NCBI GenBank assembly: GCA_947167215.1
Contig: CAMVHE010000021.1
Span: 1 to 41,150 of the forward strand
DNA: 41,150 nt
Direction: 5' to 3'
DNA from: an uncultured Clostridia bacterium
Lineage (GTDB): Bacteria > Bacillota > Clostridia > Christensenellales > Aristaeellaceae
Shown: positions 1 to 41,150 of the stretch, piece by piece
Numbering within the stretch: the first letter of the stretch is position 1
Layout: every line of letters begins with the position of its first letter
The notes under the pieces: model-generated
What the model saw: the letters and a program-made list of their open reading frames with translations, nothing else
Told to the model about the DNA's origin: nothing
The model's database searches: none
Position numbers and translations under genes: made by a program

Positions 1-479
1 ACCGAATGCTGTGCTCCTCCTGATTCTGTGCCATCCTTTCATTCTCATTGATGGCCCCCTGCACCGCGTCCGCATCCACGTTCATCTGCTCTCCCAAACG
101 TTTCTGTTTCTTTTCCAGACCTGCTGTCCCTGTCAGCATGACCTGATCCTCCCAGAGTTCCTCAAGAATCACGGCCTTTGTCTTTGGTGAGCTTGTTCAT
201 CACCCGCACAAAAGCAGCTATGATCTCATACTCGGTCAGGTGCGGTGTCCGACAATGCTTTTTCTCCTTGATTTTTCCGTTGCACTGCCAGATAACCCGG
301 CGGTACTTGTCCGTGCTGTGACAGACCATAGAGCCGTACCAGTCTCCACACTCGCCGCAGCCAATTTGGGAGGAGAAGATGGTAATGTCGCTGTACTCGC
401 CCTGGAACCCGCACTGTTTCTTCATGTTCTGAACCCAGTCGAAGATTTCAGGCTTGATGACGTCTTCGTGGGAGTTGTC
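1..479 (-). pseudogene. Large serine recombinase, C-terminal remnant (frameshifted)
   Basis: This is the zinc-ribbon and C-terminal coiled-coil part of a large serine site-specific recombinase of the type found on clostridial mobile elements. Read on the minus strand from about 479, it carries the IKPEIFDWVQ segment that follows the recombinase domain, then a ribbon with CGECG and a second cysteine pair (CNGKIKEKKHC). The frame stops at about 162. The homologous coiled-coil region, with GLEKKQKRLGEQMNV and INENERMAQNQEE, continues one frame away to the window edge, so a one-base frameshift lies near 165-175. The catalytic N-terminal domain is absent: homology ends at a TAA (480-482) beside two palindromes. 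It is therefore dead as an enzyme. The family assignment is confident from the conserved C-terminal wording. What cut off the N-terminus is inference. Confidence 0.8.
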
Positions 480-499
480 TTAGGCGGTCGCAAGTATTT

Positions 500-543
500 G
501 CCCCTTATAGGGGCGATATCAAACCACCACTTGAAGTGGTGGT
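500..543. repeat. Pair of palindromes at the recombinase break
   Basis: Two hairpin-forming palindromes lie next to each other. One is GCCCC-TTATA-GGGGC at 500-514. The other is a perfect palindrome, ACCACCACTT around a central G, at 523-543. They sit exactly where the recombinase homology ends and before the chromate transporter operon. Subterminal hairpins of this kind are typical of IS200/IS605-family ends, but no transposase is present here, so this is at most a solo end. They may also act as a terminator for the minus-strand chromate operon, although no T-tract follows. Confidence 0.4.
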
Positions 544-580
544 CATGACTTTCCCCGGTGCCGGAACCATAGAGGAAGAA

Positions 581-1141
581 TTATATCCCATATGCGGCGA
601 TCCCCGCCAGGGCAGACAGACAGATCAGCAGGATCGGGGATATGCCGCCCTTTTTTATCTTCCGGGAACCGAAGTACACGCTTCCAAGCACCAGTGTCAG
701 AATCAGGGGACGGAGCAGCAATGAACCTTCCCAGATGACGATGCCGTTTTTCATGATCATATAAACACCGGTAGCCAGAATGATCCCGATCATGCACGGT
801 TTCATTCCCCGAAGGACCGCCTGTACACAGGGGTTCTTCAATGCTGCCTTCAGGACCGCCGTCACCAGGAGAATGATGATAAAGGACGGGATAACCACCG
901 CGATGGTTGCTGCCAGTGCTCCGGCCAGCCCTGCCTGCGAACTGCCGACATAGGTAGCCATGTTTACCATGATCGGCCCCGGGGTGCTCTCGCTGACAGC
1001 GATCATATAGGTCAGCATCTCATCATCCAGCCATCCGTAGGACAGAACAACGTCCCGAATCAGCGGTATGGCGCCATATGCACCCCCGAAGGCGAAACAG
1101 CCAACCTTGAGGAATCCGATAAACAGATCGAGAAGGATCAT
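581..1141 (-). CDS. Chromate transporter, half-size CHR protein (second)
   Basis: This 186-residue membrane protein belongs to the CHR (chromate ion transporter) family. It shows the family hallmarks FAFGGAYGAIPLI near residue 17 and the SESTPGPIMVNMATYVG motif near residue 50, followed by four or more hydrophobic segments. Full-length ChrA proteins have two such halves fused; in many Bacillota the halves are separate genes that work as a pair, as with the 191-residue neighbour. The ATG overlaps the preceding stop codon by four bases (ATGA), so the two are translationally coupled. Chromate is the family's classic substrate, but short CHR pairs in anaerobes are poorly characterised and another oxyanion is possible. 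Confidence 0.85.
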   Translation of the reverse strand: MILLDLFIGFLKVGCFAFGGAYGAIPLIRDVVLSYGWLDDEMLTYMIAVSESTPGPIMVNMATYVGSSQAGLAGALAATIAVVIPSFIIILLVTAVLKAALKNPCVQAVLRGMKPCMIGIILATGVYMIMKNGIVIWEGSLLLRPLILTLVLGSVYFGSRKIKKGGISPILLICLSALAGIAAYGI

Positions 1142-1713
1142 TTCCCGGCACCCCCTTCCCCTGCAGGTTTCCGGCCCAGGAAGAGAATCAGGCTGACAAG
1201 CCCTGCGGCAAGCATCAGGACGATGGAAGAAATCCTGACAGCGAAGATGTTGATCAGCAGCATGGCCGCAAACGCACAGAGCATCAGTGTCCTGGGCATC
1301 GGCTTCTTCTGCATTTTCCGGAGCATTCTGACCGCCGCATCCAGGATCAGGATTCCCACCGCGATCTTGATGCCCTGGAAAGCATGTGCAATCCAGACAA
1401 TCTCCAGAAACCGGTCCAGAAACTCCGATATCGCAAAAAGGATGCAGAAGGAAGGAAAGATCATTCCAAGCGTTGCCGCCAATGCCCCTGGAAAGCCTTT
1501 CTGCTTATATCCGACATAGGTTGCGCAGTTGATGGCGATCGGTCCCGGCGTGGACTCCGCAATAACGGTGATGTCCATCATCTCATCCTGGGTGATCCAC
1601 TGCTTTTTCTCCACACAGGTATTTCCGATCAGCGCAACCATGGCATATCCGCCGCCGAAAGTGAACAGCCCTATCTTTGCAAAGGTCAGAAACAGTTCAG
1701 GAAGAAGGTTCAC
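1138..1713 (-). CDS. Chromate transporter, half-size CHR protein (first)
   Basis: This is the first half of the paired CHR transporter, 191 residues. The N-terminal FTFGGGYAMVALI and AESTPGPIAINCATYVGY motifs match those of its partner and define the family. Several hydrophobic helices follow, and the C-terminal tail is short and glycine-rich. Translation probably starts at GTG (1711-1713), which overlaps the TGA of the regulator gene, while its own stop overlaps the ATG of the second half. The three genes thus form one tightly coupled operon. The pair would form a membrane oxyanion transporter. Only the family is visible, not the substrate. Confidence 0.85.
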   Translation of the reverse strand: MNLLPELFLTFAKIGLFTFGGGYAMVALIGNTCVEKKQWITQDEMMDITVIAESTPGPIAINCATYVGYKQKGFPGALAATLGMIFPSFCILFAISEFLDRFLEIVWIAHAFQGIKIAVGILILDAAVRMLRKMQKKPMPRTLMLCAFAAMLLINIFAVRISSIVLMLAAGLVSLILFLGRKPAGEGGAGK

Positions 1714-2036
1714 TGCTTTTCCTCCCCTCTGAATTCACACTGGCAGGTATTGGGATCCCGGCAGAGTGCAATGGATTGCTGTCTCATTTCCGAAAAGGAG
1801 GCGCAGAGTCCTTCCAGGGCCTCCTGGCTCGGCAGATAGTGAATGTGATATCCGAACCGCTCCCCCCGGACAAGCCCCGCTTCCTTCAGCACCTTCATGT
1901 GCTGGGAGACTGCCGATTCGGTAATCCCCAGTTTTTTTGACAGAGAACGCACGCAATGCTTCCGGATAAGAAGCTGCTGATAGATGGAAAGCCTTGTAGG
2001 TTCCCCCAGGGCTTTCAGCATTGCCGACAGGTCCAT
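1710..2036 (-). CDS. ArsR-family winged-helix repressor of the CHR operon
   Basis: This 108-residue ArsR/SmtB-type regulator opens with a LGEPTRLSIYQQLL helix, then a winged helix-turn-helix with the recognition region ITESAVSQHMKVLKEAGLV. A cysteine in the helix before it (KHCVRSL) and a C-terminal CQC are candidate metal- or oxidant-sensing residues, though this is inference. The ATG at 2034-2036 is chosen because AGGGAGG lies six bases upstream; a longer start at 2057 has no such site. It is the first gene of the operon and overlaps the first transporter half by four bases. It most likely represses its own promoter and responds to the transported ion. Confidence 0.82.
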   Translation of the reverse strand: MDLSAMLKALGEPTRLSIYQQLLIRKHCVRSLSKKLGITESAVSQHMKVLKEAGLVRGERFGYHIHYLPSQEALEGLCASFSEMRQQSIALCRDPNTCQCEFRGEEKQ

Positions 2037-2057
2037 AAGCCGCCTCCCTGACTTCAT

Positions 2058-2095
2058 AATGGCTTCATTGTAATTCCTGTATTTGATTCAGTCAA
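2058..2095 (-). promoter_or_regulatory. Promoter and possible operator of the chromate operon
   Basis: On the minus strand, TTGACT (2090-2095) and TACAAT (2067-2072) are separated by 17 bases, a near-consensus sigma-A promoter. The inverted repeat AATG-N4-CATT (2058-2069) overlaps the -10 region and is a plausible ArsR-type operator. The binding assignment is inference. Confidence 0.65.
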
Positions 2096-2231
2096 TACTT
2101 AATCAGTTTCTTTCTCATTACAGGATACGGCGCAGTAACGGAATCATTTCAAAGACCGTATCCGCACTTCCGGCTGCAGTCGGACCGTCAGGAAGCGAAA
2201 ACGTGCCAAATCCGTCTGCTTCCGGATCATC

Positions 2232-2280
2232 AAAAAAGGTTCGTCAAATTCGCAGAATATACGAATCTAACGAGCCTTTT
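2232..2280 (-). terminator. Terminator of the polysaccharide operon
   Basis: Bases 2235-2252 and 2262-2279 form an 18-pair stem with one mismatch and two G-T pairs around a nine-base loop. In the minus direction the stem is followed directly by six T residues. It lies about 60 bases beyond the stop codon of the last polysaccharide gene, which fits an intrinsic terminator for the whole operon. The plus strand also ends in TTTT, so it may work both ways. Confidence 0.8.
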
Positions 2281-2338
2281 GCATGCTGTATCCGGGTTCC
2301 GCGAGGGGCAGTCCGCTGCTCCTTCTTTTCGTCCGCGC

Positions 2339-3829
2339 TTACATGGCGCCGTTTCGCGTAACCACAACCCATACCGTCCTGAACAGGATCTTGATATCCT
2401 GCCGGAGGGACCAGTTTTCGATGTATTCCCGGTCCAGGCGGACAACGGAGTCAAAATCGCTGATCTTGCTGCGTCCGCTGACCTGCCAGAGACCGGTGAT
2501 TCCCGGCCTTGTGGACATTCTGGCGCGGTGGAACGGCTCGTAGCGCTCCCACTCATCCACCGTCGGCGGACGGGTGCCCACCAGGGACATTTCTCCCTTC
2601 AGTACGTTGAAGAACTGGGGGAACTCGTCCAGGGAAAGGTCGCGGATCCAGCCGCCGACACCTTTTTTCCATCTACCATCGGGAAGTTCCTTCTGTCCGA
2701 TGATACGCGGGTCATGCTCCATCTTGAACATGAGCCGGTCTTCCTGCCCGCTCTGCTGTGCGAGCTGTTTCTTGCGTTTTTCCGCGTCCATATACATGCT
2801 GCGGAACTTGTAGATCTGGAACTTTTTCCCGTTCTCGCCGATCCGGGTCTGCTTGAAGAAGATAGGGCCCGGGTCGGACAGCCAGATGGCAAGCCCGACG
2901 GGAGGAATAAGCAGCAGGGTAAGCAGGGAGCCGACCAGGCCGCCTGCAATGTCCATGCACCGCTTCAGGAACAGGTCACGGCCGGTGATATAACCCAGGG
3001 AGGTCGTAATCGTCAGATGGCCGCAGATCCATTCCACGTTTTTATGTCTGGATTCGATATCATCGAGATTCGTCAGGGCCGTATGAATGGTGATGCCCAT
3101 GCACATGAGATTGTTGATCAGGTCCACGGGCAGGTCCGCCTTGGGCGGCACATCCAGGTATACCTCATCCACCCAGTTGTTGATCAGGTACTGCACCAGC
3201 GTATCGGCCGTGGCCACGATGGGGATCGTTTCAATCTCCGGATACTCGTCCCGGAGTGAGCGGAGCGCCTGCCTGGCCTTCTCTTCGGAAGGATCATCCC
3301 CCATGAGCGCAATGCCCGTGAAGCGGTAAATTCCGTAGTTGGAGCGGAGAATCCGCGGAAGGACGGAGGGAATCTGGGAAGCTTCCAGCGCAATGAGCAG
3401 AGAATGGCGGTTGAGAATGTGGTGCTTTTTCTTCAGGAAGCCTTTATGGGTCTGCCGCACAAAGAAGCATAAGAGAAGGTACATGGGCACGGAAAGGATC
3501 AGGATCCTTGACAGGTTGACTCCCTCCGTCGGATTCAGAAGCTGGAAGACCAGAAGGATAAGGACCAGATGCCCCGCCTGGGAAAGAAGCCTTCCCATCT
3601 CATCCCATGCCGTATGATGCAGAACGCTGTGATACGTGTCCAGCGCAATCATCAGAAACAGGTTTACCAGCATGGTCTCCAGAACGATCCACCAGAAGGC
3701 ACGGGATGCCAGCACTTCTCTCTTTTCCGTAAGCAGAAAGGCGATCAGAAGACTGACAAAGGCACAGAGATTGTCCAGAAGCATAAAGTCAATATGCTGG
3801 GACCAGCCGCGTAATCGTTGTTTATACAT
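2339..3829 (-). CDS. Initiating sugar-phosphate transferase (polyprenyl-phosphate)
   Basis: This 496-residue membrane enzyme transfers a sugar 1-phosphate onto undecaprenyl phosphate, starting the lipid-linked repeat unit. The N-terminal third has about four hydrophobic helices, followed by a CoA-binding-like regulatory stretch. After a further membrane segment (KRCMDIAGG onward, near 290) comes the bacterial sugar transferase domain. It contains the signatures IYKFRSMYMDAE, LDEFPQFFNVLKGEMSLVG and TRPGITGLWQVSGRS, and ends at about 490. Its length and layout match the WcaJ/WbaP class. It is the last gene of the operon, next to the flippase. The sugar specificity cannot be inferred. Confidence 0.92.
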   Translation of the reverse strand: MYKQRLRGWSQHIDFMLLDNLCAFVSLLIAFLLTEKREVLASRAFWWIVLETMLVNLFLMIALDTYHSVLHHTAWDEMGRLLSQAGHLVLILLVFQLLNPTEGVNLSRILILSVPMYLLLCFFVRQTHKGFLKKKHHILNRHSLLIALEASQIPSVLPRILRSNYGIYRFTGIALMGDDPSEEKARQALRSLRDEYPEIETIPIVATADTLVQYLINNWVDEVYLDVPPKADLPVDLINNLMCMGITIHTALTNLDDIESRHKNVEWICGHLTITTSLGYITGRDLFLKRCMDIAGGLVGSLLTLLLIPPVGLAIWLSDPGPIFFKQTRIGENGKKFQIYKFRSMYMDAEKRKKQLAQQSGQEDRLMFKMEHDPRIIGQKELPDGRWKKGVGGWIRDLSLDEFPQFFNVLKGEMSLVGTRPPTVDEWERYEPFHRARMSTRPGITGLWQVSGRSKISDFDSVVRLDREYIENWSLRQDIKILFRTVWVVVTRNGAM

Positions 3830-3964
3830 GTTTTCACCTGCTTTTCATTGCTCGGCAGCGTGGGCTGCGGGGGTACATTTTATCATTTCCGCGGAACTCC
3901 TCCTGCAGCAGGAGAAAGCTGCGTTTTCAGGGAAGGAAGAAGGCAGGAAAGGAAGCATCGGTTT

Positions 3965-5497
3965 TCACGCTCCCTTTTTCAGCACCACCCGTTTGATCTG
4001 GGCGATGCTTTCCCGGAACATCTGCTTCCGGCCATAAACTGCAAAGAAGAAGATATTGGGGGTGACAAAGCTGATGCAGGCATTCAGGAACAGCGTAGGC
4101 CACAGGCCAACCTGCAGCAGGGAGCACAGTGCCCAGGACGCCGCACAGGAGGCCAGCGCCACTGCCACCAGCCCGCAGAAGAACAGGACGTATTCCTTCA
4201 GATGGCTGTGGGAGAACACCTCCCGGAACAGATTGTGGCACAGCCATGGGATCTCCACGACCGAAATCGAAATCACCGATGAAAGCAGCACTCCGTACAT
4301 TCCAAGCCACCGTACCGTGGCCAGGTTCAGTCCCAGATTCACGAGCGCGGCTACCAGAGGCCGGAGCCGGTCCCTGCGCCAGATGCCGGCAGCATCCTTG
4401 AACATGTTGATGATCTTGTTCATGCCCATGGAGTAGAAATAGATTGCGAAACAGATCACGTAATCAAAAGTGAGCATGTTTTCCCGGCCCATCCAGATTT
4501 CCATGAAAGGCTGATACATGCACAGCAGCATGGCGCTGCAGATGCCCATGATCCATCCGAACAGCATGGTGATGCGGGCGAAATCGTGGTAGTTCTTTTC
4601 ATCGCTCTCCGTCAGCAGGCTGTTGCCGACTCCTGCGATGCAGGCCACAATGAACACATCGAGGAACATGCGCAGGGCGGTAATCACGAAAAAGTAGTTC
4701 TGATAGATGGCCAGCGCCGCCAGGCCCATGAAGGCGGAAATCACGATGGTATCGGCAAAGTTAAAGACCACGCCGGCAAATTTGGCAGTGAACAGGTCCC
4801 GTACCCGGTGCACGATATCCAGTACCTTTTCCCGGGGCAGACTGCCCTCCGGCGGGTAGTCCGGGTACATTCGGTTCACCTGTATGGCAGTAGCGATGTT
4901 GATGGCCACCTGGGCCAGCAGCTGGATTGCCAGGAAGACGTAATAATTCCTGAACACAATCAGGGCCGGCACCTTGAGGATGTATTCCGCCATCTGGGCA
5001 CAGAGGGTCACCCTGCTGGCCACATCGGTCCGCTGATGGGCATCCAGCAGGGAGCGCTTGTAGGCAAACAGCCAGTACGTCAGCACCGTGCATCCGAGGT
5101 TCATGAAATAAAGCACGTACAGGTTCATGTCCTCGGGGATTTCACCGCTGATGAGCCTGCGCAGAAACGGCGTCAGTGCAAGGCCGATCACCGCGATGAC
5201 GGTGCCGATTGCCCGGTACAGGGTACGGTACAGATGCAGCAGGGCACAGATGGATTCCCGGTCGTCCTCCGCGATGGGCTTGTACATGCTGAACACCATG
5301 GCGCTTCCGACACCCAGCTCCGCCAGGTTCAGAAAGGACAGGATGGACCGGAACAGACCATTGAGTCCCAGATACTCCACCCCAAGATAATGCAGCATGA
5401 TGGAGCGCAGAATGAAGGGAACGATCATGTAAAGCAGCTTCAGCAGCCCGTCAAACAGAATCGTCCGCATCGCGTTTTTTGTCCGATCTATTTTCAT
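3965..5497 (-). CDS. Polysaccharide flippase (Wzx-like, MOP superfamily)
   Basis: This 510-residue protein has about twelve to fourteen predicted transmembrane helices. It has the polysaccharide biosynthesis protein layout, starting with RTILFDGLLKLLYMIVPFILRS and LGVEYLGLNGLFRSILSFLNLAELG, a typical Wzx N-terminus. The expected role is to flip the undecaprenyl-linked repeat unit to the outer face for polymerisation. The ATG at 5497 follows an AAAGG site with suitable spacing. It lies between the frameshifted GT2 and the initiating transferase in the same operon. Substrate specificity is not visible. Confidence 0.9.
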   Translation of the reverse strand: MKIDRTKNAMRTILFDGLLKLLYMIVPFILRSIMLHYLGVEYLGLNGLFRSILSFLNLAELGVGSAMVFSMYKPIAEDDRESICALLHLYRTLYRAIGTVIAVIGLALTPFLRRLISGEIPEDMNLYVLYFMNLGCTVLTYWLFAYKRSLLDAHQRTDVASRVTLCAQMAEYILKVPALIVFRNYYVFLAIQLLAQVAINIATAIQVNRMYPDYPPEGSLPREKVLDIVHRVRDLFTAKFAGVVFNFADTIVISAFMGLAALAIYQNYFFVITALRMFLDVFIVACIAGVGNSLLTESDEKNYHDFARITMLFGWIMGICSAMLLCMYQPFMEIWMGRENMLTFDYVICFAIYFYSMGMNKIINMFKDAAGIWRRDRLRPLVAALVNLGLNLATVRWLGMYGVLLSSVISISVVEIPWLCHNLFREVFSHSHLKEYVLFFCGLVAVALASCAASWALCSLLQVGLWPTLFLNACISFVTPNIFFFAVYGRKQMFRESIAQIKRVVLKKGA

Positions 5498-5533
5498 AAA
5501 GCACGCCTTTCTTTTTTCAGGGATCCGTCTGCC

Positions 5534-6494
5534 TTATTTTTTCGCGATTCCGCGCCATCCCTTTCGCATCACCTGATAGAAGGAAGGTGACAGCATGAAA
5601 ATCGCCGCTTTGAGCTTTCTGCCCCGGGTGATTACCGGAAGCTTCCGGCTTTTTTTCAGAATCGATCCGTATTTTTCCCGGATGCGGCGGGCGTGCTCAG
5701 GATACTTTTCCGTCAGTATCAGCTGATCGATGGAGATATGCCAGATCACATCGGCTACCCAGCCTTCCACGTATTCCATATCCTGGGGGTAGTTTTTCTC
5801 CGTAAAACTCCAGCAGACGGTCTATCCCCATTTCCCAGTCCATCACCTTTTTTTCGGAAACCGTTCCCATGATGCTGTCCGGCCGCTTCAGCCAGTAATA
5901 CTGCCGGGAAGCGCTGCAGGCTATGGCGCTGCACTTGCACATCATATACGGCATCAGGAGGTTGTCCTCGAACAGGCATCCCATAGGGAAACGGGCCTGG
6001 GCAAACAGGTCGCTGCGTATCAGCTTGCCCCAGGCACTGAAGATCAGCTGTCCCAGGGCCATGGCTTTCAGGATATCCTCATTGGAAACCGCAAAACGGG
6101 TGTCTTCGGAAGCAGTAAAGGAGGTTTCGTCGCTGAATACGCACAGATGCGCAACAGCAGCCACGGGGACTTCATATTTCTCCGTTAACTCCTTCAGGAT
6201 TCTGAGGTAATCCGGGCCCACATAATCATCCGAGTCAATGAAGGTAACGTAGTCCCCCTGCATCCGGTCCAGCCCGTAATTGCGGGCATCCGACAGGCCG
6301 CCGTTCGGCTTGTGGAAAACGCGGACGCGGCTGTCCTTCCGGGCATATTCATCACAGATCTTCGGGCAGCCGTCCGGCGACCCGTCATCAATCAGGAGCA
6401 GTTCAAAATCGGTATAGCTCTGATTCAAGATGCTGTCCACACAGCGGCGAAGGTATTTCTCTACTTTATAAACAGGCACAATTACACTGATCAT
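5534..6494 (-). pseudogene. Family 2 glycosyltransferase, single-base frameshift
   Basis: The first 245 or so residues form a GT-A family 2 glycosyltransferase: SVIVPVYKVEKYLRRCVDSI, the nucleotide-binding DDGSPDG, and TFIDSDDYVGPDYL with the metal-binding DSDD. The frame then drifts into nonsense and stops at 5697. The true C-terminus continues in another frame, from NYPQDMEYVEGWVADVI to the stop at 5534. Removing one G from the GG at 5800-5801 restores FYEKNYPQDMEYVEG and one reading frame of about 319 residues. This is either a real recent inactivation, with the enzyme truncated to 265 residues but the catalytic core kept, or a base error. The start ATG (6494) has AGGAGA somewhat far upstream. 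Confidence 0.82.
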
Positions 6495-6586
6495 CTTACC
6501 AATATATCTTCTCCTAGTATTGTGTTCATTCGGGCTGCTGCTTCCCCCGGCTCCGGCCGGGAGCAGCCTTTCCGGATTGCTCCGGA

Positions 6587-7732
6587 TCAGCCCTGCTGAA
6601 GAAAGCGGTTGTAGAATTCGGCGGTCTGCGCCGTGATGTCCTGCCAGGTGTATTTTGCGGACACAACCTTCCGGGCTTCTCCACGCTTTTCTTCCGCCTT
6701 TTCCGGATGGTCGCACAGGTCCTGCAGGGTCTCCCGCAGCGCCTCCACGTTTCCACGAGGGAAGGTAAATCCGCTGCCGTCCAGCACGTCCGCGCATTCT
6801 CCGATGTCGGAAGTCACGCAGCAGCAGCCATAATTCATGGCCTCGAGCAGGGAAAGCGGCATTCCCTCCAGATCACTGGGCAGCACATACAGGTAGGCGT
6901 TGCTGAACAGTTCCTCCGCCACAAGCCCCTGCTGAAAGCCGGTAAAGATGATGGAACCGGAATCCCCGGCCATGGCATAGAGCTGCTTTACATAGTCATC
7001 GGTATCCGATGTGCCGCCGACGATCACCAGTTTTTTGTCCGTATGGAGCTTCTTATAGGCTTCAATCAGATAGTGAATGCCCTTTTCCGGCACAAGCCTG
7101 CCCAGGAAAAGGATGTATTCCCTGGAGGTAAGGCCGAAGCGCTCGGTGATCTCGCGGGCAGGCCGGATCTCTGCAGGATCGATGCCGTTGGGGATCAGTT
7201 CCGTTTCCCGTCCGTATTTCTCCCGGAAGTAGTCCTGAACACCCTTGCTCAGCACAATGATGCCGTTGGCATGGCGGACGGCTGCCCGCTCGCCCATCAT
7301 GATATACGTGGAAGCGAACCTTCCCCATTTCTGGCGCTGATGATCCAGTCCGTGGACCGTGACCACGACCTTCTTGCCGAACAGTCGCGGCAGCCAGCAG
7401 AGGACGCAGGGCCCCTCCGTGTGATAGTGAACCAGATCGTAGCGGCTGAATGCAGCCATCACGGAGGCGATCACTGAAGAGCTCATGGCCGCAAGGCCCC
7501 GGCGGTCCACCGTCGGCGTCCAGACCATATGCACTCCCCGGTACTCCTGCTTCAGCTCCCCTTTTTTCAGAAGCTCCCTGCTCTGCCTGCTCGTCCGGTT
7601 ATAGCAGGTCACATCGTATCCGTTCTCCACAAGATGCGCCGCAAGGTTGGTAACAACCACCTCTACCCCTCCATCCCGGGAAGGGATAAGTTTATGCCCG
7701 ATCATCGCAATTCTTTTTGCTGTTTTCTGCAC
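6587..7732 (-). CDS. Family 4 glycosyltransferase
   Basis: This 381-residue GT-B enzyme of family GT4 adds a sugar from a nucleotide donor during repeat-unit assembly at the inner membrane face. Visible signatures are the N-terminal GGVEVVVTNLAAHL acceptor-side loop, the linker IPNGIDPAEIRP, the donor-domain start FLGRLVPEKGIHYLIEAY, and the EX7E motif within EGMPLSLLEAMNYG near residue 290. Translation appears to start at GTG (7730-7732) with GGAAG upstream. It sits between the second GT4 and the broken GT2. Donor and acceptor are unknown. Confidence 0.9.
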   Translation of the reverse strand: MQKTAKRIAMIGHKLIPSRDGGVEVVVTNLAAHLVENGYDVTCYNRTSRQSRELLKKGELKQEYRGVHMVWTPTVDRRGLAAMSSSVIASVMAAFSRYDLVHYHTEGPCVLCWLPRLFGKKVVVTVHGLDHQRQKWGRFASTYIMMGERAAVRHANGIIVLSKGVQDYFREKYGRETELIPNGIDPAEIRPAREITERFGLTSREYILFLGRLVPEKGIHYLIEAYKKLHTDKKLVIVGGTSDTDDYVKQLYAMAGDSGSIIFTGFQQGLVAEELFSNAYLYVLPSDLEGMPLSLLEAMNYGCCCVTSDIGECADVLDGSGFTFPRGNVEALRETLQDLCDHPEKAEEKRGEARKVVSAKYTWQDITAQTAEFYNRFLQQG

Positions 7733-7776
7733 GCTTATCTTCCGTCCTTTCCTGATGGACAGCGGCAGGTCCGCCG

Positions 7777-8901
7777 TTATGTTCCGGAACCGGCGCGGTC
7801 CGCCATCTCCAGATACAGTTCCTGCAGTTTCCGCGCTTCCGTGTGAATGTCATACCCTGCCCGGCGGACGATGTCCGGGCCCTGCATCCGGTCCGTCCCT
7901 GCCTGTCTCTTTTCCAGAATCGCACGGGCCCATTCCGCATTGTCTGCCGCCAGAGGAATCCTCTGTGCAGCAGGGGACAGGAGAACCTCATCCGTTACAT
8001 GGTCAGAGAAGAAACAGGGCAGGCCTGCTGCCTGCGCCTCGATGCCGACCACCGGGAGCCCTTCAAACAGCGAAGGCAGCACAAAGCAGTCCATGGCCTG
8101 GTACCATTCGCTGACGTCGCCCATCTGCCCCAGGAAGAGCACCCTGTCCGAAATCCCCAGGGCGGAAGCCTTGTCCTTTGCATCCTGTTCCAGTTCGCCG
8201 ACGCCGATCAGTGCGAGGCGTGCCTCCGGAACGGTCTCTGCAATCTCCGCAAAAATATCCAGGAGGCGGGTGTGGTTCTTCTGTACATTGAACCTGCCCA
8301 CATGGCCGATCACAAAGCAGTCCCCGAGACCGTGGAGCTGGCGCAGGCGGTCCCGCTTCTCCGTCTTGAGAGAAAACCGCTGCACATCAATGGCATTGTG
8401 CAGAATAAAGCCCGCGGCCTCCCAGCGCTTCTGTCCGTAATAATAGATTCCCGCATCCCTGCCGCAGCTCCAGTAATCCGTCGCCGCACCGGGAAGAAGC
8501 TGCTTGCACAGCAGCTTCAGCGGGTACTTGTAATCCCTGATAATCTGCGTGTTGTGCGCATGGGCGATCCGTACGGGAATGCCGGCGTCCTTGGCGCTCT
8601 TCAGGGCATAATAGCCCATGGCTTCGTTGTGGGCGTGGACAATCCCGATTTCGGGATTGTCATGCAGCAGCCCCATCACGTAGCGCCGGTACTTGGGAAA
8701 ATGCAGCGGGTTGAGGCCGGGGCTGACAAAAACCCGTCCTCCCATGCTCCGGATCTCCTCGTCGTATTCCCCGGGCACCGGCTTGTTTGCCAGAAAATCG
8801 AACTGGATCTGCTCACGGTCGATCTGGCGGTAGTAGTTCATCAGCATGGTTTCGATTCCCGCGCGCGCCATATTGCTGACGGAATGCAGTACACGAAGCA
8901 T
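7777..8901 (-). CDS. Family 4 glycosyltransferase (EpsF/CapM-like)
   Basis: This second GT4 enzyme has 374 residues. It begins with the typical VLHSVSNMARAGIETMLMNYYR segment of EpsF-like exopolysaccharide glycosyltransferases. It has HAHNEAMGYYAL near residue 95, GHVGRFNVQKNHTRLLDIF at the donor-domain entry, and the EX7E motif in FEGLPVVGIEAQAAGLP. The ATG at 8901 is chosen because GGGAGG lies seven bases upstream; an open extension upstream has no homology. It belongs to the same minus-strand operon. The sugar transferred is unknown. Confidence 0.9.
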   Translation of the reverse strand: MLRVLHSVSNMARAGIETMLMNYYRQIDREQIQFDFLANKPVPGEYDEEIRSMGGRVFVSPGLNPLHFPKYRRYVMGLLHDNPEIGIVHAHNEAMGYYALKSAKDAGIPVRIAHAHNTQIIRDYKYPLKLLCKQLLPGAATDYWSCGRDAGIYYYGQKRWEAAGFILHNAIDVQRFSLKTEKRDRLRQLHGLGDCFVIGHVGRFNVQKNHTRLLDIFAEIAETVPEARLALIGVGELEQDAKDKASALGISDRVLFLGQMGDVSEWYQAMDCFVLPSLFEGLPVVGIEAQAAGLPCFFSDHVTDEVLLSPAAQRIPLAADNAEWARAILEKRQAGTDRMQGPDIVRRAGYDIHTEARKLQELYLEMADRAGSGT

Positions 8902-8965
8902 TTTCTGTTCCTCCCAATGCTGTTTTTGATAGCAGCGGCATGCAGCGGACGGGTATTCCCCGGGT

Positions 8966-10153
8966 TCAGCCTTCCCCGCCGTCCATGCGGCGGAGGATCT
9001 GATAGGTCCGCTCGCAGTTCTGTTCATCCCGGAGCGGATAGAATGCATCCAGACGCTCCCGGTATTCCTTCTGCAGCCGGAAATCGTTCCCGACGCAATC
9101 GTATACCGCCTTTACCAGTGCCTCCTCCGTCTTCACCACCGGGCCGAAGCCGTGGTCCTCATAGGAAAAATAGCCTTTCTGGTAATGGTATTTGAGGAAG
9201 TCCTCCACATCGAACTGGTAATAGATGACCGGTTTTTCCATATATCCCACGTCGAAGAAGACGCTCGAATAATCCGTGATCAGCAGGCTGCAGTGCATCA
9301 GCAGCGTCTGGACGTCATAATCCTTCCAGCTGGCCAGGATGATCCGCTCCGACGGTGATTTGAACTTGTCAAGCTCTTTCTGCAGCTCGATATGGGGATA
9401 GAAAATCAGCTTGAGGTCCTTCTCTTCCAGAAGCCGGACCAGGTCAGGATTTTCCAGCATGGACTGAAAATGCCGGTAAAAAGCCGTTTCATAGAACTGC
9501 TCTCCCTGGGGATAGTTTGAGCCGCGCCAGGTCGGCATCACCAGGATCTCCCGGGAAGGGGCATTTCCGCGCAGGAGCCTGTCAAAGCGGCACAGCCCCG
9601 TATACCGGACCACCCCGTCGGGGTAACCGAATTCCGAAATCAGATAGTCATACTCCGGCTTTGCACCGCTGGTAAAGAAATCCACCTTCATGGTGGGATA
9701 GCGCATCCACTGCATCTCGTCCTTGATGATGCCGTGCTGCAGGAAAATCTGCTTTCCTCTGGGGCGGATTCCCACCTGACGCAGGTGGTAATAGGCCATC
9801 AGGTCGGGAGCACAGGGCTGCACGTGGGTGCTGATCAGCATGTCCGCCGCCAGATACATCAGATAATGGCGGAGCGATCTCCACGCAGCAGTAGGCCCGA
9901 GCCGGGCAACCTTGTCATAGTCCGGGCTGGACGGGTCGATGACGAAGCACGCGTTGATCTCCGGGTGCTGGAGGCAAAGGTAGTGGAAAAACCAGTATGC
10001 GTTATCTCTGGCATCAAACCCCCGCTCCATCACCAGCCACAGGTGGCGGTAGGCTTTGTTCGTTCTTCTCAGCACTGCGGCAATGGGCCAGAGCACAGTA
10101 AGAAGGAACACATTTTTGAGGTAAATCGGCAATCGTTTCAGTTTATTGGACAT
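8966..10153 (-). CDS. CDP-glycerol glycerophosphotransferase-like protein
   Basis: This 395-residue protein resembles the TagB/TagF catalytic domain, which moves glycerol phosphate from CDP-glycerol onto a lipid-linked acceptor. Signatures seen are the HGIIKDEMQWMRYP active-site segment, the MHCSLLITDYSSVFFDVGYM motif and the following PVIYYQFD. The first hydrophobic stretch, near residues 10-28, fits monotopic membrane association. The ATG at 10153 overlaps the end of the polymerase gene by eleven bases. Within this operon it probably decorates the repeat unit with glycerol phosphate (or a related alditol phosphate), giving an anionic, teichoic-acid-like polymer. This supports a Gram-positive type of envelope. 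Confidence 0.87.
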   Translation of the reverse strand: MSNKLKRLPIYLKNVFLLTVLWPIAAVLRRTNKAYRHLWLVMERGFDARDNAYWFFHYLCLQHPEINACFVIDPSSPDYDKVARLGPTAAWRSLRHYLMYLAADMLISTHVQPCAPDLMAYYHLRQVGIRPRGKQIFLQHGIIKDEMQWMRYPTMKVDFFTSGAKPEYDYLISEFGYPDGVVRYTGLCRFDRLLRGNAPSREILVMPTWRGSNYPQGEQFYETAFYRHFQSMLENPDLVRLLEEKDLKLIFYPHIELQKELDKFKSPSERIILASWKDYDVQTLLMHCSLLITDYSSVFFDVGYMEKPVIYYQFDVEDFLKYHYQKGYFSYEDHGFGPVVKTEEALVKAVYDCVGNDFRLQKEYRERLDAFYPLRDEQNCERTYQILRRMDGGEG

Positions 10154-11492
10154 TGCTGAATTTTCCCTCCATTTCAATCGCCCAGACCGCATCGGCCGCT
10201 TCCTGCGGCGTCGGTGCCGTCCACTGCGGTTTTTCCCTGCTTTCGCGGTTCCGGTAGCTGTAACTCATGGGAATTACCCTCAGGCCGATGCTGCTCCAGA
10301 AATAGAACGCAGTGTTGTCCGTCAGGTAGGTCACTGTCATATAGCACAGGAGGGCCATATACAGAATCCCGGTTTCGGTGTCGTGTTGATTCATCCAGTA
10401 AGTGGGGTAAAGGAGATAATGAATGACCGCCCACAGCGTGAACCCAAGCGCGCCGAGTTCAATGAATATCCGCAGAAGATCATTGTGCAGCGGGTACGGC
10501 CGGTTGATGAAACCCTGCCGCGTCCACATGTGGACCAGATCGGTCACGGCCTCAAAGCCCAGCCCCTTCCAGAAGGGCGAGAGCTCATAGTAGTCGTTGG
10601 GCAGGCTCCACAGCACATTTCGGCCCATCATGTCGACCCCGTGCGACTCCAGAAACGCCACCAGAATGCCGGACCGGGTCAGATAGAGATAGACATAGAA
10701 AAACAGGATCAGGATGCTTCCCGTCAGCAGAACGAGCTTCCGCCGCTCTTTGAACATGCGCAGCACCTTTACATACACGCATACGAGAGCGACCGCAGGC
10801 AGCGTGCTTCGCTTCAGTCCCAGCAGGATAAAGAACATGGCAAAGAAGATGCCCAGAATCCGCTTCCGTTTTTCCGCCGGCGTTCTTTTCGGAGCAAACA
10901 TCACAAAATAGATGAAGAACTGTCCGAAAAGGAATGTGATGTCATGGATCTCCAGTGCCCGCACGAAGCCCTCCGCTTCTCCGAAGGTAACGAGACAGGT
11001 CACCACGGAAGAGATGCTCTCCGCGACGCCGTACCTGGGCATTTCAAGCAGGGCAATGGCGGCATTGGTGGCGCACATTCCGATAAAGAGATAATTGACT
11101 GCCCTGTCCTCAAACAGGTAGCACATGCAGATCGAATAGACGACGGTGATCGTCAGAAAAAACAGCTTCTGACTGGCCCTGCTGATGGATGCCACCTTGG
11201 AGAAATCCGTGACCCATATGTACATGGTGATCAGCGTATAGACGGCAATCGGCAGCAGGAACAGGGGGAAATATTTCATCGCTTTCCGGAAGTTATCAAA
11301 ATCGGCATCCACCAGAAAGCTGAGAAAAGCGCAGGCGATCGTCCCAAGCGCCACGGCCTTGGGCAGCCCGCCATATGCGTCGTTGATGATCTTCCAGTCC
11401 CCGAGCCCGGCAACAACGGTACAGACAAGGGCGAGGACCGCGATCCACAGCGGGCAGTTTTTTTTCTCTCTCAGCAGGCTTCCGCCGCCCAT
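10143..11492 (-). CDS. O-antigen ligase/polymerase-like membrane protein (Wzy candidate)
   Basis: This 449-residue protein has about ten to twelve hydrophobic helices. A large loop contains RNVLWSLPNDYYELSPFWKGLGFE and NRPYPLHNDLLRIFIELGALG, the characteristic Wzy_C-like segment with a histidine followed by DLLRIFIELG. As the only such protein in the operon it is the likely polymerase of the repeat units. The ATG at 11492 is preferred because it lies 17 bases after the stop of the Wzz-GGDEF gene, whereas the open frame upstream overlaps that gene and is charged and non-homologous. The ribosome site there is weak. The CDP-glycerol transferase overlaps its 3' end. Confidence 0.8.
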   Translation of the reverse strand: MGGGSLLREKKNCPLWIAVLALVCTVVAGLGDWKIINDAYGGLPKAVALGTIACAFLSFLVDADFDNFRKAMKYFPLFLLPIAVYTLITMYIWVTDFSKVASISRASQKLFFLTITVVYSICMCYLFEDRAVNYLFIGMCATNAAIALLEMPRYGVAESISSVVTCLVTFGEAEGFVRALEIHDITFLFGQFFIYFVMFAPKRTPAEKRKRILGIFFAMFFILLGLKRSTLPAVALVCVYVKVLRMFKERRKLVLLTGSILILFFYVYLYLTRSGILVAFLESHGVDMMGRNVLWSLPNDYYELSPFWKGLGFEAVTDLVHMWTRQGFINRPYPLHNDLLRIFIELGALGFTLWAVIHYLLYPTYWMNQHDTETGILYMALLCYMTVTYLTDNTAFYFWSSIGLRVIPMSYSYRNRESREKPQWTAPTPQEAADAVWAIEMEGKFSNVQ

Positions 11493-11508
11493 AGCGTTCC
11501 GGGAAAGC

Positions 11509-13431
11509 TTACTGCTTGTCACTGTGCTTGTCACTTTGCTTCTCCGTGCTCTCTGTCCCCCCGGCCGCCTTTGGGGCTTCCGCGGCATTCTGCACCGGTG
11601 CAGGCGCTGCCTTTCCCTCGTTCATCCTCCGGATGGCAAGGCGGAGCAGCGTTCTGATCTCATAGACTCTCTCCGTACTGGAAACGGCCTTTCCGATGGT
11701 GTAGCGGATGCCGTGTTCCGGCTTCTGATTGTTGTACTGTTCCACCTGGCGTCCGATCGCCTCGAGAATCACGTTCAGCTTTTCAGGCGAGCAGTCCGGG
11801 AAGAAGGCGTAGAACACGCCGCTGCCGTTATAGCCCACAAATCCGTACAGATCGCCGAAGCTCTTGAGGATCATGGCGAAGTCCTTCAGCACTTCATCGC
11901 CCACGGTCCGTCCGAATTCACTGGACAGTCTGCTCAGGGAATCCATCCTCAGGGACACGATGGAGAAATTCTCATCCAGCAGTTTGGCAGAGCGTTCGTC
12001 AATGAATGCATCGCATCTTGCCCGGTTCGGGAGCTGGACCGTTTTGTCCACATACCGGAAGTAGTCAATAAAGTCGAGCGCTCTCCCCAGCAGTACGGAT
12101 CCGACGCAGCCTACCAGAACAAACAGTACGACAGCAATGACAAGGTACAGCTTGACATTTACCGTCGGCTGTACACTGATACTGCTGAGCATGGACAGAT
12201 AGTTTGCACTCAGATACCGGTTCAGTTCATGGCCCGTGTTTTCCACATACCGGTAATATTCGTTCGCCAGGTCAACACAGTGCTCCAGCTTTTCCCGGAT
12301 CTCTTCGGTGCTGTGGGATTTCTGCTTTCCCGTTCCCAGTGCGGAACGGAATACGGAAAGCAGGTATTCCTTGTGCTCCTTTTCGAGGGTCTGCTGATGG
12401 ACCTCGATGTTCAGCTTCACATACTGCTGAATGAGCGTATCATAGGTGGTTTCCGTATTGCTGGCATCGTGATTGCCCTCCACCATCTTAAGGATGTGTT
12501 CCGAGCTGGTGATAATGCTGGCAGTGGACTCAATTCCTGAGGAGGAAATGTTATAGTGGTAGTCCATGATATCCCGGTTGCCGCCGGTATACGTGTCAAT
12601 CAGCGATTTCAGATAATCGGCCCGTTCCTTCCGGTTTTCGATATCCAGCTGGATATCCTCACATTCCATGGTCAGCCGGCTCATCAGCAGGTCGATATTC
12701 TCGGCTTCCGCGTTGCTCAGGATCGCGGCATACAGGCTGGGGATCTCATAATTGTAAAGAAAATAGTAGATCCGGTACAGATCATCGTAGGTATATCCCG
12801 TCTCCACGGAGCGGAAATGCGGGTGGGCAGTCCGTTTGCTGAGCAGGTAATCCAGCATTTCCGAAACGGAAGCATCCAGCACCTCGGCGCTTTCGATATA
12901 GTCGTAAGTCCCCTCGGAAAGCGCGGAAACGCCGTTGTTCTGCAGCTGCTCCTCCACGTATTTTTCCGCGTAGAATTCGCAGTAATTCTTGATGATGGCG
13001 TCCAGCACATTCCAGGCATACTCCTCGCCGGTATCCTCGCTGCAGATATAATACACGCGATATGTATCCGTGACGTAGGAGGGATCCTCGCCCTTTTCCA
13101 GCAGAGCGGCATTCAGCAGCTGCTGTGCCTCCGGGATGACTTCCTCCACATAGCAGTTGGAGCGGATGGAGTCGATATTGGTCTGATAGCCCAGATCCGT
13201 CAGGGCGGCATCAATGACATTGGAGGAATAGATTTCCTCCACGTTCAGAGGACTTCCATCCGGCGTATAGCCGTTTTTTGCCCCGGTGTTGGTATATTGG
13301 ATGACGGCGGAAGCAACGTAGCTCTGCTGCGATTTTCCGAAAAAATAGATGGCGACGGCGCCAGCCAGGGCAAGAACAAAGATCAGCGCACTGAACTGCT
13401 TCAGATAGCGCAGTATGTTGAATTTCTTCAT
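11509..13431 (-). CDS. Wzz-like co-polymerase with a degenerate GGDEF domain
   Basis: This 640-residue protein has one membrane helix near 14-31, a long external helical domain to about 420, a second helix at 427-449, and then a cytoplasmic GGDEF-type domain. The two-helix layout is that of chain-length determinants. The C-terminal part aligns with diguanylate cyclases: LPNRARCDAFID at 467-478, RTVGDEVLKDFAMIL at 508-522, and FVGYNGSGVFYAFF at 531-544, where the GGDEF signature should be. The catalytic acidic residues are replaced by serine and glycine (537-538), so it should not make c-di-GMP; it could bind a nucleotide or act as a structural switch. The tail from about 606 is rich in alanine, proline and charged residues. 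Its ATG overlaps the upstream Wzz-like gene by four bases. Confidence 0.82.
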   Translation of the reverse strand: MKKFNILRYLKQFSALIFVLALAGAVAIYFFGKSQQSYVASAVIQYTNTGAKNGYTPDGSPLNVEEIYSSNVIDAALTDLGYQTNIDSIRSNCYVEEVIPEAQQLLNAALLEKGEDPSYVTDTYRVYYICSEDTGEEYAWNVLDAIIKNYCEFYAEKYVEEQLQNNGVSALSEGTYDYIESAEVLDASVSEMLDYLLSKRTAHPHFRSVETGYTYDDLYRIYYFLYNYEIPSLYAAILSNAEAENIDLLMSRLTMECEDIQLDIENRKERADYLKSLIDTYTGGNRDIMDYHYNISSSGIESTASIITSSEHILKMVEGNHDASNTETTYDTLIQQYVKLNIEVHQQTLEKEHKEYLLSVFRSALGTGKQKSHSTEEIREKLEHCVDLANEYYRYVENTGHELNRYLSANYLSMLSSISVQPTVNVKLYLVIAVVLFVLVGCVGSVLLGRALDFIDYFRYVDKTVQLPNRARCDAFIDERSAKLLDENFSIVSLRMDSLSRLSSEFGRTVGDEVLKDFAMILKSFGDLYGFVGYNGSGVFYAFFPDCSPEKLNVILEAIGRQVEQYNNQKPEHGIRYTIGKAVSSTERVYEIRTLLRLAIRRMNEGKAAPAPVQNAAEAPKAAGGTESTEKQSDKHSDKQ

Positions 13432-14774
13432 ACTTCTTTCTCCTTATCCGAAAGGAACACGCCCAGGAAAACGAAGAAGTATGCCGCGAAAATGGCCATT
13501 ACGGAGCAAACGAACGATGGAATCAGGCCGATCCGGTCCGCAGCAGAAACATTATCTGCAGTAAAGCCGAGATAATTGCGGGCTTTCGTGCTCGTATACA
13601 TGCTGTCCAGCGTCTGAATGTCCGAAGCAAGCTTCTGGAGCGTCCTCTCAATTTCGAGGATCATGGCGTCCGCCCGTTCCGCTGCCGCGCTGTCGGACGT
13701 ACTTGCTTCCAGCTTTTCCGCCAGATACGTGTTATACCGGATCTGTTCCATCCTCTCCATCGCGCCCCCAAGCTGCTGATTGGCGTGAATGGCCATGTTA
13801 TCCATCCCGGTTTTTGTTCTGGACATATAGTAATTCATCGACGTATCCTGCGTGGGGATCATGACGACGGCACTCATGGCGGCATCGTAGAGCTCAATGC
13901 CCCGGCTGTCCTCGTCGTAGGCAGCCATCAGCTTGTCGTAATTCAGACGGTCCATGCGGATTTTATAATCCAGCATGCCTCCCAGCTCTGCCCTGTCGTT
14001 TGCAATGCCGTTCTCGATGACATAGGACCGCAGCGTGGCGATGTCGTAGGCGGCAAGGTTTTTCGCCTGCTGCTCCAGCGACGAGAAGGTGACGCCGGTA
14101 TTCGGATCCTGGAAGTTCTTGCTGTTCTGCCTGCAGAGCTTCACATAGTTCTGCAGCTGCGTGCATTTCAGCTCCAGGAGGTCCACCGTCATCAGGTACT
14201 CATCATTGAATTTCAGATCATCAATGTCAAAAGACAGGATCGAGTGGTTGAAGCCGTAATGTTCCACAAAGTATTCGCGGTATGCCCGGCAGAGGAGGGC
14301 GAGCATATCTTCCGCTGTCCTTCCGCCAATGGCGCCGTTATCGGTAAAACTGACAACATATGAGGTGCTGATATAATACACGGTGCTGCTGACATTCTGG
14401 TTGTGCGTCGGCTGTACGCGGATGCATTTGCTCAGTTCATCCGGGCTGATCCTTCCCCCAAGACCGGCATAATCAATCAGTCGTTCCATCACTTCGGCGC
14501 TCTGGATTTCGAATATGTTGAAACGCGTCCGGTTGGGCGTCAGGCCGATGGAGGCCTCCTCGTAGTCCAGCGACAGGATCGTGCTGGCCGTAAGAAGGTT
14601 CCGGTAGTAGAAAAAGCAGCAGAAGCCCAGGAAAAGGGTCAGAAAGCAGACGGTTATGAGCATCATCCGCTTCCGGAGCACCTCAAAAGCACGCTTCAGG
14701 CTGCGCCATCCTTTGTCCGGGACAACGGACGGCAGCGCTTCCCGAACAATCTTCAGGCTGTTCTCCTCTTTCAA
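13428..14774 (-). CDS. Wzz-like chain-length determinant protein
   Basis: This 448-residue protein has a cytoplasmic N-terminus of about 35 residues, a membrane helix near 37-57, a long predicted helical extracytoplasmic domain and a second helix near 415-441. This is the topology of polysaccharide co-polymerases (Wzz/CapA type). Sequence identity to known members is not obvious to me, so the call rests on topology and location. Translation probably starts at TTG (14772-14774), nine bases after AAGGAGA. It overlaps the GGDEF-fused partner by four bases, suggesting the two form a mixed assembly. No BY-kinase is encoded alongside. Confidence 0.68.
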   Translation of the reverse strand: MKEENSLKIVREALPSVVPDKGWRSLKRAFEVLRKRMMLITVCFLTLFLGFCCFFYYRNLLTASTILSLDYEEASIGLTPNRTRFNIFEIQSAEVMERLIDYAGLGGRISPDELSKCIRVQPTHNQNVSSTVYYISTSYVVSFTDNGAIGGRTAEDMLALLCRAYREYFVEHYGFNHSILSFDIDDLKFNDEYLMTVDLLELKCTQLQNYVKLCRQNSKNFQDPNTGVTFSSLEQQAKNLAAYDIATLRSYVIENGIANDRAELGGMLDYKIRMDRLNYDKLMAAYDEDSRGIELYDAAMSAVVMIPTQDTSMNYYMSRTKTGMDNMAIHANQQLGGAMERMEQIRYNTYLAEKLEASTSDSAAAERADAMILEIERTLQKLASDIQTLDSMYTSTKARNYLGFTADNVSAADRIGLIPSFVCSVMAIFAAYFFVFLGVFLSDKEKEV

Positions 14775-14862
14775 TGTCCAGTGTCTCCTTCCTGCTTATC
14801 GAAATCGCCCCCGAGGGGCGTTCCTCTTCTTTCTGCGTTCCCTGCCATCTCCGGGGAACAGC

Positions 14863-15768
14863 TCACTTCCGGCTGATGTCAATTACAAGCAGCTCGGGAA
14901 TATTATGGATACGCGGCGGAAAAGGCCTGGAATCGCCGAGGCCCGCGCTGATGATCAGAGTCTGCTGCCTGTCCAGCGTGTATTTTCCGGAGCAGAGTTC
15001 CGGGAAAAAGCCCTCTTCATCCGAGTACAGGCCGCCCAGAAACGGAATCCTCACAATTCCGCCGTGCACATGTCCCGCAAGGCCCAGATCAAAATCGTAC
15101 TCTGACAGTGCGGTTTTAAAGAGAATGGGGATATGTGTCATGAGAATGCTGTAGGCGGAAGGCGAAATCTCCGTCTTCTCCATGAATTCCCGCCCGCCAT
15201 AGGTTTCAAAGCCGTATGCCGTGCCTTCCACGCCGATCAGCTGGATTGTATTTCCGTCGATACTGACCTCTTCCCGGGAATTGCGCAGCAGCTTCAGCCC
15301 CGCTTTTTCAAACGCTTCCGGCAGTGCCTTGTCATTTCCGGAATACATCCGTTCGCTCTCATGGTTTCCCAGAACGCCGTAGCAGGGCGTATTCCCGGCC
15401 AGGGTCGAAACCAGCTTCAGCATGGGCTGGTAATCGTCCTCTTCCCGGATGACCATGTCGCCCAGGAACAGGATGAGGTCAGGTTTCAGAGCCTGAACAT
15501 CGGAAATCAGCATTTCATTGTCAGCTCCGTATTCCCGGTTGTGAAGGTCGGAGATGACTGCGAGACGGATGTTGCCGCTGACCTTTTCGGACAGCTCCTG
15601 ATAAAAGCGTACACGGTAATGCGTCTGCGTGTAACGCATGTACAGCGTAACCGCCGCACCGGTGATAAGTACCAGCACGAGCAGAAACAGCAGAATACGG
15701 AGGAGCACTCCGAGTATTGTCCGCTTTTTCCCTCTCGGCTTCGTTTCAGTTGAAGTTGTATTCATCAT
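14863..15768 (-). CDS. Membrane-anchored metallophosphoesterase (YkuE/YaeI-like)
   Basis: This 301-residue calcineurin-like phosphoesterase has an N-terminal membrane helix (VLLRILLFLLVLVLITGAAV), so the catalytic domain faces outside. All metal-site motifs are present in order: ISDLHNREYG, FLGDMV, GNHESER, MTHIP and GHVHGG. Relatives act on phospholipid head groups or UDP-diacylglucosamine-like lipids; the substrate here is unknown. The start at 15768 follows GGGA. A longer in-frame form from 15891 reaches back across the leader to just downstream of the predicted promoter, and lacks homology. It is the first gene after the promoter and may be transcribed with the polysaccharide genes, hinting at a role in lipid-carrier or wall-polymer turnover. 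Confidence 0.85.
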   Translation of the reverse strand: MMNTTSTETKPRGKKRTILGVLLRILLFLLVLVLITGAAVTLYMRYTQTHYRVRFYQELSEKVSGNIRLAVISDLHNREYGADNEMLISDVQALKPDLILFLGDMVIREEDDYQPMLKLVSTLAGNTPCYGVLGNHESERMYSGNDKALPEAFEKAGLKLLRNSREEVSIDGNTIQLIGVEGTAYGFETYGGREFMEKTEISPSAYSILMTHIPILFKTALSEYDFDLGLAGHVHGGIVRIPFLGGLYSDEEGFFPELCSGKYTLDRQQTLIISAGLGDSRPFPPRIHNIPELLVIDISRK

Positions 15769-15921
15769 ATTGTTTTTCCCGTATTCCTGTTTCCGTTCTA
15801 TATACAAAAAACTCCAGGCCTCCCGGAGCCGGGTGTCTGAATCCCGGTTCAGAATAGGACAGCCGGTTCGGTTCGGGTCTGGAATTTCCATTTTGCAGCG
15901 CGCAGAAGTGCTATTTTAAAA

Positions 15922-15950
15922 ATTTTACCACCATGCGAATTTCATTTCAA
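15922..15950 (-). promoter_or_regulatory. Promoter of the polysaccharide operon
   Basis: On the minus strand, TTGAAA (15945-15950) and TAAAAT (15922-15927) are spaced by 17 bases. It precedes the metallophosphoesterase, and no other strong promoter is evident before the downstream Wzz, glycosyltransferase and flippase genes, so it may drive the whole run. Confidence 0.6.
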
Positions 15951-16160
15951 GGGGAATAGCTTATTTACGGCAGGTTTTCATACGGTTTGTTTCCGTACAA
16001 GGGCTACCTGACCGGATGCAGCCATATCTCAGCGGAAAAGATCGAAAAGGTTGGGTTCCCTCGTTCGGGCAGCTTTCTGTCACGCCTGCAATGTACCCGG
16101 AAGAATATCTGACGTCATATCCGGGAGGGACAGCGCGAAAGTTAATTTCACCTGATGATT

Positions 16161-16207
16161 AAAGCGGCTCCTCCCACTCTTCCTGAAGAGTGAGAGGAAC
16201 CGCTTTT
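16161..16207. terminator. Long hairpin, likely terminator of the tat operon
   Basis: AAAGCGG pairs with CCGCTTT, and inner arms built around ACTCTTC and GAAGAGT extend the stem, with only small internal mismatches. It lies just past the tatC stop codon. The T-tract is better on the plus strand (TTTTCTT) than on the minus strand (TTTAATC), so it may be bidirectional. Confidence 0.65.
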
Positions 16208-16220
16208 CTTCTCTCGTTTC

Positions 16221-16970
16221 CTATTGCTTTGGCTTTGTCAGTCTGCTGACCTGTGTACCGACTTCATACAAAAGCAGCATGGGCACTCCCAGCGCTATCT
16301 GGGAAACAACATCCGGAGGGGTCAGGATTGCCGCAAGAACAAAGATTGCCAGAATAACATATTTTCTCTTGGAGGCAAGCATCTCATAGTTCGTCAGTCC
16401 GGCCTTCGTCGTAATATACAGAAACACCGGAAGCTGAAAAGCAACCCCGAAGGGTACGATAAACCCAAACAGGAAAGAAACATATTTGTCGATAGACAGG
16501 AGCGGCACTGCCAGATTATCACCTGCCACAAGAAAGAAATCTACCGCCAGCAGGTACACTGCCGAATAGCAAAAGCATACCCCAAGCAGAAAGAGCGCAA
16601 CTGCAATAAAGAAAAGGCGTAAAAACGATTTCTTCTCATGATCATAAAGCGCCGGCTCAACAAAGCTCCAGACCTGCCACATGATAAAGGGGCTCACCAC
16701 TACCGCTGCTGCGATCAGGGCAACTTTGAACTTTGTTACCAGTGCCTCGGACATTGCCGTATAGATGATCTCTACGCCCCTGTCACGGATCGGCGTAACG
16801 ATCCAATCCATAAGCTTTTCGATCAGAAGGGTGTAGACAGTAAAAAACACAATGACAACAGCCAGCGCTGATTTGATCAGCACGGATCTCAGCTCAAGAA
16901 GATGAGAAAGAAACGGAGCTGTTTTCTCCTCGCGTGCTGTTTCGGAAGATTCCTGGTTTTGATTCAGCAT
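16221..16970 (-). CDS. tatC: Twin-arginine translocase subunit TatC
   Basis: This 249-residue TatC forms, with TatB, the receptor for twin-arginine signal peptides in the cytoplasmic membrane. It shows six hydrophobic helices and family motifs: FLSHLLELRSVLIKSALAV at the N-terminus, FIMWQVWSFVEPALYDHEKK, and FGFIVPFGVAFQLPVFLY followed by RKYVILAIFVLAAILTPPDVVSQ. The ATG at 16970 follows GGAGAGAG; a TTG slightly upstream is less likely. It is the last of three tat genes. A Tat-signal reductase is divergently encoded 2 kb away, pointing to a dedicated exporter. Confidence 0.95.
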   Translation of the reverse strand: MLNQNQESSETAREEKTAPFLSHLLELRSVLIKSALAVVIVFFTVYTLLIEKLMDWIVTPIRDRGVEIIYTAMSEALVTKFKVALIAAAVVVSPFIMWQVWSFVEPALYDHEKKSFLRLFFIAVALFLLGVCFCYSAVYLLAVDFFLVAGDNLAVPLLSIDKYVSFLFGFIVPFGVAFQLPVFLYITTKAGLTNYEMLASKRKYVILAIFVLAAILTPPDVVSQIALGVPMLLLYEVGTQVSRLTKPKQ

Positions 16971-16991
16971 ATTCTCTCTCCGCAAAAGAAC

Positions 16992-17177
16992 TTATGCCTT
17001 CTTTTCCTCATCTTTCGATGATTCCTCTTTCGCCTGCTGTGCATCATCGCGCACTTCATCTTTAAAATCCCTGATGCTCCTGCCAAGCGCCTTTCCTACC
17101 CCGGACAGCTTGCTTCCTCCAAAAAGCACCAGTGCAAGTATGATAATAAGAATGATTTCGGTTGTTCCCAGATGCAT
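16992..17177 (-). CDS. tatA: Twin-arginine translocase subunit TatA
   Basis: This 61-residue TatA is the pore-forming subunit. It has a short N-terminal hydrophobic helix starting GTTEIILIIILALVLFGG, the hinge SKLSGVGKALGRSIRDFKDE, and a charged, lysine- and glutamate-rich tail. AGGAGG lies ten bases before the ATG. It sits between tatB and tatC with short gaps, as expected of a tatBAC operon. The FGGSKL hinge distinguishes it from the TatB-like neighbour, which has GPRDLP. Confidence 0.93.
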   Translation of the reverse strand: MHLGTTEIILIIILALVLFGGSKLSGVGKALGRSIRDFKDEVRDDAQQAKEESSKDEEKKA

Positions 17178-17191
17178 AACTGATCTTCCTC

Positions 17192-17557
17192 CTATTTCCG
17201 GTAATTCGTTGAAGTTTCTTCCTTTGTCCTGTTGATTTCTTTCCGAACATCCTGCACGCTTCTGTTCATTTCCGCTTCCGCGCTCTTCAGATCGGGCGTG
17301 ATATCGATATCTTTTTTAATGGTGTTGATATCTTTCTGCAGATCTTTCTCTGTTTCCTTAAATTCACTTTCAATATCACGAAATTCTTTTTCGAGGTCTT
17401 CCCATCCTGATTCCTTCTTAATCTCTCTCCACATCAGGCGCAATCCGCGTACCCTTCTTCCAAGCCATCTGGCAACCTTCGGCAGATCGCGCGGCCCTAC
17501 GATTAAAAAAGCAATCAAAAGGATAAGCAGGACTTCCGTAAATCCGACATTGAATAT
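17192..17557 (-). CDS. tatB: Twin-arginine translocase subunit TatB (apparent ATA start)
   Basis: This 121-residue TatB-like protein has the hydrophobic segment FNVGFTEVLLILLIAFLIVG, the TatB hinge GPRDLPKVARWLGRR, and a long acidic/basic amphipathic tail typical of TatB. In-frame codons at the natural start are unusual: the canonical MF(D/N)(I/V)GF opening aligns with an ATA codon (17557-17555). A strong GGGGAGGG lies upstream, with the GGAGG core about eight bases from the ATA. The only in-frame alternative is a TTG 19 codons upstream at 17614, without a good ribosome site and ahead of the predicted -10 box. A nearby ATG (17566-17564) is out of frame. Low-level initiation or a base error are both possible. 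Confidence 0.85.
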   Translation of the reverse strand: MFNVGFTEVLLILLIAFLIVGPRDLPKVARWLGRRVRGLRLMWREIKKESGWEDLEKEFRDIESEFKETEKDLQKDINTIKKDIDITPDLKSAEAEMNRSVQDVRKEINRTKEETSTNYRK

Positions 17558-17584
17558 CTTCCATCCCTCCCCGCTGCAGCCTTG

Positions 17585-17614
17585 ATTATAGGTACCTGTC
17601 TCAGACAAAAGCAA
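17585..17614 (-). promoter_or_regulatory. Promoter of the tat operon
   Basis: On the minus strand, TATAAT (17585-17590) follows TTGCTT (17609-17614) with 18 bases between. The bases just before the -10 (GTACC) resemble those at the divergent reductase promoter (GTACACC), and a matching palindrome lies upstream of both. Confidence 0.65.
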
Positions 17615-17637
17615 GCAACTTCTGTTTTAGTCTGCCG

Positions 17638-17652
17638 GCAACCAAAGGTTGC
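17638..17652. promoter_or_regulatory. Candidate LysR operator upstream of the tat promoter
   Basis: A perfect inverted repeat, GCAACC-N3-GGTTGC, is centred about 67 bases before the predicted tat start site. Read toward tatB it contains the same 14 bases, CAACCTTTGGTTGC, that precede the reductase promoter. It is not a strict T-N11-A LysR box. Binding is inference. Confidence 0.6.
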
Positions 17653-17668
17653 GCTGGTCCCAGTTGGT

Positions 17669-18565
17669 TCATTTTTCCTTGATATTCTGCCGAAAAAAAT
17701 GAACAAGGCCGGAAATCTGTACATCTTCCAGTTCATTCTTGCGGAATACCATCCGGATCTTTTTTTCCGGCATGCCCTGGTCCGTCAGAATCTCCCGAAC
17801 TGCAAAATCGTCTCCCAGGTTGAAATACGAGAAAAGATTGGTTGCAGCCATATATAAGCCCCCCTCTCGAACCAGCGGAAGAATTTGCAGTATATCCATC
17901 GAAGGCGAAACCTTACACTGGATATGCAGTTTCTTATGAACCACATATTTGTTGATATCCTGGTTGTAGTTCTTGGTCACCACCGGCATCAGGATAACCC
18001 GGTTCTCCATATCTTCCATTCTGAGCTTCCGCCTTTCTGCAAGCGGATCCTCGGAACGCATCAGGACAGAAACCGTGTCTTTCTTCAGAATAATCTCACC
18101 TATACGGGAATCCGTCATGCCGTCGTATGCTATTCCAAGATCATAGATGCCATTATGCAATCCCAGAAAGATCTCCTCCGGCGTTGCCACATTGATCCGC
18201 AGTTCCATATCCGGGTTTCTTCTTTTCCATTCCCGGATCAAAGGATATGTCAGGCTCTGCGTCATTCCCGTGCAGACGACAGAAAGCGTCTTCACCCGCT
18301 TTAGCCGGAAAACTTCCAAGTCTTTTTCTGCTTTTTCCACATCCTCCAGTATCTTCACTGCATGCCGGTACAGGCATTCCCCTTCCTGGGTAAATGCAAT
18401 GTTTCCCTTCTGGGAAATGAAGGTCTTTACTCCAAGCGTGCTTTCCAGGTTCCGGATGGATTTGGATATTGCCTGCCGGGAAATATATTGCCTTTCCGCC
18501 GCCTTGGTCATGCTCTGGCACTGATAAAATGCCACATAATTCTCAATTGCAGGCAGGTCTAGCAT
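17669..18565 (-). CDS. LysR-family transcriptional regulator
   Basis: This 298-residue regulator has the LysR N-terminal winged helix (MTKAAERQYISRQAISKSIRNLE, residues about 19-41, with LGVKTFISQ after it) and a two-lobed periplasmic-binding-protein-like effector domain from about 92. The ATG at 18565 follows TAGGAGG. It is encoded between the tat operon and the divergent reductase operon, and the same palindrome occurs near both promoters. The simplest reading is that it senses the reductase substrate, or a related small molecule, and activates both operons. The effector is unknown. Confidence 0.93.
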   Translation of the reverse strand: MLDLPAIENYVAFYQCQSMTKAAERQYISRQAISKSIRNLESTLGVKTFISQKGNIAFTQEGECLYRHAVKILEDVEKAEKDLEVFRLKRVKTLSVVCTGMTQSLTYPLIREWKRRNPDMELRINVATPEEIFLGLHNGIYDLGIAYDGMTDSRIGEIILKKDTVSVLMRSEDPLAERRKLRMEDMENRVILMPVVTKNYNQDINKYVVHKKLHIQCKVSPSMDILQILPLVREGGLYMAATNLFSYFNLGDDFAVREILTDQGMPEKKIRMVFRKNELEDVQISGLVHFFRQNIKEK

Positions 18566-18598
18566 TTTGTTTTTCCTCCTATATTTAATTCATTCTTA

Positions 18599-18627
18599 AT
18601 TTTATTCCTGACATTTTCTACTGTCAA
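18599..18627 (-). promoter_or_regulatory. Promoter of the lysR-type gene
   Basis: On the minus strand, TTGACA (18622-18627) and TAAAAT (18599-18604) are 17 bases apart, close to ideal. The -35 box overlaps the palindrome at 18625-18637, the arrangement expected for autorepression by a LysR protein bound there. Confidence 0.75.
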
Positions 18628-18638
18628 CCTTTGGTTGC
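18624..18638. promoter_or_regulatory. Candidate LysR operator upstream of the reductase promoter
   Basis: The inverted repeat CAACC-TTT-GGTTG (18625-18637) is centred about 65 bases before the predicted reductase start site, the classic position of a LysR recognition site. It overlaps the lysR-gene -35 box. The 14-base CAACCTTTGGTTGC is identical to the copy at 17638-17651 read toward tatB. Confidence 0.65.
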
Positions 18639-18659
18639 GGATATGAAAAGAAAGAGTTC

Positions 18660-18689
18660 TTTACATTACTTAATTCGTACACCTATAAT
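18660..18689 (+). promoter_or_regulatory. Promoter of the reductase operon
   Basis: TATAAT (18684-18689) is preceded by TTTACA (18660-18665) at 18 bases. An imperfect inverted repeat, ATTACTTAATT with AATTTAGGTAAT, spans the region around 18664-18698 and overlaps the promoter. A strong AAGGAGG (18706-18712) precedes the ATG by ten bases. Confidence 0.65.
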
Positions 18690-18722
18690 TTAGGTAATTT
18701 CAACAAAGGAGGTTGAACTTTT

Positions 18723-20504
18723 ATGGACATCAGTCGTCGTAATTTTCTCAAGGGATCCGCAATTGGAACGCTTGGTCTTGTAGCCTCCAGCGTAATCCCC
18801 AGTGTTGTTTCCTCTGCAGTTGCCGAAGAAAACAGTGACATTTCCTGGGACTATGAAGCCGATGTTGTCATCCTTGGTGCCGGCGGTGCCGGTCTGGTAG
18901 CCGGATTAAAGGCCGTGGAAGACGGTGCTTCAGTCATTCTCGTAGAAGCCAACTGGGAAGTCGGCGGCCATGCAGCTGTTTCCGGTGGCCTTCTGCATTC
19001 CGGCGCCGGCACTTCCGTACAGCAGCAGTATGAAATCGAAGACAGCCCCGACCAGTACTACATTGACCACACTGCTGACGGTGTCTATTCCCGTTATAAT
19101 GATCGTGAGTATGTACGCTCCGTCGCCGACTACATGGTCGAAGCATATGACTTTATTCAGGAAAAAGGCGTTATCCTGATTGAGCAGAAGCCGCAGTCTC
19201 TTGCCGGAAACGACCCGGATAAGATTCCGCGCCAGACCCGCGCCAATGCCGATATCGAAAAGTGGACCTACATTCCTTCCGGTCTGACCGCAGAAGAAGG
19301 CAGCAAGGCTTCCAACATGGGTATCGGCCTGACCCGTCCTCTGGAGAGAAGCCTGCGTGAAAGCGGAGCTCAGTTCATTATGAACTATCATATGGATAAG
19401 ATTTACCGTGCGGACAACAATACCGGACGCGTACTGGGCATCCAGGCCAGCTATACTCCCACCATTCTGCCCGGTGAAACTGAACCGTTAAAGGGTCTCT
19501 GGGACAATGGCAATATCGAATCCACCAAGGAAACCATCAATGTCAAGGCCAACAAGAGCGTCATCATCGCAACCGGCGGCCACAGCAGCAATGTGCGTTT
19601 CCGCACAATGTTTGACCCCCGTCAGACGATTGAATATGACGGCGTATCCGGTGAGCCCTTCTCCAAGCAGGATGCTTCCGGCGAACTCGCTGCCCTGGCC
19701 ATCGGTGCTTCCATGGGCACCCTTGCCAACAAGACCCAGGACGGCGGCGTTGACATTACACAGCCCCGTTATTTCGGCTGCCAGTATGGCTACACCAACC
19801 TCCGCTGGGAACCCACCAGCAAGATCTTCAAACTGGCCAGGGCTTCCGGCCTGACCTGCTCCAGCTATGAGGACATCATCCTCGTTAATGCACTGGGCAA
19901 GCGTTTTGCCAATGAGGACAATGCGCTCCTCGGCGGAAAGAATCCGCTCCAGTACACCGGCTACTTCCAGCAGGCACTCAGCAGTGTCATCGTCGATGAG
20001 GGTACCGGCCATGCAAGGCGCATCGGCGGACCGATCTGGGCTATCTTTGACCAGGCTGCCGTTGACAGGCGCGGATGGAGCCTCACCGACCAGGATGTGG
20101 ATCGCGAAGATGGACGTTTCTTCAGCGGCAACACCATTGAAGAACTCGCCCAGAATATCGTGAACAAGTACTATGAGGACATCAAGATGGATCCGGCTGT
20201 CCTGGCAGAGACGATCCGCATGTACAATATGTGCGTAGAAGTCGGCGCCGATCCTGCCTTCGGAAAGACTTCCCTCGAGTACAAGATCGAGCAGGGACCG
20301 TTCTATGCAGCCTGGGCAACCCCCTGTCTGCATGACTGCTGCTCTGGCCTCCGTGTTACCAGCGAAATGCAGGTTGTTGACTATGAAGGCAATGGCATTC
20401 CTGGCCTCTATGCCATCGGCGAATCTTCCGGCGGCATGCGTGTACATGGCTTTGGCCGTGTTCTTACCAGCGCCTACATCGGCGGCAAGTTTGCTGCAAA
20501 ATAA
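18723..20504 (+). CDS. Tat-exported FAD reductase (fumarate reductase/urocanate reductase family)
   Basis: This 593-residue flavoprotein has a twin-arginine signal (SRRNFLKG, residues 4-11) and a probable cleavage after AVA at 34. The FAD_binding_2 fold follows, with the dinucleotide motif GAGGAG at 52-57, the acidic E75, GGHAAVSGG, and a C-terminal IPGLYAIGESSGG. H537 (in HDCCSG) and R573 or R579 lie where soluble fumarate reductases have their substrate-binding histidine and arginine. The surrounding HTMGG and GANR signatures of true fumarate reductases are changed, so the substrate is probably a different unsaturated or oxidised small molecule. There is no FMN or haem domain of its own; the next gene supplies both motifs. 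Family members of this kind act as terminal reductases outside the membrane. Substrate unknown. Confidence 0.9.
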   Translation: MDISRRNFLKGSAIGTLGLVASSVIPSVVSSAVAEENSDISWDYEADVVILGAGGAGLVAGLKAVEDGASVILVEANWEVGGHAAVSGGLLHSGAGTSVQQQYEIEDSPDQYYIDHTADGVYSRYNDREYVRSVADYMVEAYDFIQEKGVILIEQKPQSLAGNDPDKIPRQTRANADIEKWTYIPSGLTAEEGSKASNMGIGLTRPLERSLRESGAQFIMNYHMDKIYRADNNTGRVLGIQASYTPTILPGETEPLKGLWDNGNIESTKETINVKANKSVIIATGGHSSNVRFRTMFDPRQTIEYDGVSGEPFSKQDASGELAALAIGASMGTLANKTQDGGVDITQPRYFGCQYGYTNLRWEPTSKIFKLARASGLTCSSYEDIILVNALGKRFANEDNALLGGKNPLQYTGYFQQALSSVIVDEGTGHARRIGGPIWAIFDQAAVDRRGWSLTDQDVDREDGRFFSGNTIEELAQNIVNKYYEDIKMDPAVLAETIRMYNMCVEVGADPAFGKTSLEYKIEQGPFYAAWATPCLHDCCSGLRVTSEMQVVDYEGNGIPGLYAIGESSGGMRVHGFGRVLTSAYIGGKFAAK

Positions 20505-20529
20505 AGTATCCTTTTAATTCTTTAAGAAC

Positions 20530-20555
20530 GGACAACAGTTAAAAGACTGTTGTCC
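20530..20555 (+). terminator. Hairpin between reductase and FMN/haem protein genes
   Basis: A perfect nine-pair stem (GGACAACAG with CTGTTGTCC, eight-base loop) is followed by TGTTCTTCT rather than a pure T-run. It probably acts as a partial terminator or mRNA stabiliser, giving more reductase than partner transcript. Confidence 0.6.
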
Positions 20556-20582
20556 TGTTCTTCTCTGTCTGAGGTGATATCA

Positions 20583-21125
20583 ATGCGCAAAATTGGTTTT
20601 CTTCTTTTTCTTGTTATGCTGCTGACGGCAGTCACGGCTTTCGCCACTCCCGAAATGAGCCCCGACGGCAGGAGCTGCTATGCTCCCGGCTGTCACCAGT
20701 GGGGCGAAGTTGACAGAGAACTGAAGGAGATTCTGGAAGCACTCGGAGATACCATCGATGATCCCGATCCTTCCAAAATCATCGTGAAGTACAATGAAAA
20801 AGAAATGGAAAATATTCCTGTGGAAGTGCAATATACTCCCGGTGATTATACTGTTGAAGAAAAAGGAATGGAACCCCTCTCCGTAACCCTGACTTTTGAT
20901 GAAACCACCATAACCCAGATTCTTTTCCAGGGAGAACACGAAACTCCGTCAATCGGAGGAGTTGCCGCAAAGAATACCGCAAAGGCAATCATGCTCGCCC
21001 AAAGTGCTGACGTTGATACCGTATCTGGTGCTACCAAAACCAGCGGCGCGCTTATCCGTGCGGCCAAGAACTGCATTCTTCTTGCCCGCGGGGAAGAGAT
21101 TCCTGTTGAAGAGCCTGCAAAATAA
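20583..21125 (+). CDS. Secreted FMN-binding protein with CX4CH haem motif
   Basis: This 180-residue protein has a Sec signal peptide (hydrophobic core to about 18, cleavage likely after AFA at 21). It has a short N-terminal region with C32-x4-C37-H38 (SCYAPGCHQW), a c-type haem motif known from cytochrome c3 proteins. The C-terminal FMN-binding domain contains VSGATKTSG (147-155), the ApbE-type flavinylation signature, with T153 the expected FMN attachment site. It is therefore a candidate single-haem, single-FMN electron carrier between the membrane and the FAD reductase. GAGGTGAT precedes the ATG at 20583; an open extension upstream runs into the hairpin and has no homology. The flavin transferase ApbE is not in this window. 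Haem attachment is inference, supported by the ResBC genes downstream. Confidence 0.82.
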   Translation: MRKIGFLLFLVMLLTAVTAFATPEMSPDGRSCYAPGCHQWGEVDRELKEILEALGDTIDDPDPSKIIVKYNEKEMENIPVEVQYTPGDYTVEEKGMEPLSVTLTFDETTITQILFQGEHETPSIGGVAAKNTAKAIMLAQSADVDTVSGATKTSGALIRAAKNCILLARGEEIPVEEPAK

Positions 21126-21138
21126 CACTGCAAATAAT

Positions 21139-21170
21139 GCCATAGAGCGATTTTCCTCTATGGCTTTTTT
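21139..21170 (+). terminator. Intrinsic terminator or attenuator after the FMN/haem gene
   Basis: GCCATAGAG (21139-21147) pairs perfectly with CTCTATGGC (21156-21164) and six T residues follow. It lies just 15 bases before the next gene, so it probably lets only part of the transcription continue into the maturation genes. Confidence 0.8.
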
Positions 21171-21184
21171 CAAGAGAGACAATT

Positions 21185-22033
21185 ATGGAAACAAAAGAAC
21201 TGCAACTAAGCATCTCCATCCCTTTCTCCTATACTAATAAAATGGATGAACTGTCCGGAATAACGTTGATCCGCCGCCCTGAGAGAACCCTTGTCTATCA
21301 TTACGTTCGGGCCTTGTGCAGGGAAATTGAAAGCCTCGCCGGTGATCTGGACGAAGTATCGCTGTGTGCCATTCGGTTTATCGGCGGAAACATTCATTTC
21401 CTATGGAAGGATGATCTGGAAAAAATCATGACCACCCTTTCCCGCGTTTTCCGTTTTTCCGACAACATTGAAATCGTATCGTATGCCGAGCCCGGACAGA
21501 TGACTTCCGGCCCGTGCAGCGTCCTTCAGGCTTTCCATTTTTCCCAGATTCTTTCCATTCCCACCTATGATCACAATGAAAGCAGAATCGCGGGAATTGC
21601 TTTCAAGGCTTTAAATTCCCTCGATTTTTATACAGGAAAAAACATTCCGATCTTTGGCCTCCGTACTTCCCTTGGTCTGGTAGAAAGAACCCAGGAACAG
21701 TGGGATCTGGAACTGCAGGGAATCCGGGAACTGAAACCGGAGGTCATCGAATTCACATTACCCAGCGTCCCCCAGAACGCTTCTCTGATGCGTTCCTTCC
21801 TGGAGAGCCTTCTGGATATCGGTTATTCCGAGGTTTCTTCCAACATTTACTCTCTGGGAAGAAAGCCCGTATTCCAGTATTCGCGCACTGGAGAATATCT
21901 TGGCGCAGGCCTTGACAACTTCACGCGTTTTGACGGCTATCTGACGCATACCACATCCAACATTCAGCAGTATATTGACAATTCTCCCCAATTTGAAAAA
22001 ATCCTTCAGAGTGCAGAACAATATGATACATAA
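21185..22033 (+). CDS. HemW/HemN-like protein lacking the Fe-S cysteines
   Basis: This 282-residue protein aligns along its length with the radical SAM enzymes HemN/HemW. LSISIPFSYTNKMDELSG sits where HIPFCxxxCxYC should be, IRFIGGNIHFL matches FFGGGTPSLL, and IEIVSYAEPGQMT matches EITxEANPGTLT. The stretch FGLRTSLGLVERTQEQWDL matches the GLPGQTxExW region, and the end, GEYLGAGLDNFTRFDGYLT, matches the HemW C-terminus. No cysteine lies near the N-terminus (only C45, C61 and C111), so it cannot hold the SAM-binding [4Fe-4S] cluster in the usual way. HemW is a haem chaperone rather than an oxidase. With a CX4CH protein upstream and ResBC overlapping downstream, a haem-handling role is the natural guess. 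It overlaps resB by eleven bases. Confidence 0.72.
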   Translation: METKELQLSISIPFSYTNKMDELSGITLIRRPERTLVYHYVRALCREIESLAGDLDEVSLCAIRFIGGNIHFLWKDDLEKIMTTLSRVFRFSDNIEIVSYAEPGQMTSGPCSVLQAFHFSQILSIPTYDHNESRIAGIAFKALNSLDFYTGKNIPIFGLRTSLGLVERTQEQWDLELQGIRELKPEVIEFTLPSVPQNASLMRSFLESLLDIGYSEVSSNIYSLGRKPVFQYSRTGEYLGAGLDNFTRFDGYLTHTTSNIQQYIDNSPQFEKILQSAEQYDT

Positions 22034-22949
22034 GATATTCCGTTTTCTCTCCAGCATGCGGTTTGCAGTTATTCTGCTCATTGCCTGTGCACTGGTGCTT
22101 GGCATTCATTCCCTGGTGGCTTCAACCCCCGTAACCGAATTTCTGCCCGCAAGAATTCTTTTTCTACTTCTTTTCATCAGTTTGTTTTCCTGTGTTGTAA
22201 AGCAGGTACTTCTTTTCCGGAAAATCCCCGCTTCCCGCAGGCTTTATCATTTATGCATCATCGCCCTGCATGCAAGCATTCTCATGATCATGATCGGCTT
22301 TCTCATGAATGAGCTTCGTGGGTACAAGCGTTCCGTCTGGATCAGTGAAGAACAGGAAATCAACGTGCTGGAATCTCAGCTTCTGTCTCTGAACAGCAAT
22401 ATCCGGCTCACCTGGTCGAATCTTTCCCTGAACGGAGACGGTGAAATTGAGCATTGTGAAATCGGTCTTTCCTCCGGGCAGGACACCACCACCGTAACCC
22501 TCACTCATCCCGGCCGTCTCGGTTCAAACAAAGTCTATTACTCCAGTGCCGCTGACAGCGTACATATGACGCTCCATGCAGGGAATACGGATCAAACCGC
22601 TGAACTATATCAAAATGAGCCTTACCAGCTGGATAATCACAAAAGCATCATGCTGTACCGCTATCTGCCGTTTTATGATTCTTCTGCCAATGCAGTACAT
22701 TCCCCGGAAACCGGAAAGCCCGTCGTAGTTTTTTATTACGGAGAAGAGGCATCCCCTAAGCCAATGATCTCCTATCTTGATCAGGACTGTTCCCTGGAGG
22801 ATGGCATTTCCGCAGAATTTACGGCCCCGCAAATATGGTATTATCTTACCTTCAAATATGATCCCGGCATTCACCTGGTCATGCTCGGCGGGCTTATCCT
22901 GTGCCTGTCCACACTCCTCATTCCGTTTATAAGGGAGAAACACCTATGA
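22023..22949 (+). CDS. resB: ResB/Ccs1-like cytochrome c maturation protein
   Basis: This 308-residue protein has the ResB layout: two N-terminal helices (SMRFAVILLIACALVLGIHSL, then ARILFLLLFISLFSCVV), a third with histidines (LYHLCIIALHASILMIMIG), a large extracytoplasmic domain, and a final helix starting KYDPGIHLVMLGG, a typical ResB ending. It is shorter than the usual 450-550 residues, mostly in the outer domain. With ResC it exports haem and attaches it to cysteines of apocytochromes (system II). The ATG at 22023 overlaps the HemW-like gene, and its own stop overlaps resC by four bases. Confidence 0.82.
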   Translation: MIHKIFRFLSSMRFAVILLIACALVLGIHSLVASTPVTEFLPARILFLLLFISLFSCVVKQVLLFRKIPASRRLYHLCIIALHASILMIMIGFLMNELRGYKRSVWISEEQEINVLESQLLSLNSNIRLTWSNLSLNGDGEIEHCEIGLSSGQDTTTVTLTHPGRLGSNKVYYSSAADSVHMTLHAGNTDQTAELYQNEPYQLDNHKSIMLYRYLPFYDSSANAVHSPETGKPVVVFYYGEEASPKPMISYLDQDCSLEDGISAEFTAPQIWYYLTFKYDPGIHLVMLGGLILCLSTLLIPFIREKHL

Positions 22950-23710
22950 GCGTTCTCATTCTCGCTGACGCAGTCTGCGCACTTGTTCTTCTGGTTCTTT
23001 CCTGCTTTTTTTACTGGAAAAAGAACGTTTCCCCTGCAGGAAAGATGACCTTCATTTCCACGCTCCTTCTGATCCTCGCGCTGGTTTTGAGGGCCATATA
23101 TCTGCGCAGGCTTCCCCTGACATCCGGTGCGGATTTCATTCTCTGGTTCTGCTCCGTCACCATGTTTTTCTCCTGCATTGCTTCTTACCGGAGGGATTCC
23201 GATACCAGCTTTTATCTCTGCATCATTTCTTCCATCTTGATGCTGATCATGCTCCTCCTGATGTCCTCCCAGCTGGCATCCTCCCCGGCTCTTTCTCCCC
23301 TGTTGAAGAGTCCCTTGCTCGTCGTTCATGTGCTTTTTGCTGTAATTGCCTATTCGCTCTTTGCATTCAGCGCAGCCGTGAGCGCCATTTCGCTCAAGAA
23401 GAAAGAAACCGGCCGTCTCCTTTTTGTTGTCCGGCTTGTCCGCTTCGGCTTCATCACTCTGACGCTTACCATTGTTCTCGGCGCGGTATGGGCAGAAGAG
23501 GCATGGGGCAGCTACTGGAGCTGGGACCCGAAGGAAACATGGGCACTGATTACCTGGCTGATTTATGCCTTTATCCTTCACCAGTACAAAAGGATTAAGG
23601 AGAAAAATGTTCACATCCTTGTACTGGCCGGGTTTGCCGTCTCCATCTTTACTTTCCTCGGCGTCAATTATCTCCTGCCGGGGCTGCACACGTATGCCAA
23701 TGCAAACTGA
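22946..23710 (+). CDS. resC: ResC/CcsA-like cytochrome c maturation protein
   Basis: This 254-residue multi-helix membrane protein has the tryptophan-rich haem-handling motif WGSYWSWDPKETWALITW (near residue 190), the hallmark of the CcmF/CcsA family. A conserved histidine precedes it in VHVLFAVIAYSLFAFSA, and the C-terminus contains FLGVNYLLPGLHTYAN, close to the family ending. The ATG at 22946 overlaps the resB stop codon. Specialised CcsA relatives are known to serve single unusual haem motifs, so a dedicated pair for the CX4CH protein upstream is reasonable. A wider role for other cytochromes in this genome cannot be excluded. Confidence 0.9.
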   Translation: MSVLILADAVCALVLLVLSCFFYWKKNVSPAGKMTFISTLLLILALVLRAIYLRRLPLTSGADFILWFCSVTMFFSCIASYRRDSDTSFYLCIISSILMLIMLLLMSSQLASSPALSPLLKSPLLVVHVLFAVIAYSLFAFSAAVSAISLKKKETGRLLFVVRLVRFGFITLTLTIVLGAVWAEEAWGSYWSWDPKETWALITWLIYAFILHQYKRIKEKNVHILVLAGFAVSIFTFLGVNYLLPGLHTYANAN

Positions 23711-23867
23711 AGTCCGGGTTTTCCGTTACTGAAGTGCTTTTCTTGCCAGCATGGCTTATGCGGCGGAATGGTCCGAATAAAGGCCTCGGCCTCCGCACTT
23801 TCCCCCACTCGTACCATTCAGGCATACCATACCCTGTCCGGATCCAGTTAATATCCCTGTAACAGAC

Positions 23868-23905
23868 AGAGGACCGATCCAATCCGATCGATCCTCTTTA
23901 TGTTT
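23868..23905 (+). terminator. Terminator of the reductase/resBC operon
   Basis: AGAGGA and CGATC pair with GATCG and TCCTCT (one internal mismatch) around a short loop, followed by TTATGTTTT. It closes the plus-strand operon. Confidence 0.65.
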
Positions 23906-24024
23906 TGCAAAGAAACAGCTGAAAATCTTTGGATGCAGTTCTGCCCTCCCGGCTTATTCTGAGGCAGAGTGCCCCCTCACGAACTCCGAAGTATATTTCC
24001 GGTCTCTGATCTGTCTCCGCATAT

Positions 24025-24054
24025 GAAAAAAGCATCCCGGATTATTCCAGGATG
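24025..24054 (-). terminator. Terminator of the MBL-fold hydrolase gene
   Basis: On the minus strand CATCCTGGA and TCCGGGATG form a nine-pair stem with one wobble and an ATAA loop, followed by CTTTTTT. It lies about 90 bases past the stop codon. Confidence 0.75.
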
Positions 24055-24141
24055 TCTACGTCCCAAAGTGGAAACTGCACGTCTTCCATCCGATGATCTT
24101 TTCCCATCCCTGACCGGAAGCCTTACGGACTACTGTCCGGA

Positions 24142-24966
24142 TTACCGACCGCTCACCCTTATGTCGATGATTTCCCCATCGCAATCCATGATGATCGTTC
24201 CCAGTTCATCCGTCCGGAGCACATTTGCCCCGGCTTCCCTCAGGCGCTCAAGGACCTCCTGATGCGGATGCCCATACCGGTTGTCGCTGCCCACGGAAAT
24301 AACCGCAAGCTCCGGTTTTACTGCCTGCAGAAATTCCATCGTACTCCCCGTGGAGCTGCCATGATGGCTTACCCGCAGAACATCCGCCTTCAGGTTCCTT
24401 CCGGATTCAATCATCATGTATTCGGACCAGTCCTCCGCATCCCCCGTAATCACAAAGGATTTGTTCCCGTAATCAACGCGAACGACAATGGATGCATCAT
24501 TGGTGCGTCCATAATCGACTGCCTCAGGCCAGCAGTGGAGGATGGTCACCTCCGCACTTCCCAGGGACAGCACATCCCCCTCCTCCGGAACGGAGAGCAC
24601 GGTTCCCTGCGCATCCGCGTACTTCAGCATGGACTGGAACGCCTTGGAATCCCATTCCATAACCGGGGTCAGGATCAGGTCCACCGGCGCCGCATTCAGA
24701 ATGGCCGACAGGCCGTAAATATGGTCGAGGTGCGGATGCGTGGCAATCATGCAGTCGATATGCCGGAGTCCCAGGGTATTCTTCACATAGCTGTAGACAA
24801 ACTGAGAACTGGCGGCGGGCCCGCCGTCAATAACCATGGCTTCCCCGTCGCACAGCACAATCGTGCAGTCCCCCTGGCCGACATCGAGAAAATGCACCTG
24901 CAGGCCGGCAAGGGAAAGCGCCGGCAGGAAAAGCAGCAGCACCAGTACGGCTATCAGCTTCCTCAT
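24142..24966 (-). CDS. Exported metallo-beta-lactamase-fold hydrolase (ComEC-like)
   Basis: This 274-residue protein has a Sec signal peptide (RKLIAVLVLLLFLPALSLAG) and a metallo-beta-lactamase fold that begins QVHFLDVGQGDCTIV, the usual opening of ComEC-type hydrolase domains. It carries THPHLDHIYG (HxHxDH metal motif), ITGDAE, and SHHGSS. Stand-alone secreted versions are common in Bacillota and may degrade DNA or phosphodiesters; the substrate is not shown. The ATG at 24966 follows AAGGAAAAC; an upstream ATG at 25041 lies at the predicted transcription start and would put charged residues before the signal peptide. Confidence 0.85.
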   Translation of the reverse strand: MRKLIAVLVLLLFLPALSLAGLQVHFLDVGQGDCTIVLCDGEAMVIDGGPAASSQFVYSYVKNTLGLRHIDCMIATHPHLDHIYGLSAILNAAPVDLILTPVMEWDSKAFQSMLKYADAQGTVLSVPEEGDVLSLGSAEVTILHCWPEAVDYGRTNDASIVVRVDYGNKSFVITGDAEDWSEYMMIESGRNLKADVLRVSHHGSSTGSTMEFLQAVKPELAVISVGSDNRYGHPHQEVLERLREAGANVLRTDELGTIIMDCDGEIIDIRVSGR

Positions 24967-25055
24967 CGTGTTTTCCTTCTTTCTCTTCCTGCAAAAAAAC
25001 GCTTCATCCCGAACCTGCTCCCTTTCTCCTTCAATCTTCATTATACTTCTTCAGA

Positions 25056-25084
25056 ATTTTAGCATGGCCTTCCTGCAATTACAA
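25056..25084 (-). promoter_or_regulatory. Possible promoter of the MBL-fold gene
   Basis: On the minus strand TTGTAA (25079-25084) and TAAAAT (25056-25061) are 17 bases apart. A TATAAT at 25040-25045 has no good -35 partner. Confidence 0.4.
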
Positions 25085-25157
25085 TGCCGTCCCCAAGGGC
25101 GGAAATGACAGCAGTCCTTCCCCATATCCCGTTTTCCGTTCCCCTCCGGATAATTAA

Positions 25158-25170
25158 TTAAAATTTTTAA
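25158..25170. promoter_or_regulatory. Candidate ROK operator, copy 1
   Basis: The near-palindrome TTAAAATTTTTAA lies 19 bases upstream of the ROK gene's -35 box. The same 13 bases occur again just before the transporter genes (26462-26474). AT-rich palindromes are typical ROK (NagC/Mlc/XylR) targets. Function is inference. Confidence 0.45.
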
Positions 25171-25189
25171 GAAATTTGTCTCCAACCTC

Positions 25190-25218
25190 TTGAAGTGCCG
25201 TGTTCTTTCCGATATACT
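25190..25218 (+). promoter_or_regulatory. Promoter of the ROK gene
   Basis: TTGAAG (25190-25195) and TATACT (25213-25218) are separated by 17 bases, followed by AAAAGGAG and a GTG start codon. Confidence 0.6.
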
Positions 25219-25244
25219 GGTCTTAACTTGAAAAGGAGTGCATC

Positions 25245-26465
25245 GTGAAGAAGAAAGGCATGAGTCTGACCGGCGTTCGTCGGCGCAATGTCGGTCTCAT
25301 TCATTACACGGTATATTTCGAAGCGCCGGTTACCAGGCAGCAGGTGGCGGACGAACTGGGTCTTTCCCTTCCTACCATTACCACCAATGTAGCTTCCATG
25401 CTGGAAGAGGGCCTGCTGCAGGAGGTCGATCATCCGGAAGCCGGAACGGAAAGCTCCGGCGGCGGAAGAATCGCCCATTATCTGGATTATGTCCCGGACA
25501 CCTACTATGCCCTCGGCGTGGACCTCGGGCCCTACAGCACAATATACTGTCTCTGCGACCTTCGGGGGAACATCCTGATGCACCGGATCTATCCGCCTGC
25601 GGATGCTTCCTACGATGAGATGGTTGTCAGCGTCTCCCAGCAGCTTTCCGACTTCCTCCGGGAATGTCCGGTAAAAAAACGGCTGCTCGGTATCTGTGTC
25701 GCCGCTCCCGGACTTGTGGATAAAGCCTCCGGCTGTCTGCTGACCACCTTCCGCCATGGCTGGAGACACCGTCCCCTGCGGGATGATCTGGCCGCTGCCG
25801 TGCATCTTCCCGTCATGCTCGAGAACAACTCGGTCGCCAGGTCCTTCCGCTACATCCTCTTTGAACGTTTCTATCAGTTCGAGGCCATGGCCTACCTGTT
25901 CGTCTCCCGAGGCATCGGCTGCCCCATCGTCATGAAAAGCAATCCCCTTTCCACGGAAAGGGCTTCCGTCGGGGAAGTGGGGCATACAACCATGGTTACC
26001 GGCGGTCCCATCTGTCCGAACTGCGGCCAGCGCGGATGCCTGGAGGCCCTGGCCAGCGAAGCCGCAATTCTCGAAACCGTTTCTGTCGCCAGAAAGCATG
26101 ACCGCTGCCGGCAGCTGGAAGTCGTCCCCAAACTGGATATGGCTGCCGTCCTCCGCGCCCAGGAAAACGGCGATCCGGATGTCCGCGAGATTCTGTGGGA
26201 AGCGCTCGACTACATTGCCATGGAAGTCTCCAACATCATCAAGCTCACCAATGTGGAGCGCTTTGTCATGGACGGTCAGCTGTTCACCCTCGCCGAAAAC
26301 CGGGAATACCTGCTCCGCCAGATACGGAAATACTCGAACGAGACCTTCATTTCCCGCACACACATCGTTTTCATTCCCTATGATATCCTGACCGGCGCCC
26401 TTGGCGCGGCCGCCACCGTCATCCGGTCCGGCCTGCTCGTGGGAGATCCGTCCGTAAAATTTTAA
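25245..26465 (+). CDS. ROK-family transcriptional repressor
   Basis: This 406-residue protein has an N-terminal winged helix (VTRQQVADELGLSLPTITTN, residues 29-48) and a ROK sugar-kinase-like domain from about 88. It carries the ExGH motif (GEVGH, 243-247) and the zinc motif CPNCGQRGCLE (257-267). The kinase active-site END motif reads ENN (193-195), so the catalytic aspartate is lost, as in pure regulators. It starts with GTG, seven bases after AAAAGGAG. It heads the ABC transporter/dehydrogenase operon and probably represses it until a sugar or sugar derivative binds. The inducer is unknown. Confidence 0.9.
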   Translation: MKKKGMSLTGVRRRNVGLIHYTVYFEAPVTRQQVADELGLSLPTITTNVASMLEEGLLQEVDHPEAGTESSGGGRIAHYLDYVPDTYYALGVDLGPYSTIYCLCDLRGNILMHRIYPPADASYDEMVVSVSQQLSDFLRECPVKKRLLGICVAAPGLVDKASGCLLTTFRHGWRHRPLRDDLAAAVHLPVMLENNSVARSFRYILFERFYQFEAMAYLFVSRGIGCPIVMKSNPLSTERASVGEVGHTTMVTGGPICPNCGQRGCLEALASEAAILETVSVARKHDRCRQLEVVPKLDMAAVLRAQENGDPDVREILWEALDYIAMEVSNIIKLTNVERFVMDGQLFTLAENREYLLRQIRKYSNETFISRTHIVFIPYDILTGALGAAATVIRSGLLVGDPSVKF

Positions 26466-26474
26466 AATTTTTAA
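26462..26474. promoter_or_regulatory. Candidate ROK operator, copy 2
   Basis: A second exact copy of TTAAAATTTTTAA overlaps the ROK stop codon and lies 18 bases before the permease ATG. See copy 1 at 25158-25170. Confidence 0.45.
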
Positions 26475-26492
26475 TTTTATTCAGGAGGCATT

Positions 26493-27311
26493 ATGGCTAG
26501 AACAAAACGACCCCGAAAGCTGAAAGACTTCGGTGAAGCCTCTCCCCGCGTCCGCAGAGGGACCATGATTCTTTCCGTCCTCTGCGGTATTCTGCTCTGG
26601 TTCTTCCTGTCCAACCTGCCCGGCATCGGCGTCATCCTGGCAGGGCCCCAGGATATTGTGGAGAAAGCTCTCCCCGAACTCATGAATGACGGCGCCACCG
26701 GAGAATTCGAGCGGTTCCTGCTGTTCAAGCACATCACCTGGTCTTTCCGGCGCGTCCTTTCCGGCTGGGCAATCGCCTTTGTCTGCGCCATCCCCATTGC
26801 CTTCCTCATGGCCTGGTACCGCGGATTCCGCTATGTGGTGGATCCCTGGATCCAGTTTTTCCGCACCATTCCCCCCATTGCCCTGATCCCCATGGTCATC
26901 CTCATGATGGGCACCGGTGAACAGGCAAAGACAACCGTAATCTTCATCACCTCCTTCCTGGTCATGACGGTCACCATCTATCAGGGTGTCAAGAACATCG
27001 ACATGACCCTGGTTAAGGCCGCCTATACCTTCGGTGCCGGGGACCTTTCCATCTTCGCCCGGGTGGTGATTCCCTATTCCTTCCCCTTTATTCTCACCGC
27101 CGCCAGGCTGGGGGTCTCCACTGCTCTGACCACACTGATCGCCGCGGAAATGACCGGTACCTTCTACGGGCTCGGCAGCATGATCCAGACGGCGCAGATC
27201 TATTTCCGGATGGACAAGGTCATTCTGGGCATCATCTGCATCGGCGTCATCGGCTTCATTCTGGACCGTCTTCTGCTGTTTGCAGAGAAAAAGCTGACCC
27301 GTTGGGTCTGA
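26493..27311 (+). CDS. ABC transporter permease (SsuC/TauC/NrtB type)
   Basis: This 272-residue permease has about six helices and the cytoplasmic coupling segment AAYTFGAGDLSIFARVVIPY typical of sulfonate, taurine, nitrate and pyrimidine-precursor importers. FFRTIPPIALIPMVILMMG is another family marker. AGGAGG precedes the ATG. The matching ATPase follows twelve bases later and the binding protein lies at the end of the operon. The presence of sugar-type enzymes in the same operon suggests the substrate may not be a simple alkanesulfonate. Confidence 0.9.
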   Translation: MARTKRPRKLKDFGEASPRVRRGTMILSVLCGILLWFFLSNLPGIGVILAGPQDIVEKALPELMNDGATGEFERFLLFKHITWSFRRVLSGWAIAFVCAIPIAFLMAWYRGFRYVVDPWIQFFRTIPPIALIPMVILMMGTGEQAKTTVIFITSFLVMTVTIYQGVKNIDMTLVKAAYTFGAGDLSIFARVVIPYSFPFILTAARLGVSTALTTLIAAEMTGTFYGLGSMIQTAQIYFRMDKVILGIICIGVIGFILDRLLLFAEKKLTRWV

Positions 27312-27323
27312 CAGGAGGGGCAC

Positions 27324-28148
27324 ATGGAAAATAAAGCAAAAATCGTCATGGACAACGTCCGGAAGGTCTATACGGGCCATGACGGCAAGGAAACCCTTGC
27401 CCTCGATGGTGTCAACCTGACCATCGAAGAAAACGAGTTCATCTGTGTCGTCGGCCCCTCCGGCTGCGGGAAAACCACGCTGCTGAACATCATTGCGGGG
27501 CTTGAAACCGCTACCTCGGGCGAAATCCGCCTGGATGGGGAGCCCATCATCGGACCGGGTAACGACCGCGGCGTTGTCTTCCAGCAGTATGCCCTGTTCC
27601 CCTGGCTTACCGTCCGGCAGAACATCGAGTTCGGCATGGCCTACCTGGAGAAGGAGGAAATCCGGGACGGGAAAACCCGCGTGCGCCGCTATACACGCCA
27701 GGAAAAAAAGGAAACCGCCGAAAAATACATGAAAATGGTGGACCTTGCAGACTTTGCCAACGCCTATCCCAAGGAGCTGTCCGGCGGCATGAAGCAGCGC
27801 GTGGCCATTGCCCGGGGATATGCCATTGCCCCGCAGGTCATGCTCATGGATGAGCCCTTCGGCGCACTGGATGCCCAGACCCGGGCCCAGCTGCAGGAAG
27901 ACCTTCTGAAAACCTGGCAGCAGGAAAAGCGCACCTGCTTCTTCATCACCCATGACGTGGAGGAAGCCGTCCTGCTTTCCACCCGCTGCGTCATCATGAG
28001 TGCCCGCCCGGGACGCGTGAAGGAGATCATTTCCATTGATCTTCCCTACCCGCGGAACCAGGCCACCAAGCTGCTCCCCGAATTCAACGTGTACAAGAAC
28101 CAGATCTGGGAAAAGGTCTACCAGGAATATCTGGAATTCAGAAAGTAG
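27324..28148 (+). CDS. ABC transporter ATPase (SsuB/TauB/NrtD type)
   Basis: This 274-residue ABC ATPase energises the importer. Walker A is GPSGCGKTT, the Q-loop is in FQQYALFPWLTVRQN, the signature is LSGGMKQR, and Walker B is VMLMDEPFGALDAQTRAQ, followed by the switch histidine in FITHDVEEAV. Length and motifs match the SsuB/TauB class. An insertion of charged residues (KEEIRDGKTRVRRYTRQEKK) before the signature is slightly longer than usual. It is preceded by CAGGAGGGG and followed seven bases later by the dehydrogenase gene. Confidence 0.92.
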   Translation: MENKAKIVMDNVRKVYTGHDGKETLALDGVNLTIEENEFICVVGPSGCGKTTLLNIIAGLETATSGEIRLDGEPIIGPGNDRGVVFQQYALFPWLTVRQNIEFGMAYLEKEEIRDGKTRVRRYTRQEKKETAEKYMKMVDLADFANAYPKELSGGMKQRVAIARGYAIAPQVMLMDEPFGALDAQTRAQLQEDLLKTWQQEKRTCFFITHDVEEAVLLSTRCVIMSARPGRVKEIISIDLPYPRNQATKLLPEFNVYKNQIWEKVYQEYLEFRK

Positions 28149-28154
28149 GAAAAC

Positions 28155-29198
28155 ATGATTCGAATTGGTCTCATCGGCACCGGTGCCACCACTTCCATCG
28201 CCCACTTTCATGCTCTGGGGTATCGGAAGGACCCCCGGTGCACCGTATCCGCTGTATACGATATCCGCCCGGAAGCCGCCGGGAAATGGGTAGAGGACCA
28301 TGGCCTGAATGCCGTCGTCTGCCGTTCTCCGGAGGAGCTTCTTGAGCGCTGCGACGCCGTCGACATCTGCACGCCGAATTTCCTGCATTACACCTATGCC
28401 AGGACCGCGATCCTCAGCGGAAAGGACGTCTTCATTGAAAAGCCCATGGCAGTCACGCCGGAGGAATGCGAAGACCTTCTCTCCCTCAGCCGGACTCACG
28501 GCGGCCATCAGATGGTCGGCCTCGTCTACCGCTTTGTCGGAGGCATCCAGGCCGCCAGACGGCTGGTGGCCGAGGAAATCGGCCCGGTCTACTCCATGAC
28601 TTCCTGGACCGGCGGCCGCCGGCTGGCAAACCCCACCATTCCCCTTGAGTGGCGCATGAAACGCTCCCTTTCCGGCAGCGGCGCCCTGGCCGATTTCGGC
28701 TCCCACCTGATCGACATCGCCGCCCATGTCGCAGGACAGAAGATCACTGCGGTCTCCTGCCTGTCGGACACGCGGATTCCCTTCCGCAGCGGCCCGGATG
28801 GCACGGATGCTCCGGTGGAAAACGACGACCTTTCCGCCCTTATGGCTGAAACCACCAACGGGCTCCATACCATGAACATGAGCCGGATCGGCAGCGATGA
28901 GATGATGTTCACGGTCACCGGCGAGGGCGGCATGGTGCAGTTCCACCTCCGCAGGCCGGAACAGCTTCTCTACTGGAAAAAAGATCCCAGGGGTGCCTAT
29001 GCTCCCTCCCCCACCTTCCTGCCGATCGCCCCGGAAACCTATTACGAAACCTGGTTTGACCGGGAAATGGCCTGTTTCCTGGATGTCCTCGAAGGCAGGG
29101 AAACCGTCTATCCCGGTATTGCCGAAGGCATGTACATTTCCCGCGTCCTTGCTGCAGCGGAACGCTCTGCCGCGAAAAGGAGAGTGGTTTCCGTATGA
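28155..29198 (+). CDS. Gfo/Idh/MocA-family oxidoreductase
   Basis: This 347-residue NAD(P)-dependent dehydrogenase has the N-terminal Rossmann motif IGLIGTGATTS, the family DVFIEKPMAVTPEEC motif (lysine near residue 96), and the catalytic-domain segment GALADFGSHLIDIAAHVAG with the usual aspartate and histidine. Relatives oxidise a hydroxyl of inositols, sugars or glycosides, often as the first step before a TIM-barrel isomerase, dehydratase or lyase. Exactly such a gene follows with a four-base ATGA overlap. The substrate is unknown; a sugar-like molecule imported by the surrounding ABC system is inferred. Confidence 0.9.
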   Translation: MIRIGLIGTGATTSIAHFHALGYRKDPRCTVSAVYDIRPEAAGKWVEDHGLNAVVCRSPEELLERCDAVDICTPNFLHYTYARTAILSGKDVFIEKPMAVTPEECEDLLSLSRTHGGHQMVGLVYRFVGGIQAARRLVAEEIGPVYSMTSWTGGRRLANPTIPLEWRMKRSLSGSGALADFGSHLIDIAAHVAGQKITAVSCLSDTRIPFRSGPDGTDAPVENDDLSALMAETTNGLHTMNMSRIGSDEMMFTVTGEGGMVQFHLRRPEQLLYWKKDPRGAYAPSPTFLPIAPETYYETWFDREMACFLDVLEGRETVYPGIAEGMYISRVLAAAERSAAKRRVVSV

Positions 29199-30088
29199 AA
29201 GTCGGCTTTCTGACCAATGCCTTTACCTGGGCAGGGGAGACCGATCTGCACCGCATCGCCGATTTTGCCTGTGAAAACGGTTTTTCATTTCTGGAAATGG
29301 GGCCCGGCCTCTCGCTGGACCCTGCCCTTCTGCAGGAGATTTCCCGGCAGATCCCCATCCGTGCCTTCATCTTCTGCCGGAACTTTCTGGATGATGACCC
29401 GGAGGTCGCAGACGCTTTCCGGCAGGAGCTGCGCATGCGCATGGAGATCGCTGCATCCGTCGGCGCCAGGCGGATCATCTGCTCCACCGGAATCAGCCGG
29501 AAAAGGTCCCTCCCCCCGCAGGGCGGCTGCGATCCGCTGAAAAGCCTGGAGCCGGCCGTTGACTTTCTGCAGGAGGTCACCGCCTTTGCAGAAACGCTGG
29601 GCATCCAGGTCTGTCTTGAAAACTGTCCCATGTACCGGAATATCGCCACCTCTCCCCTCATGTGGCGGGAAATCTTCCGCCGCGTCCCGAGTCCTGCCCT
29701 GGGCCTTTGCTATGATCCGGGCCACTTTGTCTGGCAGATGATCGACGTATACCGTCCCCTTTCCGAATTCGGGAACCGGATTCATCATCTGCACATGAAG
29801 GACACCTATGTCGACCATGAGATGCTCTCGGACATCGGCATTCTCCACAATGTCGGGGAAGACCGCGGAATCCGGGACCATCAGTGGTGGCGGCATACCC
29901 TGCCCGGGGACGGGGAGATTGACTGGAATCTTTTCGGTTCCCTGCTCCGGACCCATGTCTCCCCGGACGCCGACCTCAGCATCGAAATGGAAGATCCCCG
30001 CTATGAACTGGATCCTTCCCGCGTCGGGGAAGCCATGAAGATTGCGCTTTCCCGCCTGACCCTGGACTACCGGATTGCCTCTCTGTAA
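29195..30088 (+). CDS. Sugar phosphate isomerase/epimerase-type TIM barrel
   Basis: This 297-residue protein is of the xylose isomerase-like/AP endonuclease 2 family. Likely metal ligands are the glutamate in VCLENC, the aspartate and histidine in CYDPGHFVW, the histidines in IHHLHMKD, and the glutamate in LSIEMED near the end. These enzymes interconvert or eliminate from keto-sugars made by Gfo/Idh/MocA partners, and translational overlap with such a partner supports this. Alternatives include inosose dehydratase-like or 3-keto-glycoside-cleaving activity. The sequence alone does not decide. Confidence 0.85.
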   Translation: MKVGFLTNAFTWAGETDLHRIADFACENGFSFLEMGPGLSLDPALLQEISRQIPIRAFIFCRNFLDDDPEVADAFRQELRMRMEIAASVGARRIICSTGISRKRSLPPQGGCDPLKSLEPAVDFLQEVTAFAETLGIQVCLENCPMYRNIATSPLMWREIFRRVPSPALGLCYDPGHFVWQMIDVYRPLSEFGNRIHHLHMKDTYVDHEMLSDIGILHNVGEDRGIRDHQWWRHTLPGDGEIDWNLFGSLLRTHVSPDADLSIEMEDPRYELDPSRVGEAMKIALSRLTLDYRIASL

Positions 30089-30089
30089 A

Positions 30090-30110
30090 CAAAGGCTGCT
30101 CCAGCCTTTG
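30090..30110 (+). promoter_or_regulatory. Hairpin before the binding-protein gene
   Basis: CAAAGGCT and AGCCTTTG pair perfectly across a five-base loop directly after the TIM-barrel stop codon. There is no T-run, so it is more likely a 5' mRNA stabiliser or processing site that raises expression of the binding protein. Confidence 0.45.
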
Positions 30111-30152
30111 AAATAAACTGCTCTGCAGAAAAAAAGGAAAGGAAGTATCTCT

Positions 30153-31118
30153 ATGAAAAAGAACCTGTTGGCTCTGCTGCTCTGTCTGCTGCTCGCAGCG
30201 ACTGCCGCCACCGCCTTCGCCGCGGATTCGATCAATGTGATCTATCATCCGACCATCGGCGGAGCAACGGCCATCGCCGCCGCAATCTCCCAGGGATATT
30301 TTGAGGAAGAGGACCTCAAAGTCAATCTCCAGATGTACACCTCCGGCCCGCCTGAAATAGCCGCCATGGTTGCAGGACAGGCAGAATTCGGCTTCATCGG
30401 AAGCGGCGCCGCCTGGCTGGCCTTCAGCGGTCAGGTAGACATTGTTGCCCTTGACAACCTTGCCCTTACGGAACAGATCATCACCAGGGCGGATTCCGGC
30501 ATCGAATCCCTGGCAGACCTCGCCGGGAAGACCATCGCCGTCCAGGAAGGCGCAGCCGGCTATACGCTGCTGATTGTCTGCCTCCGGGAAAACGGCCTGA
30601 CTCCTGCCGATGTGAAGATCCTGAACATCGCCAACGACAACATTCCTTCCACCTATAATGACAAGTCCATTGACGCCTGGGCCGGATGGAAGCCTGCCAT
30701 GAACAGTCTTGCCACCGTTCTCGGCGAGAACGCCAAGGTTCTGGCGGACAACACCACCTATCCCGAATATGCCTTCCCCTCCACCTGGGTAGCCAATAAG
30801 GAATACATCGAAAAGAATCCGGAGATCACCCAGCGTTTTGTCCGCGCTCTGACGAAGGGCCAGATCTATCGTGCCGAGCATCCGGAAGAGGCCTGTGCCA
30901 GCGCTTCCACGTATGCCCAGCAGTCCACCGCCGACCTGACCGCCCAGCTTCCGGACGTCATCTTCCCCACTGCGGAAGAGTTCAAGACCTATTACACCGA
31001 AGGCAGCTTCAAGGCCATGCTCGCAAACCTCAAGGCAACCCAGGCAGAAAAGGTTACCGGTGATCTGACCATTGACGACATCTGCAAGGACGAGTTCGTC
31101 AAGAATGCGATCCAGTAA
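30153..31118 (+). CDS. ABC substrate-binding protein (SsuA/NMT1-like)
   Basis: This 321-residue periplasmic-type binding protein of the SsuA/TauA/NMT1 class belongs with the permease and ATPase upstream. It has a cleavable signal peptide ending AFA (about residue 23). After that come INVIYHPTIGGATAIAAAISQGYFEEE and GPPEIAAMVAGQAEFGFIGSG, the family's ligand-lobe start. There is no lipobox cysteine (the nearest is LLLC in the core), which is odd for a Gram-positive importer. Its place at the 3' end of the operon, after the catabolic genes, is also unusual. AAAGGAAAGGAAG precedes the ATG. Confidence 0.9.
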   Translation: MKKNLLALLLCLLLAATAATAFAADSINVIYHPTIGGATAIAAAISQGYFEEEDLKVNLQMYTSGPPEIAAMVAGQAEFGFIGSGAAWLAFSGQVDIVALDNLALTEQIITRADSGIESLADLAGKTIAVQEGAAGYTLLIVCLRENGLTPADVKILNIANDNIPSTYNDKSIDAWAGWKPAMNSLATVLGENAKVLADNTTYPEYAFPSTWVANKEYIEKNPEITQRFVRALTKGQIYRAEHPEEACASASTYAQQSTADLTAQLPDVIFPTAEEFKTYYTEGSFKAMLANLKATQAEKVTGDLTIDDICKDEFVKNAIQ

Positions 31119-31433
31119 CGGTTTTCTTCCGTTCCTCCCTTTTCGGGATGGCATTCCCCGGCAGGCGTGATGTTACCTCGTCCGCCCCGGGGAAAGACCA
31201 TCCCGGGAACCTTTTTCTCCCGTGTCCATCCGGCACGGGAAAAATTCCGGAAAAACTGCAGCACCCTGCCCGGCCGGGCAGGGTCTTTTGCATTCGGATG
31301 GCAGGAAAGCGAAAAAGCTCCCTCCCGGGCAGCCAGGCTTCGATGGTTTGCCTGTCTGCCCGAAAGGGAGCATATCCGTATCTGTGGTCCGCCGAGCATC
31401 TCCGAAAGGTCCACTTTACCCCGGCCGCCTCCG
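31119..31433. other. Intergenic region between converging genes
   Basis: This 315-base gap is very rich in G+C and short inverted repeats (for example CCCGTG with CACGGG near 31219-31239) and contains the terminator at 31263-31289. No gene is supported. Confidence 0.55.
31263..31289 (+). terminator. Terminator of the ROK/ABC operon
   Basis: A perfect 22-base palindrome, ACCCTGCCCGG followed by CCGGGCAGGGT, is followed by CTTTT. It lies about 145 bases past the binding-protein stop codon. Confidence 0.7.
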
Positions 31434-32435
31434 TCATGAATGGGAGGAGGAAGAAGAAGAAGAGGCGGAGGAGGAGCTTATGATCATGATGAGAATCATC
31501 AGCTCGATGGACAGGATGACTGACAGAATGGAACTGGAGAGCGCCTCGAAGGCTGCTGTGCCTTCCGCCTCCGGAATCTGGTTCACCGCTGTGACTGCCG
31601 CTGCAAACAGCCTGCGGATTTCAGTGCCTGTTCCCAGCAGTCCAAAGCCCTTCTGCTTTTTAAGCCGCCGGTCATTTTCCACCGACTGGCTTACTGCTTC
31701 CTCCACCGACAGGCTGGAATTGGTGAGAACCGCCAGGATTGCCATACAGCGTCCGGAAATCCGGATGCCGGCTTTTTTAAACGCTTCATACATATTCAGG
31801 AAACGTTCGCTCTTTTCCGCTGCATCTCCGGGGGCTGCCGCCAGAATGTGGCTGACGGTCTGAACATCGTCCTTGGACAGCGGGAATTTCTTCCCTACTA
31901 TCTGGTAGCAGACCTCCACATTCCGAATCTGTTCGTCAATGTTTCCCTGCTTCAGTGCCATCAGTACGGCAAACGGAAGATCCGCCTGGCTGGTAAGCAG
32001 CGGGTGGTTTTTCCTCATCGCCCGGTAGATTTCCATGGTCTCCCTGCACATTTCGGACCGGTGCTCCGAACGGATATTCTCATACAGAACCATGGCCGCC
32101 AGAAGACGCGATTCATCTCCGAGCAGAAAAGATGTGCTCAGGCTCTTATACGTATCCGTGAGCCCCTCAAGATATCCTTCCGGATCCTGTGAAAGGGACA
32201 TCTTGATCACAATGGGAAGCACCAGGTGTCCTCTGAAATCCGAGAAGAAACCCTTCCGTGATTTCAGAAGCGCTTTGGTTTCCCTGATATGTTCCTTATC
32301 TGCGGTACGCCCTTCCGCCGTATAGAGAAATGCCCCAAGTGCCCGCATCGAATTGTATTCCATTATGAATGCCGACCGCATGACATCCAGGTTCCGGGCA
32401 AACAGTTCCTGGCTGAACAGCTCTTCTCCCATCAT
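31434..32435 (-). CDS. DUF4003-like protein
   Basis: This 333-residue, mostly helical protein looks like the DUF4003 family of Bacillota: an N-terminal FARNLDVMRSAFIMEYNSMR, then GYLEGLTDTYKSLSTSFLLGDESRLLAAMVLYEN, and MEIYRAMRKNHPLLTSQADLPFAVLMAL. No function is established for the family. Its C-terminus is odd: a hydrophobic ILSVILSIELMILIMII stretch and then a serine run encoded by GAGGAGGAAGAAG-type repeats on the plus strand. AAGGGGGG precedes tandem ATG codons (32435 and 32432). It stands alone, convergent to the ABC operon. Confidence 0.65.
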   Translation of the reverse strand: MMGEELFSQELFARNLDVMRSAFIMEYNSMRALGAFLYTAEGRTADKEHIRETKALLKSRKGFFSDFRGHLVLPIVIKMSLSQDPEGYLEGLTDTYKSLSTSFLLGDESRLLAAMVLYENIRSEHRSEMCRETMEIYRAMRKNHPLLTSQADLPFAVLMALKQGNIDEQIRNVEVCYQIVGKKFPLSKDDVQTVSHILAAAPGDAAEKSERFLNMYEAFKKAGIRISGRCMAILAVLTNSSLSVEEAVSQSVENDRRLKKQKGFGLLGTGTEIRRLFAAAVTAVNQIPEAEGTAAFEALSSSILSVILSIELMILIMIISSSSASSSSSSSHS

Positions 32436-32543
32436 AATTTCCCCCCTTAAAGCCTGCAGTGCGGCTGTGCCGCATCTGCCTTTTTTTCTGCCTTGCCGCA
32501 GGCCGGGCACGTCCGCCCGGAGTCCTGCAGGTTCCGGCCGTTT

Positions 32544-32876
32544 TCAGTCCTCCACGACCAGATACCATACCGGCTTCCCGCTGTCCTTTTCACATACGGT
32601 ATATTTTCCCATGCCGTCCCGGTATCTTCCGCGGATATCGTATGCACTCCGGCCGTCCGGCCCCTTTTCCGCTGCTTTTTCCCCGGCTTCCGCCTGAAAA
32701 TACCCCTGCAGCTCCGCCATGGCCACGGCTTCCTCCAGGATTTTCTTCCGCTGATAGGCGGAAAGGGAGGAGAAGGAGGCATTGCCGGTCAGGCGCCGGA
32801 CCAGCTTCCCCATGCCGTAGCTCCAGCGGTTTCCATTCTGCATCGGATGATAGGTGCGATGTACGTAGATCGTCAT
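32544..32876 (-). CDS. Hypothetical protein
   Basis: This 110-residue protein begins MTIYVHRTYHPMQNGNRWSY and contains the plausible helical segment LSAYQRKKILEEAVAMAELQGY and a C-terminal DSGKPVWYLVVED beta-rich end. I do not recognise the family. GGGAGA lies about ten bases before the ATG. It is the last minus-strand frame after the esterase gene and may be in the same operon. It has no signal peptide or membrane segment. Confidence 0.5.
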   Translation of the reverse strand: MTIYVHRTYHPMQNGNRWSYGMGKLVRRLTGNASFSSLSAYQRKKILEEAVAMAELQGYFQAEAGEKAAEKGPDGRSAYDIRGRYRDGMGKYTVCEKDSGKPVWYLVVED

Positions 32877-32940
32877 TTCGGTCCATCTCCCTTCGCTGCG
32901 GGGTCCCTGCAGGGCTTCTTCCTGTCCCGGGTGTGCTTCC

Positions 32941-33618
32941 TTATCCGGCTTCGGACCCGTTTCCGGCCGTTCCGGGCACGAGCCCCATCCGGACCAGCGC
33001 TGCTGCAATGCAGGCCGCAAACTGTTCGGCCCCTGCTCTCCGGGTATGGGCATTGTCACTCAGGCCGTCCGGATACAGGGGATCCTCCCCCTTCCGGAAA
33101 TGCATGAAAAAGGCCTTGCTGTTTTCTTCCCCGGCAGCCTCCACGATCCGGAAGCTGTCCCGGTAGACATCCGCCAGCGGCACCTGCATCTCCCGTGCCA
33201 GGGCATGCATGGCATCCTTGTATTCCCCGTGGGTTTCCTGCAGGATTCCATTCTCCCATACCCGCATGCAGATCGGCGTCAGCAGCACCGGGACCGCCCC
33301 GCGTTCCCGGGCAAAGTCCACAAACACCGCCAGGTTCTCCGTATAGGATGTCCAGGGCTCCGTATGGCGCTCCGGCTTTTCATTTTCATCATTGTGCGCG
33401 AACTGGATCAGCAGCAGGTCCCCCGGCTGTATCTTCCCATCCAGCTCCTGCAGTCTTCCTTCCTTCAGGAAGGACTTGGTGCTGCGTCCCGCCTTGGCAT
33501 GGTTGCAGATCACAGCACCCGGCAGATACTCCCCCAGCACCTGACCCCAGCCCACCATCCTGGTTTCGCCGGGGTCATAGGTCTGGGCGGTGGAATCGCC
33601 GCAGATAAAGATATTCAT
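32941..33618 (-). CDS. SGNH esterase, rhamnogalacturonan acetylesterase-like (CE12)
   Basis: This 225-residue SGNH/GDSL hydrolase begins IFICGDSTAQTYDPGETRMVGWGQ, with the nucleophile serine in GDST. It also has the oxyanion glycine/asparagine region (AKAGRSTKSF), IQFAHNDENE, and DNAHT with the catalytic Asp-His pair near 200. CE12 enzymes remove acetyl groups from galacturonic acid residues of rhamnogalacturonan. There is no signal peptide, so it would act on imported oligosaccharides. AAGGAA precedes the ATG. Its partner isomerase gene lies twelve bases upstream. Confidence 0.87.
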   Translation of the reverse strand: MNIFICGDSTAQTYDPGETRMVGWGQVLGEYLPGAVICNHAKAGRSTKSFLKEGRLQELDGKIQPGDLLLIQFAHNDENEKPERHTEPWTSYTENLAVFVDFARERGAVPVLLTPICMRVWENGILQETHGEYKDAMHALAREMQVPLADVYRDSFRIVEAAGEENSKAFFMHFRKGEDPLYPDGLSDNAHTRRAGAEQFAACIAAALVRMGLVPGTAGNGSEAG

Positions 33619-33629
33619 AGCTTCGTTCC

Positions 33630-34469
33630 TTATTTCAGCGTTTCAGCGATCCGCTCCAGGCAGAGGCGCGCAGCCTCCGCATTTTCGGGCGTGGTATCCT
33701 CCAGGGTCATGGGCAGGTCCTGCTTCTTAGCCAGGGCCAGCAGCCGCTCAAAGTGCATGACCCCCGTTCCGCAGGCCTGGGAATGGATTTCCCCGGGCCG
33801 GACCGTAAAGTCCTTCATGTGCAGCACCCTCACCCGGTCTCCCAGGCGGCGGATGGCTTCCTCCGTCAGGGCGTCCGCTTCGCCGTCGTGCCCCGGGCCG
33901 ATCAGGTTGACCGCATCCAGGATAATCTGCAGGTGGTCCGAAGGCAGCTCCTCCAGCATGCGCTGGGCGCGCTCCGGCGTGGAGATAATATGGTGATACA
34001 CCATTTCCACCGCCAGGATGGCATCTGCCTCCTCCGCATAGCGCACCACCGGGCGCAGGCTGTCCATGAACAGGCGGAAAGCCTCCTCGCTGCGGCATGC
34101 CGGCTCGGAAAAATGCGATTCGGGATTGGCGTAGGTTTCCGTGCCCACCACCCGTGCGCCGATGAGCGGCGCCGCCTTCAGGTGGGCCCGGTAGATTTCC
34201 TGAGTATGGGCGCGGCGCTCCGCATCGGGATCCGCCAGGTTCAGGTAGCATCCCAGCACGGCGCATTCCATGCCGGTGTCGGCAAGATCCTGCCGCACCC
34301 GTGCCGCCAGCTCCGGCGTCAGCTGCCGGGGCGCATCCTGCATGGAAAAGCCCTCAAGCGTCATGCCCAGCGCGATGTGGGCACAGGTAAATCCCTGGGC
34401 GCGGGCAAAGCCCAGGCGCTCCTTCAGGGTCCCCGGAGCCGTATCGTGCAGGCGAATACCGATATTCAT
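33630..34469 (-). CDS. Sugar phosphate isomerase/epimerase-type TIM barrel
   Basis: This 279-residue member of the xylose isomerase-like TIM barrel family has likely metal ligands in ILAVEMVYHH, LDAVNLIGPGHD, VRVLHMKDF and MTLEDTTPENA. AAGGGGGAAG precedes the ATG. It lies between the GH2 hydrolase and an acetylesterase in the pectin operon, so an aldose/ketose isomerase or epimerase step on a pectin-derived sugar is likely. The second enzyme of this family in the window (29195-30088) belongs to a different operon and is only distantly similar. Confidence 0.83.
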   Translation of the reverse strand: MNIGIRLHDTAPGTLKERLGFARAQGFTCAHIALGMTLEGFSMQDAPRQLTPELAARVRQDLADTGMECAVLGCYLNLADPDAERRAHTQEIYRAHLKAAPLIGARVVGTETYANPESHFSEPACRSEEAFRLFMDSLRPVVRYAEEADAILAVEMVYHHIISTPERAQRMLEELPSDHLQIILDAVNLIGPGHDGEADALTEEAIRRLGDRVRVLHMKDFTVRPGEIHSQACGTGVMHFERLLALAKKQDLPMTLEDTTPENAEAARLCLERIAETLK

Positions 34470-34481
34470 GTTTCTTCCCCC

Positions 34482-37400
34482 TTACAACGTAATGCGCAGT
34501 GCGCCAATCCTGTCATCATACTGGGCCGATGCCCCTTCCACATAGGGCGCAACCGCATTGACTTCCATCACAAGAATTCCCTCGGCCGTCACATAGGGCT
34601 GGCCGTCCATCAGGTTTTCCTGCCCGTCAGCCACCAGGTGCGTTCTTCCCGTCTGGGCGGTCACCGTATGCGCTCCCGAACGGAGCGTCAGGGTACCCGT
34701 TTCCTTCTCCCAGGTAAAGTCCACCCGGTCCGGCGCGATGCTCCGCATCCGCTCCAGAATGCAGATCACATTGCCCCAGACGCTGCCGTTCCGGTTGACG
34801 GCCCGGACGCCGCGGAAATCCGGCTCCTGGCCGTTGACCATGATCTTGCAGTAGTTTTCGGTTTCCGGGACGTATTTGGCACGGTCCGCTTCCGGAATCG
34901 GAAGCACCTCATCCTCGGAGGCCGGCGGCAGCACGGAGGGATCCGCATACAGCACGGCGGGCTGGTCGTCTTCCGCGGCCACCGTCTTCATCCGGACCTC
35001 TGCCTGAGGAATGCCCTCTGCCGAAGCCTTCAGGCAGATATTTCCCGGGGTGCTTCCTGCCCGCAGCAGGACGCGGTTGGTGCCGCACTCGGCATAGACA
35101 AAGGGCTGGCCGATCACGCTGTCGTGCCGTCCGTTGCCGTTGAAGCGGCCGCTGTTGTAGCCGCCCAGGAATGCTGCAGGGCCGGTCACCTCAAAATCCA
35201 TGCGCATATCCGCCAGCGGGCAGACATTCCCCTGCCCGTCGGTCACCCGGATATCCACATAGCACAGGTCACAGCCGTCCGCCCGCCAGCCGCCCGGCGC
35301 GGCGTGCGCCTCCAGGACGATGGCCGCAGGCTCCCCTGCCGTACGCAGGACGTCCCTGCATGCCGCTTTTCCATCATAGCCGTATCCCACGGCCTCCGCG
35401 GTGCCGCTTTCGGTGATGTCCACCCCCGGGAAAGCAAAGATGAAACCGCTTTCCGGTTTTTCACACTGCCCCGCCAGCCTGCCGTTGACGTACAGGCAGA
35501 CCTTTTCCACGGCATAGCTGCCCACGCAGTATACCGTCTTGTGCTTCGGGTCCCGGTACTCCGGCTCCCCGGTTTCCTCCCAGAAGCTTCCGTTAAACTG
35601 CTTTCGGAAGGCGCGGTAGCTGTTTCCGTCCTCCTTCGGGTAATTCCAGTGCCCCAGAAGCTTCACCGCCGGCGCAGCGCTGTGCATCACCCGGAACACG
35701 TCAAAGCTCTGCTTCTTCACCCGGATGGCATCCACGCGGCCGCTCATCCTCCCGTTTTCGCTGAAGCTCTGCCTGCCGTGCTGCGCCGAATCGGTCCAGC
35801 ACAGGGCCGCACAGGCACTGTACAGGTTCTTTCCGGAGGCCCCGCCGATGCGGTCAAAGAAGAATTCGCTGTACCCCCGCGCATTGGCCAGGGCCAGCTC
35901 CTCGCTGGTCAGGTCATAGAAGTCAAGGCCCTTCTGCTTCCTTCCGCCCTTTCCCAGATAGCGGTTGCGGTAATCATAATCCGGCGGGGTGAAATCATCC
36001 CATATCCTGCGGGGTGCTTCCTCCCGGCTGTATTCCGTTTCAGTAATGGGGCCGTGTTCTGCCAGGAACCGCGCCGCATGGCGGTTCAGCATGGTGCCCA
36101 CGTATTCGCTCTCGTTCAGGGTTTCCTCCGTATTGATGGTGCGGCAGCCCATGAACCGGCCCCCGCAGGGGTCCAGCTTCTGCTTCAGCAGCCGCATCTC
36201 CCGCATGTGCTCCGTGGAAATCACATTGTTCCCGGCTTCCCAGAACAGGATGGACGGATGGTTCCGGTAGGCCACCAGCACGTTCCGCATCAGCTCCACC
36301 CGCTGGTCCCACTGCCTGCCGAAGGTTTCCCGTTCCTTGTCCCCTGCCGGCTGCGTGCAGACCACGCCCTGCCGGTCGCAAGCCCGGATGTCCATGGGGC
36401 TTGCTGCCACGTGCATCCAGCGGATGTGGTTGGCACCGCTCTCCCGCACCCAGCGCATGTCCATGTCATGCATCCATTCCGGTACGATGCCCGTCTCCGC
36501 CCATTCGTTGGCGGCGCGCTGGGCATATCCCCGGAGCCAGACGGAATGGCCGTTGAGCATCACGCCCCGGTCCCTGTCGTAGGCCGTCTGCCGGAAACCG
36601 GTCTCAATTTCCTGCGTGTCTGCGGCAGTCCCACTGGCCTCCAGCACCAGCTCCACCCGGTACAGCACCGGATGCGCAGGCTCCCAGAAGGTCAGGCCGG
36701 ACACCGGCGCGGAAAAGCAGATTTTCTGCACGGCCTCCGCTTCCCAGCGGGTCGGCTGCACCCGGTCCTCGTCTTCCGGCACATAATGGGCGGTCTTTTC
36801 GTCCCACCGGTAGGCATCCTCCGGCACCAGCGTGAGGGGAGGCTGCCAGCAGGCCGGCAGGATTTCCGTTTCTCCGGAGCAGAAGCCGGCAATCCTTTCC
36901 CCGTTTACGGTGCGGATTTCTGCCCGGACCCGGCATTTTTCCGCAGCGGCTGAAAGATTGCGGACCTCGGCTTCCACGTGGATGCACGCCTTTCCCCGGG
37001 CAATATCAAAGCCATCCGCATAGATGTATGTTCCATGGCTCTGCAGGTTGGCATACAGCGGCAGCGTCAGATGCAGCGCATTCTTGAAGCACACCTTCAC
37101 CGGCTGGCTCAGCCCGCCCAGGGTGGGATTGAAGTCGTTGCAGTTCCAGAAGAATCCCACGCCTTCCCGGTTTTCCGGCACCTGCTCATCCTGGCTCTGC
37201 AGGTAGGTGCCCGGAACTGCCCCCGGCGCATTGGGTGTCTCCGCAATGCAGCAGGGGATATTGCGCGTACTGGTGTTGTCGGTGGCGATGGCGATGACGT
37301 TTTCCCCGGGCATTTCAAGGGACGGGGTGATGTCGAACCCGAAGGGCCCCACCCCTGTCTCATGGTACCCTGCCAGCTTCCCGTTGACATACAGGTAGCA

Positions 37401-37712
37401 GGTCTGCCGCACGCCCTCGAAGGTCAGAAAGACCCTCTGCCCCGCCTGTTCCGGAAGCACCCGCAGCACATTGCGGTAAAAGGCACAGGTACGCCTCTGC
37501 CCGCTGCCGCCGTCCTCAATGGGGACTGCAAACAGGTCCGTCCCGTTAAAGGTATGGGGCAGCGTCACCTGCTCCCAGTCCCGGTCGTCATAGCTGCGTT
37601 CCGTCGGAAGATGCCCTCCGGCATCCCGGCAGGCTGCCAGCGCCTTTTCCATGGGAAAGGCACCGGCAAGCCGGAACCGCCACCCCTGGCGGAAATAATA
37701 TTCTTTATGCAT
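34482..37712 (-). CDS. GH2-family glycoside hydrolase
   Basis: This large 1,076-residue glycoside hydrolase of family 2 has the usual order: jelly-roll sugar-binding domain (VTLPHTFNGTD, FLTFEGVRQTCYLYVNGKLAG), immunoglobulin-like domain, then the TIM barrel (RGYAQRAANEW, HIRWMHVAASPMDIRACDRQ, NHPSILFWEAGNN) and further beta domains at the C-terminus. The acid/base motif, normally GNE, reads GNN (about 494-496), with a glutamate four residues before. The nucleophile candidate is the glutamate in ITETEYS (about 560). There is no signal peptide, so it is cytoplasmic. The second ATG (37712) is preferred because AAGGA lies at a better distance. It overlaps the upstream esterase by eight bases. 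A beta-galactosidase- or galacturonidase-like role on pectic oligosaccharides is inferred. Confidence 0.88.
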   Translation of the reverse strand: MHKEYYFRQGWRFRLAGAFPMEKALAACRDAGGHLPTERSYDDRDWEQVTLPHTFNGTDLFAVPIEDGGSGQRRTCAFYRNVLRVLPEQAGQRVFLTFEGVRQTCYLYVNGKLAGYHETGVGPFGFDITPSLEMPGENVIAIATDNTSTRNIPCCIAETPNAPGAVPGTYLQSQDEQVPENREGVGFFWNCNDFNPTLGGLSQPVKVCFKNALHLTLPLYANLQSHGTYIYADGFDIARGKACIHVEAEVRNLSAAAEKCRVRAEIRTVNGERIAGFCSGETEILPACWQPPLTLVPEDAYRWDEKTAHYVPEDEDRVQPTRWEAEAVQKICFSAPVSGLTFWEPAHPVLYRVELVLEASGTAADTQEIETGFRQTAYDRDRGVMLNGHSVWLRGYAQRAANEWAETGIVPEWMHDMDMRWVRESGANHIRWMHVAASPMDIRACDRQGVVCTQPAGDKERETFGRQWDQRVELMRNVLVAYRNHPSILFWEAGNNVISTEHMREMRLLKQKLDPCGGRFMGCRTINTEETLNESEYVGTMLNRHAARFLAEHGPITETEYSREEAPRRIWDDFTPPDYDYRNRYLGKGGRKQKGLDFYDLTSEELALANARGYSEFFFDRIGGASGKNLYSACAALCWTDSAQHGRQSFSENGRMSGRVDAIRVKKQSFDVFRVMHSAAPAVKLLGHWNYPKEDGNSYRAFRKQFNGSFWEETGEPEYRDPKHKTVYCVGSYAVEKVCLYVNGRLAGQCEKPESGFIFAFPGVDITESGTAEAVGYGYDGKAACRDVLRTAGEPAAIVLEAHAAPGGWRADGCDLCYVDIRVTDGQGNVCPLADMRMDFEVTGPAAFLGGYNSGRFNGNGRHDSVIGQPFVYAECGTNRVLLRAGSTPGNICLKASAEGIPQAEVRMKTVAAEDDQPAVLYADPSVLPPASEDEVLPIPEADRAKYVPETENYCKIMVNGQEPDFRGVRAVNRNGSVWGNVICILERMRSIAPDRVDFTWEKETGTLTLRSGAHTVTAQTGRTHLVADGQENLMDGQPYVTAEGILVMEVNAVAPYVEGASAQYDDRIGALRITL

Positions 37713-38373
37713 TTTCATCCTTCAGATATTGGGCACAGACGGGATACTGCCGCATTTCCTTCACGACCAGCCTGCAGATTACACCGGCACCGTATGCATT
37801 GAAGTGAGTTTTGTCATCATGTCCGTCGGGAAAATCCGGATTTTCCCCGGGAGCCAGGCGCACAAACAGCTCTGCCGTTTTTTCCTCCCCCAGTGCGAGA
37901 TACAGTTCCCTGCTGTCCTTTTTCAGGTCGCACAGCGGGATCTGCTTCTCCGCGGCAAGCTCCCGGACTGCCCGGGGGTACTCGCCATGGGTGTAGAGCA
38001 GGTTGCCGTCCCCCACGAAAAACCGGCGGGAAACCGAGGTCAGCAGCACCGGCTGCGCGCCGCGCTCCAGGGCGAAGCTGCAGTAGCGCCACAGCTCCTC
38101 CTTGTAGGTGGTGTCCGGGTCGGTGTGCCGCTCGTCGTCCTTCTCATCGTTGTGGCCGAACTGAATCAGCAGCAGGTCCCCTGCCTTCATGTCCTGCTCT
38201 GCCGGTGCAAACAGCCCTTCCTCCCGGAAGCTGCGGCTGCTGCGTCCGCTGAGGGCAATGTTGCGGACGGTTACGCCTTCCCGCACATACTGCGGCAGGG
38301 CCCATCCCCATCCCCGGAACGGGGGCTTGTTATCCTCCACCGTGGAGTCTCCGATGATCCAAATTACAGGCAT
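37705..38373 (-). CDS. SGNH esterase, rhamnogalacturonan acetylesterase-like (CE12), second copy
   Basis: This 222-residue SGNH hydrolase has GDSTVEDNKPPFRGWGWAL at the nucleophile, ALSGRSSRSF, IQFGHNDEKDDERHTDP, and a C-terminal DKTHFNAYG with the catalytic Asp-His. It is a second, divergent CE12-type acetylesterase in the same operon, also without a signal peptide. The start lies three bases after the PL22 stop, with AAGGA inside the end of that gene. The two esterases probably differ in the acetyl position or the oligosaccharide they use. Confidence 0.87.
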   Translation of the reverse strand: MPVIWIIGDSTVEDNKPPFRGWGWALPQYVREGVTVRNIALSGRSSRSFREEGLFAPAEQDMKAGDLLLIQFGHNDEKDDERHTDPDTTYKEELWRYCSFALERGAQPVLLTSVSRRFFVGDGNLLYTHGEYPRAVRELAAEKQIPLCDLKKDSRELYLALGEEKTAELFVRLAPGENPDFPDGHDDKTHFNAYGAGVICRLVVKEMRQYPVCAQYLKDENA

Positions 38374-38376
38374 ATT

Positions 38377-39438
38377 TTACCAGTCCTTCCAGACCTGATG
38401 CAGGTCAATCACGCATACCTGGGCCACGCCATTTTCATCCGGATTCGAGAACAGGATCTGGTCGCCCTTCCGGTTGAAGGAAGGATGCTGGTGATCCGCA
38501 CCGGACTTGCAGTGCCCGGTGGTGGCAATCAGCCTGGCTTTCCGGGTGGCGCGCTCGATCAGCACGACGCCTTCCTGCACCGTGGTGCCCAGATAGCTGA
38601 TCCGGTCCGCGCACAGCCAGCGGTGGTCGCGGCTGATGCAGGGATGCAGCAGCTGGAGGCTGGAGGCCGCCACGTCAAAATGCCTTCCGTCCTTGTCGCC
38701 GATAATAATGTTGCCGGTATGGACTTCCCCTTTCTCCCCGTCCACAAAGCCCGCGGGATCCAGCTTCATCAAGGCCATTTCCGTGCCGTCGGCGGCCCAC
38801 ACCTCGTGGGTGATCCACTCGCTTGGATGCTCCACATAGTAGGGACGCACATACCGTTCCTTCACGTCAAACATCCAGGTGCGCTGGAAGGCATCGCCTT
38901 CGGTTTCATGGATGTAGAAAATCAGGTTTTCATCCGTGGGGCAGATCTGGGCATGTCCCAGACGGTAATCGCTCTGGTAGACCACCTCAGCCTCCTTGCC
39001 GGGGTCCATGATCACCAGGCCGTAGTACTTGTTGGCCAGATGGTAGCTGCAGGCAATGCGCCCGGTATTGGCTGCCGTCAGGTGTCCCGTAATCTGTCCG
39101 CCCCTGGGGAGGTCGCCGAGCTTTGTCATTTCCATGGTATTCAGATCCACGGCAAACACTTCCGTCTCGTTCCGGCAGGTGTAGCCGATGTTCTTTTCCC
39201 GGTCCGTGGCAAACCCGCGGTAGGAGTAGTCGGTAACGCGCTCAATCTCTCCGGTCTCCACATTGGCCCGGTAGCAGCCGCCGTCGGTGCAGCCTTCCAG
39301 CTGCTGCTTCATGAAAAAGAAATAGCGGTCGTCGGTGGAGAAGTTTTCACAGGTAAAATACAGCTTGCTGTTGCGCTCCGGACCGTTGGCATAGCGGCGC
39401 ACCTCATACCCGGTTACCGCGTCAAGATACATTTCCAT
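38377..39438 (-). CDS. ogl: Oligogalacturonate lyase (PL22)
   Basis: This 353-residue, seven-bladed propeller-type enzyme of family PL22 cleaves unsaturated digalacturonate in the cytoplasm into two 4-deoxy-5-keto-uronates. Family features seen are LGHAQICPTDENLIFYIHETEG, QRTWMFDV, SEWITHEVWAADG and the C-terminal QHPSFNRKGDQILFSNPDENG. The histidines in these motifs match the metal/catalytic positions. AAGGAGG precedes the ATG by six bases. It identifies the operon as a pectate catabolic locus. No exported pectate lyase is in the window, so oligomers must come from elsewhere. Confidence 0.9.
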   Translation of the reverse strand: MEMYLDAVTGYEVRRYANGPERNSKLYFTCENFSTDDRYFFFMKQQLEGCTDGGCYRANVETGEIERVTDYSYRGFATDREKNIGYTCRNETEVFAVDLNTMEMTKLGDLPRGGQITGHLTAANTGRIACSYHLANKYYGLVIMDPGKEAEVVYQSDYRLGHAQICPTDENLIFYIHETEGDAFQRTWMFDVKERYVRPYYVEHPSEWITHEVWAADGTEMALMKLDPAGFVDGEKGEVHTGNIIIGDKDGRHFDVAASSLQLLHPCISRDHRWLCADRISYLGTTVQEGVVLIERATRKARLIATTGHCKSGADHQHPSFNRKGDQILFSNPDENGVAQVCVIDLHQVWKDW

Positions 39439-39456
39439 AAAAATCCTCCTTGTATC

Positions 39457-40257
39457 TTACAGCATCACATTCTGTCCCGAAGGGATGCAGACCGGGGCCT
39501 GGTCATTCACCGAGATCCAGCAGTCTCTGGCATTGGGATTGTACACGAAACGGTTGTCCGCTGCAAACTGCAGGCGGGCATAGTCATCCATGCAGTCCAT
39601 AAACTCGATGTTGGTGCAGTACCAGATGTCTTCCTTGCCGCCCATCATGCGGCAGAAGGATTCCATCAGGTCCCAGTTGTCCCTGTCGTCGAATTCGTAG
39701 CTGTGCCCCCATACGTACATGAGGTACAGGTACTGCTTCTTGAAGAGACCAAGGAACTGCTCTCCCAGCTCCAGCAGCCGGTGGTTGTGGTGGCAGGTAG
39801 CCTGCCAGCGGTACGGATTCTCCGGCAGGGCAAAACTGTCCGAGGAACCCACCACCCGGGAATAACGGATGCCGCAGGCCGGCAGCAGCTTTTCGATTTC
39901 CGGACTCACGGAACCGTTGGGATAGCTGAGGCCGCGCACAGGATAGCCGGTGCAGGACTCGAGGAATTTCCGGTCCTCCAGTACCTCCTGGGCCACCTCC
40001 GGCAGCGGACAGCGCGCGATGGTGGGATGCGTCACGGTATGGCAGGCGACTTCATGGCCTGCATACAGCGATGGGATCTCCTCCGGCATCACCCGGTCGC
40101 CCCGGTCAAAGAGGCCGCTGTTCAGATGAAAGGTCCCCTTGATCCCGTTCTGATTGAAAATGTCCACCAGCCGGCGGTCCTGGGTGCGTCCATCGTCGTA
40201 GCTCATGGTCAGCGCTTTGTGCTTTCCTCCGGGAAAACAGCAGTAAATTCGGTTCAT
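39457..40257 (-). CDS. Cytoplasmic NodB-type polysaccharide deacetylase
   Basis: This 266-residue deacetylase of the NodB/CE4 fold has the metal and catalytic motifs LTMSYDDGRTQDRRLV (SYDDG in place of TFDDG), GHEVACHTVTHPTIARCP (HxxxH) and LSYPNGSVSPE. It has no signal peptide, so it acts inside the cell, which is unusual for cell-wall deacetylases but fits a role in removing acetyl groups from imported oligosaccharides. The ATG at 40257 follows GGAGG; an open extension upstream crosses a hairpin and is not homologous. It sits between the binding protein and PL22 genes. Confidence 0.85.
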   Translation of the reverse strand: MNRIYCCFPGGKHKALTMSYDDGRTQDRRLVDIFNQNGIKGTFHLNSGLFDRGDRVMPEEIPSLYAGHEVACHTVTHPTIARCPLPEVAQEVLEDRKFLESCTGYPVRGLSYPNGSVSPEIEKLLPACGIRYSRVVGSSDSFALPENPYRWQATCHHNHRLLELGEQFLGLFKKQYLYLMYVWGHSYEFDDRDNWDLMESFCRMMGGKEDIWYCTNIEFMDCMDDYARLQFAADNRFVYNPNARDCWISVNDQAPVCIPSGQNVML

Positions 40258-40276
40258 ATTATCCTCCCCATAGGAA

Positions 40277-40302
40277 GGGGCTGCCGTTTCCGCGGCAGCC
40301 CC
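40277..40302 (-). promoter_or_regulatory. Hairpin between binding-protein and deacetylase genes
   Basis: GGGGCTGCCG and CGGCAGCCCC form a perfect ten-pair stem with a six-base loop but no T-run. Such hairpins after the binding-protein gene of ABC operons usually protect the upstream mRNA and lower expression of what follows. Confidence 0.55.
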
Positions 40303-40323
40303 TGGGATTTGATTTTTCAAGGA

Positions 40324-41150
40324 TTACTTCTGAGCGGCATGATAGGCTTCGTTGTACTCTTCCGTCATCAGATCTCCACCCTGCATTGCCCAGTCGTCCC
40401 AGGCAGCGCGCAGGCCGGCTTCGTCGATCTGACCGGCAATGTACTGCACGGCTGCATCGGAGATGATCTGGGTCAGCTGGGTGCCGAAGGCAACGTTGGT
40501 CTCGCTGACCAGCGGATAGGTGGGATCCAGTACGGCATAGGGAGCCAGTTCTGCGTTCAGATCCTCATAGCGCTGACGCAGGGTGGTCAGCTTGAGGGCC
40601 GGCTTGATGGGTTCGCCGGTAACCTGCATGCCAAGCTGGTTCAGGTCATGCAGATACATCTTGGTGGCGTTGGTCTTATCGGTTTCCTCTGCAGACGGGG
40701 TGATCCGATAGCCGTCCTCGTCCAGCCAGTAGGTCACGTCCTGCACGCCGCAGTTCAGCAGGGTGGCGCCTTCGTCGCTGTTGCACCAGTCAAGGAACTT
40801 CAGGACCTTGGGCAGATCTGCATCAGACACAGCCTTGGTGATCAGGATCTCGCCGTTGAAGCCTGCGTTCTGCGGCCATACGGTGATGGATCCGTCTTCC
40901 TTGGCCAGCGGGCCCACGGACCACCAGATGATGTCGGTCACGCCAGCGTTCTTCTCGAACCATTCCTGCTGACGATGGGTGTTGTCGAGGCAGTCGAAAC
41001 GCATGAAGGCTTTGCCGTTGCGCTCGATGTTGTCCCACTCGGAGGTGGAAATCTGGGCGAAGTTCGGGTCAATGCCGCCGATCTCATAGAGATGGCGCAG
41101 CCAGTTCAGGCCTTCCAGGTAAGCGGGGGACTTGTGAGCGGGATAGATGT
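40324..41150 (-). CDS. ABC extracellular substrate-binding protein (family 1, LplA/YesO-like), partial
   Basis: The C-terminal 275 or so residues are visible; the gene runs off the right edge. The segment LEGLNWLRHLYEIGGIDPNF, then VSDADLPKVLKFLDWCNSDEG and a long C-terminal helical region ending YNEAYHAAQK, is typical of large family 1 sugar-binding lipoproteins such as LplA. In an operon with PL22 and CE12 genes it most likely binds pectic or rhamnogalacturonan oligosaccharides. The signal peptide and lipobox, and the permeases, lie beyond the window or elsewhere. Confidence 0.85.
   Translation of the reverse strand, partial: IYPAHKSPAYLEGLNWLRHLYEIGGIDPNFAQISTSEWDNIERNGKAFMRFDCLDNTHRQQEWFEKNAGVTDIIWWSVGPLAKEDGSITVWPQNAGFNGEILITKAVSDADLPKVLKFLDWCNSDEGATLLNCGVQDVTYWLDEDGYRITPSAEETDKTNATKMYLHDLNQLGMQVTGEPIKPALKLTTLRQRYEDLNAELAPYAVLDPTYPLVSETNVAFGTQLTQIISDAAVQYIAGQIDEAGLRAAWDDWAMQGGDLMTEEYNEAYHAAQK

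Follow-up and report, generated by a model that had tools for sequence, protein, structure and literature searches.

A putative LysR regulon of an uncultured Clostridia bacterium combines a Tat operon, a flavin reductase, a split-off FMN carrier and a ResBC pair

We analysed nine genes and their intergenic regions in the window, a 41,150-nucleotide stretch of DNA from an uncultured Clostridia bacterium. All nine open reading frames were confirmed at the following coordinates, and profile matches (Pfam and NCBIfam) bear out the gene set of the initial annotation as real, with ResB and the HemW-like protein divergent and still recognisable.

16221..16970, minus strand: tatC, the sole TatC found in the genome (PF00902, 6.9e-63; single match in its own genome)
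16992..17177, minus strand: tatA (TatA_B_E, 2.8e-16)
17192..17557, minus strand: tatB, start codon uncertain, ATA (TatA_B_E, 1.2e-8; TIGR01410, 2.1e-15)
17639..17651, no strand: palindrome CAACCAAAGGTTG, proposed operator 5' of tatB (first of two occurrences in 3.83 Mb)
17669..18565, minus strand: LysR-type regulator (PF03466, 3e-14; PF00126, 9.2e-12)
18599..18627, minus strand: promoter-like element of the LysR gene, TTGACA-17-TAAAAT (11/12 consensus, a match to consensus only)
18625..18637, no strand: palindrome CAACCTTTGGTTG, proposed operator in the divergent LysR/reductase promoter (the other of the two sites)
18660..18689, plus strand: promoter-like element of the reductase gene, TTTACA-18-TATAAT (11/12 consensus, a match to consensus only)
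18723..20504, plus strand: FAD reductase with a Tat signal, without an FMN domain of its own (PF00890, 9.6e-34)
20530..20555, plus strand: hairpin in the gap between reductase and carrier (gap z -5.60)
20583..21125, plus strand: predicted secreted FMN_bind carrier with CX4CH (PF04205, 9.3e-12; DTVSGAT)
21139..21164, plus strand: hairpin followed by six T in the gap between the carrier and HemW-like genes (gap z -3.52)
21185..22033, plus strand: short HemW-like pseudo-radical-SAM protein, without CX3CX2C and without HNxxYW
22023..22949, plus strand: resB (ccsB) (PF05140, 3.4e-8)
22946..23710, plus strand: ccsA (resC), with a WWD motif WGSYWSWDPKETW identified by eye (PF01578, 2.7e-39)

The divergent layout described before holds in that there are two divergent units, with one correction. 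Since the LysR gene is co-directional with tatBAC, these units are LysR-tatB-tatA-tatC and reductase-carrier-HemW-like-resB-ccsA. In the latter, the HemW-like gene overlaps resB by 11 bp and resB overlaps ccsA by 4 bp; the start of the carrier was corrected to the ATG at 20583. The natural start of tatB has no ATG, GTG or TTG and falls on an ATA (17557) after GGGGAGGG, and the TatB score barely passes the TIGR01410 cut-off (57.0 versus 56.5 bits). The genome is a 3.83 Mb draft in 204 contigs with a contamination value of 7.14, so every statement that something is the only one of its kind hinges on completeness and binning.

That the locus is one module, in the sense of a single co-regulated unit, is supported by a 13-bp palindrome with exactly two sites in the draft genome, both at this locus (0 for the reversed-pattern control). 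The centre of the copy in the divergent promoter lies, as measured by hand, about 65 bp ahead of an estimated transcription start, and this copy is overlapped by the -35 box of the LysR promoter-like element. Promoter-like matches in the region did not exceed those in shuffles (10 versus 8.5). The palindrome pair and the two intergenic hairpins exceed chance; the gap between LysR and tatB showed no unusual fold (z 0.24).

The reductase falls into the flavocytochrome c/3-ketosteroid dehydrogenase superfamily, with urocanate reductase, flavocytochrome c3 and ketosteroid dehydrogenases as PDB matches. We considered and rejected fumarate reductase as its identity. The match to TIGR01813 (flavo_cyto_c) reached 165.3 bits, below the cut-off of 285.45, and the column aligned with the catalytic arginine of flavocytochrome c3-type fumarate reductase, which we take to be Arg402, is not Arg in four aligned rows, within a stretch of poor local score that is anchored by GKRFxNE. 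(The Ala of 1lj1 at this position presumably reflects an R402A mutant.) The enzyme is thus probably not a fumarate reductase, in agreement with the earlier remark that its substrate motif differs. Its substrate and the electron donor of the carrier were looked for and not found in this analysis.

The leader of the reductase reads MDISRRNFLKG and scores 18.9 bits against PF10518, under the cut-off of 22.7. It is the one credible reductase-type Tat signal found in the genome (E 2e-16; next 0.335). That is, TatA, TatB, TatC and an RR-signal substrate are found together, and with one TatC and one such signal the translocase, previously called private, is effectively the reductase's own. If true, this would provide a test case of a Tat system that serves essentially one enzyme. 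Tat is not required by the enzyme family as such, since an RR motif is absent from the first 60 residues of 14 of 20 related reductases.

Among 18 loci with relatives of at least 50% identity, 16 have the FMN-attachment motif in the reductase frame, near its end; in one of the remaining two it lies in a separate next gene and in the other the frame is cut off. Across our reductase set A5, which has 17 rows, PF04205 was confirmed in 13, leaving the window enzyme, L090, L107 and L109. By comparison with these relatives, most of which have the FMN domain fused to the reductase, the carrier is a detached partner of the window enzyme.

In its N-terminal part the carrier contains CYAPGCH, a CX4CH sequence, and no CXXCH, the standard c-type haem motif, occurs in the protein. 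We infer covalent FMN on DTVSGAT and haem on CX4CH. ApbE was found once in the genome, unlinked to the module (G000:C157, E 2.1e-63), and the flavin transferase is therefore missing from the cluster, as noted before. ResB and CcsA both exceed their Pfam cut-offs and, together with the WWD motif, identify a cytochrome c system II. The module was also said to have a maturation system of its own; indeed, its ResBC is distinct from the other ResB-CcsA pair of the genome, which lies beside the pentahaem NrfA (G000:C187). Alternatively, the CX4CH segment could be free of haem, with ResBC serving a cytochrome encoded elsewhere: the motif departs from the standard one, the combination of CX4CH and FMN was seen in a single sequence in our analysis, and the fused relatives have the FMN domain alone. 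But ResBC is encoded in the same operon as the carrier, and NrfA is already provided with its own pair, which makes a haem-free segment unlikely. A codon scan of the whole genome for CX4CH gave 429 matches, with 195 already in the control.

A carrier with both FMN and haem can be set against known systems. The flavinylated fumarate-reductase-like oxidoreductases (PF00890 plus PF04205; eLife 2021, PMC8238504, accessible in part) likewise combine an FAD reductase outside the cytosol with an FMN domain of the ApbE type, fused to the enzyme or encoded by a neighbouring gene, and the window too holds a PF00890 reductase with an FMN_bind domain encoded next door. It differs by a separate FMN protein with CX4CH, its own ResBC, a Tat operon and a HemW-like gene. 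According to the accessible part of that survey, FMN and cytochrome are mostly alternatives. A multi-flavinylated RnfG with a multi-heme domain, reported there for Christensenellales, likewise has both FMN and c-type haem on a single secreted polypeptide; however, it belongs to the RNF complex and has several hemes, whereas the window carrier is small, lies beside a reductase and would hold a single FMN and a single CX4CH haem. Dedicated CcsBA machines exist for the unusual haem motifs CXXCK and CX15CH (PMC10663686, accessible sections). The NrfI and CcsA1 of Wolinella described there are, like the second ResBC found here in addition to the ordinary pair of the genome, extra system II synthases, encoded beside a cytochrome with an unusual motif. 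In the window, by contrast, the motif is CX4CH, ResB and CcsA are unfused and the specificity is putative. If haem is attached as proposed, CX4CH would be added to the haem motifs for which a separate lyase may exist.

For the HemW-like protein, no Pfam family exceeded its cut-off. It matched the NCBIfam models hemN (4.2e-9, 35.7 bits, cut-off 324.95) and HemW (TIGR00539; 1.1e-6, 28.0 bits, cut-off 205.4), and judged from these profiles its kinship to HemN/HemW (TIGR00538, TIGR00539), which extends across the radical SAM core, is real but remote. With about 280 residues it is some 100 shorter than HemW/HemN (about 370-390), and it lacks the CX3CX2C motif (4Fe-4S) that all 13 HemW of the tree set have. 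HNxxYW, the haem motif of HemW (PMC10320005, accessible part), is present in 10 of these 13 and in none of ten short HemW-like proteins. With scores far under the cut-off and both motifs absent, HemW itself was rejected as an identity. PsgB (TIGR04419) is, by its family name, a HemN-related non-iron pseudo-SAM protein. The window protein does not match this model significantly (0.055), and two of its relatives match at 1.1e-6 and 1.4e-6, far under the cut-off.

What sets these proteins apart further is their genomic link to flavin reductases. The short relatives are similarity matches chosen because their frame was short or the cysteines were absent (at least ten, among the matches listed); the ten are divergent, several with long branches, and the short frames of G521 and G068 were dropped as HemW running off contig ends. 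A FAD/FMN reductase neighbours 7 of the 10 versus 0 of 52 HemW control loci (Fisher 2.4e-7), which include two with CX4CX2C (L065, L087) and many from genomes that may be without such reductases. Compared with 12 same-genus controls rich in such reductases (G003, G005, G007-G011, G017, G019, G020, G026 and G027, each with at least five carrier-like matches), of which again none has this neighbour, the difference persists (Fisher 7.0e-4). Omitting G076:C101, which was chosen partly after a reductase on its contig had been noticed, leaves 6 of 9 (Fisher 1.5e-6 versus 0/52 and 1.5e-3 versus 0/12). One of the three relatives without a reductase neighbour lies at a contig end. Where the HemW-like gene is downstream of the reductase, the gap contains a hairpin in five of six cases.

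The initial annotation had implied a role in haem maturation for a cluster-less HemW-like protein. The absence of the Fe-S cysteines stands; the role is no longer the preferred one. A haem chaperone that passes haem to ResBC for the carrier, a role that the overlap with resB would reflect, would agree with the overlapping HemW-like, resB and ccsA genes and with the remote HemN/HemW kinship. In addition, CgdH2, a HemW-like protein of Campylobacter, binds haem although HNxxYW is missing (PMC10320005, accessible part). This explanation is disfavoured because the relatives adjoin FAD/FMN reductases, no haem gene having been observed beside them, and lack HNxxYW; furthermore, no CcsA was found in genomes G024 and G076, both of which encode short relatives. 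We therefore regard a haem chaperone as improbable and a cytosolic helper of the reductase as the more likely role. The relatives may form a new, undescribed accessory family that serves exported flavin reductases, enzymes that are numerous in related Clostridia and often lack an assigned substrate.

More tentatively, the short HemW-like proteins could represent a new class of cytosolic chaperones for Tat-exported flavoenzymes, that is, radical SAM folds which have lost cluster and haem site and now load the FAD reductase or proofread it prior to export. In this genome, one LysR regulon would bring together such a chaperone, the sole Tat system and a haem lyase specific for CX4CH around the split FMN/haem carrier. 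The chaperone would act like the redox enzyme maturation proteins (REMPs) of Tat-exported enzymes, as far as the accessible sources describe them, namely as a helper in the cytosol whose gene lies next to that of a redox enzyme exported by Tat. No sequence kinship to REMPs was seen, and the client would be a flavoprotein, whereas that of REMPs is a molybdoenzyme. Neither a HemW-like protein that lacks the cluster and partners Tat reductases nor a CX4CH/FMN carrier was found in the literature searched, most subscription journals being outside its scope.

For the locus as a whole, we consider it fairly probable that it forms a single LysR regulon for one extracytoplasmic reduction, including the exporter, the split FMN/haem carrier and its own ResBC. 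LysR would bind both palindrome copies; from the divergent site it could stimulate the reductase promoter while repressing its own gene, and the second site upstream of tatBAC would tie the exporter to the regulon. The reductase would fold with FAD in the cytosol, assisted by the short HemW-like protein, and would exit in the folded state via TatABC, which seems to be the genome's sole Tat system. On the carrier, a small partner with a predicted Sec-type leader, the unlinked ApbE would attach FMN covalently to DTVSGAT, and the ResBC pair of the module would attach haem to CX4CH. Electrons would pass from a membrane donor via haem and FMN to the FAD of the reductase and on to an organic acceptor, probably other than fumarate. 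The intergenic hairpins would probably grade expression, with the reductase above the carrier and the carrier above the coupled HemW-like/resB/ccsA block. If true, a whole exported electron-transfer route is packed together with its exporter into one regulon, and palindrome and operon layout make this testable by induction.

A conserved nine-gene system, in contrast, was rejected because the bundle occurred in no other locus examined. Most close relatives have the FMN domain in-chain, 20 related reductase loci gave no BLAST match to the haem segment or to ResBC, and none of seven distinct tat loci of related genomes has a reductase beside tat within the stretch examined per locus (L177 and L189 are the same place and were counted once). 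The initial annotation had made its case depend on the genes being neighbours in related genomes, and this footing is partly lost, the bundle being absent from the related loci examined. The module has a GC content of 0.489 versus 0.539-0.615 in 75 flanking windows of the same size. A mobile reductase-carrier-ResBC unit that landed by chance beside a tat operon, without any joint system, would account for the uniqueness, the GC content and the tat loci of the relatives, but it is the least probable explanation, given that tatBAC is low in GC like the rest of the module, the common palindrome joins the tat and reductase units, the sole TatC found adjoins the sole credible Tat-signal match and a contig of another Clostridiales (L094) likewise has tat genes adjoining a reductase of the same type.

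The module consists of two divergent units meeting at 18566-18722: LysR, tatB, tatA and tatC on the minus strand, and the reductase, the FMN/CX4CH protein (the carrier), the HemW-like gene, resB and ccsA on the plus strand. Its GC content is 0.489, versus 0.539-0.615 across 75 flank windows of equal size. One flank encodes a metallophosphatase and a GGDEF protein, the other a beta-lactamase-fold protein, a ROK regulator, ABC transporter genes and a Gfo/Idh oxidoreductase; both look unrelated to the module. The window forms contig 21 of the draft genome G000, whose 204 contigs total 3,834,103 bases, at a completeness of 96.24 and a contamination of 7.14. Parts of the module belong to known systems: its ResBC proteins are system II, its TatABC proteins are Tat, and the reductase/FMN part corresponds to flavinylated fumarate-reductase-like systems (PMC8238504). 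Compared with the literature searched, the new elements are the gene combination, the CX4CH/FMN carrier, the palindrome by which the only Tat operon found is linked in, and the HemW-like accessory protein. No description of this accessory or of such a carrier was found in the literature searched, most subscription journals lying outside it.

Palindromes and promoter-like matches around the LysR gene
17639-17651, palindrome CAACC-AAA-GGTTG, between LysR and tatB
18625-18637, inverted copy of the same palindrome, between LysR and the reductase
18660-18689, plus strand, promoter-like match of the reductase (11/12 consensus)
18627-18599, minus strand, promoter-like match of LysR (11/12 consensus)

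Allowing one mismatch, the palindrome occurs at just these two sites in the window (0.10 expected from shuffling). The exact palindrome is found at the same two sites only in all of G000 (reversed-pattern control 0), and it is absent from 255 of the 260 loci compared, the remaining five being copies of the window. Promoter-like matches over the whole region are no commoner than in shuffles (10 versus 8.5). Upstream of the reductase, the palindrome lies about 65 bp 5' of the message start, as estimated by hand, and overlaps the -35 box of LysR; such placement is known for LysR-type autorepression with divergent activation. Both tatBAC and the reductase operon are thus probably under one regulator.

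Using PF00902, a single TatC was detected in G000, that of the module. A Tat-signal model likewise gave one credible match in this genome, the window reductase (2e-16; next best 0.335); the model was built on seven leaders including that of this reductase, with three seeds from the related genomes G067 and G076, and other signal types may escape it. The initial annotation had called the translocase private. For G000 this stands, as no other TatC was found, but it fails as a general rule: TatC is present in nine of the ten related genomes searched, and BLAST revealed no reductase beside tat in seven distinct tat loci of such genomes (flanks down to 1.5 kb per side). On another Clostridiales contig (L094), tatC, tatA and tatB do adjoin the same reductase type. 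The model had 10 matches below 1e-3 in G076 and 15 in G067 (L053 and others), where no TatC was found despite these matches; G067 is given as 90% complete. In the window, the natural start of tatB (17555-17557, minus strand) is ATA after a strong Shine-Dalgarno-like sequence, with no ATG, GTG or TTG, either a rare start codon or a sequencing error. In the related genome G138 (C283:3980-4577), the TatC match is split into overlapping segments, two in number, and one of them contains two TGA codons, reflecting either a broken gene or an assembly error.

The window reductase matches FAD_binding_2, and its PDB matches are urocanate reductase, flavocytochrome c3 and 3-ketosteroid dehydrogenases. 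An active-site histidine is conserved in the reductase alignment, and in the four aligned rows the residue matching the catalytic arginine of fumarate reductase is not Arg, in a stretch that scores poorly. Pattern-based scanning, with each species represented by one genome, yielded 79 reductase loci, the first 20 of which (L090-L109) were examined, 18 being at least 50% identical. In 16 of these 18, the FMN-attachment motif lies near the end of the reductase's own frame; in L090 (same contig as G067, of the same family as G000) the following gene carries it, and the frame of L105 (on G024, of the same genus as G000) runs off the contig end. Thirteen of 17 aligned reductase rows matched PF04205; the window enzyme, L090, L107 and L109 did not. 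This fusion in relatives is the best evidence that the window FMN protein would act as the reductase's electron donor. An RR motif within the first 60 residues was present in six of the 20 reductases (L090, L104, L105, L106, L107, L109) and in none of the other 14, and a divergent LysR gene was seen at L090 (by eye), L105 and L106. The haem segment, ResB and CcsA of the window had no BLAST match in the 20 loci, some of which are short contigs. By record title, some of the loci come from oral-type Treponema species, others from Atopostipes and Christensenella; the Treponema loci L097-L103 encode the fused-FMN form with a lipobox-like leader. L107, whose reductase is 42% identical to the window enzyme, is a contig labelled as a Klebsiella pneumoniae MAG and possibly mis-binned.

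The carrier combines a Sec-type leader (by eye), a single CX4CH and DTVSGAT. Its matches listed among 150 relatives start at residue 54 or later, past the CX4CH segment, and no second CX4CH/FMN protein was found. Of the two ResBC pairs in G000, the module's is the second; the other ResB and CcsA lie on contig C187, 3' of a pentahaem NrfA (CXXCK and four CXXCH; PF02335, 2.4e-72), and form a separate system II set; L181 837-4205 covers NrfA and both genes. A third, weak CcsA match on C45 (7.1e-4) fell below the cut-off, its frames being un-CcsA-like by eye. Dedicated CcsBA machines are described for CXXCK and CX15CH haem motifs in PMC10663686. Together with the second ResBC pair, this analogy makes a dedicated CX4CH lyase plausible.

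Searches for the HemW-like protein covered 150 relatives, 396 genomes from the same order and 308 from the same family, and ten short or cysteine-poor proteins were followed among many true HemW. The window's is 282 residues long, has neither the cluster cysteines nor HNxxYW, and falls far short of the HemW cut-offs. In a tree, a 99/98 branch separates all ten from 13 HemW; five are long-branched, including the window's, whose placement is unsure. Five have lost the cysteine motif, two have CxC and one has a single Cys; the motif reads CX4CX2C in G018:C63 and CX3CX2C in G076:C101. As three cysteines are kept in two short genes beside Tat reductases (L089 5124-5987, CX4CX2C; L253 2581-3471, CX3CX2C), some family members may be active radical SAM enzymes.

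Seven of the ten genes lie next to an FAD/FMN reductase, or to its FMN partner, in the same orientation, downstream in the window, G067, G024, G076:C166, G649 and G018:C63 and upstream in G076:C101. G018:C156 lies at a contig end, the G666 gene follows a LysR gene, and in G138 an old-yellow-enzyme-like gene lies at a distance of 1.5 kb, beyond another gene. At L256 278-2009 (G666:C128), the LysR gene overlaps the short HemW-like gene (CxC), with no reductase in view. None of 52 HemW control loci (1.5-kb flanks) had a reductase neighbour (Fisher 2.4e-7), although many of these control genomes may lack such reductases; with 12 same-genus controls, each having at least five carrier-like matches, the contrast was 7/10 versus 0/12 (7.0e-4). 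The linked reductase carries RR in its leader in all six cases with the start present (of seven), an association weaker than it appears because many reductases in these genomes are Tat-type. No CcsA was found in G024 and G076, which both have a HemW-like protein. Hence, gene content and adjacency indicate that the HemW-like protein goes with the flavin reductase, not with haem.

Five of the six downstream HemW-like genes are preceded by a gap of 59-75 nt with a hairpin of -15 to -31 kcal/mol (z values -3.52, -2.74, -3.42, -1.77 and -3.90); the sixth has a 28-nt gap and no hairpin. The stretch after the hairpin in G024 is too short, by eye, for a full promoter, so this gene is probably read through the hairpin at a lower level, which would fit a helper role. 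Between reductase and carrier, a strong hairpin at 20530-20555 (gap z -5.60), with a just moderately T-rich tail, may grade expression inside the operon.
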